From positions 1 to 64,000 of the forward strand of contig JAQGKD010000046.1 of the NCBI GenBank assembly GCA_028290285.1: a stretch of 64,000 bases of DNA. Direction: 5' to 3'. This document shows, piece after piece, positions 1 through 64,000 of the stretch. The stretch is from Hyphomicrobiales bacterium (GTDB lineage: Bacteria; Pseudomonadota; Alphaproteobacteria; Rhizobiales; Beijerinckiaceae). Position 1 is the first letter of the stretch. The number at the start of each line of letters is the position of its first letter. The position numbers were made by a program, and so were the translations under genes. The notes under the pieces were generated by a model, which saw only the letters and a program-made list of their open reading frames with translations, made no database searches and was not told the DNA's origin.

Positions 1-1274
1 TCCGTCAGCAAGGCAGTCACCACCGAGATGCCGACGGCCGACCCAATGTTGCGCGACAGGTTGTAGAGGCCCGTTCCCTCGCCCCGCTTCTCGGTCGGCA
101 AGGTTGCGAAGGTGACCGTGGTCAGCGGCACAAACAGGAAGCCGAGGCCAGCGCCCTGCACGAAGCCGATCGAGACGATCGTCCATTGTGACACGTCGGG
201 TGTCCACATCGTCATCTCGTAGAGAGCCCAGGCTGTAAGACACAAGCCGGTCGCGAGCAGAAGCCGGATATCAACGCGTCCGATAAGGCGGCCGACAAGA
301 AACATGCACACCATCGTGCCTAAGCCACGCGGGCCCATGACGATGCCCGCGGTCACCACGGGATAACCCATCAGGGTTTGCAAATAGGGTGTCATCAGCG
401 CCAGCGATGCAAGATAGGTAACGCCCACCACGAAGATGAAGAGCATGCCGACCGAGAAGTTACGATCCTTGAAAATGCGTGGATCGACGAAGGACGCCTT
501 CGCAGTAAAGGTATGCACGAGAAAGATGTAGAAGGCGGACACGCAGACCACAGCTTCAATCAGCACTTCCGTCGAGCCGAACCAGTCAAGTTGTTCGCCC
601 CGATCCAGAAAGAGTTGCAGGGCTGCGATGGATAGGCTGAGCGTGCTGAATCCGAGCCAGTCGAGCTTGGTCGCACGATCGAGCTTTGTCTCCGATACGA
701 AGGCGGACACGCCGGCGAAGGCGAGCAGGCCGAGTGGCAGGTTGATGTAAAAAACCCAGCGCCAGCTCAGATTGTCCGTCAGCCAGCCGCCGATCACGGG
801 GCCGAGCACGGGGCCGACCATGACCGAGACGCCGAACAGCGCCATGGCCGAGCCGCGTTCCTCGGGCGTGTAGATGTCCAGCAGGATCGATTGCGAGAGA
901 GGCACGAGCGCTGCACCGAAGAGCCCTTGCGCCAGTCGGAAAACCACGATCTGGGGTAACGACTGCGCCACGCCGCAGAGAATGGACGCGATCACGAATC
1001 CGGCGATGGACACCAGCAGCACGCGCTTGCGGCCGAAGCGGTTGGCCATCCATCCGGACGGCGGCGTCATGATCGCAGCCGCCACGATGTAGGACGTCAG
1101 AACCCAGTTGATCTGGTCGGCGCTTGCCGAGACGCTGCCCTGGATATAGGGCAACGCAACGTTTGCGATGGTCGTGTCGAGGGCCTGCATTACCACGGCC
1201 AGGATCACGCAGGCCGTGATCGCGCCGCGATTCGCGACCTTGACGAAGGGCGCCGCCGCGCTCGCACTAGACAT
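1..1274 (-). CDS. DHA2-family MFS drug efflux transporter (EmrB-like), partial
   Basis: Inner-membrane proton-driven exporter of the 14-TM DrugH+ antiporter-2 family. The visible 424 residues begin at an ATG at 1274 and run off the left window edge, so the C-terminus is missing. Family motifs seen: an early 'LDTTIANVALP' segment in TM1, then 'GWMANRFGRKRV' (motif A) and 'GPVLGPVIGG' (motif C, the antiporter signature). The start overlaps the stop of the upstream EmrA-like gene by 8 bases, which implies translational coupling in a MarR-EmrA-EmrB operon. The pair normally exports hydrophobic drugs or uncouplers; the substrate here cannot be read from the sequence. Confidence 0.93.
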   Translation of the reverse strand, partial: MSSASAAAPFVKVANRGAITACVILAVVMQALDTTIANVALPYIQGSVSASADQINWVLTSYIVAAAIMTPPSGWMANRFGRKRVLLVSIAGFVIASILCGVAQSLPQIVVFRLAQGLFGAALVPLSQSILLDIYTPEERGSAMALFGVSVMVGPVLGPVIGGWLTDNLSWRWVFYINLPLGLLAFAGVSAFVSETKLDRATKLDWLGFSTLSLSIAALQLFLDRGEQLDWFGSTEVLIEAVVCVSAFYIFLVHTFTAKASFVDPRIFKDRNFSVGMLFIFVVGVTYLASLALMTPYLQTLMGYPVVTAGIVMGPRGLGTMVCMFLVGRLIGRVDIRLLLATGLCLTAWALYEMTMWTPDVSQWTIVSIGFVQGAGLGFLFVPLTTVTFATLPTEKRGEGTGLYNLSRNIGSAVGISVVTALLT

Positions 1275-2481
1275 CGTGATGAGCGCCCGCGCCGAAGAGG
1301 CCCGTGAGGAATGTCGGCAATCCCCGCTTGTGGCCAGTGTTCACGTCTATCACGACGCTCATGCCCGCGCGCAGGGGCGGCTTGCCTTCCGGTGTGTCGA
1401 GGCGCACGCGCATGGGAATGCGTTGGACGACCTTGACCCAATTGCCACTCGTGTTCTGCGCTGGCAGAAGCGCGAAGCTCGAGGATGATGCCGGACTGAC
1501 GCTGTCGACCGTGCCGTGCCACTCCTGATCGGGATACGTATCGACGGTCACCGCGACGTCCTGTCCGGGCTTGATATAAGTGAGTTCGGTTTCCTTGGGG
1601 TTCGCCTCGATCCACATGTGGTCCGTTGCAACGACACTCATGGCCGAGGTCGACGCTGCCAGAAATTGGCCTGGCTGGAGCGAGGGAACGTTCGTCACCG
1701 TGCCGCTCATCGGCGCGCGAACGGTCGTGTGTGCAAGCTGACGCGCTGCCTCGTCGCGCGCTGCGACGGCATCGATATAGCGCGGATGCTTCTCGATATC
1801 GATATTGGGATCGCCCGCGAGGTTGGCGGCGATTCCGGCGAGTTGCTGGTTGAGCGAGGCGACCTTCTGCTGTGCAGATTGCGCGTTCCGCTGGGCCTGT
1901 TCCAGCGAGGCCTCAGTTGCCACGCTGCGTTTCAGCAGTTCATTCTGCCGCGCGAGTTCACGTCCGTAGAATTCGACGTCCACCTGTGCCTGCTGGACCT
2001 GCGCCTGCATGTCGCGGTAACTCGTCTTCAACGCGTTGAGCTGTGCCGCGACGATTCCGATCTGCGCATTGGCGCGCGTCAGTGCGAGGCGGAACGGCAG
2101 ATCGTCGAGCCTGAAAAGGATGTCGCCCGTGGCGACCTTCTGGTTCTCCTTGACCTCGACTTCCCTCACGATGCCCGAGATATCGGTCGACACGCCGACG
2201 AGATCGGCGCGCACATAGGCATTCTCCGTCGACATGATCTGGCCGCCCTCGACGTAATAATAACCGCCGGTTGCAAGCGCTATCGGGAGCAGGACGAAGA
2301 GCAGCGGACGCACCCAGCGGCGGCCCGGCTTTTCCTCAGGCTCGCCCTCCAGCGCGGCGGCCTGTTCAGGAGCTTCCTGTGTTTCCTGCAGGGCCTGCGC
2401 AGACTTTGTCGGCAGACGATGAACCTTGGCCGCATCCACGCCGTGTTCGGCACCCGGATCGCGTGTCGAGATGTCAGGCAT
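1267..2481 (-). CDS. HlyD/EmrA-family membrane fusion protein
   Basis: Periplasmic adaptor of a tripartite efflux pump, 404 aa. A cytoplasmic N-terminus of about 55 residues is followed by one TM helix ('LLFVLLPIALATGGYYYV'). Next come a biotinyl-lipoyl-like half motif, a long alpha-helical hairpin rich in Gln and Ala (about 125-215), the second lipoyl half ('TVRAPMSGTVTNV') and a beta-barrel domain. It sits between the MarR gene, which it overlaps by 8 bases, and the EmrB-like gene, which it also overlaps by 8 bases. This is the usual emrRAB order. It should link the EmrB-like carrier to an outer-membrane TolC-type channel; no TolC gene is present in the window. Confidence 0.93.
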   Translation of the reverse strand: MPDISTRDPGAEHGVDAAKVHRLPTKSAQALQETQEAPEQAAALEGEPEEKPGRRWVRPLLFVLLPIALATGGYYYVEGGQIMSTENAYVRADLVGVSTDISGIVREVEVKENQKVATGDILFRLDDLPFRLALTRANAQIGIVAAQLNALKTSYRDMQAQVQQAQVDVEFYGRELARQNELLKRSVATEASLEQAQRNAQSAQQKVASLNQQLAGIAANLAGDPNIDIEKHPRYIDAVAARDEAARQLAHTTVRAPMSGTVTNVPSLQPGQFLAASTSAMSVVATDHMWIEANPKETELTYIKPGQDVAVTVDTYPDQEWHGTVDSVSPASSSSFALLPAQNTSGNWVKVVQRIPMRVRLDTPEGKPPLRAGMSVVIDVNTGHKRGLPTFLTGLFGAGAHHDV

Positions 2482-2941
2482 GATCGCTCTCCAAAACTTC
2501 GACTGGCTGTTCGCAGGCTGTGAGAAGGTTTTTTCGCATGATGGTCAGCATCCGTGTGAGGTGTTCCCGGTCGGCCTCGGTGAGACCCGCCAGCGCTTCC
2601 GCGCGGGTCGCATCGCCCAAGCCCCGCATCTGTTCGATCAGCGGGTGAGCGGCCTCCGTCAGGTGGAGGAGCCACACGCGGCGATCGCTCGGGTGCTTGC
2701 TGCGCTTGACGAGGCCCTTTGACTCCAGCTTGTCGATGATGCGTGTCAGGGTGATCCCCTCGATTTCGAGGATCTCGGCCAGGCCGCCCTGATGAATGCC
2801 CTCGTTGGCGCCCAGAAACGCGAGCACCTGCCATTGCGAACGGGTCAGGGCGAGGCACTTCGCGCGCTGCTCGAAACGCTTCCGGAGAAATCGCGCCACG
2901 TCGTGGAGAATGAACCCGAGAGTCGGTTGCGAGTGAGGCAT
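2474..2941 (-). CDS. MarR-family transcriptional regulator
   Basis: 155-aa winged-helix repressor of the MarR/EmrR type. The core 'LTRSQWQVLAFLGANEG', the recognition region ('LEIEGITLTRIIDKLESKG') and the wing ('KHPSDRRVWLLHLTEA') are typical. First gene of the efflux operon, overlapping the emrA-like gene by 8 bases. It probably represses its own operon until a drug or phenolic ligand binds; the inverted repeat just upstream (2964-2983) is a candidate operator. Function by family and position, not by ligand evidence. Confidence 0.9.
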   Translation of the reverse strand: MPHSQPTLGFILHDVARFLRKRFEQRAKCLALTRSQWQVLAFLGANEGIHQGGLAEILEIEGITLTRIIDKLESKGLVKRSKHPSDRRVWLLHLTEAAHPLIEQMRGLGDATRAEALAGLTEADREHLTRMLTIMRKNLLTACEQPVEVLESDHA

Positions 2942-2963
2942 TCAAACACCAAAGCTTCCAGCG

Positions 2964-2983
2964 TGCTTGTTGTAAGCATGCTT
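2964..2983. promoter_or_regulatory. Candidate MarR operator (inverted repeats)
   Basis: Inverted repeat TGCTT-N5-AAGCA (2964-2978) directly continues into the perfect palindrome AAGCATGCTT (2974-2983), giving three alternating half-sites 23 to 42 bases upstream of the MarR start codon. Autorepressing MarR proteins commonly bind sites of this size next to their own gene. Binding is inferred. Confidence 0.4.
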
Positions 2984-3354
2984 GTGATCGAGATAGTGCG
3001 CAGGGCACCGCATGACAAGGGGCTCGTGAGTATGAGTGACCCTGCAAAAGGGCTCTTGCCCGCGTCCCCACGAGCGCCATGCCACAGGCGTCCATGAGCA
3101 TGATCCGCAAGTGCCAGACGATAGGGCAAAGACCCCGGTGAATCGCGTCGACGCCCAAGTAACGGCCTTATATGTACGCATTCGTACGAAATCTAAGCTC
3201 TAAAACCAGTAGGAACTACTTAAATGTACGGTTGCGGACAAATAACGGTTTATCAACCTACTGTAATCATGTACGTATCTGTGGCCTTCTTGTTACATAC
3301 GCAACAGCAACTTGAGATTATCATCCTCTGATTCTCATAATGAGGAGGGGAACC
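2984..3354. other. Divergent intergenic region between efflux operon and porin
   Basis: About 370 bases without a credible gene. The half near the porin (3180-3330) is markedly more AT-rich than its surroundings and includes several TACG-containing stretches (tgtacg, ttcgtacg, catgtacgtatc), so it probably carries the porin promoter. A purine-rich ribosome binding site, GAGGAGGGG, ends just before the porin start. I could not assign a specific operator or RNA. Confidence 0.4.
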
Positions 3355-4197
3355 ATGAAGCGTTTACTTGTTGCCGGCGCCTTGCTTGCCGGACTTTCTG
3401 CAACGGCCGGCGCGGCCGACCTGCCCGCGCGTGCGCCCGTTTACGTTGCGCCCGTCTTTTCATGGACTGGGTTCTATGTCGGCGTGAACGCCGGTGGGGC
3501 CTGGGCCAACAACAATTGCGGCAGCTTCAACCCGATCGTCGGCGGCGTCGCCGTTGTAGGTTTTCCGGACAATTGCTTCGGCGGCAACGGCAACGGCTCC
3601 TTCACGGGTGGCGTGCAGGCTGGCTATAACATCCAGTACAACAACCTCGTGATGGGCGTCGAAGCCGACTTCAACGGGGTTTCGCGCAACGGTAACAACA
3701 ACGGGGTCGTCGAGAACCCCTACAACGGCGCCAATCATCCCTATGACGGCACCTATCTCGTCAACGGTGGCCGCAGCGCCAATTATTTCGGAACCGTGCG
3801 CGCCCGCCTGGGCTACGCCATTGATCGCGCCCTGATCTACGCAACAGGCGGTCTCGCCTGGAGCGGCGGTAATTCAGGAACGAACGTCGCCTTCTATCAC
3901 AATCAGGTTCCGCCCCTCGTCGGCGGGGCGAGCGCGCTGTTCGCGAGCAACTCGGACACCACGCACTTCGGCTGGACGCTGGGTGCCGGTCTTGAATATG
4001 CGATCAGCAACAACTGGACTGTGAAGGGCGAATACCTCTACATCCATAGCAATCACGGCGGAAACGGATCGTTCGTCTGCGCCGACGTCGTGGCGGGAAC
4101 CTGCGCTTCCTTCACGACCGCCGCCGCGACTTTCCTCAACAATCGCAGCAACAACTCGCTCAACATCGCTCGCGTCGGCGTGAACTACAAGTTCTAG
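3355..4197 (+). CDS. Outer-membrane beta-barrel protein (Omp25/31, RopB-like)
   Basis: 280-aa 8-stranded outer-membrane barrel of the alphaproteobacterial Omp25/Omp31 family. A signal peptide ends at 'AGAADLPARAP', a start seen in many rhizobial surface barrels. This is followed by 'WTGFYVGVNAGGAW', repeated alternating aromatic strands, and a C-terminal '...RVGVNYKF' with the terminal Phe needed for barrel assembly. ATG at 3355 is preferred over the ATG 15 bases upstream because GAGGAGGGG lies at the right distance before it. Extracellular loops are Asn/Gly-rich. Role: envelope integrity or surface porin; specific solute unknown. Confidence 0.9.
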   Translation: MKRLLVAGALLAGLSATAGAADLPARAPVYVAPVFSWTGFYVGVNAGGAWANNNCGSFNPIVGGVAVVGFPDNCFGGNGNGSFTGGVQAGYNIQYNNLVMGVEADFNGVSRNGNNNGVVENPYNGANHPYDGTYLVNGGRSANYFGTVRARLGYAIDRALIYATGGLAWSGGNSGTNVAFYHNQVPPLVGGASALFASNSDTTHFGWTLGAGLEYAISNNWTVKGEYLYIHSNHGGNGSFVCADVVAGTCASFTTAAATFLNNRSNNSLNIARVGVNYKF

Positions 4198-4234
4198 TCG
4201 ACACGTGCGCGGGTTTCGCCGCGCCCAACATTGA

Positions 4235-4267
4235 AGCAGCCCCGGTCCGCGCCGGGGCTGCTTTTTT
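4235..4267. terminator. Rho-independent terminator after the porin (convergent)
   Basis: Perfect 11-bp stem AGCAGCCCCGG / CCGGGGCTGCT with a 6-base loop, followed by a T run on the + strand. It lies between the porin and the convergent DUF1810 gene and can serve both. Confidence 0.9.
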
Positions 4268-4268
4268 A

Positions 4269-4709
4269 TCATGGGGAGCGGAGTATGGCCTCTGTCGCGG
4301 CGTCGGGCACCCCGCCGAAGAAGATAGCCAGCGCGCGATCGAAGACGGCGATGTTACCCTTGCATCTGGCAAAGAGCGTCATGCAGCTATGAAACTTCAT
4401 ATCGTCCGGCGTGCCGAAAATGGCATGCGCCGTACGCTCTCCATGTGAGCTGGCCAGTTCCGTACATTCGCGCAGTCGCGGGCCGAGGATTGGATGATCC
4501 AGATAGGCCTGAGCTTCCGCCATGGATGAGATCGCATATTGCACTGCCGTCGCACTGCGACCAAGTCCGTGAATCTGCGGGAAGACGAACCACATCCAAT
4601 GGCTCGTCTTGCGCCCTGCCCGCAATTGCGAACAGACCTGGCGATAGACCTGGTCCTGTGCGTCCATGAAACGCTGCAAGTCGAAATGCTCCTGCGCGGG
4701 CGCAGCCAT
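4269..4709 (-). CDS. DUF1810 family protein
   Basis: 146-aa cytoplasmic protein of the DUF1810 family. Recognised from the start 'FDLQRFMDAQDQVY', the block 'HWMWFVFPQIHGLG', and the later 'MKFHSCMTLF'. Biochemical function is not established for the family; members are widespread and usually encoded alone. The start at 4709 gives the usual family length. The ATG-proximal region has no strong ribosome binding site in view. It ends against the bidirectional terminator shared with the porin, and the next minus-strand gene upstream (4711-4953) abuts it, suggesting joint transcription. Confidence 0.87.
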   Translation of the reverse strand: MAAPAQEHFDLQRFMDAQDQVYRQVCSQLRAGRKTSHWMWFVFPQIHGLGRSATAVQYAISSMAEAQAYLDHPILGPRLRECTELASSHGERTAHAIFGTPDDMKFHSCMTLFARCKGNIAVFDRALAIFFGGVPDAATEAILRSP

Positions 4710-4710
4710 T

Positions 4711-4953
4711 TCAATGGCTCGGCTTCTGCCTGCGCAGCTGTTCCGGGTGCCCGTTCACCTGTGCAACTTCGATGCGGTCGGCGTGATCCCGCCAATGTCC
4801 CACACCTTCATGCGCGCAGAACATGCGGCATGCCTCGGAGCCCGCCAGATCGGAGGAGGCCGCCTCGAGCTGGATGGTGCGTTGGAGAATGCAACGCGCA
4901 TGCCCCGTGTCGTTGCAGACATCCTTGAGGAACTTAACCTGGAACATGGCCAT
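4711..4953 (-). CDS. Small hypothetical protein
   Basis: 80-aa protein of unknown function, beginning 'MAMFQVKFLKDVCNDTGHAR'. ATG at 4953 was chosen because GGAGG lies 7 bases upstream; the same frame is open further upstream but without a better start. The sequence has no signal peptide or membrane helix and carries Cys and His residues (DTGHAR, RMFCAHEG), a pattern seen in short Hyphomicrobiales hypotheticals. It stops one base before the DUF1810 start, so the two are probably co-transcribed. Confidence 0.65.
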   Translation of the reverse strand: MAMFQVKFLKDVCNDTGHARCILQRTIQLEAASSDLAGSEACRMFCAHEGVGHWRDHADRIEVAQVNGHPEQLRRQKPSH

Positions 4954-4993
4954 GGCGGCAACCTCCGCGGTCCCGCCATAGCTGATGGCGGGC

Positions 4994-5281
4994 TTATTGC
5001 GCGCAGCGGGGCTCCAGCGAGCCGAGTGCATGCGCGGTCAGCAGCGTCAGGCGGCGTTCACCATGCGCTGTTTCATTCAGGATATAACAAGCGAGACGCT
5101 CGCGCGTTGCACGCGCATCGGATTCATCGTTCCAGCGTGCGAAGGCGAGGGCAGCCCAGGATTTGTCGAGAGCGATGCGCATCAGGCGGATTTCTTCCGG
5201 TCCGTAGACGCTGGGAAGGCACAAGCTGACATGAGAGGAGATTTCGCTGGGCTTACGATCGCGCTGCGGCACCAGATGCAT
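4994..5281 (-). CDS. Small hypothetical protein
   Basis: 95-aa protein starting at the ATG at 5281, preceded by GGGGAGGGG at short spacing; an in-frame ATG at 5323 is possible but has no such site. Residues 'LCLPSVYGPEEIRLMRIALDKSW' form the recognisable part, followed by an Arg/Glu/Ala-rich helical stretch. No signal peptide or membrane segment. Not recognised functionally. First gene of a three-gene minus-strand run with 4711-4953 and the DUF1810 gene. Confidence 0.55.
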   Translation of the reverse strand: MHLVPQRDRKPSEISSHVSLCLPSVYGPEEIRLMRIALDKSWAALAFARWNDESDARATRERLACYILNETAHGERRLTLLTAHALGSLEPRCAQ

Positions 5282-5449
5282 ATTCCCCTCCCCGTCCAAT
5301 GTGTCTTTCTCGCTGACGCCCAAACGTGACGTCGCGGAGCCCCGCGTGCTTCAGGGGCTGTCTATTCATAGACTTGATTTGGCATAGGGAGACGATCAAT
5401 TTATGACGTCGGTGAATTTTTTTGGGTTAGGCTCACGCATGACGGCGCA

Positions 5450-6343
5450 ATGATCACGAAGTTGACCTCAGCGGCTCGCGCGTGTCGCGCAGCGTGCGTT
5501 GCAGCGTGCTTTCTTTGCACGACTTTATCGCCCCTGCGCGGAGAAACGGAGCCTGATGGGGCAACCACAGGCGCGGGCGAAACCGTGCGTCAGGCCCTAT
5601 GCCGAATGATCGAGACATCGGCTGAAAAGCATAAGATTCCGGTCGCTTTTTTCACGCGGCTGATCTTCCGCGAGAGTGCCTTCCGGCCGCACGTGGTCAG
5701 CCCCGCGGGTGCGCAGGGCATTGCCCAATTCATGCCGGGCACGGCCGCGGAGCGCGGGCTTGCAGATCCATTCGATCCTGAGCAAGCCATCCCGGAGTCG
5801 GCGCGCTTCCTGGCCGATCTCCGCACGCGTTTCGGCAATCTCGGTCTCGCAGCCGCAGCATATAATGGCGGGCCCAATCGCGTCGCAGCATGGCAGGAAA
5901 AGCGCGGCGGATTGCCTACCGAAACGCGTGACTATGTCGCCGCCATCACCGGGTCTCCCGTCGAGGACTGGGCGGAGGGACGGCGCAGCGACAAGGACGT
6001 TTCAGAGGAACACGCCGAGCCCTGCCTCATCCTCGTGGCGCGGCTGGCCCGTCCGGGCGCGTTGAACCCGGCCCTGGCGTCGGCGCCGTTCGCACCATGG
6101 GGGGTGCAGCTGGCGGGAAACTTCTCCCGCTCGCTGGCACTCTCCTCTTATCAACGGGCGCAGCGGAACCTGGCTTCCCTGATCGCGGACCAGCAACCCA
6201 TGATCATCGGCACGCGCCTTCGCAGCCGTGGCACGCGCGCCTTTTATCGCGTGCGCGTGCCAGCCCAGACGCGCGAGGCGGCCAATCACCTGTGCAACCA
6301 GATCCACAACAAGGGCGGCAGCTGCGTCGTGCTGCGCAGCTGA
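5450..6343 (+). CDS. Lytic transglycosylase (SLT) with C-terminal SPOR-like domain
   Basis: 297-aa exported peptidoglycan lyase. An N-terminal hydrophobic signal (about 1-30) is followed by a Slt/MltE-type domain at about 45-160, with catalytic Glu75 in 'FRESAF', the 'GAQGIAQFMP' motif (87-96) and 'AYNGGP' (137-142). The last 75 residues ('WGVQLAGNFSRSLALSSYQ...', ending 'HNKGGSCVVLRS') resemble a SPOR domain, which binds denuded glycan at division sites. It would cleave murein in the periplasm, possibly at the septum. Single gene, with the convergent RNA-ligase-like gene 1 base downstream. The catalytic part is clear; the SPOR call is by pattern. Confidence 0.88.
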   Translation: MITKLTSAARACRAACVAACFLCTTLSPLRGETEPDGATTGAGETVRQALCRMIETSAEKHKIPVAFFTRLIFRESAFRPHVVSPAGAQGIAQFMPGTAAERGLADPFDPEQAIPESARFLADLRTRFGNLGLAAAAYNGGPNRVAAWQEKRGGLPTETRDYVAAITGSPVEDWAEGRRSDKDVSEEHAEPCLILVARLARPGALNPALASAPFAPWGVQLAGNFSRSLALSSYQRAQRNLASLIADQQPMIIGTRLRSRGTRAFYRVRVPAQTREAANHLCNQIHNKGGSCVVLRS

Positions 6344-6344
6344 C

Positions 6345-6890
6345 CTAAAGCGGGCCGCCGCCGAATGGGAAGCGCCCGGCAGCCTCCCACGGGCCGCCGC
6401 GATAGTGCCAGAGTTCAAGGCCTTCGATCAGGAAGTCCCACGGCTCGAAAATCGCCTGCAAGGCATCGAACGTCCTTTGCGCGTGCGCAGGCGTGACCTT
6501 GTTCTGCACGGTCACATGCGGGCGAAAGCGTTGCCTGTCCTGGGGTGTCAGCATGATGCTCCAGGATTGCGCGCAACCGATGCGCAGCGCCACGAGCGCC
6601 GGCGCGTCGATCTCGATGGCGACGCCGTGCCCGGTGAACTGCAGCGACTGCGCACGTGCGGCAATGGGCTCGGCCTGCCAGCAACGTTCCGCGAGTTCGT
6701 CGTCGATCTCATCCCGCGCACCGCCGGGCAGCGCGTGGAAGAGGCTGAGATGGGCCGGAACCTGATTGCGCTCTGCGGGAAAATAGGCGCGACGCATCGA
6801 CTCGAGCCGCGCCGTCGCTGTGTCATCCATCCAGGCTGTGAGGACGAGCGGCGCGCTCCTTGTGTCGGGCTGGAAGTAGAATTCCGACAT
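6345..6890 (-). CDS. 2'-5' RNA ligase / cyclic phosphodiesterase-like protein
   Basis: 181-aa member of the 2H phosphoesterase superfamily. The two signature motifs are 'HLSLFHAL' and 'HVTVQNKV', each H-x-S/T flanked by hydrophobics. Family members ligate or hydrolyse 2'-5' RNA linkages or open cyclic phosphates; the physiological substrate is unknown. Start chosen at ATG 6890, which has AGGAGGG 7 bases upstream; an in-frame ATG at 6917 lacks one. Convergent with the transglycosylase, no operon partner. Confidence 0.83.
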   Translation of the reverse strand: MSEFYFQPDTRSAPLVLTAWMDDTATARLESMRRAYFPAERNQVPAHLSLFHALPGGARDEIDDELAERCWQAEPIAARAQSLQFTGHGVAIEIDAPALVALRIGCAQSWSIMLTPQDRQRFRPHVTVQNKVTPAHAQRTFDALQAIFEPWDFLIEGLELWHYRGGPWEAAGRFPFGGGPL

Positions 6891-7080
6891 GTGGGGGCCC
6901 TCCTGATTCGACCACACTCTAGCAAGTAGTGCGCCTAGTTCCGCAGTTCACCGCTCGCCGATCACGTTTTAGCGTGACCGTGGATGAGGCGTGCCGCCCC
7001 ACTGGACGAAAGTTCTAAACCTGACAGAATGCGCGCCAACCGGGATGCATGATCCTGGACTGAAACCGGAGGAGGACGAC

Positions 7081-7542
7081 GTGGCCAAACGCATCGAGCT
7101 CAATGTCGATGGGAAGGCGCATACCATAGACGCAGATCCGGATATGCCGCTGCTCTATGCCCTGCGCGATGACCTCGGCCTGAAGAATCCGAAATTCGGC
7201 TGCGGCCTCGCCCAATGCGGCGCCTGTACGGTGCTGGTCGACGGCCACCCGGTGCGCTCCTGCGTAACTCCCGTCGATACGCTGGGCACCAGCAAGATCA
7301 CGACCATGGGCGGATTGGTCCAGGACGGCAAGCCGCACAAGGTGCTCGCTGCATTCATCGAAGAGCAGGTTCCGCAGTGCGGCTACTGCATGAACGGCTG
7401 GGTCATGACCACCGTCTCGCTGCTCGAAACCACCCCGAAGCCGACCGATGCGCAGATCGAGGATGCCCTCACCGGCCTCAAATGCCGCTGCGCGACGCAT
7501 GCTTCGATCATGCGCGCCGTTCGGCGCGCGGCTGTGGCGTAG
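7081..7542 (+). CDS. iorA: Isoquinoline 1-oxidoreductase-type [2Fe-2S] subunit
   Basis: 153-aa small electron-transfer subunit of a xanthine-dehydrogenase-family molybdenum hydroxylase. The plant-ferredoxin-like N-terminal cluster uses Cys41, Cys46, Cys49 and Cys61 ('GCGLAQCGACTVLVDG'). The C-terminal helical cluster uses Cys100, Cys103, Cys135 and Cys137 ('QCGYCMNGW', 'KCRCATH'). GTG at 7081 is preferred because GGAGGA precedes it; the frame is open upstream. Thirteen bases separate it from the large subunit. Known IorAB enzymes hydroxylate N-heterocycles or oxidise aldehydes with a membrane acceptor. Confidence 0.92.
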   Translation: MAKRIELNVDGKAHTIDADPDMPLLYALRDDLGLKNPKFGCGLAQCGACTVLVDGHPVRSCVTPVDTLGTSKITTMGGLVQDGKPHKVLAAFIEEQVPQCGYCMNGWVMTTVSLLETTPKPTDAQIEDALTGLKCRCATHASIMRAVRRAAVA

Positions 7543-7555
7543 GGAGGTCATCACA

Positions 7556-9826
7556 ATGAACACTCAGATCAATCGTCGTACCTTCCTTGGCGGCACGGGT
7601 GCGCTCACCGTGTCCGTCCTGATGCCGGGCTATGCCTCGGCCGCTCCGACACAGGGCCTCGACAAGCGCCCGCCGCTCGATCCGCGCAAGCTCGCCTCCT
7701 ACATCTCGATTCAGGCCGATGGCTCCGCCGTCGCCTACTTCGGCAAGATGGACATGGGCCAGGGCACCGATGTGGGCGTCGCCCAGATGGTCGCCGAAGA
7801 ACTGGATCTCCCGGCCGAGCGCGTGCATGTACTCGCAGGCGATGCCGGCACCAGCCTCAACCAGGGCGGTGCGTCGGGATCGACCGGTGTCTCGCATGGC
7901 GGCGCGACGCTGCGCAACGCTGCGGCTGAAGCCCGTTACGTCATGGTCGAAATGGCCTCCAAGCAGCTGGACGTCCCGGTCGAGGATCTCGTCACCGCTG
8001 ACGGCGTCATCTCCTCGAAGACCAACCCGGCCAAGAAGGTGACCTACGGAGAACTCATCGGCGGCCGCTGGTTCGACACGCAGGTCGAATGGAACGGCAA
8101 GATCGGCAACGATCTTTCGATGAAGACACGCGCCAAGCTGAAGGACCCGAAGGACTACAAGGTCTATGGCACGTCCGCCCCGCGCCGCGACGTCGCCTGG
8201 AAGATGCTCGGCACCGGCGATTTCGTCACCGACATCAAGGTGCCCGGCATGCTCCATGCCCGCACCATCATGCCGCCCGTCGCAGGCTCCGTGCCTACAG
8301 CAGTCGACGAAGCCTCGATCAAGGACATCCCGGGCGCAAAAGTGATCTGGGAGAAGGCCCTTCTCGGCGTTGTCGCGCCGAAGGAATGGGATGCCATCAA
8401 GGCCATGCGCCAGCTCAAGGTGACATGGTCGGACGTGAAGGCCCCCTTCCCCGATCAGAAGGAAATCTACAACCACATCCGCAACACCAAATCGGTGAAG
8501 CAGGGCGGTTCGGCCAAGAACATCAAGCAGGCGGATGTCGATGAGGCCTTCAAGAAGGCTGAGCGCGTCATCGAGGCGACCTACGAGTGGCCCTTCCAGT
8601 CGCATGCCAGCATGGGACCGGCCTGCGCCGTCGTGGACTACCAGCCCAACGGCATCACCACGCTGTGGACTGGCTCGCAGAAGCCGCATTTCGCCGGTGA
8701 CGGCGTGGCGGCAGTGCTCGGCCTGAAACCTGAGCAGGTGCGTGGTATCTGGGCTGCGGGGCCCGGCTCCTACGGTCGCAACGATGCTGGCGATGCCGCT
8801 ACTTTCGCGGCCCTGTTCTCGAAGGCGACCGGCAAGCCGGTGCGCTATCAGGGCATGCGCAACGAGGGGTCCGGCTGGGATCCGAAGTCGCCTGCTTCCG
8901 TGCATACCGTGCGCGCGGGCCTCGACAAGGACGGCAATGTCATTGCATGGCACTTCCACTCGAAGGCCTTCGATCGCCTGAACGTCTCGTCCAACGAGAG
9001 CGATCCTTCGGACACGCTCGGCGGGCAGATGCTCGGGATCGCGCCCAAGCCCGGCAACACCTACGCCACGCCGGAGGAATCCTACGCCTTCCCGGTCAAG
9101 CAGCAGACGTGGGAGACGATTCCCCCGTTGCTCGATGCGGTCTCGCCGCTGCGCTCCTCGCATCTGCGCGATCCGCTCGGGCCGGAGATCCACTTCGCCA
9201 ACGAGAGCTTTATCGACGAAGTGGCTTTCGCCACCGGCAAGGACCCGGTCGCCTTCCGTCTCGCAACCGCAACCGAAGCGCGCGACAAGGAAGTAATCAA
9301 GGCCGCCGCCGACAAGGCGGGCTGGCAGCCTCGCACGGCGGCGCGCAAGCAGCGCAATGGCGACATCGCCATCGGCCAGGGCATCGCCTATTCGCAGCGC
9401 AACGGCACGCGTGTCGCCATTGTCGCGGAAGTCGAGGTCAACACGAAGACCGGCAAGGTGCGGGGCAGGAAGTTCACCGTGGCGCATGATTGCGGCATTG
9501 CGATCAACCCGCGCCTGCTCACGCAGGGCATCGAGGGGAATATCTGCCAGGGCCTCAGCCGCGCGACCCGTGAAGAGGTGAAATTCTCCCACGAGAACGT
9601 CACCAGCATCGACTGGGAGACCTACCCGATCCTCGACATCAAGGAGCGCCCGACCGAAATCGACGTGGTCCTGATCAACCGGCAGAACCTGCCGCCGAGC
9701 GGTGCAGGCGAAGGCTCGATGCGTCCGGTCGTGGCGGCTGTCGCCAATGCGATCTACGACGCAACGGGTGTGCGCATGCGCCAGGGGCCGTTCACGCCGG
9801 ACCGCCTGAAGGCGGGCCTCGTCTAG
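7556..9826 (+). CDS. iorB: Isoquinoline 1-oxidoreductase-type molybdopterin subunit
   Basis: 756-aa molybdenum-cofactor subunit. The N-terminus 'NRRTFLGGTGALTVSVLMPG' is a twin-arginine signal, so the folded complex is probably exported to the periplasm. The body has the two aldehyde oxidase/xanthine dehydrogenase molybdopterin-binding regions ('GQGTDVGVAQMVAEELDL', 'GPGSYGRNDAGDAA') and the catalytic-Glu segment 'PSGAGEGSMRP' near the C-terminus. AGGGAGG lies before the ATG at 7556. It pairs with the [2Fe-2S] subunit just upstream. A cytochrome c subunit, often third in such operons, is absent. Substrate unknown: an aldehyde or N-heterocycle is typical. Confidence 0.92.
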   Translation: MNTQINRRTFLGGTGALTVSVLMPGYASAAPTQGLDKRPPLDPRKLASYISIQADGSAVAYFGKMDMGQGTDVGVAQMVAEELDLPAERVHVLAGDAGTSLNQGGASGSTGVSHGGATLRNAAAEARYVMVEMASKQLDVPVEDLVTADGVISSKTNPAKKVTYGELIGGRWFDTQVEWNGKIGNDLSMKTRAKLKDPKDYKVYGTSAPRRDVAWKMLGTGDFVTDIKVPGMLHARTIMPPVAGSVPTAVDEASIKDIPGAKVIWEKALLGVVAPKEWDAIKAMRQLKVTWSDVKAPFPDQKEIYNHIRNTKSVKQGGSAKNIKQADVDEAFKKAERVIEATYEWPFQSHASMGPACAVVDYQPNGITTLWTGSQKPHFAGDGVAAVLGLKPEQVRGIWAAGPGSYGRNDAGDAATFAALFSKATGKPVRYQGMRNEGSGWDPKSPASVHTVRAGLDKDGNVIAWHFHSKAFDRLNVSSNESDPSDTLGGQMLGIAPKPGNTYATPEESYAFPVKQQTWETIPPLLDAVSPLRSSHLRDPLGPEIHFANESFIDEVAFATGKDPVAFRLATATEARDKEVIKAAADKAGWQPRTAARKQRNGDIAIGQGIAYSQRNGTRVAIVAEVEVNTKTGKVRGRKFTVAHDCGIAINPRLLTQGIEGNICQGLSRATREEVKFSHENVTSIDWETYPILDIKERPTEIDVVLINRQNLPPSGAGEGSMRPVVAAVANAIYDATGVRMRQGPFTPDRLKAGLV

Positions 9827-9848
9827 GCCGGATTGCAACGACAAAACG

Positions 9849-9880
9849 AAAGCTCCGGCGGAAACGCCGGAGCTTTTTTT
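9849..9880. terminator. Rho-independent terminator after iorB
   Basis: AAAGCTCCGGCG / CGCCGGAGCTTT stem with a GAAA tetraloop and a run of T on the + strand. It lies between iorB and the convergent permease gene. Confidence 0.92.
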
Positions 9881-9919
9881 CGTCTGCGCGTTCACGGCCC
9901 GGCAGCTGGTGCGCGGCAC

Positions 9920-10426
9920 TCAGGCGAGCGGCATGACCTTCAATAAAAGCTCGGCGAATATGCCTGAAAGGGGTGCGAGCGGCGCGGAGGCGATCAGGCG
10001 TACGGCGCAGAAGCGCCAGCCCATCAGTGGTATCTCGAAGATCAGCACGCGATGCAGCGCCACCACCGACCATGCGGAGAGAAAGGCCACGACCTGCGGA
10101 ATGCCTGCGCCCGCCTGCAACAGAACGACCACGACCGGAAAGGACACGATCGGCCCAGACGGGATGAACCCGCCGACCAGCGAGGCGAGCAGAATGCCCG
10201 AGATCCCGCTGTCCGGGCCGATATGATTGGCTATGGGGCCGCTGGGAACAAGCTTGCCCACGAAGCCTGCCGTCAGAAGCGCAAGCGCCATGCGCGGCAG
10301 GACGGCAAAGAATCGCTCGACCGCCAGCATCACGCCCTGACGCACAAGGTGCGGATTGCGCCGCGCGGCGAGGCCCGCGAGCGCGAGCGCAATAGCAAAG
10401 AGCACAAGGGTCGAGATGCTCCCCAT
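9920..10426 (-). CDS. Half-size permease (COG0701/ArsP-like), second of pair
   Basis: 168-aa integral membrane protein with about four or five hydrophobic helices. The central motif 'GGFIPSGPIVSFPVVVVLLQAGAG' has the P-x-GP-x-x-SFP core of predicted permeases related to ArsP/YraQ. Those are normally about 300 aa with two such halves. Start taken at ATG 10426, two bases after the stop of the sister gene; no strong ribosome binding site, so coupling is likely. Together with 10429-11025 it may form a heterodimeric carrier. Substrate not inferable. Confidence 0.72.
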   Translation of the reverse strand: MGSISTLVLFAIALALAGLAARRNPHLVRQGVMLAVERFFAVLPRMALALLTAGFVGKLVPSGPIANHIGPDSGISGILLASLVGGFIPSGPIVSFPVVVVLLQAGAGIPQVVAFLSAWSVVALHRVLIFEIPLMGWRFCAVRLIASAPLAPLSGIFAELLLKVMPLA

Positions 10427-10428
10427 GG

Positions 10429-11025
10429 CTAGTGCTTGCTCTTGCGTTCGATGCTGAGCGGAATGCGCGTCGAGATGAAGGCCGCGAGGAACGGCAGCGG
10501 AAGGCAAGCCAAACAGCGCAGGATGACAAAGGGCAGGTGCAACAGCGGCAACTCCCAGATCAGGATGCGCTGGAAGCCGAGGTTGGACCATGAGGTGAGA
10601 TAGGCGACGAGCGGCGCGCGGCCCGTGCCCGATTCATGTAGGGCCGTCACCATCGGGAAGGAGGTCATCGGGCCGCCGGGCGTCAGCGCGCCAATGGCGG
10701 TGGCGATGGCGACGCCCTTCACACCCGAGCCTTCGCCAATCCACTTCGCCACCAGGGCGCGCGGGATCAGCAGTTGCAGCAGCGAAGCCACGAGAAGGGC
10801 GGCTGCGAGTTTCGGAACGATGTCGATGAAGGTCGAGAGATCGGACGAGAAGCTTTCGAGCAGCGCGTCGCGGCCGAGAAATGCCCAGCAGGCTACGCCG
10901 CTGCCGACCGCGAGTGCTGTGAGAACGACGAGCGACCGATCGATCGTCTTGCCGAGCGGACGAAATGAGGGCTTCTGGACATCGGACAATATTCGGGCCT
11001 CGTGTGCGGGAGCAACTCCTGCCAC
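10429..11025 (-). CDS. Half-size permease (COG0701/ArsP-like), first of pair
   Basis: 198-aa membrane protein with the same core as its neighbour ('GALTPGGPMTSFPMVTALHESGTG'), preceded by two TM helices and followed by 'LIWELPLLHLPFVILRC'. The start is uncertain: GTG at 11025 is the only reasonable upstream codon. The gene lies in a three-gene minus-strand run with an unknown protein upstream (11110-11628) and the second half-permease downstream. The shared G-P-x-x-SFP motif and similar topology suggest that the two halves arose by duplication of one ancestral half. Confidence 0.72.
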   Translation of the reverse strand: MAGVAPAHEARILSDVQKPSFRPLGKTIDRSLVVLTALAVGSGVACWAFLGRDALLESFSSDLSTFIDIVPKLAAALLVASLLQLLIPRALVAKWIGEGSGVKGVAIATAIGALTPGGPMTSFPMVTALHESGTGRAPLVAYLTSWSNLGFQRILIWELPLLHLPFVILRCLACLPLPFLAAFISTRIPLSIERKSKH

Positions 11026-11109
11026 GGGACCGGCGGCCGCAGCCGCCTATCCTGTCGACGCCGGGCATGCATCAAGAGTGGAAGGTGACTACAGACTAAG
11101 CGCCCAGGC

Positions 11110-11628
11110 TCAAGCCCGCAAGGCCGTCAGCATTGCCTCGATGTAATCGCGGCCGTGCGCGATCACCAGCATCTTCGCGTAGGGGCGGAGCGCGCGCAGC
11201 GACACGTCCATCTGGTCTTCGGAGGCGTCGTCGTCGGGAACCACGAGCGCGATGAGTGTCTTGTGGTGTATGCCGCAGACCTCTGCGATCATCGCGGGTG
11301 ACTGGACGTTCTTGCCGGCGGTGGCGACCACGACGACGCAATCGGCGCCTGAAATTTCGGTGACGAGATCCTGCGTGCGGCCAGCGAGATCGTTAAGCCA
11401 GGCCTTCAGCGTCGTCCCCTCCGTGCCGGGCGCGGAGCCCGCATCGAATAAGACAGAGGTGAAGAACGCCGCGCCGTGCCAGGGCTGCTTGGCAATGTCA
11501 TCGACCAGCTTCGCACTGCCCTCGTCAAGCGCGATGACCTTGACCGCGCGCGGCCTGGAGTTGGGATATTGAATACGAAAACTGGCTTCGTGAGCGGTGG
11601 TCACCCGTGCCGATTCACTTAAAAGCAT
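11110..11628 (-). CDS. Hypothetical alpha/beta protein
   Basis: 172-aa soluble protein, not recognised. The C-terminal two-thirds read as alternating beta strands and helices: 'ADCVVVVATAGKN', 'KTLIALVVPDDD', 'AKMLVIAHGRDYIEAML'. That pattern resembles a Rossmann-like or flavodoxin-like fold without an obvious P-loop. The ATG at 11628 has GGAGG 6 bases upstream. It heads the operon with the two half-permeases and sits beside the Rieske oxygenase region across a repeat element. A regulatory or partner role for the permeases is possible but unsupported. Confidence 0.7.
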   Translation of the reverse strand: MLLSESARVTTAHEASFRIQYPNSRPRAVKVIALDEGSAKLVDDIAKQPWHGAAFFTSVLFDAGSAPGTEGTTLKAWLNDLAGRTQDLVTEISGADCVVVVATAGKNVQSPAMIAEVCGIHHKTLIALVVPDDDASEDQMDVSLRALRPYAKMLVIAHGRDYIEAMLTALRA

Positions 11629-11662
11629 GTGTCACCTCCACAGAGAAAATTATCGAATTCGC

Positions 11663-11790
11663 TTCTTCCCTTCTCCCTCTGGAAGAAGGTGTCTGCAGCG
11701 CAGCCGGACGAGGGGTTACAGCCTCTCAAATCGAAAATCGCAACCCCTCATCAGTCCGCTTCGCGCACCGCTTCTCCCATCGGGAAAAAC
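11663..11790. repeat. Interspersed palindromic repeat, copy 1
   Basis: An imperfect long inverted repeat. The left arm has 'cttctccctctggaagaagg' then 'gacgaggggtt'; the right arm has 'caacccctcatcagtccgct' then 'cttctcccatcggg'. The same layout recurs at 15581-15708. Elements of this composition are common between genes in Hyphomicrobiales and presumably fold in RNA. It fills the gap between 11628 and the Rieske oxygenase. Confidence 0.75.
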
Positions 11791-11807
11791 GGCCGCGTTG
11801 TCGTCAA

Positions 11808-13094
11808 TCAGACCGTGGTCTGAGGCGTGCCGGGCTTTGCAATCAGCGCTTCCCTTGCAGCGTCCTTGTAGGGCTGGTCGGGCGGCAGGATGACCGCGGC
11901 GGAGCGGATCTTCTGGTGCTCGGCGTCCAGGCCCGGAGGCAGCGTGCCCTTCTCGCGCAGCGCCTTGGCGGCGCGCATCAGGCGATGACGCGCCATGATG
12001 ATGCCGTTGTCGGTGCTGACGAGATTTTCCTTTGTTCGGTCGCAGATCGGACCCATCGATTCCTGCAGGGATGCGTCCTGCATGCCGATGCCCTCGACGC
12101 CGCTGAAGGTACGTCCTGCCTTCTGGGCCTCGCGGTCCATCAGGTAGTCGTTTTCCTTGTTGGCGAGCGGACGGAACGTGCCGGGCACGTATTTCACGTG
12201 AATGCCCTTGCCGTTCTGCATCGCGACGCGCTCTTCCTCGTGAAGAGGACGAACGGGGTGATAGTCGAAGCTCCAGGCAATGCAGTTCTCGTCGTCGATC
12301 GGAACCCAGAAGTGGCCGTGGATCGGGTGGTCGCCGCGCGGGGGCACCATCGTGAACGACGGCATGACCCAGGGCGTGATGCGCCAGTAATACTTGCCGT
12401 CTTCGGCATTGCGGCGGGCGCCGATGTAGAGTCCGCCCGGATGCTCCACCACTTCGAAGACAGGGCGGGAGTCAGCGAGATTGTACTTGTTGCCGGCAGC
12501 GCCCTTGAACAACGGATCGTTGTTGAGATCGCCGCGATGCAGGAAGGACACGTGGCTCGAATCGATGCCGCCTTCCATTGCCTGCAGCCAGTTGTTCTCC
12601 TGGAGGCGCTTGGAGACGAAGATGTTCTCGAGCGGGACGTTGGTGAACTCCCATTCCGGGAACGAGGGCTGACGCTCGGCGGGACCCATGTAGGTCCAGA
12701 GCATGCCGCCCTTTTCGATCAGCGGATAGGACTTCAGCTTGATCTTGTTGGCGTAGCCCGATTCCGCGAGCTCGGAGGGCACTTCGACGCACTGGCCGGT
12801 CGTGTCGAATTTCCAGCCGTGGTAGGGGCAGCGCAGGCCGCACTCTTCATTGCGGCCGAACCAGAGCGACACGCCGCGGTGGGCGCAGAACTCATCGATC
12901 AGACCGAGCTTGCCTTCGCTGTCGCGGAAGGCCACCAGGCGCTCGGAGAGCACCTTGACGCGCACGGGCGGGCAATCGTTCTCCGGCAGCTCCGAGGACA
13001 TCAGGATAGGCTGCCAATAGCAGCGGAACAGGTCGCCCATCTGGGTTCCCGGTCCTGTCTGCGTCACGAGTTCGTTCTGTTCTTGTTTCAGCAT
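11808..13094 (-). CDS. Rieske non-heme iron oxygenase, large (oxygenase) subunit
   Basis: 428-aa ring-hydroxylating or O-demethylating oxygenase of the phthalate dioxygenase type. The Rieske site is Cys70-x-His72 and Cys89-x2-His92 ('CAHRG', 'CPYHGW'). The mononuclear iron site is D178-x2-H181-x4-H186 ('DSSHVSFLHRG'). ATG 13094 follows GGGAG at proper distance; an upstream in-frame ATG at 13181 lacks a site. It is divergent from its likely ferredoxin (13286) and is served by the reductase at 14531, giving a three-component system. Substrate is probably an aromatic acid or related compound, by family only. Confidence 0.9.
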   Translation of the reverse strand: MLKQEQNELVTQTGPGTQMGDLFRCYWQPILMSSELPENDCPPVRVKVLSERLVAFRDSEGKLGLIDEFCAHRGVSLWFGRNEECGLRCPYHGWKFDTTGQCVEVPSELAESGYANKIKLKSYPLIEKGGMLWTYMGPAERQPSFPEWEFTNVPLENIFVSKRLQENNWLQAMEGGIDSSHVSFLHRGDLNNDPLFKGAAGNKYNLADSRPVFEVVEHPGGLYIGARRNAEDGKYYWRITPWVMPSFTMVPPRGDHPIHGHFWVPIDDENCIAWSFDYHPVRPLHEEERVAMQNGKGIHVKYVPGTFRPLANKENDYLMDREAQKAGRTFSGVEGIGMQDASLQESMGPICDRTKENLVSTDNGIIMARHRLMRAAKALREKGTLPPGLDAEHQKIRSAAVILPPDQPYKDAAREALIAKPGTPQTTV

Positions 13095-13199
13095 TTCGAG
13101 CTCCCGTAGCGCGGTCCCGCCGCCTGCCACCCTCTTTCCCCAAGTCAGGGGCATTCGGGGCGTTGACCAGAGTCGGGACACTTGTTATCTAACCGGTCG

Positions 13200-13225
13200 G
13201 TTCCTTCATACGGAACGCTGTTCCG
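13200..13225. promoter_or_regulatory. Candidate IclR operator in the divergent promoter
   Basis: Alternating half-sites GTTCC (13200-13204), GGAAC (13212-13216) and GTTCC (13220-13224) include the 15-bp palindrome CGGAAC-GCT-GTTCCG (13211-13225). The site lies between the oppositely oriented oxygenase and ferredoxin genes, next to an IclR-family gene. IclR-type regulators often bind GGAAC/GTTCC-like palindromes. Binding is inferred. Confidence 0.5.
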
Positions 13226-13285
13226 CAGCCGACCTGATTGAACACCTATCATTTCACGAGACAAGACGTCAACGAGGAGCGCCCC

Positions 13286-13594
13286 ATGTCCGACCGGATC
13301 GAACTGTGCAAGACCGACGATGTGGATGAAGGAACAGCCATCAAGGTCGAGACCAACGATCTTATCCTCGCAGTGTTCAATCTGAACGGTGCTTTTTATG
13401 TGATCGACGACACGTGCACCCATGGGCCGGGGTCACTCTCCGAGGGACCCATCTGCGGCGACGTTGTCGAATGCGATTTCCACAACGGGTCCTTCAACAT
13501 CAAGACCGGTGAGGTCGTCGACCCGCCCTGCATGATCCCCGTCAAGACCTATGCGACGACTGTCGACAATGGGACCGTTTACATCGCCGTGTGA
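13286..13594 (+). CDS. Rieske-type [2Fe-2S] ferredoxin
   Basis: 102-aa soluble ferredoxin that would pass electrons from the reductase to the oxygenase. Rieske ligands: 'CTHGPGSLSEG' and 'CDFHNGSF', matching C-x-H ... C-x2-H. ATG 13286 has GAGGAG 6 bases upstream; the open frame extends to 13238 without a better start. First gene on the + side of the divergent promoter, followed immediately by the IclR regulator. Confidence 0.92.
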   Translation: MSDRIELCKTDDVDEGTAIKVETNDLILAVFNLNGAFYVIDDTCTHGPGSLSEGPICGDVVECDFHNGSFNIKTGEVVDPPCMIPVKTYATTVDNGTVYIAV

Positions 13595-13597
13595 TCT

Positions 13598-14497
13598 GTG
13601 GCGCTGGAGCGCGCGACCTCAACCGTGGGCCTCCCTATGGAGACGATAGGCAAGAAGAAAGCAGCCCGGACGGAGCCCTTCGCCGCAGGCTCCACGGCTG
13701 AGATGAAGGTCGCGTCGAAGCGGCCCGAGCCGACGCGACTTTCGTCGGTGGCCATGGCCGTCCGCCTTTTGAAAACCTTCTCCGAAGGCGAGGCCGAAAT
13801 CGGCGTTACCAGCCTGTCCCGGCGGCTCGGCGTCGCGAAAAGCACGGTCTACCGGCTTGCAACCACCCTCGTGTCGGAGGGGCTGCTGGAGCAAAATCCC
13901 GAGACGGAAAAATATCGGCTCGGCGTTGCGCTGTTCGGCCTCGGCGCGCTCGTGCGCCAGCGCATGAATGTCGCGACCGACGCGCGTCCGTTTCTCTTCC
14001 ATCTTCGCGAGGCGACGAACGAGACCGTGCATCTCGCCATCCTCGATCGCGAGGAAATCATCTACGTGCTCAATCTCGAGAGCAACCAGGCTATCCGCAT
14101 GCGGGCGGACCTCGGTGCCCGCAAGCCCGCCTATTGCACGGCCGAGGGCCTGGCCATGCTGGCCTTCCAACCGCAATCGCTGATCGACGAGATCTTTGCA
14201 CATGGTCTCGTGCCGCGTACGCCGAAGACAAACACGGACCATCGTCATCTGCTGGACGCGCTGGCCGAAGTGCGGCAAAAAGGCTTTGCGACAGAGGATG
14301 AACAGAGCGAACTCGGCATGCGCTCGGTCGCCGCGCCCATCCGCAACGCCAATGGGCGCGTGATCGCGGCCGTGGGAGTTGCGGGGCCGTTGCAACGCAT
14401 TTCAGACGAGGCGCTGGCGTCCTTCGCGCCGCTCGTCGTCGATGCGGCGCAGGTGATTTCCGCCCGTCTCGGATACCAATCGCTGTCAGGCTTCTAA
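13598..14497 (+). CDS. IclR-family transcriptional regulator
   Basis: 299-aa regulator. Winged-helix N-terminal domain at about 45-110 ('SVAMAVRLLKTFSEGEAEIGVTSLSRRLGVAKSTVYRL'), then the IclR effector-binding domain ('LGARKPAYCTAEGLAMLAF', 'QSELGMRSVAAPIRNANG'). The extended, basic N-terminus (about 45 residues) is longer than usual. GTG 13598 is 3 bases after the ferredoxin stop; ATG 13637 is an equally possible start. Neither has a clear ribosome binding site, consistent with coupled translation. Likely controls the oxygenase/ferredoxin divergent promoter. Confidence 0.88.
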   Translation: MALERATSTVGLPMETIGKKKAARTEPFAAGSTAEMKVASKRPEPTRLSSVAMAVRLLKTFSEGEAEIGVTSLSRRLGVAKSTVYRLATTLVSEGLLEQNPETEKYRLGVALFGLGALVRQRMNVATDARPFLFHLREATNETVHLAILDREEIIYVLNLESNQAIRMRADLGARKPAYCTAEGLAMLAFQPQSLIDEIFAHGLVPRTPKTNTDHRHLLDALAEVRQKGFATEDEQSELGMRSVAAPIRNANGRVIAAVGVAGPLQRISDEALASFAPLVVDAAQVISARLGYQSLSGF

Positions 14498-14530
14498 CCG
14501 GCCCTCGCGGGCTTCCAATCCATCGATCCA

Positions 14531-15562
14531 ATGACACCGGCCAAAAACATGAAACAGATCACGATCACGGGTGGAAACATCAGTTTCGACTGCGCGGAGG
14601 ACGACACGATCCTGCGCGCGGCGCTGCGTGCAGGACTCGGCTTCCCCTACGAGTGCAATGTCGGTTCATGCGGCAATTGCCGCTTCGAGCTGGTGGAAGG
14701 CGACGTCGAGCACGAGCGCAAGGATTCGCCCGCCTATACCGAGCGGGACGTGCAGCGCAAGCGCTGGCTCGGATGCCAGGCAAAGCCGCACAGCGACTGC
14801 AAGGTGAAGGTCACCTTGCGCGAGCATTACAAGAGCAAGCACCTGCCGAAGAAGACGGTCGGCACGCTCTATGCCGTCGAGGATCACACGCACGACATCC
14901 GTGAGTTCCGTTTCAAGCTCTCGGAGCGGGTGCTGTTCCAGCCCGGCCAGTACGCGCTGCTCTCAGTGCCCGGCGTCGAAGGCGCGCGCGCCTATTCGAT
15001 GGGCAACATTACGGAAGACGGCAAGGAATGGCACTTCCAGATCAAGCGCGTTCCCAATGGCGCGGCCACCGGAACGCTGTTTGACAAGATCCGCATCCTG
15101 GACAAGATCGGGCTCGATGGTCCCTATGGCATGGCCTACCTGCGTGAGGACGCGCCGCGCGACATCCTGTGTCTCGCAGGCGGTTCTGGCCTTTCGCCGA
15201 TGATCTCCATTGCGCGTGGCTTTGCCGAAAGCGACAAGCTCAAGGGACACAAGCTGCACTTCATCTATGGTGGACGCGCTGCGCGCGACATCTGCGGCGA
15301 AGCGATGCTGCGCGACTTGCCGGGCTTTGGCGAGAGCATCCTCTACCATCCCGCGATCTCGATGCCCGACACCGATAACCCCGCGGCGTGGCAGGGCCTG
15401 ACTGGCTTCGTGCACGACATCGCAGCCAACATGTTCGGCGACAAGCTCGCAGACATGGAGATCTATTTCGCCGGACCGCCCGCCATGGCCGAAGCCGTGA
15501 CGCGCCTCACCGTCGAGAAGAAGATCCCTCAGGCGCAGGTGCATTACGATCAGTTTTATTGA
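14531..15562 (+). CDS. [2Fe-2S]/FAD/NAD(P)H oxidoreductase (oxygenase reductase)
   Basis: 343-aa electron-transfer protein. The N-terminal plant-type ferredoxin domain binds its cluster through Cys42, Cys47, Cys50 and Cys82 ('YECNVGSCGNCRFELVEG'). The FAD-binding barrel has 'RAYSMGN'. The NAD-binding domain has 'LAGGSGLSPMISIARG' and ends 'IYFAGPPAMAEAV...'. This order is that of benzoate/naphthalene dioxygenase reductases and CDP-6-deoxyglucoseen reductases. It should oxidise NADH and reduce the Rieske ferredoxin. ATG 14531 used; an ATG at 14549 is also possible. Confidence 0.92.
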   Translation: MTPAKNMKQITITGGNISFDCAEDDTILRAALRAGLGFPYECNVGSCGNCRFELVEGDVEHERKDSPAYTERDVQRKRWLGCQAKPHSDCKVKVTLREHYKSKHLPKKTVGTLYAVEDHTHDIREFRFKLSERVLFQPGQYALLSVPGVEGARAYSMGNITEDGKEWHFQIKRVPNGAATGTLFDKIRILDKIGLDGPYGMAYLREDAPRDILCLAGGSGLSPMISIARGFAESDKLKGHKLHFIYGGRAARDICGEAMLRDLPGFGESILYHPAISMPDTDNPAAWQGLTGFVHDIAANMFGDKLADMEIYFAGPPAMAEAVTRLTVEKKIPQAQVHYDQFY

Positions 15563-15580
15563 AAGACCGTTTAACGCGGC

Positions 15581-15708
15581 CTCGCTTCTCCCATTGGGAG
15601 AAGCTGTCCGCGAAAGCGGACTGATGAGGGGTTACGGTCTCAGGTCTGATCGGCTGCAACCCCTCATCCGGCTGCTCCGCAGCCACCTTCTCCCACTGGG
15701 AGAAGGAG
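15581..15708. repeat. Interspersed palindromic repeat, copy 2
   Basis: Second copy of the element at 11663-11790, better conserved internally. 'cttctcccattgggagaag' (left) and 'cttctcccactgggagaag' (right) are each local palindromes. Between them lie 'gatgaggggtt' and 'aacccctcatc' as inverted arms. It fills the gap between the reductase and the dihydroxyphthalate-decarboxylase-like gene. Confidence 0.8.
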
Positions 15709-15748
15709 TACCGCCCAACAAATCAAAACACGCAAAGGGAAACGCCGC

Positions 15749-16735
15749 ATGTCCAAACTGAACCTGACGCTTGGCTGCTGGAATTACGACCGTACCCGCG
15801 CATTGCAGGACGGCTCGGTCCAGCCGGATGGAATCGACCTCAATTATCTCGACATGCCCGTGGAAGAAACTTTCTTCCGCATGGTGCGCCATCGCGAATT
15901 CGATGTCGCAGAAATGTCGCTCTCGTCCTACACGGTGTCCTTGTTCAAGGACCCGCAGCGGTTCATCGCGATTCCTGTGTTTCCGTCGCGCTTCTTCCGG
16001 CATTCGTGCATCTATGTGAGTGCGAAGTCGAACATCAAGACGCCGAAGGACCTGATCGGCAAGCGCATCGGCGTGCCCGAATATCAGATGACCGCACCCG
16101 TGTGGATTCGCGGTATCCTGTCCGAGCATTATGGCGTGCCCGTCGACAGCGTGACCTATCTGACCGGCGGCGAAGAAGAGCCGGGCCGGCACGAGAAGCA
16201 GAAGCTCGATCTGCCCGCGAGCATCAAGGTCGAGGCGATCCCCGAAGACAAGACCTTGTCGCAGATGCTGCGCGACGGCGAGATCGACGCCTTCCATACA
16301 GCGCGCATGCCCTCCACTTATGATGGCGTGAAAGTGCTTCGCCTGTTCGAGGATTATCCGCAGGTCGAGCGCGACTATTACAAGAAGACGCGCATCTTCC
16401 CGATCATGCACACGGTCGCCATTCGCCGCGAGCTTTACGAGGCGAACCGCTGGATCGCTCAGGCCCTGTTCAAGGCCTTCCACGAGTCGCAGCGCCGCAC
16501 TTACGAGGACCTCGCGGAAACCGCTGCGCTGAAGGCGATGCTGCCCTGGCTCAACGCGGCGATCGAAGAGACGCGCCGCGAAATGGGCGACGATTACTGG
16601 CCCTACGGGCTCGAGAAGAACTACGAAACTCTCTCGACGTTCCTGCGCTATCATTACGAGCAGGGCCTGTCGAAGCGCCTGCTGAAGCCGGAGGAGTTGT
16701 TCGCGCCCGAGACACTGGAAGCGTTCAAGATCTGA
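15749..16735 (+). CDS. 4,5-dihydroxyphthalate decarboxylase-like / PBP2-fold protein
   Basis: 328-aa protein matching the family annotated as 4,5-dihydroxyphthalate decarboxylase (Pht5-like), which has a periplasmic-binding-protein type 2 fold. Landmarks: 'TLGCWNYDRTRALQDGSV', 'FDVAEMSLSSYTVSL', 'LIGKRIGVPEYQMTA', 'GEIDAFHTARMPS'. No signal peptide, so it is probably cytoplasmic. It could decarboxylate a dihydroxylated aromatic acid made by the adjacent oxygenase; many relatives are mislabelled and may only bind ligands. AAAGGGAAACG lies before the ATG. Confidence 0.8.
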   Translation: MSKLNLTLGCWNYDRTRALQDGSVQPDGIDLNYLDMPVEETFFRMVRHREFDVAEMSLSSYTVSLFKDPQRFIAIPVFPSRFFRHSCIYVSAKSNIKTPKDLIGKRIGVPEYQMTAPVWIRGILSEHYGVPVDSVTYLTGGEEEPGRHEKQKLDLPASIKVEAIPEDKTLSQMLRDGEIDAFHTARMPSTYDGVKVLRLFEDYPQVERDYYKKTRIFPIMHTVAIRRELYEANRWIAQALFKAFHESQRRTYEDLAETAALKAMLPWLNAAIEETRREMGDDYWPYGLEKNYETLSTFLRYHYEQGLSKRLLKPEELFAPETLEAFKI

Positions 16736-16755
16736 CGACTGAAGCCTCGCTCAAG

Positions 16756-16788
16756 AAAACGCCGCCTCATTTACGAGGCGGCGTTTTC
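16756..16788. terminator. Bidirectional rho-independent terminator
   Basis: Perfect 13-bp stem AAAACGCCGCCTC / GAGGCGGCGTTTT with a 6-base loop. A/T tracts on both sides allow it to end both the + strand oxygenase operon and the minus-strand transporter operon. Confidence 0.93.
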
Positions 16789-16802
16789 GTTTCTAGGACC
16801 GC

Positions 16803-17867
16803 TCAGCGCGACTGGCGCAGAACGATGTCCTGATAGAGCTTGTCCCATTTCTTTCCCTGATCGAGCATCAGGGCCGAGTCGACCAGCTTCAGGTTCAGCC
16901 CTTCGGGAAGCTGGAGGTATTTCTTGTTGGTCGGGAAGAACTCCCTCTCCGCCAGGATCTTCTGCGAGTCCGACAGGAGGAAGTCGAAGAACAGGATCGC
17001 GGCATGGGGGTGCGGCGATTGGGCGGCGACGCCGACGCCGTTCACGCGCCCGACGGCGGGCGGCAGGACGAAGGAATCGATGGGCGCGCCCTTCGTCTTG
17101 AACTGGTTCGCCTTGTAGAGATAGACGGTGAGCGACACCGGGATCTCGCCGGAGGTCACGAGGTTGGCCAGCAGCGTGTGGCCCTTGCGAATGGAAATGC
17201 CGTTCTTGGCAACGATATCCTTGAAGAGCTGCAGGCCCTTCTCTTCGCCCATGGCGGTGACCACGGTCGCAAACCAGTCGGCGTCGCCGGCCTCGATGCC
17301 GAGCTTGCCCTTCCACTTCGGATCTTTCAGATCCTCGTAGGATTTCGGCGCATCTTCCTTCTTCACCAGGTTCGTATTGATCGCACCGGTGATGATGTTC
17401 AGGCGCGTGCCGATCCAGTTCTTCGGTGCCACTGCCTCGGGGATGAGGTCGGCGAAGACGGGCGATTCAATGGGCTGCAGGAGGTTTTCGCGCGCGAGCG
17501 CTTCCATCTCCGGACCGTTGGTTTCATAGACGTCCGCCTCGAAGCGCTTGGCGCGATTCTCGACGACGGAGCGCTGCAAAATATCTTCCGAAGAGCCACG
17601 CCACAGGCGTACCTTCACGCCGTATTTCTGCTCGAAGGTCGAGATGATGACGGCGACGTCTTCCGGCGTCTGCGACGTGTAGAGCGTCAGCGTGCCTTCC
17701 TTCTTCGCGCCGTCGATCAGCTTCTGCATGCGATCCGGGCCGGAGAGCTTTGCGAGATCGGCGACGCTCTGCGCACCGGCTGGCCATGCGAGGCCGGCCG
17801 TGAAGATTGCCGCAAGGCTCACAGATTTGATTTTCCGGACCAGCCCGGCGGTGGCGACACCCTGCAT
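16803..17867 (-). CDS. ABC transporter solute-binding protein (ferric/organic type), copy 1
   Basis: 354-aa periplasmic binding protein with a signal peptide ('VSLAAIFTAGLAWPAGAQS'). Mature protein has the cluster-D family-1 pattern 'LTLYTSQTPEDVAVIISTFEQKYGV' and 'FEADVYETNGPEMEALARENLL', as in iron(III) and related binding proteins. ATG 17867 has AAGGAGG 5 bases upstream. It is closely related along its length to the second binding protein at 19178-20221. Last gene of its minus-strand run. Likely delivers substrate to the permease/ATPase at 21622-24517. Confidence 0.9.
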   Translation of the reverse strand: MQGVATAGLVRKIKSVSLAAIFTAGLAWPAGAQSVADLAKLSGPDRMQKLIDGAKKEGTLTLYTSQTPEDVAVIISTFEQKYGVKVRLWRGSSEDILQRSVVENRAKRFEADVYETNGPEMEALARENLLQPIESPVFADLIPEAVAPKNWIGTRLNIITGAINTNLVKKEDAPKSYEDLKDPKWKGKLGIEAGDADWFATVVTAMGEEKGLQLFKDIVAKNGISIRKGHTLLANLVTSGEIPVSLTVYLYKANQFKTKGAPIDSFVLPPAVGRVNGVGVAAQSPHPHAAILFFDFLLSDSQKILAEREFFPTNKKYLQLPEGLNLKLVDSALMLDQGKKWDKLYQDIVLRQSR

Positions 17868-18034
17868 CGTTTCCTCCTTGATTTCAGATACGCGAAGGGA
17901 CGCCTCACGCATCAGCGCGAACCGTCCCCAGAATTGCATCCATGATCGGGCAGGATGAGCCGCTTTCGCAACCTCCCGCTTCTCGAACATCCCTATGTAA
18001 CACAGGCCGATGATTTTTTCACAGCCCCTTGAGA

Positions 18035-19144
18035 TCATGGTTTCGGCGGCAGCGTTTCGAGTTCGTTGCGATAGGCCTCATCCATGCGCGGCTTGAGGTC
18101 GTGACGGGCGAGCGCCTCGTCGAACATCTTGCGGACCAGCTCGCTTTCATCGGCATAGTCGATCTGGTTGCCGCCGACCCGGCGCGAGATCCACGACATG
18201 GGCACGCCCTGGGCATTGCGCGGCGACCAGTTCTTGAAGGCGAGATAGCGCGCCGGCGTAGCGCCTGAATTGAAGTGCTGATGGAACCAGGCATTAGGCG
18301 GCACGATAAGCGTGCCCGGTTGCCATTCATAGCGCTTCGGCTCGTCGCCATCCGGCCACATCAGCGAATAGCCCTCGCCCGAGAGGACGATGACATGGGC
18401 GCCCGGCCCGTGGTGGTGGGCTTTCTTGTAGGTGCCGACGGGAAATTGCGAGATGTGGCTGGCCATGGCGCCGCGCGCCATGTTGAAGCGGATGTGACCA
18501 CCGCCTGCGCCGCGCTCCTTCGCGGTCACGAGCGGTAGGTTGACCGCGTCGGGCACGAAGTTGGTGCGCAGCATGAAGCCGTCGAGTTCGCCCTTGTTGG
18601 AGAAATAATCCGGCTCGCCTGCGAAGCGGTTCTTGAAATCGTATTTCGTGCCAAAGACGAAATCGACGTCGTCGTAGAGATTGAGGACGGACGGCAGATA
18701 GCTCACGCCGACGTAGCGCGCGGGCTGCTGGCCCGAGCCGTTGAAGTGCTGGTGCCAGCAGTTCAATGGAATGGCGAAGATCGCGCCGGCCTTCCACTCG
18801 AAGGTGATGCGCTGCCCTGCATCGTTCCAGACCGTCGTCGAGCCACGGCCATCGAGCACGAGCACCATTTCATCGTAGAGCTGGCGCTGCGGCGCGAGTT
18901 TCTTGCCCGGCGGAATCTCGCAGACGTAGCAATCGTTGGAGGTGCGCGAGGCCTCGTGATTGATGAAGACACCATTGCCGCCGCGCCGCGCCCATGGCTT
19001 CAGCTCGACGTTCCGCAGGTTGGGCACGAAATGCGCGCTGATGATGTCGAGGCCTTCGTTTCGCACCCATTTGAGATAGGGCGTGTCTTTCTCGGTCTCG
19101 AATTTCTTCGCCATTTCACTGGAAACAATTGCGTCCTTGGCCAC
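18035..19144 (-). CDS. Bicupin protein, copy 1
   Basis: 369-aa soluble protein with two cupin barrels. The first has 'PQRQLYDEMVLVLDGRGSTTVW' and 'IPLNCWHQHFNGSGQQPARY'. The second has 'HHHGPGAHVIVLSGEGYSLMW' and 'PPNAWFHQHFNSGATPARYLAF', the latter with a fuller set of His/Glu metal ligands. Cupins of this kind bind Fe, Mn or Zn and act as dioxygenases, isomerases or sugar-acid binders; function here is unassigned. GTG 19144 has AGGAGGG 4 bases upstream. It is an evident paralogue of 20463-21581. Confidence 0.85.
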   Translation of the reverse strand: MAKDAIVSSEMAKKFETEKDTPYLKWVRNEGLDIISAHFVPNLRNVELKPWARRGGNGVFINHEASRTSNDCYVCEIPPGKKLAPQRQLYDEMVLVLDGRGSTTVWNDAGQRITFEWKAGAIFAIPLNCWHQHFNGSGQQPARYVGVSYLPSVLNLYDDVDFVFGTKYDFKNRFAGEPDYFSNKGELDGFMLRTNFVPDAVNLPLVTAKERGAGGGHIRFNMARGAMASHISQFPVGTYKKAHHHGPGAHVIVLSGEGYSLMWPDGDEPKRYEWQPGTLIVPPNAWFHQHFNSGATPARYLAFKNWSPRNAQGVPMSWISRRVGGNQIDYADESELVRKMFDEALARHDLKPRMDEAYRNELETLPPKP

Positions 19145-19177
19145 GTAGCCCTCCTTGGAATAATCGCTGATCTCAGG

Positions 19178-20221
19178 TCAGCGTGATTTCGTCAGGAAAA
19201 TCTCCTTGTAGAGTTTTTCCCATTTGGCTGCTTCATCCAGAATTTGCGCGCTGTCGGTAATGAGGAGGCGCATGCCTTCCGGCACGTCCCGGTACTTGCG
19301 GTTGGTCGGCCAGAAGTCCCTGTCAGCCATGATTTTCTGACCGTCACTCAGCATGAAGTCGAAGAACAGGACGGCCGCATTGGGATGGGGTGCGTGGCTT
19401 GCAACGCCGACGCCGTTCACATGGCCGACGGCGGGCGGCAGCACGAGCGAGTCAATCGGCGCGCCGTTGGCTTTCAGCTGATCGGCCTTGTAGCCATAGA
19501 CCGTCATGGCAAGAGGAATTTCGCCCGACGCCACGAGGTTGGTGAGCAGCGTGTGCCCCTTGCGCACGGAGATGCCGTTGTTGGCCACGATGCGGCGGAA
19601 CAACGCGAGGCCCTTTTCCTCGCCCATATCCGACACGACGGTCGCGAACCAATCCGTGTCGTCGGCTTCGATGCCGAGCTTCCCCTTGAACCTGGGACCG
19701 GCGAGATCCTCGTATGTTCTGGGATGGTCGGCGGCGGCAATGATCTTTGTGTTCAGTGCGACTGCGAAAATATTGAGGCGCGTGCCGACCCAGGCGCCGT
19801 GCGGGCGCAAGGCCTGCGGCAGGATATCGCCGAGTACCTGCGACTTCACCGGCACGAGGACTTTCTCGCGCGTCAGCGATTCCATTTCGCGCCCGCCGAG
19901 TTCGAATGCATCGACCTCGAAGCGCCCTGCCCGATGCTCGGCTACCGCGCGCTGACGCACGTTTTCGGCACTCGCGCGCCACACCGTGACCTTCACGTCG
20001 TATTTCTTCTCGAACGCGGCGACGAGGGCATTCATGTCCTCGACCGGTACAGACGTATAGAGATTGAGGCTCTTCTCGCGCCTGGCGCCGGCAATGAGCT
20101 TCTCGACCCGGTCCACGCCTGTGTAGGCGGCGGCCTCTTCGATCGTGCTCTGCGCCCGTGCTGATCCAAGCGGCATTACGCAGACGAGCGCGGCGGTCAT
20201 CCATCCCAGCAAGCGACCCAT
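19178..20221 (-). CDS. ABC transporter solute-binding protein, copy 2
   Basis: 347-aa secreted binding protein with a signal ending 'PLGSARAQS'. It shares long blocks with copy 1: 'FKGKLGIEADDTDWFATVV', 'GISVRKGHTLLTNLVASGEIP', 'LPPAVGHVNGVGV', 'AAVLFFDFMLSDGQKI'. It sits directly upstream of bicupin copy 1 (33-base gap), so the order binding protein-bicupin-binding protein-bicupin alternates through this region. Probably uses the same membrane components as copy 1 with a different ligand. Confidence 0.9.
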   Translation of the reverse strand: MGRLLGWMTAALVCVMPLGSARAQSTIEEAAAYTGVDRVEKLIAGARREKSLNLYTSVPVEDMNALVAAFEKKYDVKVTVWRASAENVRQRAVAEHRAGRFEVDAFELGGREMESLTREKVLVPVKSQVLGDILPQALRPHGAWVGTRLNIFAVALNTKIIAAADHPRTYEDLAGPRFKGKLGIEADDTDWFATVVSDMGEEKGLALFRRIVANNGISVRKGHTLLTNLVASGEIPLAMTVYGYKADQLKANGAPIDSLVLPPAVGHVNGVGVASHAPHPNAAVLFFDFMLSDGQKIMADRDFWPTNRKYRDVPEGMRLLITDSAQILDEAAKWEKLYKEIFLTKSR

Positions 20222-20425
20222 GCGACAGCTCCCTCATGACAGGGGCAGCAAAGCGAACGCCCTGCCACCTTGCACTAACGATCAATCATGGGGATTGGAC
20301 GGACGCGCATGTACGGTCGCGTCTTGGCGTTTCCTTGGACATAGCAACCTCCCCAGGGTGCTTCATTCTTGTTTGCGGGCTTATCATGGCCGATCTTCGT
20401 CAGCCTTGCGTGCCCGTTCGTGCAG

Positions 20426-20457
20426 AAAAAAGGGCGGGGCTCGCGGCCCCGCCCTTT
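20426..20457 (-). terminator. Rho-independent terminator after bicupin copy 2
   Basis: AAAGGGCGGGGC / GCCCCGCCCTTT stem with a TCGCG loop; read on the minus strand it ends in six T. It sits 6 bases past the bicupin stop and separates the eutA-like/ABC/bicupin run from the binding-protein run. The 200 bases between here and 20221 hold no gene. Confidence 0.9.
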
Positions 20458-20462
20458 CAGTT

Positions 20463-21581
20463 TCAGCTTGCCTTCGGGGGCAAGGTTTCCAGTTCGGTCT
20501 TGTAGGCTTCGTCCATGCGCGGCTCGAGACCGTGCTTGGCGAGTTCGTTGGAGAACATGTCACGGACGAGCGTGCTCTCATCGGCGTAATCAATCTGGTC
20601 GCCGCCGATGCGACGCGAGATCCAGGCCTTCGGAACGCCCTGCGCATTACGCACAGAGACGACTTCATGCTTGAACGCCAGATAGCGCGCAGGAGTCGTG
20701 CCCGTGTTGAAATGCTGGTGGAACCACATGTTCGGCGGCACGATCATGGTGCCGACTTCCCAGTCGTAGCGCTTGGGCTCTTCACCCTCCGGCCACATGA
20801 GCGAATAGCCTTCACCCGAGAGGATGATGACGTGCGCTCCCGGACCATGGCAATGGCCCTTCTTGTAGGTCCCGATCGGGAACTGCGAGATGTGGCTGTT
20901 CATCGAGCCCTTGGCCATGTTGAAGCGAATGTGGCCACCGCCTGCGCCGCGCTCCTTGGCAGTAATGAGCGGCAGGTTCACGGCGTCCGGCACGAAGTTG
21001 GTTTCGAGCAGGAGGCCCTTCTGTTCGCCCTTGTTCGAGAAGTAATCCGGCTCGCCGGAGAAACGGTTCTTGAAGTCGTGCGGCGTGTTGAAGACGAAGT
21101 CGATGTCTTCGTAGAGGTTGATGATCGGGGGCGCGTTGGTCACGGCCACGAAGCGCGCGGGCTGCTGGCCCGAGCCGTTGAAATGCTGGTGCCAGGCGTT
21201 CAGCGGGATCGCGAACAGAGCGCCGGCCTGCCATTCGAAGGTGATGCGCTTGCCTTCGTCGTTCCAGACGGTCGTCGAACCACGGCCCTCGAGCACGAGA
21301 ACCATTTCTTCGAAAAGCTGACGCTGCGGCTCGAGCTTCTTGCCCGGTGCGATTTCGCAGACGTAGCAATCGTTCGAGGTCCGCGAGGCCTCATGATTGA
21401 TGTAGACGCCCTTGCCGCCGCGACGGGCCCAATCCTTCAGCTCCACCGTGCGCAGGTTCTGCACATAATGGGCGCCAATGATGTCGAGACCTTCGTTGCG
21501 CACCCAGCGCAGGTAGGGAGTGTCCTTCTCGGTGGCGAATTTCTTCGCCATTTCGTCCGAGACGATTGCGTCCTTTGCCAT
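20463..21581 (-). CDS. Bicupin protein, copy 2
   Basis: 372-aa two-barrel cupin nearly collinear with copy 1: 'MAKDAIVSDEMAKKF', 'ASRTSNDCYVCEIAPGKK', 'AWHQHFNGSGQQPARF', 'HGPGAHVIILSGEGYSLMW'. The second barrel keeps His/Glu metal ligands, though the HHH run of copy 1 is HCH here ('KGHCHGPGAH'). ATG 21581 has AAGGAG 6 bases upstream. Last gene before the terminator, downstream of the ABC ATPase. Likely a cytoplasmic metal-dependent enzyme of the same pathway as copy 1; reaction unknown. Confidence 0.85.
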   Translation of the reverse strand: MAKDAIVSDEMAKKFATEKDTPYLRWVRNEGLDIIGAHYVQNLRTVELKDWARRGGKGVYINHEASRTSNDCYVCEIAPGKKLEPQRQLFEEMVLVLEGRGSTTVWNDEGKRITFEWQAGALFAIPLNAWHQHFNGSGQQPARFVAVTNAPPIINLYEDIDFVFNTPHDFKNRFSGEPDYFSNKGEQKGLLLETNFVPDAVNLPLITAKERGAGGGHIRFNMAKGSMNSHISQFPIGTYKKGHCHGPGAHVIILSGEGYSLMWPEGEEPKRYDWEVGTMIVPPNMWFHQHFNTGTTPARYLAFKHEVVSVRNAQGVPKAWISRRIGGDQIDYADESTLVRDMFSNELAKHGLEPRMDEAYKTELETLPPKAS

Positions 21582-21621
21582 TTTTTTCTCCTTGTTGATT
21601 AAGGTTCTGTTTCGTGCGTCC

Positions 21622-22752
21622 TCAGGCGGCGGCTCGCGAAGCGGACTCGTCGGGAATCGCGACGCATTTGTCGGGATTCATACGGACGAAAATCTTGTCG
21701 CCGATCGGTGTGCGCAGCGAAGGATGAGCACGCGAGAGCAGAATGAAGTCCCCGATCTTGACCTGATAGTCCACGAAATCGCCGAGAAACACTTTCTGGT
21801 CCACGAGACCCGATGTCAAATTCAGGGCACTGCCCTCAGGCACCGCTTCCTCCGACAATTCAACGTCCTCGGGCCGGATCGACACCGTCACGCGCATATT
21901 CGGCGTGAGCACCGAATCCGTGTGCACGAGCATGTCGCCCGCCGGCGTGCGGACATTCCACCTGCCCGTGCGCTCATCAAAGCCCAAAGCGATGCCGTCG
22001 ATGAAGTTCGTAGTGCCGATGAAGTCGGCCACGAACTTCGTGCGCGGATGCTCGTAGATGGCGCGCGGCGGCCCAACCTGCACGATGCGGCCTTCGTTCA
22101 TCACCGCGATCTCGTGCGACAGCGCGAGTGCCTCGCCCTGGTCGTGGGTGACGTAGATGGTGGTGAGGCCGAGTTCGCGCTGGATGCGCTTCAGCTCGAA
22201 CCGCATGCGGTCGCGCAGCTTCGCGTCAAGGTTCGACAGCGGCTCGTCGAGGAGCAGCAGTTCCGGCTCCATTACAAGGGCGCGGGCGAGCGCCAGACGC
22301 TGCTGCTGACCGCCCGAGAGCTTGGTTGCGTCGCGATCGGCATATTGCTCGAGCGCCACCGCGGTGAGAACGCGCATGACCTTCTCGCGGATCTCGCTCT
22401 TGGACAGCTTGTTCTTGCGCACTTCCAGCGGGAAGGCGGCATTGGCGAAGACCGTCATGTGCGGCCAGATCGCGTAGGACTGGAACACCATGCCGAAGTT
22501 GCGGCGGTTCGGCGGTATGAAGATCTTGCGATCCGCCGAGAAGACGACGCGGCCGTTCACCGCAATCTCCCCGCCCACCGGGCGCTCGAGCCCCGCGATG
22601 GAGCGCAGCGTTGTCGTCTTGCCGCAGCCCGACGGCCCGAGCAGCGTGAAGAACTTGCCGGCCGGCACTTCGAAGGTGACGTCCTGCGCCGCCTTGACGG
22701 CGGGGCCGCGCGGCGTCTGGTATTCGGTATTGAGAGCCCTGACTGTGAGCAC
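21622..22752 (-). CDS. ABC transporter ATP-binding protein (ferric/polyamine type)
   Basis: 376-aa ATPase. Walker A 'GPSGCGKTTTLRSIAG', Q-loop 'MVFQSYAIWPHMTV', signature '[16 protein letters not shown]', Walker B 'LLLLDEPLSNLDAK' and H-loop 'IYVTHDQ' are intact, followed by a TOBE domain ('VTVSIRPEDVELS'). GTG 22752 with GGGAGAGG upstream is preferred over an ATG at 22803, which would overlap the permease gene by 32 bases. It energises the fused permease encoded directly upstream. Confidence 0.92.
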   Translation of the reverse strand: MLTVRALNTEYQTPRGPAVKAAQDVTFEVPAGKFFTLLGPSGCGKTTTLRSIAGLERPVGGEIAVNGRVVFSADRKIFIPPNRRNFGMVFQSYAIWPHMTVFANAAFPLEVRKNKLSKSEIREKVMRVLTAVALEQYADRDATKLSGGQQQRLALARALVMEPELLLLDEPLSNLDAKLRDRMRFELKRIQRELGLTTIYVTHDQGEALALSHEIAVMNEGRIVQVGPPRAIYEHPRTKFVADFIGTTNFIDGIALGFDERTGRWNVRTPAGDMLVHTDSVLTPNMRVTVSIRPEDVELSEEAVPEGSALNLTSGLVDQKVFLGDFVDYQVKIGDFILLSRAHPSLRTPIGDKIFVRMNPDKCVAIPDESASRAAA

Positions 22753-22771
22753 GTGCCTCTCCCATATTTTT

Positions 22772-24517
22772 TTAGGATTCTTTGATTCCGAAACGCTTGC
22801 CAACCAGCTGCGCCAACATGACGAAGACGAACAGCGCTGCGATCAGCATGACACCAAAAGCCGAGAGTTCGACATATTGCCCATTCTGCCACAACTCCCA
22901 GATCACAATCGAGACCACTTCCGTGCCGGGGCTGTAAAGCAGGATCGAGCTCGACAGTTCACGCACGGAAACGATCACAATGTAGATCCAGCCTGCCACG
23001 AGGCCCGGCTTCAGGAGCGGCAGGACGATGCGATAGAAGGTCGTGAACCATGACGCGCCCGACATGGCAGCTGATTCCTCGAGCTCCTTGTGCAATTGCA
23101 CCATCGACGTCGTGTTGTAGCGCATCCCATAGGGAAGGAAGCGCGTTATATAGGCGACGAACATGATCCAGATCGTGCCGTAGATCCCGCCACCGATGGT
23201 GAGGTAGCAGATCATGATCGACAGGCCCATGACGAGGCCGGGCAGGACCAGCGGCACGGAGGCCAGGTTGTCGAGCACCCAGCGGCCGGGGATCTTCGTG
23301 CGCGTGACAATCCAGCAGATCACGGCGGTCAGGAACATGACCACGGTGGCGCTGCCGATGGACAGGATGAAACTGTTCCACACCGCCGTGCCGACGCTGG
23401 GATAGTCAATGACCGTCTTGTAGGCGGCAAAGGACAAGTTCTTCAGCGCCGCCATTGAGGGCACGCTGTAGAACTTTTGCAGCGAGGACCAGAGCAGCAC
23501 GAGGAACGGCAGGATCACGACGAACAGGGCGTAGAGCACGAAGAGGCCCGCCGTCAGGTATTTCCAGCGGCCAAGATCGATCGTGCGCGGACGGAAGCCC
23601 TTGCCGGTCACGGTTGAATATTTGCCGCCCTGGCGGGTGATCCGGGATTGCAGATAGATGCCCCCCATCGTGATGATGAGAAGCGTGATGGCATAGGCGG
23701 ACGCCAGGCCGATGTTGCTCGGATAGGTGTGGATCGCGTCGTAGATCGACGAGGTGAAGACCTGGATGCCGACGGGAAGTCCGAGCAGCGCAGGCACTTC
23801 GAAGGATTCGATCGAGCGCACGAACAGGATGAGAAAGGACGCCGCCACGGCAGGCCACGCCAGCTTCAGCGTGATGTCCTTGGCGACCCGGAACATCGAG
23901 GCGCCGCTCATCATCGCGGATTCCTCAAGCGAGGGATCCATCGAGCGGAAGGCCGCCGTCATGAGCAGGAACGCGATGGGCGCGTAATGCAGGCCGTCGA
24001 CCCAGATCATCCCGCCCATCGAGTAAATGTTGACGAAGACATGATCGGTGTTGAACAGGCTCTGGAGCACCAGATTGATAATGCCGATCTTCGGGCTCGC
24101 CAGCATGATCCAGGACACCACGAAGAGAATGCCGGGAATGATGAGCGGGATGATGGAAAGCGCGTAGAACAGCGGCTTCAGCGGCGTGTTCGTGCGCTCC
24201 GTCATCCAGGCGAGCGTGGTGCCGACCACCAGTGCGAGAACAGCAGTGCCGGCTGCGAACTGCACGGAGTTGAAAAACAGGACGAGCGTTTCGGGGCTTG
24301 TGTAAGCCTCGAGGTAATTCCCGAGCGTGAAGACGGCGGGATTGCGCGCCGTCTGCGGCGTCATGAAGCTCTGCCAGATCAGGAAGACCAGCGGCACGAG
24401 GGCGAGCCAGGCGACGATCGCCACGACGCCGCTCATGATGACCCATTGCGGATCGGCCTTCAGCTCCGGCGGCTTCTTCGATTCCTGGGCGTCAGACATT
24501 TGCCCGATTACTTGCAC
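22772..24517 (-). CDS. ABC transporter permease, fused double-domain (FbpB/AfuB type)
   Basis: 581-aa inner-membrane protein with about 12 helices and two binding-protein-dependent permease modules in tandem. EAA-type loops: 'LEESAMMSGASMFRVAKDITLKL' in the first half and 'LEESAAMSGASWFTTFYRIVLPLL' in the second. Such fused permeases are typical of iron(III), thiamine and phosphonate-type importers. GTG 24517 is chosen because GGAGG lies 5 bases before it; TTG 24529 and ATG 24499 are alternatives. Sits between the eutA-like gene and its ATPase in one operon. Confidence 0.92.
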   Translation of the reverse strand: MQVIGQMSDAQESKKPPELKADPQWVIMSGVVAIVAWLALVPLVFLIWQSFMTPQTARNPAVFTLGNYLEAYTSPETLVLFFNSVQFAAGTAVLALVVGTTLAWMTERTNTPLKPLFYALSIIPLIIPGILFVVSWIMLASPKIGIINLVLQSLFNTDHVFVNIYSMGGMIWVDGLHYAPIAFLLMTAAFRSMDPSLEESAMMSGASMFRVAKDITLKLAWPAVAASFLILFVRSIESFEVPALLGLPVGIQVFTSSIYDAIHTYPSNIGLASAYAITLLIITMGGIYLQSRITRQGGKYSTVTGKGFRPRTIDLGRWKYLTAGLFVLYALFVVILPFLVLLWSSLQKFYSVPSMAALKNLSFAAYKTVIDYPSVGTAVWNSFILSIGSATVVMFLTAVICWIVTRTKIPGRWVLDNLASVPLVLPGLVMGLSIMICYLTIGGGIYGTIWIMFVAYITRFLPYGMRYNTTSMVQLHKELEESAAMSGASWFTTFYRIVLPLLKPGLVAGWIYIVIVSVRELSSSILLYSPGTEVVSIVIWELWQNGQYVELSAFGVMLIAALFVFVMLAQLVGKRFGIKES

Positions 24518-24595
24518 GTCATCCTCCAACGACTTTTTTTCACCGGCGGCGTCCCCAGATTACGCCACCGGCTGTCCCGCACGACGCAGGTTCGG

Positions 24596-26353
24596 TCAGT
24601 TCTTGCCCGCTTCACGCGCGTCGGCGTGTGCATGGTCATGTGTGTGATCGTGGCCATGCGAGTGGCCGTGATGATGGTGGCCATGCACCTTTGTCGCAAC
24701 GCCTTCGTCTTCCTCTTCGCGATGATGAATGATCTCGCGGGCGCGTGGGCCGTGCGGATCTTCGCTGAAGACGAGCGACTTGATGGTGACGGGCACCGTG
24801 AAGGAGGGAATGCGCACCTTGCCGAGGTCGATGTAATCGAAATCCATCAGCATCACGCCATCAATGACGAGAAGCTCGGACTCGACCTGCAATTCCTCGC
24901 GCATGATGTGACCGAGCGTCTGCGCCACGTCGCCGTCGAGCATGACATAGATCGGCTTTTTCGCCGCGACGTGATCTTCCAGCCCCCCGATGATGCCCCT
25001 GCCGAAGTTGAAGACTCGCTCATAGGCAGGCACGCCGGTCCAGCGCATTGCCAGCGCGATCTCGACATCCGCGCCTTCGACCTCGAAGGCCTTGCGGTGG
25101 GCGCGGATCGCGTTCGTGATCGCCTCCGCGTCGACATCGTCGCCGATTTCGATCGGCGGCTGGATGACCTGAAGATTGCGGCGTGGCAGCAACTCGCCGG
25201 GATTCGAGATGTAGCTCGTGTTGCCGCTCAGCTGCACGGAATATTCCGACGCGCCGAGCGCCGTGGCGCGGATGCATTCGCCGGCCGGCAGCAGCTTCCA
25301 GGGGAAGCGCCCGGCTTCGATCTTTCGACGGATGGCGGCTCCGAGCCGCTTGCCCATGTCGCCGAAGTCGCGCTCCTCGCGGTCGTAGACGTATTCGCCG
25401 ACGCCGCCGGAGAACATGATGCCGCCGAGATCGCCGAAGTCGAGGATCGGATCGGTGAGATAGAGGTGCTCGACGTCATGCGGCATGGGGCGCGCAGTCA
25501 GCGCCGAGACGAGGGTCTCGGCCATGACGTCGGCCACCTTGTCGAGCGAGGCCGAGTCGACGGTGTCGCCCAGATGCCAGTCGAACCCTGCGCGCTTGGC
25601 ATGGGTGCGGCCTGCGGGATCGAGGCGCACGATGCGGAAATTCTCGTCGACAACCTGCAGGCGGCCGCCGATGTGAACCGCGGCGGTCACCAGCGCCTTG
25701 CCGCCTTCGACGGTGGCGAGCTTGGTCGTGCCGCCCCCGATGTCGATGTTCAGCACACGCTTGCCGATGTCCTGCGAGACAGTCGCCGCGCCCGAGCCAT
25801 AGGCGGCCAGCATGGATTCCATGTGGTGGCCAGCGGTGGCGCAGACGAATTCGCCGCCTGCTTCGGAAAGCAGCTTGGAAATACCCTGCGCATTCTCGCG
25901 CCGCAGGGCTTCGCCGGTCAGGATAACGGCGCCCGTATCGACTTCGTGGGGCTCAAGGCCCGCGCCCGCGTAGGCGTCGCGGATGATCTGGCCGAGCTTC
26001 ACTTCGTCGATCCGCGTCTCGCTCGAATAGGGGGTGAGGGACACCGGCGAGAGATAGAGCGTGTCGCGGGAGACCACATAATAACGGCTGGTCAGGTCCT
26101 CTGCGAGACGGCGAAGGTGGATCTTCGAGAAGATGACCTGCGTGCCGGACGAGCCGATGTCCACGCCGACACTGACGAGATTGACGTTGTCCTGCATCCA
26201 GAGCGGGTTTTCCTCGATCGGACCGTCGACGTCATATTCGTCGTGGTCGTGATCGGCGTAACCGTCATGCTCGTGCGTCCAGGCCGCGCCCATCCCGTGA
26301 TGGTCGTTCATATTGTGGCCGGTGCTGGTCTTGTCGTCCTCGCCGCTTGCCAT
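24596..26353 (-). CDS. EutA-like reactivating-factor ATPase with His-rich ends
   Basis: 585-aa actin/Hsp70-fold protein of the EutA family (ethanolamine ammonia-lyase reactivase). Phosphate loops 'VSVGVDIGSSGTQVIFSK' and 'RVLNIDIGGGTTKLATVEGG', later 'GGIMFSGGVGEYVYDREE'. EutA exchanges damaged cobalamin in EutBC. No EutBC genes lie in the window. Unusual features: a His/Asp-rich N-terminus (about 12-42) and a C-terminal tail with over a dozen His in 'HGHHHHGHSHGHDHTHDHAH', both typical of metal-binding proteins. First gene of the ABC/bicupin operon, divergent from a second EutA-like gene. Confidence 0.85.
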   Translation of the reverse strand: MASGEDDKTSTGHNMNDHHGMGAAWTHEHDGYADHDHDEYDVDGPIEENPLWMQDNVNLVSVGVDIGSSGTQVIFSKIHLRRLAEDLTSRYYVVSRDTLYLSPVSLTPYSSETRIDEVKLGQIIRDAYAGAGLEPHEVDTGAVILTGEALRRENAQGISKLLSEAGGEFVCATAGHHMESMLAAYGSGAATVSQDIGKRVLNIDIGGGTTKLATVEGGKALVTAAVHIGGRLQVVDENFRIVRLDPAGRTHAKRAGFDWHLGDTVDSASLDKVADVMAETLVSALTARPMPHDVEHLYLTDPILDFGDLGGIMFSGGVGEYVYDREERDFGDMGKRLGAAIRRKIEAGRFPWKLLPAGECIRATALGASEYSVQLSGNTSYISNPGELLPRRNLQVIQPPIEIGDDVDAEAITNAIRAHRKAFEVEGADVEIALAMRWTGVPAYERVFNFGRGIIGGLEDHVAAKKPIYVMLDGDVAQTLGHIMREELQVESELLVIDGVMLMDFDYIDLGKVRIPSFTVPVTIKSLVFSEDPHGPRAREIIHHREEEDEGVATKVHGHHHHGHSHGHDHTHDHAHADAREAGKN

Positions 26354-26820
26354 TTCCTCGATGTCCCTCGCTGCTCACCTGATCGCCGACTCTTCGCGTC
26401 GGAGACGAAAAGCCCCGCCGGCGGTTGCCAGCGCTCTTGAAAGAAGGGCTGTACCCTGGTCAGGGCAGGTTTGTGCGATAGACGCTGATCCCGCCCCTTG
26501 ATGCCCTCGTCGTTGCGAGGATCTTTTTTACTGTTCCACGCCATTCGACTAAGGTCTAGTGCGCGCAAAGGCAATAGGTTACGCCGCGCCTGAACAGTGC
26601 TTTTTTCACAGGCCGGCATGTTCGCATGCCGAACGAGATCCCGGCCTGCGGTTACTTGTCTCGCGGCTGGGCTCCCCTGTCAACGGCAGAGACCGAGCCG
26701 GGGCGACGCCACCGTGGCGGTTGACAGCACTGCGGGATTGGCGGATTGCAGACGAAGCAATTCAGGTAAAAAGCAGCTGCGCAAGACAGGCTGCAAACGA
26801 CAAGAGAAGGAACGCTGAGG
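26354..26820. other. Divergent intergenic region between the two EutA-like genes
   Basis: 467 bases with no credible gene. A perfect hairpin CGGCATG-TTCG-CATGCCG lies at 26614-26631, about 190 bases before the + strand gene. TTGACA at 26721-26726 is a possible -35 element, but no good -10 follows at 17 bases. I searched for cobalamin-riboswitch landmarks because EutA acts on B12 enzymes and found none. Confidence 0.4.
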
Positions 26821-28341
26821 ATGAGTGAAGAGGCTGTCGGCGGACGGGTATTTTTCAGTAATGTGCGGCGCAGCCTCGAAGAGGAAGATGAGATCCGCCT
26901 CGTCAGTGTCGGGGTCGATATCGGCTCCTCGACCTCGCACCTCGTTTTCTCGCGCCTGGTGCTCGAGCGCGTCGATACGCGCTACATCGTTTCCGAGCGC
27001 GAGGTCTTCCACGAGTCCGACGTTCTGCTGACGCCTTACGCCGATGACATGACCATCGATGCGCTCAGGCTCGGCCAGTTCATCGACCGCCAGTATGAGA
27101 TCGCCGGTCTCGATCCCATGGCCATCGACACGGGCGCGCTCATCCTGACAGGCGTCGCCGTCCGGCGCAGCAACGCGCGCGCCATTGGCGAGCTTTTCGC
27201 GGCCCAGACCGGCAAGTTCGTTTCGGTGAGCGCAGGCGATGGCCTCGAGACCACGCTGGCCGCCTTCGGCTCGGGCGCTGCTGCACGTTCGGTGCGCGAG
27301 AAGAACCGCGTGATGAACATCGACATCGGCGGCGGCACGTCGAAGATCGCGGTTTGCGACGACGGCGAAGTTTCCGAGATGACAGCCGTGGACGTCGGCG
27401 CACGCATCCTGTCCTTCGACGCCGAGGGACGCGTCACCCGCATCGAGGAGGCCGCCCGGCGCTTTGCCAGTGAAGTCGGCCTGACGCTTGCGATGGGCGA
27501 CGTGCCGGATGCGGCCAAGCTCGACGCCATGATCGAATGCATGGCCGACCGGCTCATGGAAGCCGTGCAGAGCGCTTCCCTCAGCGCAGAGACGGCTTCG
27601 CTGCTGCGGCTATCGCCGCTGCTCAACGCGCGCGCGCCGGATGTCGTCACCTTCTCGGGCGGCGTGTCGGAATATATCTACAATCGCCAGGCCGCCGGCT
27701 TCGGCGATCTCGGGCCCAAGCTCGGCAAGGCCATTCTCACGCGCGTCAACGCCTGGAGCCCCCGCCTTGAAAAGCCGGACGAGGGCATTCGCGCCACCGT
27801 TGTCGGGGCTTCGCAATATACGATCCAGGTCAGCGGCAGCACGATCTTCGTGGCCCCGCTCGACGTTCTCCCCGTGCGCAACGTGCCGGTCATCACGCCC
27901 GACCTGCCGCTGGACGAGGAGACCATCGACGTTCCTGCCGTGGCGGCAGCTGTGCGCACCGCGCTTCGCCGTCTCGATCTGCATGAGGGTGAGCAGGCCG
28001 TGGCGCTCTGCTACCGCTGGCGCGGTTCGGCGACTTTCCGCCGCCTCGACGACTTTACGCGCGGCGTGCGTGAGGGATTGTCCCTGTCGCTCGACAAAGG
28101 CTTTCCGCTGATCCTCGTGGGCGACGGCGATATCGGCGGGCTCGTCGGCATCCATTGCCTCGAAGAGGCGAAGATGACGACGCCCATCGTGTCGATCGAC
28201 GGCATCAACCTGAAGGAATTCGACTTCATCGACATTGGCGCGATGCTGGAGACGTCCGGCGCGGTGCCCGTCGTCATCAAGTCGCTGGTCTTCCCGACTT
28301 CGGCAGCGCTGGGACGGGTCGAGGCGAGCGTTCCGGCCTGA
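26821..28341 (+). CDS. EutA-like reactivating-factor ATPase, second paralogue
   Basis: 506-aa EutA-family ATPase lacking the His-rich ends. 'LVSVGVDIGSSTSHLVFSRL', 'ILTGVAVRRSNARAIG', 'VMNIDIGGGTSKIAVCDDGE' and 'VTFSGGVSEYIYNRQ' mark the nucleotide-binding core. The N-terminal 'GRVFFSNVRRSLEEEDEI' has the same position as the 'ENPLWMQDNVN' segment of the first paralogue. A purine-rich 'agagaaggaacgctgagg' precedes the ATG. Divergent from the first copy and followed by a proline iminopeptidase 10 bases downstream. Two copies suggest a heteromeric or client-specific chaperone; the client is not visible. Confidence 0.85.
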   Translation: MSEEAVGGRVFFSNVRRSLEEEDEIRLVSVGVDIGSSTSHLVFSRLVLERVDTRYIVSEREVFHESDVLLTPYADDMTIDALRLGQFIDRQYEIAGLDPMAIDTGALILTGVAVRRSNARAIGELFAAQTGKFVSVSAGDGLETTLAAFGSGAAARSVREKNRVMNIDIGGGTSKIAVCDDGEVSEMTAVDVGARILSFDAEGRVTRIEEAARRFASEVGLTLAMGDVPDAAKLDAMIECMADRLMEAVQSASLSAETASLLRLSPLLNARAPDVVTFSGGVSEYIYNRQAAGFGDLGPKLGKAILTRVNAWSPRLEKPDEGIRATVVGASQYTIQVSGSTIFVAPLDVLPVRNVPVITPDLPLDEETIDVPAVAAAVRTALRRLDLHEGEQAVALCYRWRGSATFRRLDDFTRGVREGLSLSLDKGFPLILVGDGDIGGLVGIHCLEEAKMTTPIVSIDGINLKEFDFIDIGAMLETSGAVPVVIKSLVFPTSAALGRVEASVPA

Positions 28342-28351
28342 GGCAAGATCG

Positions 28352-29305
28352 ATGACGCCGGCGGGCTTCTATCCACCAATCGAACCGCACGCCTCAGGCC
28401 ATCTCGAGGTCGGGGACGGGCATTCGATTTATTGGGAAGCCTGCGGCAACCCCTCGGGAAAGCCGGCGCTCTTCCTGCACGGAGGGCCGGGCGGTGGATG
28501 CAGCACGGACAACCGGCGGCTGTTCGACCCGGCCCTCTGGCGGATCATCCTGTTCGACCAGCGCGGCGCAGGACGCTCGCGCCCGCTCGGGCACCTCGCC
28601 GCCAACACGACCCGGCATCTCGTGGCCGATATCGAGGCCTTACGCGTCCTGCACGGCGTCGAGCGCTGGGATCTCGTGCTCGGTGGATCATGGGGCGCGA
28701 CCTTGGCGCTCGTCTATGCGCAGAGCTTCCGCGAGCGCGTGCGTGCGCTCGTGCTGCGCGGCGTCTTCACGGCGCGGGCGCGCGAGATCGACTGGCTCTA
28801 CGGCGATGGCGCACGGCATGTCTTTCCAGAAGCGCACGAGGCTTTCCTCGCTCATCTGCCGGAGGACGAGCGGGCCGACCCCATCCTCGCCTATCATCGC
28901 CGCCTGACCAGCGGCCATGAAGAGACCGAGCTGGCCGCCGCCGGCGCCTGGTGCGCCTACGAGGGCCAGATGCTGACGCTGCTACCGCGCGGCTATGTCG
29001 GCGGCTCAGGCTTCACGAGCCCGCATACACGCGCGCTAGCGCGGATCGAGGCGCATTATTTCGTCAACCAGAGCTTTCTCCCGGAAGGAGAAATCCTGGG
29101 CAAGGCGTCACGCCTCGCGGGCCTTCCCGGCGTGATCGTGCAGGGCCGCTACGATGCGGTGACGCCGCCGGTGACAGCCTTCGAGCTGCACAGGGCTTGG
29201 CCCGGCTCGACGCTCGACATTGCACCGGACGCCGGACATGCCACGGTCGAGCCCGGCATGTTGCGCCGGATCATCGCCGCGACGGACCATTTCGGCAGGC
29301 TGTGA
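28352..29305 (+). CDS. pip: Proline iminopeptidase
   Basis: 317-aa alpha/beta hydrolase, the usual length for Pip. 'LFLHGGPGGGCS' forms the oxyanion loop, 'LGGSWGATLALVYAQ' holds the catalytic Ser, 'QGRYDAVTPP' the Asp and 'DAGHAT' the His. It removes N-terminal proline from peptides in the cytoplasm. ATG 28352 lies 10 bases after the EutA-like stop, so it may share its transcript. A housekeeping role is likely; relation to the neighbouring pathway is unclear. Confidence 0.92.
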   Translation: MTPAGFYPPIEPHASGHLEVGDGHSIYWEACGNPSGKPALFLHGGPGGGCSTDNRRLFDPALWRIILFDQRGAGRSRPLGHLAANTTRHLVADIEALRVLHGVERWDLVLGGSWGATLALVYAQSFRERVRALVLRGVFTARAREIDWLYGDGARHVFPEAHEAFLAHLPEDERADPILAYHRRLTSGHEETELAAAGAWCAYEGQMLTLLPRGYVGGSGFTSPHTRALARIEAHYFVNQSFLPEGEILGKASRLAGLPGVIVQGRYDAVTPPVTAFELHRAWPGSTLDIAPDAGHATVEPGMLRRIIAATDHFGRL

Positions 29306-29314
29306 GGGCGCTTT

Positions 29315-30124
29315 TCAGCGCCCCCTCTTCCACGGCACGATGAAGCGCTCGAGTTCGGTGATCGCCAGCGAGAAGGCGATGCCGAGGATCGCGATGACCA
29401 GCAGGCCGACATACATCGTCTCGACCGAGAGAATTTCCCAAGCGTTCCACATCATGTAGCCCAGGCCGCTTTTCGCGCCGACGATTTCGGCGAGCGAGAT
29501 CAGCACGAGGCCCAGGCCGATGCCAAGCCGCACGCCCGTCAGGATCAGCGGCATGGCGCCGGGCAGCGCCACCGTCCGGAAGACCTGCCAGCGGCTTGCG
29601 CCGAAGTTGCGGCTGACGTCGAAGTGGATCTTGTTGATTTCCAGCACGCCGGCCATGGAGTTGATGACGATAGGATAGAAGATGCCGATCGCGACCATGA
29701 CGATCTTGGAGGCTTCGCCGAGGCCGCAGATGAGCAGCACCAGCGGCAGGATGGCGCTCTTGGGAATCGGATAGGTCGCCGAGATCAACGGCTCGACCAC
29801 CATGCGGAGCGTCCTGTTCAGGCCCATGGTCACGCCGAGGATCAGCGCGGGGATGCCACCGAACAGGAAGCCCCAGATGAGGCGCTGCATACTGGCCCAG
29901 AAGTTGATCCAGAGAGATCCGTTCTTGGCGAGCACAATCAGCTGATCGAAGATCTTGGACGGGGCCGGGAAGAAGCGCACGTCGATCAGGCCGAGCCGCG
30001 CTGCGATTTCCCAAAGAAGAAGAAGGAACACCGGCGAGGCGAAGTTGAGGAGGCGTTCGATGGTCTCGCGCTGGATGCGGAAAGCGGGCGCTGTGGTGCG
30101 GGCCTTCTGGACGGCGTTGGTCAT
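29315..30124 (-). CDS. ABC transporter permease (NitT/TauT/SsuC type)
   Basis: 269-aa inner-membrane permease with about six helices and the EAA loop 'FDVSRNFGASRWQVFRTVALPGAMP'. The family imports nitrate, taurine, alkanesulfonates or thiamine precursors. ATG 30124 has AAGGAAG 6 bases upstream and overlaps the ATPase stop by 4 bases. No binding-protein gene is adjacent, so the third component is encoded elsewhere or is supplied by a protein in the nearby island. Confidence 0.9.
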   Translation of the reverse strand: MTNAVQKARTTAPAFRIQRETIERLLNFASPVFLLLLWEIAARLGLIDVRFFPAPSKIFDQLIVLAKNGSLWINFWASMQRLIWGFLFGGIPALILGVTMGLNRTLRMVVEPLISATYPIPKSAILPLVLLICGLGEASKIVMVAIGIFYPIVINSMAGVLEINKIHFDVSRNFGASRWQVFRTVALPGAMPLILTGVRLGIGLGLVLISLAEIVGAKSGLGYMMWNAWEILSVETMYVGLLVIAILGIAFSLAITELERFIVPWKRGR

Positions 30125-30948
30125 TTCGCGCTTCCTTCGTCCTGTGCACGGGCGCGCTGCACCTCGTCGCGCAAATGTCCCCAAATCGAATAGACCAGTT
30201 CGCCGTAGGCCGGCTGCGCGCGCAGCTCCAGCACGCGGCGGGGCCGCTCGAACGGCACGTCCACGATCAGCTTGGATCGGCCGGGGTGGGCCGTCATGAT
30301 CATGATGCGATCGCCCAGCGTCACAGCCTCGTCGACCGAGTGGGTGATGAACATCACCGTCTTGCGCGTCTCTTCCCAGATGCGCAGAAGCTCCTCCTGC
30401 AAAAGAATCTTGTTCTGCTCGTCGAGCGCCGAGAAGTGCTCGTCCATCAGTAGGATGTCGGGATCGTTCGCAAAGGCGCGGGCAATCGACACGCGCTGAC
30501 GCATGCCTCCCGAGAGCTGGTGCGGGTAGGACTCATGGAAGCGCGAGAGCCCCGTCCGCTGCAGGTAATGGCCGACGACATCGCGGATCTCGCCCGCAGG
30601 ACGCCGGCGCATCCGCAGGCCATAGGCCGCGTTCTCGAACACGGTCATCCAGGGGAACAGGGAGTCGCCCTGAAACACCATGGAATTGCTGGGGCGGCCC
30701 TTGGTCGGCGCCGTGATTTCGAGCGAGCCGCCGGAGCGCTCTTCCAGCCCCGCCAGGATGCGCAGCAGGGTCGTCTTTCCACAGCCCGAAGGCCCGACGA
30801 TCATGAAGAAGCAGCCTTCGGGAATATCGAGCGTCATCGGCTCGAGCGCGACGAAGGGCCCGGACTTGGTGTCGAACACCTTGGAAAGTTCGCGCAGGCG
30901 GATCTTCACATCCGCCGCGACCGGATTATGCGTCAGCGTGTCGGACAT
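30121..30948 (-). CDS. ABC transporter ATP-binding protein (NitT/TauT/SsuB type)
   Basis: 275-aa ATPase. Walker A 'GPSGCGKTTLLRILAG', Q-loop 'MVFQGDSLFPWMTV', signature 'QLSGGMRQRVSIARAF', Walker B 'ILLMDEHFSALDEQ' and the switch 'MFITHSVDEAV'. The Walker B Glu is followed by HFSALDE where PFGALDA is usual, a small family variation. ATG 30948 is used; the frame is open 222 bases further upstream without a good start. First gene of the permease operon. Confidence 0.91.
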   Translation of the reverse strand: MSDTLTHNPVAADVKIRLRELSKVFDTKSGPFVALEPMTLDIPEGCFFMIVGPSGCGKTTLLRILAGLEERSGGSLEITAPTKGRPSNSMVFQGDSLFPWMTVFENAAYGLRMRRRPAGEIRDVVGHYLQRTGLSRFHESYPHQLSGGMRQRVSIARAFANDPDILLMDEHFSALDEQNKILLQEELLRIWEETRKTVMFITHSVDEAVTLGDRIMIMTAHPGRSKLIVDVPFERPRRVLELRAQPAYGELVYSIWGHLRDEVQRARAQDEGSAK

Positions 30949-31157
30949 GGGGCGCCCTGTATCTCTGGGAGGATCGAGACGGAGAGTCGGTACGCAGCGA
31001 ATGGATCGCGCGCGCACGGCTGCAAATCTGGCACCTGTCGTTCCTCCTTTTGGCTGGCGGTCGTTTTCGACCTTTCGTCGCCGACTTCGTCCGGGGGTGA
31101 ACCCACCGGAACTGCCGTGCTGACGCACTCTTGTCTCTCTTGGATAGCTGAGAAGCA

Positions 31158-31175
31158 GCCTGTTCCGCAACAGGC
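31158..31175 (-). terminator. Hairpin downstream of hslO
   Basis: GCCTGTT-CCGC-AACAGGC, a perfect 7-bp stem 26 bases past the hslO stop. There is no strong T run after it, so it may be a weak or rho-assisted terminator. Confidence 0.35.
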
Positions 31176-31200
31176 GGTTTTCAGCCTGGCCGTTCAGGCG

Positions 31201-32178
31201 TCACGATGGCTCGAAATCGGCGGGGTCGAAATCCCGGTGCGTCGAGCAGAATTCGCAGGTCACGCCGATGCGCCCGTCGTCGCCCACCATGTCGTGACGC
31301 TCCTGCGGCGTGAAACCGCGCAGCATGTCCGAGATGCGCTCGCGCGAGCAGCGGCAGGCGTCCCGCACCGATTGTGCCTCGAACACCTTCACGCCGCGCT
31401 CGTGGAAAAGACGATAGAGAAGCCGCTCGCTGGACAGAGTGGGATCGACGAGTTCGTGGTCCTCCACGGTGCCCGCCAGAGCCCTGGCCTCGCTCCAAGC
31501 ATCGTCCTCCACGCCTGCGGCAATCTCCGCCCCTTCCGGCGCATCGCCGGGATGAAGGTCGGCCATGCGCAACCGGTCGGTCGAATGGGGGAGGAACTGT
31601 ACGATCAGCCCGCCCGCGCGCCAGTGCGTTCCCTCGGCCGTCACACTTTCGGCGACCGCCAGACGCACCAGCGTGGGGATCTGTTCGGATTGCCGGAAGT
31701 ACTGATGTGCCGCGTCTTCGAGCCCCTGCCCTTCGAGCGGCACCACGCCCTGGTAGCGGGACATGTCATTGCCCGGGTCGATCGTGAGGGCAAGGTGACC
31801 GGTGCCGAGCAACTGCGCGGGAGAGGAGCGATTTTCGGCCAGCGCCGCCTGGAGCGCCGCCGCATCGAAGCGCGCGAAGGCGCGTACGCGATCCGGCGCA
31901 TCGAAATCGACGACGAGCATGTCGACCACCCCGTCGGTACGGGTCAGGAGCTGGAAACCGCCCTCGAATTTCAGCGACGAGCCGAGCAGCACCGTCAGCA
32001 CGGCCGCTTCGCCCAGAAGCCTCGCAACGGGGGCAGGATAGCCGTGCCGGGCAAGGATCTGATCGACAGCCGAACCCATGCGCACGACGCGACCGCGCGT
32101 CTCCAGCGGCTCCACGACGAAGGGCAGGACCACATCGTCGCGGCCCCGGTCCGACACCGGTCTCGACGCCAGGTCCAT
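31201..32178 (-). CDS. hslO: Hsp33 redox-regulated chaperone
   Basis: 325-aa cytoplasmic holdase activated by oxidative unfolding. The C-terminal zinc switch is complete: 'DACRCSRERI' (C-x-C) and 'VTCEFCSTHRDF' (C-x2-C). The N-terminal substrate domain includes 'RGRVVRMGSAVDQIL' and 'GVVPLEGQGLEDAAHQYF'. The ATG at 32178 overlaps the argF stop by one base (TGATG), so translation is coupled. Encoded behind argD-argF as in many Hyphomicrobiales. Confidence 0.94.
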   Translation of the reverse strand: MDLASRPVSDRGRDDVVLPFVVEPLETRGRVVRMGSAVDQILARHGYPAPVARLLGEAAVLTVLLGSSLKFEGGFQLLTRTDGVVDMLVVDFDAPDRVRAFARFDAAALQAALAENRSSPAQLLGTGHLALTIDPGNDMSRYQGVVPLEGQGLEDAAHQYFRQSEQIPTLVRLAVAESVTAEGTHWRAGGLIVQFLPHSTDRLRMADLHPGDAPEGAEIAAGVEDDAWSEARALAGTVEDHELVDPTLSSERLLYRLFHERGVKVFEAQSVRDACRCSRERISDMLRGFTPQERHDMVGDDGRIGVTCEFCSTHRDFDPADFEPS

Positions 32179-33125
32179 CACGACGCACCTGCCCCCAGAC
32201 ACCAGGCGAGAACGCCCTTCTGGGCGTGCAGGCGGTTCTCCGCCTCGTCGAAGACGACCGATTGCGGGCCGTCGATCACAGCATCCGTGACCTCCTCGCC
32301 GCGATGTGCTGGCAGGCAATGCATGAAGATCGCGCCCGGGGCTGCGCCAGCCATCAATTGCTCGTTGACCTGAAAGGGAGCGAGCAGCTCGTGGCGGTGC
32401 GTATCTTCCTCGTCGCCCATCGACACCCAGCAGTCGGAGATGACGGCATCCACGCCGCGCACCGCTTCCCTGGGATCGGAGGTGAGGTTGAGCCGCGCCC
32501 CATTGGCACTCGCCCAGTCGATGATGGCATTGGAGGGTGCCAGTTCCGGCGGGGTCGCCACATTGATCGTGAAGTCGAAGCGCTGGGCGGCCTCGATCCA
32601 GCTCGCCAGGACATTATTGGCGTCGCCCGTCCAGGCCACTGTGCGGCCGGCGATCGGTCCGCGATGTTCTTCGAAGGTCAGAATATCGGCCATGACCTGA
32701 CAGGGGTGCGAGCGCTTCGTCAAACCGTTGATGACCGGAACGGTCGCGTAGGCAGCCAGTTCCCTCATGTCGTCGTGATTGAGAATGCGGATCATGATGG
32801 CGTCGACGTAGCGGGAGAGAACGCGCGCCGTATCGGCGATGGTCTCGCCACGGCCGAGCTGCATTTCCGCGCCCGTCAGCATGATCGTCTCGCCGCCGAG
32901 TTCGCGCATGGCCACGTCGAAGCTGACGCGGGTTCGCGTCGAGGGCTTGTCGAAGATCATCGCCAGGACCTTGCCAGTGAGCGGCCTGTGCGCGGCGAGT
33001 TCGCCCTTGCGGCGCGCGGCCTTTATCGCGGCGGAGGAATCGATCACCTTGCGCAGGTCGCCGGCGCCGATCTCCGAGAGATCGAGGAAGTGGCGGGGCT
33101 TGCCCGAAATTGTCGCGGTGCTCAC
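32178..33125 (-). CDS. argF: Ornithine carbamoyltransferase
   Basis: 315-aa enzyme making citrulline from ornithine and carbamoyl phosphate in arginine synthesis. Carbamoyl-phosphate motif '[14 protein letters not shown]', '[10 protein letters not shown]', ornithine-loop region '[13 protein letters not shown]' and '[12 protein letters not shown]' are present. The start is GTG 33125, overlapping the argD stop by 4 bases (GTGA). Middle gene of argD-argF-hslO. Confidence 0.95.
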
Positions 33126-34324
33126 GCCTTCACTCCGTTCGTCTTGTCCATGTCGGCTTCCATGCGGCGGCAGGTCGCCTCGAGGCGGTTCAGGGCTTCG
33201 CTCACGTCATTCTCTGCGATGACGAGCGGCGGCAGGAGGCGCACGACATTGTCGCCCGCCGGGATCACCAGAAGATGCTCGGCGCGCGCGGCGGCAGCGA
33301 AGTCGGCGTTGTTAACGCGGAGCTTGATGCCGATCATCAGGCCTTCGCCGCGAACGAGCTCGACGACGCGCCCGTGACGATCCTGCAGCTCGGCGAGCCG
33401 CTGCTTCAGCAACAAGCCCATCTGAGCCACGTGATCGAGAAAGCCGGGCGCCAGCACGATGTCGAGCACGGCATTGCCCACGGCCATTGCCAGCGGATTG
33501 CCGCCATAGGTGGTGCCATGCGTGCCCGCCGTCATGCCCTTTGCCGCCTCCGACGTCGCGAGGCAGGCGCCGAGCGGGAAGCCCCCGCCGATGCCCTTGG
33601 CGACAGCCATGATGTCGGGCGTCACGCCCGAATGCTCGGCGGCGAGGAACTTGCCGGTGCGGCCGATGCCGGTCTGCACTTCGTCGAAGATCAGCAGCAG
33701 GCCGTGCTCGTCGCAGAGTTCGCGCAGGCCGCGCAGGCATTGCGGCGGCACGGGGCGGATGCCGCCCTCGCCCTGGATCGGTTCGATGAGGATTGCGCCT
33801 GTCTCCGGGCCAATGGCGGCCTTGAGGGCGTCGTGATCGCCGAACGGCACCTGATCGAAGCCCTCGACCTTGGGGCCGAAGCCTTCCAGATACTTGGCCT
33901 GTCCGCCTGCCGCGATGGTCGCCAGCGTCCGGCCGTGGAAGGCGCCTTCGAAGGTGATGATGCGATATTTCTCCGGGTGGCCGGAGACCGACTGGTATTT
34001 GCGCGCCATCTTGATTGCGCATTCCATCGCCTCGGCGCCGGAATTGGTGAAAAAGACGGTGTCCGCAAAACTTGCGTCGACGAGCCGCTGGGCGAGACGC
34101 TCGCCCTCGGGAATCCTGAACAGGTTGGACGTGTGCCAGATCTTCTGGCCCTGCGTGACGAGGGCCTGGACGAGGTGGGGGTGCGAGTAGCCCAGCGACG
34201 CCACCGCGATGCCTCCGCCGAAGTCGAGATATCGGCTTCCGTCCGTCGCTTCGAGCCAAGCCCCCTCCCCCCGCTCGAAGGAAATGTCGGCTCGGGCATA
34301 GGTTGGCAACAGCGGCGAATTCAC
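33122..34324 (-). CDS. argD: Acetylornithine aminotransferase
   Basis: 400-aa PLP-dependent class III aminotransferase for arginine (and possibly lysine) synthesis. '[20 protein letters not shown]' is the classical N-terminus, followed by '[20 protein letters not shown]', '[15 protein letters not shown]' and the PLP lysine in '[13 protein letters not shown]'. GTG 34324 with GGAG 8 bases upstream gives the expected N-terminus; the frame opens further upstream to 34426 without family similarity. First gene of the operon. Confidence 0.94.
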
Positions 34325-34825
34325 TGGCGTGGCTCCAGACGGGCGTTCAGGGTCCTGAAAATCAAAGTGCCGCCTCTGGGGGCGGCAACTGATGTCAAGT
34401 CTAGATTCTCCGGCGTCCCCGGTCAAATGAAGTCACGCACCTCATTCGGGACATTGGGGCGGCCCGCGATCAGCTGAGAGACAAGCCGCTCGCCATGCCT
34501 TCATTTTAGCTCCACCCCACTGAGAAGAGGGAGGAAACTTGCTCTCCGACAATAGGCGGAACGTCTAGTTCAGCGTCTCCTTTCGCTCGTATTTGGATTC
34601 ATTGGCAGCCCGAATGTGAGTCGAAAATGCAACTCGCTGGGGAAAACGATTCGTTAAGGCTTCGGACTCTTGCGTGAGATTCAACGGCTAGTGTAGCGTC
34701 TTTTTTGTCGACTACGACATCTCGTGCGGCGGACCTTCCGAGAGTGTGACGCGTGTAACGACGCCGGTTTTCCGGTGCTGCGTCCATGATTGGATTCTTT
34801 TGCGGACCCTTTGAGGAGGACACTC
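34325..34825. other. Divergent intergenic region argD / gcrA
   Basis: 501 bases with no gene. The half next to argD holds one GATTC (34404-34408); the half next to gcrA holds six GANTC sites (listed separately) and is more AT-rich. Both promoters must lie here. No RNA gene recognised. Confidence 0.5.
34596..34797 (+). promoter_or_regulatory. Cluster of six GANTC (CcrM methylation) sites before gcrA
   Basis: GATTC at 34596, GAGTC at 34618, GATTC at 34648, GACTC at 34665, GATTC at 34678 and GATTC at 34793 (starts). GANTC is methylated by CcrM, and GcrA acts at methylated GANTC promoters in Caulobacter. Six sites in about 200 bases of GC-rich DNA is far denser than one per 256 or fewer. Suggests cell-cycle and autoregulatory control. 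Confidence 0.65.
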
Positions 34826-35350
34826 ATGTCCTGGACCGATGAGCGCGTGGATATACTGCGCAAATTATGGCTGGAGGGGCTCAGCGCCAGCCAAATTGCT
34901 GCAGAACTATCACACGGCATCACGCGCAATGCCGTTATCGGCAAAGTGCATCGGCTCGGCCTCTCCGGCCGGGTCAAGGCGCCTACAGCAGCGCAACCGA
35001 GACAGCGGATACGGCCACAGCCGTTGCGGCCTCAGCCGCAGCGGCCATCCGCACCTATCGTGCGCGGCAATACTGCCCTTGCCTACAAGCCTATCGAAGC
35101 ACCCGAGCCCATGCCCGTCGAGGATGTCGTCATTCCGATGTCCCAGATGGTAACGATCATGGACCTCCGGGAATCCATGTGCCGCTGGCCTGTGGGCGAC
35201 CCCACCACGCCGGAGTTCCGCTTCTGCGGTTCAAAGTCGCCAGCCGGTGGCGGGCCTTATTGCAACCACCATGCGCGGATCGCGTATCAGCCGGCACAAG
35301 ACCGCCGTCGTGAGCGCGATCGTGAGAAGAAGCTTCAGCGCCTCGTTTGA
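34826..35350 (+). CDS. gcrA: Cell-cycle regulator GcrA
   Basis: 174-aa sigma-70 cofactor that activates CcrM-methylated promoters. The N-terminal DNA-binding domain 'SWTDERVDILRKLWLEGLSA' and 'GITRNAVIGKVHRLGLSGR' is nearly canonical. The middle is Pro/Arg/Gln-rich, and the C-terminal sigma-binding part has 'CRWPVGDPTTPEFRFCG' and 'PYCNHHARIAYQP'. ATG 34826 has GAGGAGG upstream; an in-frame ATG at 34790 lacks support. Single gene, divergent from argD and convergent with phoB. Confidence 0.96.
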   Translation: MSWTDERVDILRKLWLEGLSASQIAAELSHGITRNAVIGKVHRLGLSGRVKAPTAAQPRQRIRPQPLRPQPQRPSAPIVRGNTALAYKPIEAPEPMPVEDVVIPMSQMVTIMDLRESMCRWPVGDPTTPEFRFCGSKSPAGGGPYCNHHARIAYQPAQDRRRERDREKKLQRLV

Positions 35351-35376
35351 GGCGCTGATACGAGGCCGGACAACGC

Positions 35377-35406
35377 AAAAGGGCGGATCCCCGGATCCGC
35401 CCTTTT
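35377..35406. terminator. Bidirectional terminator between gcrA and phoB
   Basis: Perfect 14-bp palindrome AAAAGGGCGGATCC / GGATCCGCCCTTTT around a CC loop, with A/T tracts serving both converging genes. Confidence 0.92.
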
Positions 35407-35421
35407 CATATCGCGACTGCG

Positions 35422-36159
35422 TCAGGCGCGGCCGAAGGTCTCGTCGAAGGAATAGCCGGCGCCACGCACCGTGCGGATGGGATCGCGCTCGCGTCCGCGC
35501 GACAGCACCTTGCGCAGGCGGCCGACATGAACATCGACTGTACGTTCGTCGATCTCGGCCGACATGCCCCAGACAGCATCGAGCAATTGCGCCCGCGTGA
35601 ACACGCGTCCGGGCTTTTCCAGCAGATAGTCCAGCAAGCGGAATTCGGTCGGCCCCAGGTGAACATCGCGACCGCCACGCCGAACGCGGTGCGTCTCACG
35701 ATCGAGCTCGATGTCGCCCGCAGCGAGCCGACCGGCGATGCGCTCAGGACTCGCGCGGCGCAGCAGCGCGCGCACGCGGGCCATGAGTTCAGGCACAGAG
35801 AAGGGCTTTACAACGTAGTCGTCCGCCCCGACGGAAAGTCCGCGTACCCGCTCGCCCTCTTCGCCGCGCGCCGTCAGCATGATGACCGGCAACGTGCGCG
35901 TCGCGTCGCGTGCCCGCAGGCGCCGGCAGATCTCGATGCCGGAGACGCCCGGCAGCATCCAGTCCAGGATGACGAGATCCGGCGGGCTTTCGAGCAATTG
36001 TAATTCGGCATCGTCACCGCGTTCCGCCCGTTCGACGATGAAGCCTTCAGCTTCCAGGTTATAGGCGAGGAGCAAGGCGAGCGCCGCCTCGTCCTCGACG
36101 ATGAGGATGCGCGGTGCGCTCAGGGCATCTCGTGTCTGCGTCGTTCTGGGCTCACCCAT
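35422..36159 (-). CDS. phoB: Phosphate response regulator PhoB
   Basis: 245-aa OmpR-family regulator. Receiver domain with 'ILIVEDEAALALLL', the phospho-acceptor Asp in 'LVILDWMLPG' and Lys in 'DYVVKPFSVPEL'. The winged-helix domain has 'LGPTEFRLLDYLLEKPGRVFTRAQLLDAVWG' and 'ERTVDVHVGRLRKVL'. Last gene of the pst-phoU-phoB operon, 4 bases after phoU. N-terminal extension of about 15 residues relative to E. coli PhoB. Activated by PhoR under phosphate limitation and expected to bind the Pho box before pstS. Confidence 0.95.
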   Translation of the reverse strand: MGEPRTTQTRDALSAPRILIVEDEAALALLLAYNLEAEGFIVERAERGDDAELQLLESPPDLVILDWMLPGVSGIEICRRLRARDATRTLPVIMLTARGEEGERVRGLSVGADDYVVKPFSVPELMARVRALLRRASPERIAGRLAAGDIELDRETHRVRRGGRDVHLGPTEFRLLDYLLEKPGRVFTRAQLLDAVWGMSAEIDERTVDVHVGRLRKVLSRGRERDPIRTVRGAGYSFDETFGRA

Positions 36160-36163
36160 CGGT

Positions 36164-36868
36164 CTATCCCGCAGCGGACATGTTGATGGATCCGCCCTTC
36201 GGACGGTCCATCGGCAGGTTGCCGCCGGTTACGAGATAATAGACCGTCTCTGCGATATTGGTCGCATGATCGCCCACGCGCTCGATGTTCTTCGAACAGA
36301 AGAGCAGATGCGTGCAGAAGGAGATGTTGCGCGGATCTTCCATCATGAACGTGAGGAGATCGCGGAACACGGAATCCTCGAGGGCATCGAGTTCCGCATC
36401 GCGCATCCAGACCGCGCGGGCGCGCTCGACATCGCGGGCCGAATAGGCGTCGAGCACTTCCTTGAGCTGAAGGAGGGCGAATTCGCCCATATGCTTCAGG
36501 CCGATCGTCGCGCGCGGCATGCGCGGCTCGCCGCCCAGTTTGATCGCGCGCTTGGCGATGTTCTTGGCGAGATCGCCGACGCGTTCCAGATCGCCGGAGA
36601 CGCGGATGGCAGCTACGATGGCGCGCAGGTCGACGGCCATGGGCTGGCGGCGCGCGATGGTCATGACGGCCGCGTCTTCCACCTCGCGCTGCAAGGCGTC
36701 GAGGCGCGGATCGGCGGCGACCACGGTGCGGGCGAGTTCGACGTCCATGGACGCGAGCGCATCCATCGCATCGGAGAGCATCTTTTCCGCGATGCCGCCC
36801 ATTTCGGCAATGCTGCGGCCGAGGGCTTCGAGTTCGAGATCGTAGGCGGTGACGATATGTTCGGTCAT
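36164..36868 (-). CDS. phoU: Phosphate signalling protein PhoU
   Basis: 234-aa all-helical peripheral membrane protein that links the PstSCAB transporter to PhoR. Tandem PhoU repeats: 'EALGRSIAEMGGIAEKMLSDAMDAL' and 'LKHMGEFALLQLKEVLDAY', with the metal-site-like E/D patterns 'ERVGDLAKNIAKRAI' and 'ERVGDHATNIAETV'. ATG 36868 has AAGGA 7 bases upstream. Lies 29 bases after pstB. Confidence 0.95.
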   Translation of the reverse strand: MTEHIVTAYDLELEALGRSIAEMGGIAEKMLSDAMDALASMDVELARTVVAADPRLDALQREVEDAAVMTIARRQPMAVDLRAIVAAIRVSGDLERVGDLAKNIAKRAIKLGGEPRMPRATIGLKHMGEFALLQLKEVLDAYSARDVERARAVWMRDAELDALEDSVFRDLLTFMMEDPRNISFCTHLLFCSKNIERVGDHATNIAETVYYLVTGGNLPMDRPKGGSINMSAAG

Positions 36869-36897
36869 GGCGATGTCCTTGCGTGCGCGCGCTGCGC

Positions 36898-37710
36898 TCA
36901 GCCGAAGCGGCCGGTGATGTAATCCTGCGTCTGACGCTTTTCCGGCGACGTGAAGATCCGGTTCGTCGGCCCGAATTCGATGATCTCGCCGAGATACATG
37001 AAGGCCGTGAATTCCGAGACGCGCGCCGCCTGCTGCATGTTGTGCGTGACGATGGCGATCGTATATTTCAACTTCAACTCGTCGATCAGCTCCTCGACCT
37101 TGGCGGTCGAGATCGGATCGAGCGCCGAACAGGGCTCGTCGAACAGGATGACTTCGGGCTGGATCGCGACCGTACGCGCGATGCACAAACGCTGCTGCTG
37201 GCCGCCCGACAGAGAAAGACCGCTGGCGTTCAGCTTGTCCTTGACCTCGCCCCACAGGGCAGCGCCCTTCAGCGCGGCCTCGACACGATCGTCGAGTTCG
37301 CTCTTGGAAAGCTTCTCGTAGAGTTTGATGCCGAAGGCGATGTTCTCATAGATCGTCATCGGGAACGGCGTCGGCTTCTGGAACACCATGCCGACTCGTG
37401 CGCGCAGCAGGTTGAGATCGAGCTGCGGATCGAGGACATTCTCGCCGTCCAGCAGGACCTCTCCCTCGGCGCGCTGGCCCGGGTAAAGATCGTACATGCG
37501 GTTGAGAACGCGCAGGAGCGTGGACTTTCCACAACCCGATGGACCGATGAACGCTGTGACGGTGTTGGGCGCGAGCGACAGGTTGATGTTCTTCAGCGCC
37601 TTCGTCGACCCGTAGTAGAAATCCAGCCCCTTGATCGAAATCCTGGCCCGCGGCGGTTTCACGGCGGAGGCCGCGCCGGACGGCGCCATCATGACGTCGA
37701 GATCGGTCAC
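36898..37710 (-). CDS. pstB: Phosphate ABC transporter ATPase PstB
   Basis: 270-aa ATPase. Walker A '[17 protein letters not shown]', Q-loop '[14 protein letters not shown]', signature '[15 protein letters not shown]', Walker B '[13 protein letters not shown]', all typical of PstB. GTG 37710 has AAGGA 7 bases upstream and overlaps the pstA stop by 4 bases. ATP hydrolysis drives import through PstCA. Confidence 0.96.
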
Positions 37711-38552
37711 TTTTTCGTCCTTTCAGCATCGAGGACACGCGCGACGATGTTCAGCGCGAGAACTGCGAGAGTGATGATGAGGGCGCCCGTCCAGGCGAGC
37801 TGGCGCCAGTATGCGTAGGGGCTCTGTACGAAGTTGTTGATGGTGACGGGAAGGTTGGCCATCGTCTTCGTGAGATCGAGGCTCCAGAACTGATTGCTCA
37901 GCGCCGTGAAGAGCAAAGGCGCGGTCTCGCCGGCGACGCGTGCCGTTGCCAGCAGGATCCCGGTGATGAGGCCGGTGCGGGCCGCGCGATAGGCAACGCG
38001 GCGGATCATGAGCGACCGTGGAAGGCCGAGCGCGGACGCCGCCTCGCGCAGCTGGTTGGGTACCAGCAGCAGCATATCCTCCGTCGTGCGGACGACGACG
38101 GGGACAACGATCACCGCCAGAGCCAGCGAACCGGCGAGTGCCGAGAAGCCGCCCATCGGAACTACCACCGCGCCATAAACGAACAGGCCGATGACGATGG
38201 AGGGCGCGCTCAGCAGGATGTCGTTGACGAAGCGGACATAGAAGCTGAGCTTGTCGTGACGGCCATATTCCGCGAGATAAGTGCCGGCGAAGAGCCCGAG
38301 CGGCGCGCCGATTCCAACCCCGATCAGCGTCATGATGAGCGATCCAGCGAGAGCATTGGCAAGACCGCCGGTCTTCGAGCCCGGGGGCGGCGTCATTTCC
38401 GTGAAGACGCCGAGACTCAGGCCGGGAAGACCGTTCCAGAGCAGTGTAAACAGGATCAGGCCGAGCCATGTCAGGCCGAAGGTCGCCGCGCCATAGCAGA
38501 GGACGCGGATGACGATGTCGGAACGGCGGCGGGATGCGTAAATCGAGTTCAT
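37707..38552 (-). CDS. pstA: Phosphate ABC transporter permease PstA
   Basis: 281-aa inner-membrane permease with about six helices. '[40 protein letters not shown]' region and EAA loop '[22 protein letters not shown]'. ATG 38552 lies 4 bases after the pstC stop. Pairs with PstC to form the channel. Confidence 0.95.
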
Positions 38553-38556
38553 GGCG

Positions 38557-39606
38557 TCACACCCCCGCCTTGCGTTCAAGGCGGGCGAGCATGAAGCGCG
38601 CCACCGCGAGAACGATGAAAGTGAGCACGAAGAGCAGGAGCCCAAGCAGGATCAGCGCGGATTGGTGCAGCCCGCTGGCCTCCGCAAACTCGCTGGCGAT
38701 CGCCGCGGAGATCGTCGTGCCGGGCGCGAAGATGGAGCCCGAGATCTGGAAGGAATTGCCGATAATGAACGTCACCGCCATCGTCTCGCCCAGCGCCCGG
38801 CCGAGCGCCAGCAATACGCCGCCGAGCACGCCGACACGCGTGTAGGGGATAACGACGTTGCGGACGACTTCCCACGTCGTGCAGCCCAGTCCGTAGGCCG
38901 ATTCCTTCAGCATCGGCGGTACCGTCGTGAAAACGTCGCGCGAGATAGCCGTGATGAACGGCAGGATCATGATGGCCAGGACAAGCGCCGCATTGAACAG
39001 GCTGAGATAGGACGGCGGCCCCGCGAAGATCGTCCCGAGCACCGGCACGTTGCCGAAGATCGCGATCATCGTCGGCTGGAAGTAATTCGCCAGGAACGGC
39101 GCCAGGACGAAGAAACCCCACATTCCGTAGATGATCGAGGGAATGCCAGCGAGAAGCTCGATGGCGATGCCGACGGGGCGGCGAAGCCTCGGCGGGCAGA
39201 GTTCAGTCAGGAAGATCGCGATGCCGATGCCCACGGGAACGGCGATGGCCATGGCGATCAGCGAGGTGACCAGCGTGCCGTAGATGGGACCCAGAGCGCC
39301 GAGAATGGGCTGCGGCTCGAGCTGCGGCGCCCAGCGGCGCGTTACCAGGAATTCAAATCCGAACGCCTGCATGGCGGGCCATGCACCGACGATCAGGGAC
39401 AGGATGATGCCGCTCAGGATCAGCAGCACACTCATCGCCGCGATGCGGGTTGTCCAGTAGAAGCTCCTGTCGCCAAGCTTGAAAGCGGCGAGTGCGCGCG
39501 CGCGATCGAAGGGCCTTTGCGCGCTGGCAGCGCCTTGTACGGCCATGTCCGTCACAATCTTCCCCTTGGTCCGCTCGACCTCCACGGCCGAAACACTTTC
39601 TTTCAC
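38557..39606 (-). CDS. pstC: Phosphate ABC transporter permease PstC
   Basis: 349-aa permease. '[19 protein letters not shown]' and the EAA loop '[24 protein letters not shown]' identify PstC. Start taken at GTG 39606 with GGAG 7 bases upstream; GTG 39552 or ATG 39546 would shorten the cytoplasmic N-terminus. A stem-loop lies between it and pstS. Confidence 0.94.
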
Positions 39607-39623
39607 GAGAACGCTCCAAATTC

Positions 39624-39658
39624 GGCAGGGAGGGAACCGCCTCGATCCCCTCCCTGCC
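39624..39658 (-). terminator. Stem-loop between pstS and pstC
   Basis: GGCAGGGAGGG / CCCTCCCTGCC, perfect 11-bp stem with a 13-base loop, just past the pstS stop on the minus strand and without a T run. Probably a partial attenuator or 3'-end stabiliser that keeps pstS mRNA above the downstream genes. Confidence 0.6.
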
Positions 39659-39664
39659 TGTACC

Positions 39665-40690
39665 TTACTTGGTCGCAATTTCCTTCGACCAGGTCGCGTC
39701 GATAAGCTTCACGACGGCGGCCGGCATGGGGATGTAGTCCAGCTCTTCAGCCATCTTGTCACCCTTTTCGAAGGCCCAGGCGAAGAACTTGAGCGCTTCG
39801 ACAGAGGCCGTCTTGTCGACGGGCGTCTTGTGCATGAGGATGAAGGTGGCGGCCGTGATAGGCCAGGAGGCGTCGCCCGGCTGGTTGGTCAGGATCTGAT
39901 AATAGCCGGGAGAATTGGCCCAATCGGCATTGGAAGCAGCGGCCTGGAAGGCGCCGACTGTCGGCTGGACCGTCTTGCCGGCTGCGTTGATCATCGCGGC
40001 ATAGGTCAGATTGTTCTGCTTGGCGTAGGCGTATTCGACGTAACCGATCGAGTTCTTCGTCTGGGACACGTTGCCAGCCACGCCTTCATTACCCTTGGCG
40101 CCGACGCCGACCGGCCACTCGACCGCCTGGCCCGCACCGATCTTCGACTTCCAGTCAGGGCTGACCTTGGCTAGATAATCGGTGAAGTTGAAAGTGGTGC
40201 CCGAACCGTCCGAACGACGCACGACCGTGATGGCGGCGCTGGGAAGCTTCGCAGTCGGGTTCAGCTTCTTGATCGCTGCGTCGTCCCAGGTCTTTACGGT
40301 GCCCATGTAGATATCAGCCAGCGTCTTGCCGTCGAGAACAAGATCGTTGGACTTCACGCCTTCGAGGTTCACGACCGGAACGATCGCGCCCATGACCATC
40401 GGCCACTGGGACAGGCCGTCCTTGGCGAGTTGCTCGGCCTTCAGTGGCGCGTCGGTCGCGCCGAAGGTGACAGTCTTGGCCTGGATCTGCTTGATGCCGG
40501 CGCCGGAGCCGATCGACTGGTAGTTGAGGCCGTTGCCGGTCTCTTTCTTGTAGGCGTCAGCCCACTTCGAGTAGATCGGGAAGGGGAAGGTGGCGCCCGC
40601 GCCCGTGATGTCGGCTGCTTGTGCGCTCACGCTGACGGCCACTGCGGAGGCAGCCAGAATAGCGGTGCGGATGATCTTGCTGAGGTCCAT
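39665..40690 (-). CDS. pstS: Phosphate-binding protein PstS
   Basis: 341-aa periplasmic binding protein. Signal peptide ends '[13 protein letters not shown]'; the mature start '[20 protein letters not shown]' is diagnostic. Phosphate-contact segments '[13 protein letters not shown]', 'TFGATDAPL' and '[18 protein letters not shown]' are intact. AAAGGG lies before the ATG. A perfect Pho box sits 90 bases upstream. Confidence 0.96.
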
Positions 40691-40779
40691 AGGACGCCCT
40701 TTCGGTTGGCCCCGGGATCGCGATCATCGCGCACCCGGCCGTCATCAACTCTTCGACGGCGCATTGATACGACGCGGAC

Positions 40780-40797
40780 ATGACAGCCGGATGACAG
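40780..40797 (-). promoter_or_regulatory. Pho box (PhoB binding site) upstream of pstS
   Basis: On the minus strand CTGTCAT-CCGG-CTGTCAT: two perfect 7-base direct repeats with a 4-base spacer, the PhoB consensus. It is located between phoR and pstS, 90-107 bases before the pstS start. Confidence 0.92.
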
Positions 40798-40822
40798 CGT
40801 AAGCCCCTGAAAGGACTGCCAT

Positions 40823-41875
40823 TCACGCGTTTTGTAGTGGGATCTCGACCGCGAATTCAGCGCCTTGGCCTGGTTCGCTGACGATACGGAGCCTGCCGCG
40901 ATGGCGGGCGACGATGTGCTTCACGAGCGCGAGGCCGAGACCGGTGCCGCCCTTGGCGCGGCTCTGCCCCGCATCCACGCGATAGAACCGCTCGGTGAGG
41001 CGCGGCAGATGCTCGGGCGCGATGCCCGGTCCGTAATCGCGCACGGCGAGGCGCGCGGTGGCGCCCGTGGCCTCCAGCCGGATGTCAACCGCGCTTTCAG
41101 CTTCGCCTGCGCCATATTTGATTGCGTTTTCGATCAGGTTTTCCGCCACGCGCACGAGTTCATCCCGGTCGCCCGCCACGACGAGGCTTTCGGGTGCTTC
41201 GAGCCGAAGCGTAACGCGGTTCTCCTGGGCCATCGGCGTCAGCGCATCGATGCAATGGCGTGTCACCTCGACAACATCGACATCGGCCTTGGGCCGCAGG
41301 TGCTGCTGCTGCTCGATATGGGAGAGCGACAGCAGGTCGTCGATCAGGCGTGCCATGCGCCGCCCCTGGTCTCGCATGATGACAAGAAAGCGCTCGCGCG
41401 CAATCGCATCGTCCTTCGCTGCGCCCTGCAGGGTTTCCACGAAGCCAAGCAGGGACGCCAGCGGCGTACGCAATTCGTGGCTCGCATTGGCGATGAAATC
41501 CACGCGCATCCGCTCGACGCGGCGGGCAATGGTGAGGTCGCGAAGGGTGAGCACCACAAACCGGGCGCGGCCCGACGTCAAAAGGGGCGCGACGTGCACG
41601 TCGAACAGCCGCTCGACGGGTACTCGCTCGTGCCATGACGCCACTTCAGCTGCGCCGCCGGCGAGAACGCGGCCGATGGCGTCGAGCACATCGGGCGCAC
41701 GCAGGATATGGGGCAGAAGATCGTCGCCCTTGATGGCCGGAAACAACGACCTTGCCGGAGCGTTGGCTGCCGCGATACGTCGGGCCGGGCTGATGACGAG
41801 CACGGGTTCCGGCAGCGCCTCAATAAGTGCATTCTGCAAGGCCGTCTCGTTCGCGGGGCGGTCCTGATCGGTCAT
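40823..41875 (-). CDS. phoR: Phosphate sensor histidine kinase PhoR
   Basis: 350-aa kinase. PAS-like N-terminal domain (about 15-115), HisKA phospho-acceptor 'FIANASHELRTPLASLLGFVE', then ATPase boxes 'NLIENAIKYG' (N), 'VRDYGPGIAPEH' (G1) and 'GGTGLGLALVKHI' (G2). No transmembrane helices are visible, so it appears to be a soluble or peripherally attached PhoR, unlike the E. coli form. Upstream of pstS with the Pho box between them. Confidence 0.9.
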   Translation of the reverse strand: MTDQDRPANETALQNALIEALPEPVLVISPARRIAAANAPARSLFPAIKGDDLLPHILRAPDVLDAIGRVLAGGAAEVASWHERVPVERLFDVHVAPLLTSGRARFVVLTLRDLTIARRVERMRVDFIANASHELRTPLASLLGFVETLQGAAKDDAIARERFLVIMRDQGRRMARLIDDLLSLSHIEQQQHLRPKADVDVVEVTRHCIDALTPMAQENRVTLRLEAPESLVVAGDRDELVRVAENLIENAIKYGAGEAESAVDIRLEATGATARLAVRDYGPGIAPEHLPRLTERFYRVDAGQSRAKGGTGLGLALVKHIVARHRGRLRIVSEPGQGAEFAVEIPLQNA

Positions 41876-42001
41876 GGGTCACGCTGATGAGACATCTGAT
41901 AGGCACTTATGCCGGGTTCCCAGCGTCATGATCAAGCTCGCAACCCTGGGTGCGCTTGCCTGGCTCGACAGGAAGAGTAGCTTTGGCCAGAGGAGACGCA
42001 C

Positions 42002-42961
42002 ATGGCCAAGATCGACAAGACGCCGGACCCGCAGGCGGGAGAACCCAGTTCCAAACCGCCTGAGGCAGCGCCTTCCGGCAAATCGGCCGGTCGCAAGACG
42101 GGAAAGGACAAGACCGGCTTTGCGGTCGATTCCAAGACCCTGCCGCGCCACATCGACGACGCGGCGCTGACCTCCGGGCATTTCCCCTACGCTGAAAAGC
42201 TCAAGCGCAAGGCCTATGAGAAGGAGCTGCGGCGGCTGCAGATCCAGCTTGTGCGGATGCTCGCCAGCGTCAAGGCGCGCCGGGAGCGGGTTGTCATCGT
42301 GTTCGAGGGGCGCGATGCGGCCGGCAAGGGCGGCGCCATCAATCGTCTGATCGCCCATCTCAATCCGCGCTCCACGCATGTCGTCGCCTTGGCGAAGCCG
42401 ACGGAAACCGAGCTGGGACAATGGTATTTCCAGCGTTATGTCGCGAAGATGCCGACTGCTGGCGAGGTCGCGATCTTCGACCGCTCCTGGTACAATCGCA
42501 GCGGTGTCGAGGCGGTGTTCGGCTTCTGCACGCCCGAGCAGACGCGACAGTTCCTGGCCGAAACACCGCATTTCGAAGCCATGCTGGCGCGCGACGGCAT
42601 CAAGCTCATCAAGATCTTCCTGACCATCGGGAAGGAGATGCAGATGAAGCGCCTGCATGCACGCTGGCACGACCCGCTCGCGCGCTGGAAATTGTCCGAC
42701 CTCGACTTTCAGGCGATCGAGAAGTGGGACGATTATTCCCACGCCTACGACTCCACGCTTTCGGCCACCGACCGCGCCGAAGCGCCCTGGACCGTCGTGC
42801 GCGCGAACGACAAGCGTCGCGCGCGGCTCGAAGTCATCCGGCATATCCTGTATGTGCTGGATTACGAGGGCAGGAACGCGGCTGTCGTCGGTGAGCCGGA
42901 TCCCCACATCGTGCTCTCCGCCACAGCCTATCTGCAAGAGGGCGGCGAGCCGGAAACCTGA
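42002..42961 (+). CDS. ppk2: Polyphosphate kinase 2 (PPK2)
   Basis: 319-aa P-loop kinase using polyphosphate to phosphorylate nucleotides. Walker A 'FEGRDAAGKGGAINRLIAHL', the 'QWYFQRYVAKMP' block, Walker B/lid 'IFDRSWYNRSGVE' and 'SDLDFQAIEKWDDYS' define PPK2. A 45-residue basic, low-complexity N-terminus precedes the domain. ATG 42002 has GAGGAG 6 bases upstream. Next to the pho/pst locus, fitting phosphate-storage physiology, but on the opposite strand. Confidence 0.94.
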   Translation: MAKIDKTPDPQAGEPSSKPPEAAPSGKSAGRKTGKDKTGFAVDSKTLPRHIDDAALTSGHFPYAEKLKRKAYEKELRRLQIQLVRMLASVKARRERVVIVFEGRDAAGKGGAINRLIAHLNPRSTHVVALAKPTETELGQWYFQRYVAKMPTAGEVAIFDRSWYNRSGVEAVFGFCTPEQTRQFLAETPHFEAMLARDGIKLIKIFLTIGKEMQMKRLHARWHDPLARWKLSDLDFQAIEKWDDYSHAYDSTLSATDRAEAPWTVVRANDKRRARLEVIRHILYVLDYEGRNAAVVGEPDPHIVLSATAYLQEGGEPET

Positions 42962-42967
42962 GGCGTC

Positions 42968-44074
42968 TCAGCGATCCCCGCCGTTCGGCTTCCCGGTATC
43001 GTCCGGGCAGGCCTCATCCTGTGAGCGGCTCATCGCGGCACGCAGGCTGTTCCAGCGGCGAATGCTCTCGTTAGCGCCAAGCAGCGCCAGCGCCAGCACG
43101 AAGGGCACGACGTAATACAGCACCCTGAACAGCAACAGGGAAGCGAGCAAGGCCTCCGGCGAGGGCGACGGAACGGTCTTCAGCATGGTCGCCTCGAAAG
43201 CACCTATGCCGCCGGGCATGTGGCTCGCGATGCCGAGCAGGCAGGCGAACACATAGGCCGCAGAAAAGCTGATGAAATCCAGACCGTGATGGGCTGGCAG
43301 GATGACGTAGAGCGCGGCCGCCGCGCAGCAGAGATCGACCACCCCCAGCATCAGCTGGCCGAGCGTCAGCGTCAGCCCGGGCAGTTCCAGGCGCAATCCC
43401 TGAACGCTGACACGCCGGTGGCCGCGCGACACCCAGGCCAGATAGAACATGATGGCGATGAGCACGCCGAGGCCGATGAGCAGATTCACCCAGCCCTTCA
43501 GCTGGTTCACGTCCGCCACCTCGTCCGGCTGGATCGTGAGCGCGATACCGATGACGAGCGCCATGCCGAGCCAGAAGGTGACGCCCGCGATTACCGTGAG
43601 GCTCGCGACCTTGGCCGCTGACACGCCCGCGCGCGAATAAATCCAGTAACGCACCGTGCCTGCCGTGATCAGCGGAAAGCCCAGCGTGAAAGAAATGGCG
43701 TAGCTGGTGAAGGAGGCCAGCGCCGTCGTGCGATAGGGCACGCTGATCTTCAATTGCCGCAGCGACAGCGCGTCGTAACCCGTGAGCACAATGTAGGAGA
43801 AGGCCGTGAACAGACTCGCAAGCGCGATCTGCTCGGCGCTGGTTGCAGCGATGGCGGAGCGCAGTTCGCCCCAGTTCACGCTTGTCAGCGTACGCGTCAG
43901 GACGAAGAGCGACAATGCGAGGATGGCGAGGCTCAGACCCGTGCCGATGCGGCGCCACATGCGCCAGCGTTTAGCAGAGTGGCCGGCCTGCGTCTCAGGA
44001 ACAGGCAGACGGGAGACCTCGGCGTCGCCGGCCTGGGTTGCCGTCTCAAGATCCTCACGCAGAGTTCGGGTCAT
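42968..44074 (-). CDS. Lysylphosphatidylglycerol synthase TM-region (UPF0104-like) protein
   Basis: 368-aa integral membrane protein with about eight helices. It matches the flippase-like TM region of MprF-type proteins: 'YDALSLRQLKISVPYRTTALASFTSYAISFTLG' region and 'GIASHMPGGIGAFEATML'. The soluble aminoacyl-transferase domain of full-length MprF is absent. Likely moves or modifies a lipid in the inner membrane. Convergent with ppk2 with 6 bases between stops. Confidence 0.85.
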   Translation of the reverse strand: MTRTLREDLETATQAGDAEVSRLPVPETQAGHSAKRWRMWRRIGTGLSLAILALSLFVLTRTLTSVNWGELRSAIAATSAEQIALASLFTAFSYIVLTGYDALSLRQLKISVPYRTTALASFTSYAISFTLGFPLITAGTVRYWIYSRAGVSAAKVASLTVIAGVTFWLGMALVIGIALTIQPDEVADVNQLKGWVNLLIGLGVLIAIMFYLAWVSRGHRRVSVQGLRLELPGLTLTLGQLMLGVVDLCCAAAALYVILPAHHGLDFISFSAAYVFACLLGIASHMPGGIGAFEATMLKTVPSPSPEALLASLLLFRVLYYVVPFVLALALLGANESIRRWNSLRAAMSRSQDEACPDDTGKPNGGDR

Positions 44075-44242
44075 TGGCCCTCGATTGTATAGCTTGCAAT
44101 CCGGCTGACTGACGAATTGCTGGCCGGGTTATGGGGGCCGACGGGCCCGAGAGCAAGCCCTCGCCCCGCCTGAAATCGATTGCGGAGATGGCTTTGCATG
44201 CCATTAGCCGCAGCTTTCAGCCGGGCGAGCGGCGAACTCATG

Positions 44243-46531
44243 TCATTTGGGCGGCAGCTGAGTCTGGCCAGCGCGGATTTGCGCCCAGAGGCCTGCCAGC
44301 GGTTCGAACACGAAACGCACCTCATGGCGGCCGGGAGACACACGCACGGCGCGGAAGAGGACATTGGCCTGAACGAGCGGAGCCGAGACATTATCGACCT
44401 CGACGCGCCACCATGGATGCCAGACATCGTTCAGCACAACCCAGCCGCCATCGGGTGAATCAGCGGCGATGCGGACCTGTGTGTTCTCATAGAAGCTCAG
44501 CCTTGCCGTGCCGGGCCGGCGCACCGCATCGTCCTGCGCGGCGCCTTCGATCAATACGGTATCGCGCGGATCGACGTCGGGCCACGCGCCGGTCTTCAGG
44601 AGCTGCTCGAAGTCGGCATCCTGGGCGCGTGTCGCGAAAAGCACGCGGGGCAAAGCGCGCGGGTTTTCATAGACGAAGGCATCGGCCGTTCGGGCGACGG
44701 GAAGGAGATCCCCGGGCTTGAGGCTCTTGTCCAGCTCCTCTACCGGAACCCCGGTCGCGATAAAACGCAGGCCGAGCAGATCGGCGAGGCGCGAGCGGTA
44801 CGACGGAAACAGCGCCGAGAAATGCCGCTGGTCAGGCACGGCGACGTGGTCCTGCGCGCCGGTCGCCGCGACAAACCAGGCGAGCCGCACGGGATTGTAG
44901 CCGAGATCGTGGTCGAAGCCGTGGATCATGCCGAGGTTAGGCCAGTCAAAACCGACGGCAGCCAGCTCCACCCTGTCGCGCCGGTCGGGGCCTGCGGTCT
45001 CCGCGAGCTTCCTGCGCAGCAAGGCTATCGTGTCGTTCTGCGTGTCGCGCCGTAGCACGTCGTAATGGGCGGGCGGCAGCGCCGTGGATTCGTTGGGCCC
45101 GTTGTTGATCGCGAGATCCGCGCTCATGCAGACCCCGACCACCACGAGCGCAACAGCGCCGTGACGTGGAGCCAGACGCCGCAGCAGCAGGAGTACGAGG
45201 GCAGAAACTGCGAGGCAGACGGCCGCTGTCGTCAAAGGCAAGGCAGCTTGTGCGATGCGACCCTTCCAGACCGCGACACCGACCGCCAGCGCGAAGGGGA
45301 TCGCAACGACAAGCCCCTGCGCTACCCTGCTTCGCGGGCGCTTCTCGCTCGTCAGCATGCAATGCACCGCATAGCCCGCCAGGATCGCAGCGAGAGCGCA
45401 GAGCGGGAAGGTCGCATCCGCCGGGCGGCGAAACAGATCCGAGCCCGGGAGCCTGAAAGCGAGGTGGAAGAACGGCGTGAAGTCGCCGAGCGCATAGAGC
45501 AGCATGGCCACGAAGGCCACGATGAGAAAACGCACCTCCCGACGGAAAAAGGCACCGCCCATCAGGCCGATCGTGAGGAAGGCGACGACCGGCAAAGCAC
45601 CGAAATAGACGTCGCCCATGTTGCGCGCGAGAACATAGTCGTTGGCGCCCCAGACGAGCGTGCTCGGCGGTCCCCAGAAATCGGGGTTGGGACCGTCGGT
45701 GCCGTAGAGATTGGCGACGATGGCCGTGAGCAGCGCAGCCGGATGCAGCGAGCCGCGCGCCGCGCCTGCGAAATCGATCAGGACACGCGTCGATTGCTGC
45801 GCCAGCGCGACGGTCAGGGCGATGGGAAGCGCGATGACTGCGAAGCCCGTTCCGAGGCCGAGAACAAGGGCGGAAATCGAGCGCCGCAAACGGTCCAGCC
45901 GCCCCTCCCCCGCAAGCATGTGCCAGACGACGCAGCCTATGAGGATGAGCGTGCAGAGCCAGGCGATCTGGTCGCGGCCGATCACCATGAGACCGCCGAA
46001 GAACCCTGCCCCGAGCCCTGCTTTCAGCGATCCGCGTTCGAGCGCGCGCGACAGCAGCCAAAAGGTGATGGCGAAAAAGGCGAGGCTCAGGACCTCGCCG
46101 ATATGCTGGATGCGCCAGGCCGCCGATCCCCCGAAGGAAAAGGCCAGGGCTGCGACCAGCGCGCCGGCTGGATGCCAGTTGCGGTCGCGGAAAAAAGCGA
46201 TCAGAGCGAGGCCGCCGAGCATGAGCGTGACGAACACCACGGCGTCCGCTGCGATGAAGCCCGGCGTGGAGTCCAGCACTGCGAGCAGCAGATAGGGCAG
46301 CGTGAAGATCAGCGACTGCGGATCCGCGATCTGCGGCGATCCGGCGAAGACATGCGGGTTCCAGAACGGCAGTTCCGCGCCATGCAGCGCATCGGCCAGA
46401 AACACGAGCTGAGGATAGAAATGCGCCTTCGCGTCCCATGGGATTGTGACGCGACCCAGCAGCCACGGCGATGTCAGCAGTGCCGCGCAGATAAGGAAGA
46501 TGATTGCCGCTGCGCCATAGAGGCGAGGCAT
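44243..46531 (-). CDS. YfhO-like polytopic membrane protein
   Basis: 762-aa protein with about 12-14 TM helices in the first 500 residues and a C-terminal soluble beta-rich part ('RLSFYENTQVRIAADSPDGGW', 'WHPWWRVEVDNV'). This is the layout of the YfhO family of GT-C-like glycosyltransferases: an early acidic loop 'WDAKAHFYPQ' and 'PFWNPHVFAGSPQIADPQS'. Probably transfers a sugar from a polyprenyl donor outside the inner membrane. Start uncertain: ATG 46531 avoids overlap with ribA, while ATG 46579 would overlap by 20 bases. Confidence 0.8.
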   Translation of the reverse strand: MPRLYGAAAIIFLICAALLTSPWLLGRVTIPWDAKAHFYPQLVFLADALHGAELPFWNPHVFAGSPQIADPQSLIFTLPYLLLAVLDSTPGFIAADAVVFVTLMLGGLALIAFFRDRNWHPAGALVAALAFSFGGSAAWRIQHIGEVLSLAFFAITFWLLSRALERGSLKAGLGAGFFGGLMVIGRDQIAWLCTLILIGCVVWHMLAGEGRLDRLRRSISALVLGLGTGFAVIALPIALTVALAQQSTRVLIDFAGAARGSLHPAALLTAIVANLYGTDGPNPDFWGPPSTLVWGANDYVLARNMGDVYFGALPVVAFLTIGLMGGAFFRREVRFLIVAFVAMLLYALGDFTPFFHLAFRLPGSDLFRRPADATFPLCALAAILAGYAVHCMLTSEKRPRSRVAQGLVVAIPFALAVGVAVWKGRIAQAALPLTTAAVCLAVSALVLLLLRRLAPRHGAVALVVVGVCMSADLAINNGPNESTALPPAHYDVLRRDTQNDTIALLRRKLAETAGPDRRDRVELAAVGFDWPNLGMIHGFDHDLGYNPVRLAWFVAATGAQDHVAVPDQRHFSALFPSYRSRLADLLGLRFIATGVPVEELDKSLKPGDLLPVARTADAFVYENPRALPRVLFATRAQDADFEQLLKTGAWPDVDPRDTVLIEGAAQDDAVRRPGTARLSFYENTQVRIAADSPDGGWVVLNDVWHPWWRVEVDNVSAPLVQANVLFRAVRVSPGRHEVRFVFEPLAGLWAQIRAGQTQLPPK

Positions 46532-46559
46532 GGCGGGAGTCCGGCCTGCTTCGGCCGGA

Positions 46560-47693
46560 TCAATCCTTGGCGCCGCCATGAGCGGGCGGCGGCGTATCGG
46601 CCGCGACATCGAGGAAATGGCCTGCGCGGTCGCGCTTGGTGGCGAGATAGCGCACGTTCTGATCGGTCAGGCGGCCCTGAATGCGCTGGTCGGAGGCCAC
46701 GACGAGCCCGGCGAATTCGAGCGCGGCGATCTTCACGGGGTTGTTGGTCATGACGCGAACCGAGGTCACGCCGAGTTGCTTCAGCATGACAGCGGCAAAT
46801 TCGAAGCTGCGATGGTCGTGCTCGAAGCCAAGCACCTCGTCCGCATCAAAGGTGTCGAAGCCCTGCGCCTGAAGCTTGTAGGCGCGGATCTTGTTGGAGA
46901 TGCCGTTGCCGCGCCCTTCCTGATCCAGATAGAGCAGGATACCGCCATTGTTCTCGGCCATGAAGCGCGTCGTGTGACGCAACTGATCGCCGCAATCGCA
47001 CTTGAGGCTGCCGAAGAGGTCGCCCGTCAGGCAGGCGGAATGCAGGCGCACGGTGACCGGCTGCGACAGATCGGGATGGCCGACGATGACGGCCACCTGG
47101 TCGCGCATGCCTTCGCCGCCACGGAAGATCACGAATTCGCTGTCAGGCGCGGATTCCAGCGGGACGGGAGCGCGAGCAACGATGCTCAACTCGTCGACTT
47201 CGCCCATGCGGAACTGCTCTATGGCTGCGCTGGGCACCTTGAGGAGATCGGCGATGGCCTCGTCATCGGGCTGGACGACAACCGTAATGACCGCGGGAAG
47301 GACAAGCGCGATGCGGGCGAGCTCGAGCGCCGCCGCATCGAGGGGTGAGAGAGCAGCGACGGGCGCGTCGATTCGCGCGTCCACGTCTACCGAAAGCGCG
47401 GCGATGCGGCGAAGATCGATCTGCGGCAGGGCAATCGCCCCGGCATCTGTCCGCTCCATGCCGAGATGGCGCAGGCGCGGCGCTGGCACGACAAGGCGTG
47501 CTCGCCCTGCCGCGAGTCCTTCAAGACGCGCCGACATGGCCGGATCGACAGCCTCGACGCTGAGCGCGAGAATGGATCCGCCCGGTGCGGTTATGACCGC
47601 GGGCCGACCCGCCCGAAACTCGGCAACGGCGCGCTCGACCTGGATCTGGCCGAACGTCTCTCCTGCGATTAGACTGCGCTGTTGATCAGCCAC
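46560..47693 (-). CDS. ribA: GTP cyclohydrolase II with degenerate N-terminal RibB-like domain
   Basis: 377-aa protein. The C-terminal RibA domain is intact: zinc motif 'ACLTGDLFGSLKCDCGDQL', 'YLDQEGRGNGISNKIRAY' and 'RVMTNNPVKI'. The N-terminal 180 residues align in position with dihydroxybutanone-phosphate synthase but lack its acidic catalytic loops, so it likely retains only RibA activity. GTG 47693 with GAGG 5 bases upstream is preferred over 47756. Opens the imidazole ring of GTP at the head of flavin synthesis, or feeds a pterin-like route with its neighbours. Confidence 0.88.
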   Translation of the reverse strand: MADQQRSLIAGETFGQIQVERAVAEFRAGRPAVITAPGGSILALSVEAVDPAMSARLEGLAAGRARLVVPAPRLRHLGMERTDAGAIALPQIDLRRIAALSVDVDARIDAPVAALSPLDAAALELARIALVLPAVITVVVQPDDEAIADLLKVPSAAIEQFRMGEVDELSIVARAPVPLESAPDSEFVIFRGGEGMRDQVAVIVGHPDLSQPVTVRLHSACLTGDLFGSLKCDCGDQLRHTTRFMAENNGGILLYLDQEGRGNGISNKIRAYKLQAQGFDTFDADEVLGFEHDHRSFEFAAVMLKQLGVTSVRVMTNNPVKIAALEFAGLVVASDQRIQGRLTDQNVRYLATKRDRAGHFLDVAADTPPPAHGGAKD

Positions 47694-47789
47694 ACAAACC
47701 TCGAATTCGAAAAGACCGCATTGGCCGGTCGTCCCGAGCCCCCCGGCCACGCTCATAACCTATATATTATGAAGAAACTAGGAGACCCT

Positions 47790-48545
47790 ATGCCAGCCAG
47801 CTACGAGCGGCGCGCGATGTCGGATCCGTTACCCGGGGAACGGCCCGGCGGGGACGACGATCCGTTCGCTCCGTTCCGGAAGGCCGACCTGTCGCGCCCC
47901 TTCGTGGTGGCGCAACTCGGGCAATCGCTCGACGGGCGGATTGCGACCGTTTCAGGCGAGAGTAAATACATTAACGGCGCACCAGCCCTGGACCATCTGC
48001 ATCGAATGCGGGCGGAGGTCGATGCCGTCATCGTGGGCGCCAGCACGGTCGTCGCCGACGATCCGCAACTGACGGTTCGCCGGGTGACCGGCACGAGCCC
48101 GGCCCGCGTCGTCATCGATCCGCGGGGGCGTCTCTGCGGCCCGGCGAAATGGCTGGCGCGCGATGGAACGCGCTGTCTCGTCGTCAGCACCTGCGAAGGC
48201 GAGGAGGTCGAGGGAATCGAACGCATCCGGCTCCAAGCGCAAGACGGAGTGATCCCGCCGCGCGCCATCGTCTCAGCCCTGTTCGAACGCGGCCTGCGAC
48301 GCCTCCTGATCGAGGGCGGCGCGCGCACGATTTCGGCTTTCATCGATGCCGATTGCATCGACAGGCTGCATCTTCTCGTCGCGCCGCTCATCATCGGCTC
48401 AGGACGCGCGGGCCTCGATCTCGCGCCCGTCGCGGAACTCGACCGCGCACGACGTCCGACAACGAAGGTCTACGCGCTGGGCGGTGGCGAGGTCTTGTTC
48501 GACTGCGACCTGCGTAGCGCCCAGCCGGGAGCCGAACCGACATGA
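47790..48545 (+). CDS. RibD C-terminal (dihydrofolate-reductase-like) reductase
   Basis: 251-aa NADPH reductase of the RibD C-terminal domain family. 'VVAQLGQSLDGRIATVSGESKYING', 'MRAEVDAVIVGASTVVADDPQL' and 'RRLLIEGGARTISAFIDADCID' are characteristic. No deaminase domain, so it is a stand-alone reductase for a pyrimidine or pterin-like substrate. ATG 47790 has AGGAG 5 bases upstream. Divergent from ribA and overlaps the cytochrome b561 gene by 4 bases. Confidence 0.9.
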   Translation: MPASYERRAMSDPLPGERPGGDDDPFAPFRKADLSRPFVVAQLGQSLDGRIATVSGESKYINGAPALDHLHRMRAEVDAVIVGASTVVADDPQLTVRRVTGTSPARVVIDPRGRLCGPAKWLARDGTRCLVVSTCEGEEVEGIERIRLQAQDGVIPPRAIVSALFERGLRRLLIEGGARTISAFIDADCIDRLHLLVAPLIIGSGRAGLDLAPVAELDRARRPTTKVYALGGGEVLFDCDLRSAQPGAEPT

Positions 48546-49078
48546 GAATGCAGTATTCCGAAGCCTCGAAATGGCTGCACTGGATCACCGCGGCCTGCAT
48601 CTTCTTCCAACTGCCATCGGGCGTCGCGCTCGACCATCTTCCAGAAGGTGTCGTTCAGAACACGTTCTATGACCTGCACCGCTCGTTCGGCTTCGTCGTT
48701 CTGTGCCTAGCGGCGTTGCGCGTGCTCGCGCGGCTGTATTACGGCGCACCCGCGGCATATGCGGGGCTCACGCCGTTTGAACGCGCTGCATCCGTGAGTG
48801 CGCATCAGGCGCTCTACGTTCTCTTGTTCGCAACACCCCTGCTGGGATGGGCGGCGACGTCCGCCTATCCGGTCACGATCTCGGTCTTCTGGCTGTTCGA
48901 CCTCCCGCCGCTGGCGACGCCTGACGAGAGCCTGTCGAAGAGCCTGTTCAAGGCTCACAAGCTTGCAGCCTTCGCCATGGCCGGGGTTCTCGTCGCGCAT
49001 ATCGGCGGTGCACTCATGCATCGCCTGATCAAGCGCGACGGCGTCATGGCGCGCATGTTGCCGGGTCGCCCGGGCTGA
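48542..49078 (+). CDS. Cytochrome b561-family protein
   Basis: 178-aa four-helix di-heme membrane protein. Candidate heme ligands: His13 in 'KWLHWITAACIFF', 'DLHRSFGFVVLC', 'AHKLAAFAMAGVLVAHIGGALMHRLI'. It would pass electrons between quinol and a periplasmic partner. The 4-base overlap with the reductase gene implies joint expression. Convergent with the methyltransferase, whose stop lies at the next base. Confidence 0.9.
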   Translation: MRMQYSEASKWLHWITAACIFFQLPSGVALDHLPEGVVQNTFYDLHRSFGFVVLCLAALRVLARLYYGAPAAYAGLTPFERAASVSAHQALYVLLFATPLLGWAATSAYPVTISVFWLFDLPPLATPDESLSKSLFKAHKLAAFAMAGVLVAHIGGALMHRLIKRDGVMARMLPGRPG

Positions 49079-49918
49079 TCAGGCCGGCGTCGCGAACAGA
49101 TCGACGTGGCCGATGATGCAAGAAGCGCCTGCCAGCCGCGCCTCTCGCCAGGATTTCAGATCGAGAGCCGGGACGAGCCCCGTCTCGCCGACGGCGTCCG
49201 CCGCCCCGTTCACAAGTTCGTGGATCAACGCCGCCTGTGCGGGGCCGAGCTTCCAGGGGCTTTGCGCCGTTTCGACACGGTAACCCTGCGCTTCGAGCAC
49301 ACGCGCCAGATGAGCGGCCGCGAAAGGACCCGCCGACGGGCCGAAGCCCTTGTCGCCGGACTGGTGCGCGTGAAAGGCCGCGAGCACCTTCGCATCGGCT
49401 GGATGAGGCGGCTGCCACATCTCGGTTCCGTCATAGGTGAGCGTCGCGTAGAGCGGCACATGGCGGCGCTCGATGGCGCCACAGAATTGCGCGATCCAGT
49501 CCGTCGAGACCAGATCGAAGAAGGCCGTGGCTGTCACGAGATCGGCGCCGCCGTCGAGCACAGCATCGAGGCCGCTTGCGAGATCGGCCTGTTCGAAACG
49601 GACCGTGATCTCACGCCCCTCTTTGTGGAGATGCACGTCGTCTCCGCTGCTTTCGGCTTGATCGGCCCAGGCGACGAGTGCGCCCCGCGCCGCGTGGAGG
49701 AGCGCGTGGTCCCAGTCCACCAGCCGCCATGTCTGGCGGGCGGGAAGATTTCCCGCCAGCGCCCGCAGGTTTGCGCCGGAACCGCAGCCGAGATCGAGGA
49801 TCGTCACGTGATCACGTCCGGAGAAGTGGGAAAACACCTGCCCGGCAAGTTCTCCGGCGCGAGCGGCTTTGTCAGCGGGCTCGCGCAGGGCCAGCCAGTC
49901 GGGCGAAAATCCGCTCAT
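49079..49918 (-). CDS. Class I SAM-dependent methyltransferase
   Basis: 279-aa protein. SAM-binding motif I 'VTILDLGCGSGANLRALAG', acidic loop 'WRLVDWDHALLHAARG' and motif 'DLVTATAFFDLVS'. ATG 49918 has AAGGAAAG upstream and overlaps the glycosyltransferase stop by 4 bases. Last gene of the MDR-PTPS-glycosyltransferase-methyltransferase operon. Substrate unknown; context suggests the product of the neighbouring enzymes. Confidence 0.88.
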   Translation of the reverse strand: MSGFSPDWLALREPADKAARAGELAGQVFSHFSGRDHVTILDLGCGSGANLRALAGNLPARQTWRLVDWDHALLHAARGALVAWADQAESSGDDVHLHKEGREITVRFEQADLASGLDAVLDGGADLVTATAFFDLVSTDWIAQFCGAIERRHVPLYATLTYDGTEMWQPPHPADAKVLAAFHAHQSGDKGFGPSAGPFAAAHLARVLEAQGYRVETAQSPWKLGPAQAALIHELVNGAADAVGETGLVPALDLKSWREARLAGASCIIGHVDLFATPA

Positions 49919-50976
49919 GCGCTCTTTCCTTCTGCAACGCGCGCCAGCACATCGGCGACGATGCGGGCTGTGTCTTCCCATGTGGGCAATGCATGTCCGG
50001 CTTTGAAGGATGCTTCGGCAAGACGCGCGCGCCGCGGAGCATCCCGGAGCATTTGCCGCAGGGCCGCGCCAAGCGCCGCTGAATTTCCTGGTGCTACCTT
50101 CAGCGCGGCGGCATCGGGAACCGTGTCGCCCGCGGCTCCGCCCGTCGTCACGACGATCGGCAGGCCTCGCGCCATGGCCTCGGCCAGCACCATCCCATAT
50201 CCTTCGTAATGCGACGACATCACGAAGAGATCGGCGCCCGCATAGAGTGCGTCGAGCGCGCCTCCGTCGATCTCGCCAGTCAGCGTGATGCGGCCTTCGA
50301 GATCGTGCGCGGCGACAAGCTTTCGCAGCGAGGCCACATGGGCGGGGGCCCGATCGAGCGAGCCCGCTATGGCGAGCGTCCATGTCTCATGGCGCAGGGG
50401 AGCAAGGGCTTCGACGAGCACGTCATAGCCCTTGCGGGGCACGACTGACCCCACGGCAAGCATGGCCAGCGAGATCGAGCCGCTGCCATGTGCCTGACGT
50501 GCTGGCTGCGTACCCGGCAAAGCGATGGTGATGCGGTGCTCGGGCACGCCGTAGTCTGCGACGAGGGCTGCCTTCGTCGTCGGGCTGGGCACGATCACGT
50601 GCACAGCCTTTGACAGGGCCGCTTTCTCGCAGGCATGGAGAAAAGCGCGGCGCGCATCGTCGAGGCCCGTTTCCAGCGCCAATGGATGATGGATCAGCGC
50701 GACGACAGGCTGCGCGATCCCCTCCACCAGCGACGCCGGACACGCCCCGAAGGCGAGCCCGTCTATGAAGAGCACGGCATCGTGCGAGGCCGCGGCGAAG
50801 AGATGTTGAGTGAGCGCGAGCTCCTGCGCGTTCGGCGCCGGAAATCCGCCGGGCAAAGCGAGATGTTCGATCTCGATGCCAAGCCCCGGCAGGCGCCCTA
50901 GAACCTCGCGGTCGTAGTGATAACCGCCTGTCAGGCTGGCGAGATCACCGGGAATTGCGAAGATCGCGCGCGGCAT
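49915..50976 (-). CDS. Glycosyltransferase family 4
   Basis: 353-aa GT-B glycosyltransferase. 'VHVIVPSPTTKAALVADYGVPEHRITIALPG' lies in the acceptor-side region. The donor-side part has 'SLAMLAVGSVVPRKGYDVLVEAL' and 'DLFVMSSHYEGYGMVLAEAMARGLPIV', with the E-x7-E motif of GT4 retaining enzymes. No membrane segment. Starts 5 bases after the PTPS-like stop. It may glycosylate a pterin- or flavin-like intermediate or an unrelated acceptor. Confidence 0.9.
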   Translation of the reverse strand: MPRAIFAIPGDLASLTGGYHYDREVLGRLPGLGIEIEHLALPGGFPAPNAQELALTQHLFAAASHDAVLFIDGLAFGACPASLVEGIAQPVVALIHHPLALETGLDDARRAFLHACEKAALSKAVHVIVPSPTTKAALVADYGVPEHRITIALPGTQPARQAHGSGSISLAMLAVGSVVPRKGYDVLVEALAPLRHETWTLAIAGSLDRAPAHVASLRKLVAAHDLEGRITLTGEIDGGALDALYAGADLFVMSSHYEGYGMVLAEAMARGLPIVVTTGGAAGDTVPDAAALKVAPGNSAALGAALRQMLRDAPRRARLAEASFKAGHALPTWEDTARIVADVLARVAEGKSA

Positions 50977-50981
50977 CGGCC

Positions 50982-51383
50982 TCAGGCCACCGGGCCTTCG
51001 AACCAGGCGCGGGCCACATGCGACTCGTGCAGGGTGACGCGGATCTTCGCGATGCCTTCGCCGCCGGGGCCGAGATCGCCTTTTCGGGCCGCATCCGACA
51101 TGGCGTCGAAGATGTGCTTCGACAGGAATTCCGTCGTCGTCTGGCGTCCGGCGAATTGCGGGAGAGCGTCGAGGTTCTGATAATTGAGCGGGCTGAGCAC
51201 GGCCTTCAGTGCTTCGCTGGCGCGGCCGATATCGACCACCACTTCATTGCTGGTTAGCTCTTCTCGAAAGAACGCCACGTCCACGACAAAGGTCGCGCCG
51301 TGCATGTTCTGCGCGGGGCCGAAGAACTCGCCCTTGAAACTATGGGCGATCATGATGTGCTCGCGCACCTCGAGAGCATACAT
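50982..51383 (-). CDS. 6-carboxy/pyruvoyl-tetrahydropterin synthase-like protein, divergent
   Basis: 133-aa T-fold protein of the PTPS/QueD family by length and pattern: 'IMIAHSFKG', 'MHGATFVVDVAFF', 'VVVDIGRASEALKAVL', 'TTEFLSKHIFDAM', 'KIRVTLHESHVARAWFEG'. The usual catalytic Cys before the second zinc motif is missing, and the zinc motif HGH reads HGA here. Metal binding or chemistry may therefore differ. Encoded 17 bases after the dehydrogenase gene and 5 bases before the glycosyltransferase. Confidence 0.83.
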   Translation of the reverse strand: MYALEVREHIMIAHSFKGEFFGPAQNMHGATFVVDVAFFREELTSNEVVVDIGRASEALKAVLSPLNYQNLDALPQFAGRQTTTEFLSKHIFDAMSDAARKGDLGPGGEGIAKIRVTLHESHVARAWFEGPVA

Positions 51384-51400
51384 GTGGATCTCCTTGGCGA

Positions 51401-52405
51401 TCAGTAACGTACGACCGTCGCGAGGGCGGACGCGGAAGGTGAGAGAATATCGGACAGAGCCTCAGGCAGGTTGTCGAAGAGAACCTCCCCCGTAATCAGC
51501 TTGTCGATCACATCGTCCTGCAAAAGGTCGAGCGCCTTGCGCAGGCGGCGGGCGTAGGTCCAGCGCGGACGCCGTCCGGGCGCGACCTGCCCGACCTGCG
51601 AGGAGATGAGCCTGAGGCGGCGGCTGTGGAAGGCGCCGCCCAGCGGCACCATCACCTGCTTGTCGCCGTACCAGCTCAGCTCGACGATGGTTGCCTCCAT
51701 GCCGGCGGCGCCGAGCGCAGTGGACAGGCCCTCCGCCTGCGCGCTGGCGTGAAAAACGACGTCGGCGTCGCCAGCCAAGGTGTTCGGCATGCGGAAGGTC
51801 GCGCCGAGCGCCGCCACGACATCTGCGCGGCCCGGTTCCACATCGACGACCGTGACCTCGGCACCGGGCAGGCGCGCCGCGAGATAGGCGACCAGCAGGC
51901 CGACAAGGCCGGCTCCGACGATCACAATCCTGTCACCGGGACCGGCGCCGGAATCCCAGAGGGCGTTGAGCGCGGTCTCCATGTTCGCGGCGAGCGCAGC
52001 GCGGCGGAGCGGCAAAGTCTCGGGTATGGCGACCAGGCGTTCGACCGGCATGACAAAATGTGTCTGGTGCGGGTGCAGCGCGAAGACGGGAATTCCGAGC
52101 CATTCCTTCGGCCCCTGCTCGACGATGCCGACCGCGCAATAGCCGTATTTCACGGGATAAGGGAACTCACCCTCCTGAAACGGGGCCTTCATCCGATCGT
52201 ATTCGGACAGCGGCACCCGGCCTTCGTAGACCAGCCGCTCGGTGCCACGGCTGATGCCCGACCAGAGCGTAAGAATTTGCGCTTCCCCGGGTCCCGGCTG
52301 GGGCACGGAGACAGGGCGAAGCTCGGCCCGGGCGCGGCTTGTGTACCAGAGCGCCCGGCTGCGGCTGGTGCCGTCTTTGTGCGTGTTTTTCGTCTCGACC
52401 GTCAT
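51401..52405 (-). CDS. Medium-chain dehydrogenase/reductase, zincless (BchC-like)
   Basis: 334-aa MDR-superfamily oxidoreductase. The Rossmann motif 'IVIVGAGLVGLLVAYLAARLPG' binds NAD(P). Where zinc alcohol dehydrogenases have C-G-x-C-G-T-D, this protein has 'SGISRGTERLVYEG', and the structural zinc cysteines are absent, as in BchC-type members. ATG 52405 lies after AGGTGATGCG; the frame is open to 52459. First gene of the four-gene operon. Confidence 0.87.
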   Translation of the reverse strand: MTVETKNTHKDGTSRSRALWYTSRARAELRPVSVPQPGPGEAQILTLWSGISRGTERLVYEGRVPLSEYDRMKAPFQEGEFPYPVKYGYCAVGIVEQGPKEWLGIPVFALHPHQTHFVMPVERLVAIPETLPLRRAALAANMETALNALWDSGAGPGDRIVIVGAGLVGLLVAYLAARLPGAEVTVVDVEPGRADVVAALGATFRMPNTLAGDADVVFHASAQAEGLSTALGAAGMEATIVELSWYGDKQVMVPLGGAFHSRRLRLISSQVGQVAPGRRPRWTYARRLRKALDLLQDDVIDKLITGEVLFDNLPEALSDILSPSASALATVVRY

Positions 52406-52493
52406 CGCATCACCTACTAATGTCCCGCCTGACTTAGCAATAGGCAATCGACCCGACAATACGGGCAGGTTTTCACCGGATCGAGTGTCCCAG

Positions 52494-54332
52494 ATGACGT
52501 TTAGCCCCCCGGCTTGCCCGCCCGCCCCAGTCCCGGCCTCGACGCCGGCAGCGCTTCAGTCCGCTTTGGCACTGAAGGGCCGCCGTGTCGGAGTCGCCGC
52601 GCTCAACATAGCAACATACGCGCTGCTGCTCGTCTGGATTGCGCAGATCCTCGGCGCGCAAGGCTGGAGCTGGATCGATGTCGCGATCTTCGTATGTTTC
52701 GCGGTGGCGGCGCCCTGGAGCGTTCTGGGCGTCTGGAATGCCCTCATCGGTCTTTGGCTTCTGCACGGACGCGGCGATGCGATGGCGCTCGTGGCGCCCT
52801 TCGCCGAGGCCGGCGGGCTGCGCCAACCCGTTCATCTGCGCACCGCCATCGTGATGACGGTGCGCAACGAAGATCCGGCGCGGGCCTATGCACGGCTGGA
52901 GACCGTCATGCAGTCGGTCCTTGCGACGGGCGAGGACCGGCATTTCTGCTTCTTCGTCCTGAGCGACACCAGCGAAGCCGATGTCGGGGCGATGGAAGAG
53001 CACGCCTTCGCGGCGCTGAAATTGCGCAACCCCATGCTGGCCGGGCGGCTGTTCTATCGTCGCCGGACCGACAATGCGGGCTACAAGGCGGGCAACCTCC
53101 GCGACTTCTGCGATAGATGGGGGGCGGACTACGAATTCATGCTGCCGCTCGATGCCGACAGCCTGATGTCCGGCGAGACGATCGTGCGAATGGTGCGCAT
53201 GGCTCAGGCCTTCCCGAAGCTCGGCATCTTGCAGAGCCTCGTCGTGGGCGCACCGGCGACCTCGGGCTTCGCGCGGATTTTCCAATTCGGCATGCGCCAC
53301 GGAATGCGGCCATATACAATGGGGAGCGCCTTCTGGGCCGGCGATTGCGGCCCGTTCTGGGGACATAATGCGCTGGTGCGTATCGCGCCGTTCCGCGATC
53401 ATTGCAAGCTGCCCATCCTGCCCGGCAAGCCGCCGCTCGGCGGACAGATCCTGTCACACGATCAGGTGGAGGCGGTGCTGATGCGCCGCGCCGGATTCGA
53501 GTGCCGCGTGCTGCCGCAAGAGAGTGGCAGCTACGAAGACAATCCACCGACGCTGCTCGAATTCACGCGGCGCGATTTGCGCTGGTGCCAGGGCAACATG
53601 CAATATTGGGCCCTGCTTGGCATGAAGGGCCTCAAGCCGATGAGCCGCTTCCAGCTGCTCTGGGCGATCATGATGTTCATCGGCGTGCCAGCCTTCACAG
53701 CGATCATCGCACTCAGCGCGCTGAAGCCGCTCGACGGAGAAGATATAAACGCCTTTCCAGCGGCCTCAGCGCTCGGCCTCTACGCCGTTTTCCTGGCCAT
53801 GTATCTCGCGCCGAAGCTCGCCGGATTCGTCGATATCGCGCTGACGCCGGGCGGCCTTGCGCGCTATGGCGGCGCAGGCCGATTCGTGGCGGGCGCGCTG
53901 CTCGAACTCGGCTTTTCCTTCCTGCTGGGTGCCACCACAACCTTGCGCACGAGCCTGTTCATGATCGGCCTGCTGTTTGGCCGCTCTGTGATCTGGAACG
54001 GACAGGCGCGGGATGCTCATGCGCTCTCGCTTGCAACGGCGACGCGCGGGCTCTGGCCGCAGATGGTGTTCGGGCTTTTCCTCTTCGCCACCGCCGGTGT
54101 TCTGGCGCCCGGCGTGATCCTGTGGTCGCTGCCGCTGACGGCTGGCTATGTCCTTGCCGTGCCCTTCGCAGTCGCCAGCGCTTCGCCTGCACTCGGGATG
54201 TGGCTGGCGCGCAGTGGCGTTTGCGCGCTGCCGGAAGATCTCGATCCGCCCACCATTCTGACTGCGCTCGCCGCACGGAGCGATCCGCCGACTGATAAGC
54301 ATGACGCAAAAAGGATTTTCGAAACCGCATGA
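52494..54332 (+). CDS. opgH: Osmoregulated periplasmic glucan glucosyltransferase
   Basis: 612-aa inner-membrane family-2 glycosyltransferase of the MdoH/OpgH type. TM helices flank the catalytic domain with 'DNAGYKAGNLRDFCDRWGADY', 'LPLDADSLMSGET', 'FWGHNALVR' and the Q-x2-R-W-equivalent 'RDLRWCQGNMQYW', then more TM helices. It polymerises UDP-glucose into beta-glucan backbone extruded to the periplasm. Start at ATG 52494; the open frame upstream of it is antisense to the dehydrogenase. The stop overlaps the next gene by 4 bases. Confidence 0.92.
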   Translation: MTFSPPACPPAPVPASTPAALQSALALKGRRVGVAALNIATYALLLVWIAQILGAQGWSWIDVAIFVCFAVAAPWSVLGVWNALIGLWLLHGRGDAMALVAPFAEAGGLRQPVHLRTAIVMTVRNEDPARAYARLETVMQSVLATGEDRHFCFFVLSDTSEADVGAMEEHAFAALKLRNPMLAGRLFYRRRTDNAGYKAGNLRDFCDRWGADYEFMLPLDADSLMSGETIVRMVRMAQAFPKLGILQSLVVGAPATSGFARIFQFGMRHGMRPYTMGSAFWAGDCGPFWGHNALVRIAPFRDHCKLPILPGKPPLGGQILSHDQVEAVLMRRAGFECRVLPQESGSYEDNPPTLLEFTRRDLRWCQGNMQYWALLGMKGLKPMSRFQLLWAIMMFIGVPAFTAIIALSALKPLDGEDINAFPAASALGLYAVFLAMYLAPKLAGFVDIALTPGGLARYGGAGRFVAGALLELGFSFLLGATTTLRTSLFMIGLLFGRSVIWNGQARDAHALSLATATRGLWPQMVFGLFLFATAGVLAPGVILWSLPLTAGYVLAVPFAVASASPALGMWLARSGVCALPEDLDPPTILTALAARSDPPTDKHDAKRIFETA

Positions 54333-55342
54333 CCCAACGTTTTCTCGCGCTCGTCTTCTCGCTCGCCATCGCGCTTCATGTCACGCAAGCCCACGCACAA
54401 CGGGCCCCCAATGCACCAGTCGCGGCGACGCCGTTCGTGCCTCCCGCGCAGCTCGTCGATCCGCACGAACTCGCTGTGCGGGTCGTCAACAGGTCCGGCC
54501 CGGTTCTCTGCGCCGAAAAGGACAATGTGGAGCTCAACCTGAACGCACCGACCATCCGGCAGTTTCGCATCCAGGCCGTCCATCCCGCCTATATCGGCTC
54601 GATCATGGTGGATCGCTGGGCGCCGGACTGGACCGCCTGCGACATGTCGCATGACACGAGTTTCAAGTCGGACGCGCGTCGCACCACGTTCTGGGAAACG
54701 CCGGAGTATTGGCTGGTCGGCTACACATTCCCCTCGTTCTGGCGACCGGGAACCGTGCCGGTTCGCGTCGGCGATAAGGTGGAGACGGGCCTGCACATGA
54801 TCCAGCTCTGGATGCGCTATCGCGAGCGCGCCGAAGAGGTCCTGGTGATGTATCCCCCCGATGGATATTGGCGCGCCCGGCCGCTCCCCTTCGCCGACAT
54901 GCGCTGGACGGCCTATGGTTCATCCTTCCTGCTCGGGCCGGTGGAGGTGCAGGAGCGCCCCGTCGTCGCGCTGAAGTCCATCGCCTTCGATCCCGCAACC
55001 CTGACCTTCACGCTCGACTACGCGCGCGGCGGCTCGGCAAAATTGAAGCTCGAGACGATCGATCAAGATCGGATCATCCTCAACGCATCCTTCTCGGGCG
55101 ACCTGCCGAAAGACTTGCCCTTCGCCAGCATGCGCTCGATGTATGCGACCGAGTTCAACGCCGATGTCGCGCGCGTCGCATGGCGCGCCAAGAACGGCGA
55201 GGGCTGGGGAGAGTCCTCCATCATGGGCTATCAGGGTGGGCTCGTGACCGAGATCTGGGCAGGTCGCGTGGTGCCTTCGCTGCACAACAAGAGCGCGCCC
55301 GACATGGTGTTCAGCCATTTCTCGGACAAGCCGGGACCCTGA
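54329..55342 (+). CDS. Secreted protein of unknown function in the opgH operon
   Basis: 337-aa exported protein with a clean signal peptide ('RFLALVFSLAIALHVTQAHAQR'). The rest is beta-rich with many Trp and Pro: 'VDRWAPDWTACDMSHDTSF', 'YWLVGYTFPSFWRPG', 'YPPDGYWRARPLPFADM'. It does not resemble OpgG, which is larger. Overlap of 4 bases with opgH points to a shared task, perhaps periplasmic glucan modification or capping. Function not recognised. Confidence 0.8.
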   Translation: MTQRFLALVFSLAIALHVTQAHAQRAPNAPVAATPFVPPAQLVDPHELAVRVVNRSGPVLCAEKDNVELNLNAPTIRQFRIQAVHPAYIGSIMVDRWAPDWTACDMSHDTSFKSDARRTTFWETPEYWLVGYTFPSFWRPGTVPVRVGDKVETGLHMIQLWMRYRERAEEVLVMYPPDGYWRARPLPFADMRWTAYGSSFLLGPVEVQERPVVALKSIAFDPATLTFTLDYARGGSAKLKLETIDQDRIILNASFSGDLPKDLPFASMRSMYATEFNADVARVAWRAKNGEGWGESSIMGYQGGLVTEIWAGRVVPSLHNKSAPDMVFSHFSDKPGP

Positions 55343-55358
55343 TCGGGATCGTTGACGC

Positions 55359-56351
55359 ATGACGAAGATCGAAGCTGCGGATTCGCCCGCCGGTGGGCGC
55401 CGCCTTCTCGCTCTCGATGCGGCGCGCGGACTGGCGCTTGTGGCCATGTTCGTGTTCCACATCGTCTGGGATCTCGGCTTCTTCGGCCTGATCCCGGCGG
55501 AGTGGCCCGTCGATCCGGGCTTCAGGGCCTATGGGCATGGGATCGCCGCGAGTTTCATCGCTCTCGCAGGCATCGGGCTCGTACTCGCGGCGCGCCAGAA
55601 ACCCGGATGGCGTCCGGCGCTCCTGCGCATCGGGCGCATCGCGCTCGCGGCTGCGGCCATCAGCGCCGTCACCTATGTGATCTTTCCCGATGAGTTCATT
55701 TTCTTTGGCATCCTGCACCTGATCGCATTCGCAGGCCTCTGCGCCCTGCCCTTCCTGCGCGCCCCGGCTTTCGTCGTCGCGGGCGTGGCGCTGGTCGCGC
55801 TCGTGCTGCCGCTGTTCGTCGCGGCGCCCGTTTTCGACCAGCCATTGTTCTGGTGGCTCGGACTTGGAACGGACGCGCCGCGCAGCAACGACTGGCGGCC
55901 GTTTCTGCCCTGGTTCGGCGTGATGCTCGCGGGGCTCCTGCTCGGGCGGCAGATCCTCTCGCGGGGTTTGCCGGGGCGCATGGACTGCTGGCAGCCTGCC
56001 GGGCTGTTTTCGCGCGGACTCGTCTGGGGCGGGCGGCATTCGCTGCTGGTCTATCTCGTGCACCAGCCGATCTTCATCGCAGTGATCTTCGTCATCGCGA
56101 AGATGGCAGGACCGCAGCATGTCATGGGCGGCGATCCCTTCACGCAAGCCTGCGAAGCGCAATGCGTGAAGGCCAACGGGCAGCCCGGTTACTGCAAGCG
56201 CGTATGCGGCTGCATCGTCCAACAGGCGCAGGCGCATAATCTCTGGCGCGCCGTGCTGGCGAACAAACTGAGCGACGACGAGCGCGTCCGCTTCACAGAT
56301 CTCACCAGGACATGCGCGAGGTTCGAGGCGGACGGCGGCGCGCCCCCCTAG
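55359..56351 (+). CDS. DUF1624/acyltransferase-like membrane protein with Cys-rich tail
   Basis: 330-aa membrane protein with about seven or eight helices. '[30 protein letters not shown]' matches the DUF1624/heparan-alpha-glucosaminide N-acetyltransferase start. The last 75 residues are soluble and unusual: '[21 protein letters not shown]' plus two more Cys. It may acylate the glucan made by OpgH. The TAG stop overlaps that of convergent fumC by two bases (CTAG). Confidence 0.8.
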
Positions 56352-57778
56352 TCGCCGGGATTCAGCATCGACTCCGGCCGCACGAGCCTGTCGAATTCCT
56401 GCTCCGTGACAAAGCCCATGCCGACGGCTTCCTCGCGCAGGGTCGTGCCCTTCTCATGGGCTGATTTGGCGACCTTTGCCGCCTTGTCGTAACCGATGTG
56501 AGGCGCCAGCGCCGTCACCAGCATCAGCGAGCGGCCGAGAAGATCGGCGATGCGCTCGCGGTTGGGCGTGATGCCTTCCACGCAGTTGACGCGGAAACTT
56601 TCCGCCGCATCTGCCAGCAGGGAAACGGATTCGAGCAGAGCGAAGGCGAGCACCGGCTTGAAGACGTTCAGCTCGAAATGGCCCTGCGAGCCTGCGACCG
56701 TCACCGTCGTCTGGTTGCCGAAGACGCGCGTGCAGACCATGGTCAGGGCCTCCGCCTGTGTCGGGTTCACCTTGCCCGGCATGATCGATGATCCCGGCTC
56801 GTTCTCCGGCAGGGATATCTCGCCGAGGCCGGAGCGCGGGCCGCTGCCCAGAAGCCGCAGATCGTTGGCGATCTTGAACAGGCCGGTTGCTGCTGCGTTG
56901 AGCGCTCCATGCACGCAGACCAGCGCGTCATGTGAGGCCAGAGCCTCGAATTTGTTGGGCGCGGTGACGAAGGGCAGCCCGGTCAGTTCGGCCATCCGTG
57001 CCGCAAAACCTTCCGCGAAGCCGACCCGCGTGTTCAGCCCCGTGCCGACAGCCGTGCCGCCTTGGGCGAGCGGATAAAGATCGGGCAGCACGCGGCGGAT
57101 TCGCGCGGCGGCCAAAGTGCATTGCGCGGCGTAGCCGGAGAATTCCTGGCCCAACGTCACCGGCGTCGCATCCTGAAGATGTGTGCGGCCGATCTTTACG
57201 ATGGCTGCGAAGTCACGCGCCTTCGCGTCGAGCGCGCTCGCCAGAGCATCGAGGGCGGGCAGCAGATGTCCGGCGATCTCGCGCGCTGCGGCGACATGGA
57301 TCGCAGTTGGAAAAGAATCGTTTGAGGATTGCCCGAGATTGACGTGATCGTTGGGATGCACGGGCGTTTTCGCGCCCCTCTCCCCGCCGAGCGCTTCGTT
57401 GGCGCGATTGGCGATGACCTCGTTCGCATTCATGTTGCTCTGCGTACCGGAGCCGGTCTGCCAGACAACGAGCGGGAATTCTGCGTCGAAGTCGCCGTCG
57501 ACCACTTGCTGCGCTGCCGCCACTATCGCGCTCGCCAGACCGGGGTCCAGCGCGCCCAGATCGCGATTGACCTCGGCGGCCACGCGCTTGACGAGGCCGA
57601 GCGCATGGACGAGCGGCAGCGGCATGCGCTGACCGCCGATGCGGAAATTCTGTAGGGAGCGTTGGGTCTGCGCGCCCCAATAACGGTCGGTCGGCACGTC
57701 GATGGGGCCGAAGGAATCCGTCTCAACACGCGACGCCGACGTCGCGGCGTCGCGCTTGTCTTCACTGATGCTCGTCAA
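56348..57778 (-). CDS. fumC: Fumarate hydratase, class II
   Basis: 476-aa iron-independent fumarase of the TCA cycle. '[25 protein letters not shown]', '[18 protein letters not shown]', '[22 protein letters not shown]'-like region and the signature '[13 protein letters not shown]'. No ATG fits; TTG 57778 with GGAG 9 bases upstream gives the family length. An ATG at 57901 would add 41 unrelated residues. Convergent with the DUF1624 gene, next to ecfG on the same strand. Confidence 0.94.
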
Positions 57779-57830
57779 AGTCCGAAACTCCGCCGGTCGT
57801 TTCGCACCTGTGCCGATCCGGATTTCCAGA

Positions 57831-58430
57831 TCAGTCGCTGCCGGTGCGGGAGAAGCGATGGCCCATGATGAGAGTGTCGAGCCCCGTCTGCCAGTTCGCA
57901 TCCGATGCGAAATCTGACGAAGAACCGATCGAGAGAAGTTCGATCAGGCGATTCCGGGCGCGGTTGACGCGGCTTTTCATGGTGCCTACCGCGCAATTAC
58001 AAATGCCGGCGGCTTCCTCATAGGACATGCCCGACGCACCGATCAGCACGAGCGCTTCACGCTGGTCGGCGGGCAACTTCTGCAAGGCTTCGCGGAAGTC
58101 GAGGAAATCCATATGGCCGTTCTGGGCCGGAGCGGTCGCGAGACGCGCTGCAATGGTGCCCTCGGAGTCCGAGACTTCGCGCCGGCGCTTGCGATACTCG
58201 GAATAATAGATGTTGCGCAGGATCGTGAACAGCCATGCCGGCATGTTCGTGCCTTCGACGAACGACCCGAGATTGCTCCACGCCTTGACCAGCGTTTCCT
58301 GCACGAGATCGTCGGCCCGATCCGGATTTCCACACAGCGACACCGCGAAGGCGCGCAGGTTCGGGATCGCGGACAGTAGGTCCGTCTTGAGCTTGGGGCT
58401 GGCCTGCGTCATTCCGCTCGCTTCCCTCAC
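57831..58430 (-). CDS. ecfG: General stress sigma factor EcfG
   Basis: 199-aa ECF sigma factor. Region 2 '[31 protein letters not shown]' and '[20 protein letters not shown]'; region 4 '[42 protein letters not shown]'. GTG 58430 overlaps the nepR stop (GTGA) and has GAGGG 6 bases upstream; ATG 58412 is an alternative. It directs RNA polymerase to GGAAC-N16/17-CGTT promoters and is held by NepR until phosphorylated PhyR binds NepR. Confidence 0.94.
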
Positions 58431-58738
58431 TCGCCACCCTCTTTTTTTCCATCCAGACCGTTCAGCAGGTCCAGGAAGCGGTCGGGAATAGGCTGGTTCA
58501 GCACGTCGTCGTAAACCGACTTCAGCTGGCGCTCGATGTAGGCCTTCACGTTGGGCCCGGGCTTTGCGCCGCCCTCGATGACCTGCACGGCGTCGGTCAT
58601 CTGATGCGCCGCCGGGTTTTGAGCGGGCTGGCTCCCGGCCATCGACGCGACCGACACAGCCGCGATCCCGCCTTCAGGCAGCCTTACAGCTGGCCGGGCA
58701 GATATAGCGCGAGGCTTTTTTTTGGTATTTTCGTCCAT
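58427..58738 (-). CDS. nepR: Anti-sigma factor NepR
   Basis: 103-aa protein. The conserved NepR core is at the C-terminus ('VKAYIERQLKSVYDDVLNQPIPDRFLDLLNGL'), with a variable Ala/Pro/Gly-rich N-terminus. ATG 58738 has GGAGGGG 5 bases upstream. First gene of nepR-ecfG, divergent from phyR, behind an EcfG-type promoter. It sequesters EcfG in unstressed cells. Confidence 0.93.
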   Translation of the reverse strand: MDENTKKKPRAISARPAVRLPEGGIAAVSVASMAGSQPAQNPAAHQMTDAVQVIEGGAKPGPNVKAYIERQLKSVYDDVLNQPIPDRFLDLLNGLDGKKEGGE

Positions 58739-58819
58739 AAACACCCCTCCGGAGCCGCGGCTGAAACGCGCGCTCGCAAGATCGCCGCACCCCGATTATA
58801 AATTAACGATCCGACGTTC

Positions 58820-58845
58820 AACGCACCGATCCACGGATTGGTTCC
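58820..58845 (-). promoter_or_regulatory. EcfG-type promoter for nepR-ecfG
   Basis: On the minus strand GGAAC (58845-58841), 17 bases, CGTT (58823-58820). Perfect match to the general stress promoter consensus, upstream of nepR. Implies positive autoregulation of the sigma factor. Confidence 0.82.
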
Positions 58846-58852
58846 CACATGC

Positions 58853-58877
58853 GGAACCTTTAGACATTTCGTGTGTT
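58853..58877 (+). promoter_or_regulatory. EcfG-type promoter for phyR
   Basis: GGAAC (58853-58857), 16 bases, TGTT (58874-58877); one mismatch to CGTT. Back to back with the nepR promoter and 39 bases before the phyR start. Confidence 0.72.
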
Positions 58878-58915
58878 AACGCTCGAAAGCTCGGCCGTAA
58901 CAAGGGGCGCACAGC

Positions 58916-59740
58916 ATGTCGGTTTCGCAAGCGATTTCCTCCCACGTTCCTTATCTGCGCCGGTTCGCCCGCGCATTGTCGGGAAGCCAGGCTGGAGGGG
59001 ATGCTTATGTTCTTGCCACTCTCGAGGCGATTGTCGCCGATCCCTCGGCCTTCAAGGCCAATTCAGACGTCCGGACCTCGCTCTATCGTGTGTTCCTGAA
59101 GGTTTGGGGGTCCACGCCCGTCAACGATCATACGGATCATAGCGCAATGATGCCCGACGAAGAGGGCGCGCGCCGCAACCTGGACGCCATCTCGCTTCGT
59201 CCCCGCATTGCGTTCCTTCTCTCCTCGCTCGAAGGTTTCGAGACGGCGGAAGTAGCCCGGGCTCTCGATTGTTCGCCCGGCGAGGCAGCAGCCCTCATCG
59301 ATTCCGCGGGCAAGGAAATCGCCGACCAGATCCGCACGGATGTGCTGATCATCGAGGACGAGCCGTTCATCGCGCTCGACCTGCAGACGCTCGTCGAGGA
59401 ACTCGGGCATCATGTCGTGGGCATCGCGCGCACGCACAAGGAAGCCGTGAAAGCCATCGAAGGCGGACGTCCCGGGCTCATCCTGGCGGATATCCAGCTG
59501 GCCGACGGAAGCTCCGGACTCGAAGCCGTGAACCAGATTCTCGGCAATTTCGAAGTGCCGGTCATTTTCATCACGGCCTATCCCGAGCGCTTCCTCACCG
59601 GACAGCCGCCGGAGCCGGCATTCCTCATCACCAAGCCCTTCGGCGTCGACAGCCTCAAGGCCGTCATAAGCCAGGCGCTGTTCTTCGACCGCCGTTCGCG
59701 CCGCGCGGCACCGGGGCATGGCGAGACCGTGTCCAGCTGA
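58916..59740 (+). CDS. phyR: Response regulator PhyR (anti-anti-sigma factor)
   Basis: 274-aa protein with an N-terminal sigma-like domain (about 1-135, 'SQAISSHVPYLRRFARALSG', 'LSSLEGFETAEVARALDCSPGEA') and a C-terminal receiver (about 141-260). Receiver residues: acidic pair in 'IIEDEP', phospho-acceptor Asp192 ('LADIQLADGS'), Thr220 and Lys240 ('ITKPFG'). When phosphorylated, the sigma-like part binds NepR and frees EcfG. AAGGGG precedes the ATG. No cognate PhyK-type kinase is in the window. Confidence 0.95.
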   Translation: MSVSQAISSHVPYLRRFARALSGSQAGGDAYVLATLEAIVADPSAFKANSDVRTSLYRVFLKVWGSTPVNDHTDHSAMMPDEEGARRNLDAISLRPRIAFLLSSLEGFETAEVARALDCSPGEAAALIDSAGKEIADQIRTDVLIIEDEPFIALDLQTLVEELGHHVVGIARTHKEAVKAIEGGRPGLILADIQLADGSSGLEAVNQILGNFEVPVIFITAYPERFLTGQPPEPAFLITKPFGVDSLKAVISQALFFDRRSRRAAPGHGETVSS

Positions 59741-59763
59741 AAATCAACACTGCATAAAACGAG

Positions 59764-59791
59764 AAAAAGCCCCGGTTCGCCGGGGCTTTTT
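59764..59791 (+). terminator. Rho-independent terminator after phyR
   Basis: AAAAAGCCCCGG-TTCG-CCGGGGCTTTTT, perfect 12-bp stem with tetraloop, 24 bases past the phyR stop. Confidence 0.93.
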
Positions 59792-59810
59792 AATGAGCTG
59801 CGAGCCTGAC

Positions 59811-59842
59811 AAAAAAGGGCGGCCATGAACTGGCCGCCCTTT
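59811..59842 (-). terminator. Rho-independent terminator after the DUF3309 gene
   Basis: AAAGGGCGGCCA-TGAAC-TGGCCGCCCTTT; on the minus strand it ends in six T. It lies 25 bases past the stop of the small membrane protein gene. Confidence 0.9.
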
Positions 59843-59866
59843 CTTCAGTCCAGTTACAGCTTGAAG

Positions 59867-60025
59867 TTACAAACGGCCCATCAACAGCAGGACGATGACG
59901 ATGATCAGGACCACGCCGAGAATTCCGGAGGGACCGTAACCCCAGCCGCGGCTGTGGGGCCAGGACGGCACAGCACCAACGAGGAGCAGGATCAGGATAA
60001 TCAGAAGAATGGTGCCGAGGGTCAT
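59867..60025 (-). CDS. DUF3309 family small membrane protein
   Basis: 52-aa protein with two hydrophobic helices (starting 'TLGTILLIILILLLVGAVPS' and 'GILGVVLIIVIVLLLMGRL') around the short loop 'WPHSRGWGYGPS', the hallmark of DUF3309. ATG 60025 has GGAG 8 bases upstream. It has its own terminator and a likely EcfG promoter (60109-60134). Family function unknown; members are typical of alphaproteobacterial stress regulons, so a membrane stress role is plausible. Confidence 0.88.
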   Translation of the reverse strand: MTLGTILLIILILLLVGAVPSWPHSRGWGYGPSGILGVVLIIVIVLLLMGRL

Positions 60026-60108
60026 GAGGTTGCTCCGTCATTTTGCCCAATCGGGGCCCGTGTTCGTGACGAGATCAAGGCAGCTTGACCATTCGCCAGT
60101 GCAAGCTC

Positions 60109-60134
60109 AACTCAGATTAGGCGCAGTTTGTTCC
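60109..60134 (-). promoter_or_regulatory. Probable EcfG-type promoter for the DUF3309 gene
   Basis: Minus strand GGAAC (60134-60130), 17 bases, AGTT (60112-60109); one mismatch to CGTT. It lies 84 bases before the ATG. Confidence 0.55.
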
Positions 60135-60170
60135 CTGCTCTGACAAGCTTTGTTGACGGTCTGCGAGCCA

Positions 60171-60258
60171 AGAAAAACCCGCGACGGCAGGGGCGGCCGT
60201 CGCGGGTTGGTATTGTACGAAGCAGACTCGGGAGGGGGTCTAAGCCCGATCGCACGGC
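60171..60258 (-). ncRNA. Candidate general-stress small RNA (GsrN-like)
   Basis: About 88-nt predicted minus-strand transcript in a 346-base gap. It begins 6-8 bases after a perfect EcfG-type promoter (60264-60288) and ends at a strong terminator AACCCGCGACGGC / GCCGTCGCGGGTT plus T run (60171-60208). Between them a short hairpin AGAC-CCCCTCCCGA-GTCT (60224-60241) exposes a C-rich loop complementary to Shine-Dalgarno sequences. This combination matches Caulobacter GsrN, a sigma-T-controlled sRNA with a C-rich loop. No open frame fits. Homology to GsrN is inferred from architecture. Confidence 0.62.
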
Positions 60259-60263
60259 TAGCA

Positions 60264-60288
60264 AACGTCATCTCGCACGAGTGGTTCC
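60264..60288 (-). promoter_or_regulatory. EcfG-type promoter for the small RNA
   Basis: Minus strand GGAAC (60288-60284), exactly 16 bases, CGTT (60267-60264): perfect consensus. Confidence 0.8.
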
Positions 60289-60315
60289 ACGATATTCTAT
60301 GCACAAATTACGCTC

Positions 60316-60340
60316 GGAACCGCCCCCCTCCGACGACGTT
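60316..60340 (+). promoter_or_regulatory. EcfG-type promoter for the PRC-barrel gene
   Basis: GGAAC (60316-60320), exactly 16 bases, CGTT (60337-60340): perfect consensus, 32 bases before the ATG. Divergent from the sRNA promoter with 27 bases between. Confidence 0.82.
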
Positions 60341-60371
60341 CCCCTGACTGCAGGCTTTCAGGAGGATCAAC

Positions 60372-60752
60372 ATGGCAACGACCACCAGCAACACACGCGA
60401 GACGCACGAGCTCATCGCCTCGGACAAGGTCGAAGGCACCGCGGTCAGGCGCCCCAATGGCGACAAGATCGGGGAAATCGAGCGCGTGATGATCGACAAG
60501 CGTTCCGGCAAGGTCGCTTATGCCGTCATGAGCTTTGGCGGTTTCCTGGGCGTCGGCGAGGATTACTATCCCGTCCCGTGGGACAAGCTGACCTATAATA
60601 CCGCCATCGACGCCTATGAACTCGACATCAGCGAAGACCGGCTGAGCGGCGCTCCGAAATATCCGGCGGGTACGGATTACGATTGGTCGCGCGAAGGCGG
60701 CGGCAAGAGCGTGAACGAATTCTACGGCACGCAGCCTTACTGGACGTTCTGA
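60372..60752 (+). CDS. PRC-barrel domain protein
   Basis: 126-aa soluble protein. PRC-barrel core 'LIASDKVEGTAVRRPNGDKIGEIERVMIDKRSGKVAYAVM' region and 'GVGEDYYPVPWDKLTYN'. Such small PRC proteins are frequent members of alphaproteobacterial general stress regulons; the molecular role is unknown. ATG 60372 has AGGAGG 7 bases upstream and an EcfG-type promoter. Monocistronic by appearance. Confidence 0.9.
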   Translation: MATTTSNTRETHELIASDKVEGTAVRRPNGDKIGEIERVMIDKRSGKVAYAVMSFGGFLGVGEDYYPVPWDKLTYNTAIDAYELDISEDRLSGAPKYPAGTDYDWSREGGGKSVNEFYGTQPYWTF

Positions 60753-60763
60753 CAGCGAGACTT

Positions 60764-60788
60764 CGTCCGGCGCGTGTGGCGCCGGACG
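60764..60788 (+). terminator. Stem-loop after the PRC-barrel gene
   Basis: CGTCCGGCGC / GCGCCGGACG with a 5-base loop, 12 bases past the stop; strong stem but no T run. Confidence 0.5.
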
Positions 60789-60850
60789 TGGACAGCCTGT
60801 CCGAGTCCAGGCACGGCCCGCGTCGCCTTGCACCTCGCAACGACGGCGAC

Positions 60851-60875
60851 GGAACCCCTTTCGGGCCACAGCGTT
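60851..60875 (+). promoter_or_regulatory. EcfG-type promoter for ku-ligD
   Basis: GGAAC (60851-60855), exactly 16 bases, CGTT (60872-60875): perfect consensus, 54 bases before the ku start. Confidence 0.8.
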
Positions 60876-60929
60876 GCTTTTCCATCAAATATTGCAGGCG
60901 TTTCTCAGTGTGTCGCGTAGGAGACGAAG

Positions 60930-61874
60930 ATGGCGCCGCGTGCGAATTGGAAGGGCTACCTCAAACTGTCGCTTGTCTCCTGTCCGGTGGCACTCTTTCC
61001 TGCTGCCAGCACGAGCGAGCGCGTCTCATTCCATCTGATCGGTGGCGAGACGCATAACCGGCTTAAACAGCAATATGTCGACTCCGTCACCGGAGATCTC
61101 GTCGAGTCGGGCGAGCGGATGCGCGGTTATGAAATCGCGAAGAACGAATATGTGCCTGTTACCGACGAAGAGCTTGGAGACGTCGCTCTGGAAAGCACGC
61201 ATACGATCGAGATAGAACAGTTCGTGCCGCGCAAGCAGGTCGATGAAGTCTATTTCGACTCGCATTATTATATCGCGCCCGACGACAAGGTCGGCGAGGA
61301 GGCCTTCGCGGTCATCCGCGAGGCCATGCGCCAGCGCGATGTCGTCGGCCTCGCCCGCGTCGTTCTCTTCCGCCGCGAGCGCATCCTGATGATCGAGCCG
61401 CGCGGCAAGGGGCTGATGGCGACCACCCTTCGCTATGACTACGAAGTGCGTGACGAGGACGCCTATTTCGACGAGATCGGCGACACGCATGTGGGCAAGG
61501 AAATGCTCGATCTCGCCAACCACATCATCGATACGAAGAAGGGAAAATTCGATCCCGCGACCTTCAAGGATCGTTATCAGGACGCGGTCGTGGATCTCAT
61601 CCGCGCCAAGCGTGCGGGCCAGCCGATCGCGGCGCCCAAGCCCAGCCGTCCGAGCAATGTCATCAACCTGATGGAGGCGCTGCGCCGCAGCGTCGACGCG
61701 GAAACGAAAGGCGAGGCCAAGGCCCCTGCCCGAGCGGCGAGCTCGACGAAACGCCGCGCACCGGCCAAGCGCGCCGAGAGCGCGAAGCCCGCACCAAAAA
61801 AGACGTCGACAAAAGCGCCTGCCAAAGGATCGTCCGCGAAAGCGAGCGCCGCCCGCAAGCGCAAAGCTGGTTGA
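60930..61874 (+). CDS. ku: Non-homologous end-joining protein Ku
   Basis: 314-aa bacterial Ku. Core features: 'ANWKGYLKLSLVSCPVALFPA', 'ERVSFHLIG', 'YVPVTDEELGDVALESTHTIEIEQFV', 'YFDSHYYIAPDD' and 'KFDPATFKDRYQDAVVDLIRAKRAG'. The last 60 residues are a Lys/Ala-rich tail, as in Ku proteins that bind DNA and LigD. GGAGACG precedes the ATG. It forms a homodimeric ring on broken DNA ends and recruits LigD, encoded 12 bases downstream. Confidence 0.96.
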   Translation: MAPRANWKGYLKLSLVSCPVALFPAASTSERVSFHLIGGETHNRLKQQYVDSVTGDLVESGERMRGYEIAKNEYVPVTDEELGDVALESTHTIEIEQFVPRKQVDEVYFDSHYYIAPDDKVGEEAFAVIREAMRQRDVVGLARVVLFRRERILMIEPRGKGLMATTLRYDYEVRDEDAYFDEIGDTHVGKEMLDLANHIIDTKKGKFDPATFKDRYQDAVVDLIRAKRAGQPIAAPKPSRPSNVINLMEALRRSVDAETKGEAKAPARAASSTKRRAPAKRAESAKPAPKKTSTKAPAKGSSAKASAARKRKAG

Positions 61875-61886
61875 GCGGAGGCGCAA

Positions 61887-64000
61887 TTGCCTGGATCTCT
61901 CGTAGCCTATCAGAAAAAGCGCAATTTCGACCTGACGTCCGAACCGCGTGGAAAAGCGGCAAAAAGCAAGACGACGCGTGTCACCAAGAAAAGCGGATTG
62001 AGTTTCGTCATCCAGAAACATGCGGCGACGCGCTTGCACTACGATTTCCGGCTGGAGCTCGATGGCGTCTTGAAGAGCTGGGCCGTCACGCGGGGACCGA
62101 GTCTCTTGCCGGGCGAAAAGCGCCTGGCCGTTCACGTCGAGGATCACCCGCTCGAATACGGCACCTTCGAGGGCACAATTCCCGCCGGCGAGTATGGCGC
62201 CGGTTCGGTCATGCTTTGGGATCAGGGGACATGGATTCCCGACGGCGATCCCCACAAGGGCTATGCCAAGGGCCATCTCGACTTCACACTGGAAGGCGAG
62301 AAGCTGCACGGCCGCTGGCATCTCGTGCGCATGCGGGGAAAGCCCGGCGAGAAGGCGGACAACTGGCTGCTCATCAAGAGCGAGGACGAGGCAGCGCGCA
62401 CCGAAGACGAGGGCGATATTCTAGAGGACATGCCGCGCTCCATTACCACGGGCCGCACCATCGAGGAGATCGGCGGCGACCGTAAGAGCCGGACATGGAA
62501 CTCGAACAAGCTTGCTTCCGTACCCGCGCCAGCCAAGGCGAGTTCGCCACGCAAGCGCGCCGCTGCGCCGCTCGATGCGCCTGCTCCCAAGGCGGCATCC
62601 AAGCGCAAGACCGCGAAGCCTGCGAAGCCGACAGCGTTCACGATACCCAAGGGCGCGAAGCGGGCTGCCCTGCCGCCTTTCGTCGAGCCTGAGCTCGCAA
62701 CACTTTCTACCAAGCCGCCAGTTGGCGTGCCCTGGCTGCACGAAGTGAAGTTCGATGGCTATCGCATGCAGGCCAGCATCAAGACCGGCAAGGTCGTGCT
62801 GCGCACGCGCAAGGGCCTAGATTGGACCGAGCGTTTCGCGCCCATTGCATCGGCACTCTCCACACTGTCGGTTGAGGCGGCGTTGCTCGATGGTGAAATT
62901 GTCGTGGAAGATGCAAGCGGCATCGCAGATTTCGCAGGGCTGCAGAAAGCCCTGAAGGACGGGAACGTCGACGAACTCGTCTATTACGCCTTCGACCTTC
63001 TGCATTTGAACGGCCATGACCTCACGACGCTGCCTCTCGACCAACGGAAGGGACTTCTTGAACAGCTGATCGGCTCGGTTTCAGGTGAGACGCACCTGCG
63101 CTACAGCGCGCATTTCGACGAGAATGGCGAGGTGATGCTGAAGCACATCTGCCAGCTCAGCGCGGAGGGTATCGTCTCGAAGAGACGCGATGCGCCGTAT
63201 CGCAGCGGGCGCGGCACCGATTGGCTGAAGTCGAAATGCGCGCACCGCCAGGAGTTCGTCATCGTCGGGTTCGTGCCCTCCACGGCCGCGAGCAAGTCGA
63301 TCGGCTCTCTTGTCGTCGGCTATTACGACAACAAGACACTCGTGCATGCGGGCCGTGTCGGCACCGGGTTTTCAGGCGAACTCGCCAAGCAGCTATATCG
63401 CGATCTCGCAGCAGACAAGATTCAGAAGAGCCCGATGATCAAAGACGTTCCGGCAGAGGCGCGAAAGAACGTCGTCTGGGTTACCCCAACGCGGGTCGGC
63501 GAGGTCGAATTCCGCGGCTGGACCGGCGGAGGATTGCTGCGGCAGGCTTCGTTCAAAGGGCTTCGTGAGGACAAGGACCCGCAGGAAATCATGCGCGAGG
63601 AACCAAGTGTGAGCCCTCAGGGCGAGAAGGCCGAAACCAAGACTCCACGCAGTCGACCTAGCAACGTTCGGCTGACGCATCCCGATCGTGTTCTCTGGCC
63701 GGAGGCCGGCATTACGAAGGAAGCGCTCGCCGACTATTACACAATGGTCTGGCCGCGGATCGAAAAGCATGTCACGGGACGTCCGCTGGCCCTCGTGCGC
63801 TGCCCCACTGGAATCGCGCATTGCTTCTTCCAGAAGCATGTCTGGGACGGCATGTCCGAAGGGATCGTCGAGGTGAACGACCCGGGCGACAAGGAAAAAC
63901 TCGTTGCAGTTTCGTCGCTCTCCGGACTGCTCGGGCTCGTGCAGGCGAGCGTGCTGGAGATTCACCCCTGGGGTGCGACGGCCGACGATCTCGAGCGGCC
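61887..64000 (+). CDS. ligD: ATP-dependent DNA ligase LigD, partial
   Basis: The visible 704 codons run off the right edge. Order: 3'-phosphoesterase domain (about 30-190, 'HYDFRLELDG' at 51-60, 'VHVEDHPLEYGTFEG'). Then a Lys/Ala/Pro-rich linker. Then the ligase domain with adenylated Lys288 in 'EVKFDGYRM', 'LLDGEIVVEDASG' and 'AEGIVSKRRDAPYR'. Then the start of the polymerase domain ('LTHPDRVLWPEAGITKEALADYY'). PE-LIG-POL is the Pseudomonas-like order. TTG 61887 has GGAGG 5 bases upstream; no ATG fits. Co-transcribed with ku and likely stress-induced. Confidence 0.93.
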   Translation, partial: MPGSLVAYQKKRNFDLTSEPRGKAAKSKTTRVTKKSGLSFVIQKHAATRLHYDFRLELDGVLKSWAVTRGPSLLPGEKRLAVHVEDHPLEYGTFEGTIPAGEYGAGSVMLWDQGTWIPDGDPHKGYAKGHLDFTLEGEKLHGRWHLVRMRGKPGEKADNWLLIKSEDEAARTEDEGDILEDMPRSITTGRTIEEIGGDRKSRTWNSNKLASVPAPAKASSPRKRAAAPLDAPAPKAASKRKTAKPAKPTAFTIPKGAKRAALPPFVEPELATLSTKPPVGVPWLHEVKFDGYRMQASIKTGKVVLRTRKGLDWTERFAPIASALSTLSVEAALLDGEIVVEDASGIADFAGLQKALKDGNVDELVYYAFDLLHLNGHDLTTLPLDQRKGLLEQLIGSVSGETHLRYSAHFDENGEVMLKHICQLSAEGIVSKRRDAPYRSGRGTDWLKSKCAHRQEFVIVGFVPSTAASKSIGSLVVGYYDNKTLVHAGRVGTGFSGELAKQLYRDLAADKIQKSPMIKDVPAEARKNVVWVTPTRVGEVEFRGWTGGGLLRQASFKGLREDKDPQEIMREEPSVSPQGEKAETKTPRSRPSNVRLTHPDRVLWPEAGITKEALADYYTMVWPRIEKHVTGRPLALVRCPTGIAHCFFQKHVWDGMSEGIVEVNDPGDKEKLVAVSSLSGLLGLVQASVLEIHPWGATADDLER

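Follow-up and report, generated by a model that had tools for sequence, protein, structure and literature searches.

Does the gap between the DUF3309 and PRC-barrel genes of this general stress island (Pfam: sigma factor, NepR, PhyR, Ku) contain a gene for a small regulatory RNA? A sequence-only reading of the window (the whole stretch of 64,000 nt of DNA that was analyzed) had placed a perfect minus-strand EcfG promoter and a strong intrinsic terminator in this gap, and had proposed a GsrN-like RNA between them. Judged from its sequence and its relatives, the unit is very probably a locally well conserved gene for a short regulatory RNA of the stress regulon. The features of the locus are compiled in Table 1; the sigma factor gene was named EcfG because of its NepR-PhyR context.

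Table 1. Features of the stress locus and of the candidate RNA unit (window coordinates)
Feature	Position	Strand	Details
EcfG sigma factor gene	57831..58430	-	Pfam sigma-70 regions 2 and 4
NepR anti-sigma factor gene	58427..58744	-	Pfam NepR
PhyR response regulator gene	58916..59740	+	Pfam PhyR domains and receiver
DUF3309 gene	59867-60025	-	Pfam; start 150 bases downstream, same strand
Separate EcfG-like promoter of DUF3309, GGAAC-N17-AGTT	60109..60134	-	downstream of the RNA terminator
Small RNA gene (candidate), about 88 nt	60171..60258	-	predicted start 6-7 nt past the -10 element; predicted end in the T run
Intrinsic terminator stem-loop	60176..60208 (with T run to 60171)	-	13 pairs (10 GC), 7-nt loop
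Second C-rich loop, CGCCCCU, in the terminator	60195-60189	-	possible second contact
5' hairpin presenting the C-rich loop	60215..60255	-	MFE and centroid fold
Loop motif CCCCCUCCC	60230..60238	-	complementary to G-rich Shine-Dalgarno sequences
EcfG-type promoter of the RNA, GGAAC-N16-CGTT	60264..60288	-	-35 at 60288-60284, -10 at 60267-60264; exact match
Divergent EcfG promoter before the PRC-barrel gene	60316..60340	+	27 bases from the RNA promoter
PRC-barrel gene	60372-60752	+	Pfam
Ku gene	60930-61874	+	Pfam

Both elements of the proposed pair were recovered. The promoter motif GGAAC-N16-18-CGTT matches five times in the window versus 1.25 expected, and the terminator ranks top among the terminator-like sites of the window. 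A terminator alone is not rare, since nine such sites were detected versus 6.4 in shuffled sequences. An EcfG promoter followed by a terminator within 150 nt, however, was found at one place in the window, whereas 200 shuffles of the full 64 kb that preserve dinucleotides contained no such pair. The T run indeed exists on the minus strand only: this strand reads TTTTTCTT 3' of the terminator stem, and the plus strand continues with GGTATTG. Reading of the sequence revealed no ATG within the candidate RNA, and a GTG open reading frame (60107-60304) begins upstream of the predicted transcription start.

Four of the five promoter matches cluster within 2.1 kb at the stress locus, at 58845-58820 (-), 60288-60264 (-), 60316-60340 (+) and 60851-60875 (+). 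A plus-strand EcfG site on the PRC side is present at the matching place in L006, L007, L009, L011 and L012. The match at 60851-60875 is a perfect EcfG promoter preceding the Ku gene, and in L006 and L007 a site lies at the matching distance from phyR. Because an EcfG promoter fronts the Ku gene, the stress regulon may include DNA end-joining.

The RNA was predicted to form two hairpins with -42 kcal/mol (z -5.9), and none of 200 shuffled sequences was equally stable. The 5' domain taken alone has a z of -1.4, and thus much of this stability is due to the terminator. In the window, the motif CCCCCUCCC is enclosed by 13 pairs and has a mean unpaired probability of 0.83. Folds were surveyed for 30 of 31 members: L061 was left out, as the script found no terminator stem (the hairpin is visible by eye), and L008, whose copy of the unit is cut by a contig end, was not included; the row for L062, with a misplaced end (135 nt), is unreliable. 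The motif was enclosed by at least five pairs in 28 of the 30 members, and its mean unpaired probability was at least 0.8 in 20. The 5' domain had a z of -1.5 or below in 17 members and above -1.5 in 13. CCC was found in the terminator loop of 18 of the 30 members measured.

Is the unit kept in relatives? The closest PhyR loci among the genome contigs searched are mainly from MAGs, which bear the labels Beijerinckiaceae, Hyphomicrobiales or Rhizobiales; those with the best match scores have 94-96% PhyR identity. On this basis, the window was assigned to Beijerinckiaceae. BLASTn downstream of phyR yielded matches of 70-84 bases in L006-L009 and shorter, terminator-only matches in L011 and L012. 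The unit adjoins phyR in L006-L009, L011, L012, L026, L028, L030, L031, L032, L041, L047, L048, L050 and L054, and loci titled Pseudorhodoplanes or Xanthobacteraceae have it too (L061, L062, L064, L066, L067, L069). The promoter of the RNA in relatives is mostly GGAAC with CGTT, CATT, AGTT or TGTT at similar spacing; in L064, L066 and L067 it departs further from the consensus.

Searches among relatives that require the motif provide no independent test of loop conservation. In a motif-blind scan, an EcfG-type promoter followed by a terminator, less than 3 kb from phyR, was searched for in the window and 80 loci. Besides the one in the window, it detected units in 14 loci, with two overlapping promoter calls in L026 taken as one; 13 of these 14 carry CCCCUCCC, the exception being a unit of L048 at +2418. 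Thus, the C-rich hairpin, on whose conservation the sequence-only reading had staked its proposal, is conserved. The scan is strict: among the members that it missed are another L048 unit, L050, L054, L061 and L062, and by the same strict promoter and terminator scan no unit was found in the Methylocapsa, Methylocella and Beijerinckia loci. Beside phyR in L049 (4095-4260, minus strand) lies a promoter and a terminator with a C7 loop, with no C-rich 5' loop, possibly a diverged form.

Covariance model R1 was built from eight sequences, including that of the window. In the genome of the window, the sole strong match is at 60171-60259 (83.6 bits). Among 51 genus genomes, 14 had matches of at least 40 bits, each with a match on the phyR contig. 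Eight of the 14 had supplied the model, and six are outside it (G102, G130, G131, G132, G133, G135). G131 and G132 match by the terminator half only, and the whole unit is visible by eye (L012 and L011, respectively). In G102, a partial copy sits where the phyR contig ends, and a stronger second copy lies on another contig together with DUF3309, PRC and Ku. The loops of the G102 versions differ (L145, GACCCCC; L222, GATCCCC), pointing to duplication or mixed strains. Since four PhyR-bearing genomes with at least 83% PhyR identity had no R1 match (G067, G136, G096, G143), the distribution of the gene is patchy.

Farther out, a DNA search of 99 family genomes gave four with a match, including that of the window; the other three matches are short and cover the terminator region. 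A plasmid nucleotide search with the unit gave no matches. The promoter-plus-motif pattern matched 40 times in 36 of 397 genomes of the family versus 20 times for the backward control (manual table count), and 10 of the 30 family pattern loci retrieved have PhyR or other stress-island genes within the stretch examined. In the order, there were 18 matches in 18 of 397 genomes versus 35 in the control (manual count). As these do not exceed the control, the exact motif is not order-wide.

Compensatory changes in the 5' stem were detected in two subfamilies, groups B and D, which keep the CCCCUCCC loop; the subgroup of the window itself is not among them. In group B (seven sequences, with L041 partly out of register in the alignment), 96% of the cells pair, both sides changed in 3 of 11 pairs, and 4 of 500 shuffles reached the covariation score. 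In group D (six sequences), both sides changed in 6 of 10 pairs and none of 500 shuffles reached the score. These shuffle counts are to be read with the covariation tool's warning that scores above such shuffles can also arise among related sequences. In the terminator, 4 of 13 pairs had changed on both sides (eight sequences). With the mixed alignment A2, RNAalifold predicted the terminator only and no 5' hairpin, since the subgroups have 5' arms of different length and sequence.

Units beyond the genus were searched for in 40 phyR regions of 10 kb. Of these, 31 came from other genera or families and 2 from relatives within the genus that had no match, and 7 had been chosen because of an earlier pattern match. 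The scan gave 11 matches and none on reversed sequences; six were in 5 of the 31 regions, none in the 2, and five in 4 of the 7. Not all of these 11 are convincing as RNAs. L433, from the same family and another genus, has two units of EcfG promoter and terminator near phyR (5308 and 7043, both minus), and L422, from another family, has one (5462, plus). They contain C-rich stretches in hairpin loops, with sequences other than that of the RNA in the window, and are candidates for separate GsrN-like RNAs. They agree with a published report in which sRNAs driven by EcfG are described as widespread in the class (PMC5869019). The RNA in the window suggests that C-rich regulatory RNAs recur at the stress locus as part of the general stress response of Alphaproteobacteria, with their sequence turning over.

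Which mRNAs could such a loop recognize? Target sites were defined as GGGAGGGG, the complement of the loop, 2-10 bases before an ATG. The genome of the window has 18 such sites versus 3 for the backward pattern. Sites were taken from G000 (18 of 18), G106 (15 of 15), G101 (20 of 21), G102 (20 of 30, hand-picked) and G107 (0 of 39), and 41 of the resulting 73 gave an ORF of at least 100 amino acids. Among the Pfam families listed were TctC (6), NMT1-type (5) and SBP_bac_5 (1), that is, at least 12 of the 41 ORFs are solute-binding if these assignments do not overlap. With the control SD AGGAGGAA, 79 sites were found in four genomes; 40 hand-picked sites led to 28 ORFs, at least 7 of which are solute-binding (among the families listed and the first member, again if these do not overlap). 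No clear functional difference between GGGAGGGG ORFs and those of the control SD was seen, the solute-binding share being similar.

In G112, in which no copy of the RNA was detected, there are 38 GGGAGGGG sites. Twenty of them, hand-picked with a preference for short spacers, gave 19 ORFs (L367-L386), 15 of them solute-binding by Pfam tally (TctC, Peripla_BP_6, DctP, NMT1). This points to some SD-directed control of nutrient uptake in G112. Since the same SD thus precedes many binding-protein genes in G112, the solute-binding class is not confined to genomes that carry the RNA. The GGGAGGGG SD was carried over between genomes with diverged flanks in front of a zinc-type dehydrogenase gene (L257, L273, L305) and of a binding-protein-like gene, TctC-like by reading (L256, L281).

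The sequence-only reading had mentioned katG as a target of GsrN. In the katG leader of this genome (L155), a conserved element lies upstream, and the 50 bases from it to the ATG contain no run of four G; their longest match to the loop is GGAGG, in the SD. GGGG runs occur only upstream of the conserved element, at distances of 144, 150 and 229 bases from the ATG. Thus katG finds no support as a target in this genome; as these distances are counted from the ATG and not from a mapped mRNA start, the exclusion is not a strict one. A katG family match is absent in 26 of the 51 genus genomes, several of which are incomplete.

What the sequences themselves hold is a promoter, a terminator, conservation at the phyR locus, a stem that covaries in two subfamilies, and a kept loop. 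The most likely interpretation is a sigma-EcfG-driven trans-acting sRNA with an anti-Shine-Dalgarno loop, functionally like GsrN and ReC64. As the full explanation we consider it probable that EcfG transcribes an RNA of about 88 nt that acts in trans under stress by pairing with mRNA ribosome-binding sites; here we infer transcription, EcfG dependence, the role of Hfq, trans-action and repression. In this model, PhyR would free EcfG from NepR, EcfG RNA polymerase would transcribe the RNA, and its own terminator would end it. The unpaired CCCCCUCCC loop in the 5' hairpin would be antisense to G-rich SD sequences, with the terminator loop CGCCCCU as a possible second contact. Most likely, the RNA would base-pair with a group of mRNAs at their ribosome-binding sites, probably with the help of Hfq. 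Pairing would lower translation of the targets in stress, adding a post-transcriptional arm to the general stress response. SD-directed repression is the favored mechanism, and it is the anatomy of the RNA that argues for it, since the functional mix of the predicted targets resembles that of the control SD and G112 has the same SD. The locus offers a concrete test case for whether a stress sigma factor acts on translation via SD-directed pairing.

Could the promoter instead drive DUF3309, with the hairpin at 60208-60176 acting as a leader or attenuator that controls read-through? The position of DUF3309 on the same strand fits, and the order RNA-DUF3309 recurs in several relatives. However, DUF3309 has its own EcfG-like promoter past the terminator, and thus the unit is not simply its leader; at the matching place, L006, L007, L008 and L009 have the full CGTT consensus version of this promoter. 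In L030, L032 and L054, moreover, the RNA has the same loop at a distance of 160-400 bases from phyR, and the terminator fold dominates the predicted ensemble. Altogether, a leader or attenuator of DUF3309 is very unlikely. Also very unlikely is a conserved promoter-terminator pair without a functional RNA, such as a transcriptional insulator between divergent EcfG promoters: the closeness of the PRC promoter and the relatives that keep phyR and show no RNA would be consistent with it, but the kept loop and the covarying 5' hairpin are needless for a terminator alone.

Two further readings retain an RNA and assign it more specific targets. A two-loop anti-SD RNA might silence solute-binding-protein mRNAs with a GGGAGGGG SD and, by pairing of CGCCCCU with the phyR SD, limit the response. 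The phyR SD, AGGGGCG (58903-58909), is complementary to the terminator loop and is also present in L006, L007, L008 and L009; loci where no RNA was detected, e.g., L013, L014, L015, L022 and L027, also have AGGGG in the phyR leader. We regard this two-loop reading as quite unlikely; if true, it would be a growth-to-survival switch with built-in feedback and less uptake of organic substrates. An orthologue of GsrN proper, which would activate katG and other mRNAs by pairing of its C-rich loop with G tracts in their leaders, is unlikely. It would explain the same promoter class, the same type of locus, the similar size and the exposed 5' C-rich loop. Against it stand the katG leader and the genomes lacking a katG family match described above, and the loop itself, CCCCCUCCC with an anti-SD core, versus the six tandem cytosines described for GsrN. 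The preferred reading remains the trans-acting anti-SD sRNA. Of the sequence-only proposal, one part is supported by promoter, locus and relatives: the stress locus probably has a gene for an EcfG-dependent small RNA that carries a C-rich loop and is of the GsrN/ReC64 kind.

How does this RNA relate to known families? The Rfam search, suggested in the sequence-only reading, did not place it: at 58700-61000 there were 17 matches, none at gathering score and none named GsrN, and 20 related loci gave 14 matches, likewise none at gathering score. The ar14 model reached 25.3 bits on the window (gathering score 58.8) and at best 28.7 bits on the 20 related loci; the ar7 model reached 23 bits (gathering score 60) and at best 28.1. 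An ar15/AbcR search had matches in none of 10 genomes, but as the controls were likewise without a match, this negative carries no weight. No RNA of this kind in Beijerinckiaceae was named in the titles of the openly licensed literature searched, although one may still be in print.

GsrN of Caulobacter crescentus is reported to have an EcfG/SigT promoter, a length of about 100 nt, a 5' hairpin with an exposed C-rich loop and an intrinsic terminator; its homologues are typically near ecfG-nepR-phyR, with C. crescentus itself as an exception, and BLASTn matches to GsrN end at Caulobacteraceae (Tien et al. 2018; PMC5869019). The RNA in the window shares the consensus EcfG promoter directly upstream, the proximity to ecfG-nepR-phyR, a similar size, the 5' hairpin with its exposed C-rich loop, and the terminator. 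Unlike GsrN, it has the anti-SD core CCCUCCC and not a plain C tract, and no site was found in the katG leader of its genome; the two are likened by description, not by sequence alignment. ReC64 of Rhizobium etli is described as an 88-nt, EcfG1-dependent RNA downstream of phyR-tcrY, with a consensus promoter and 5' RACE data (PMC3892343, PMC2881028). The RNA in the window is like it in its length of about 88 nt, its position downstream of phyR and its EcfG consensus promoter, again by description, but ReC64 is from another lineage of the order. Alpha-r14/NfeR1 (RF02344) also presents an anti-SD motif in hairpin loops, and the Rfam consensus has it in the last hairpin as well. Its motif, however, is CCUCCUCCC, in three hairpins, under a sigma-70 promoter (PMC10746234), whereas the RNA in the window has the loop CCCCCUCCC and an EcfG promoter. 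EcfG-driven C-rich sRNAs are thus a known kind, and what is new is a distinct group with an anti-SD loop variant and no Rfam family match. A theme described so far in Caulobacter and a few rhizobia thereby reaches Beijerinckiaceae and Pseudorhodoplanes, where a structure-backed model represents this group.
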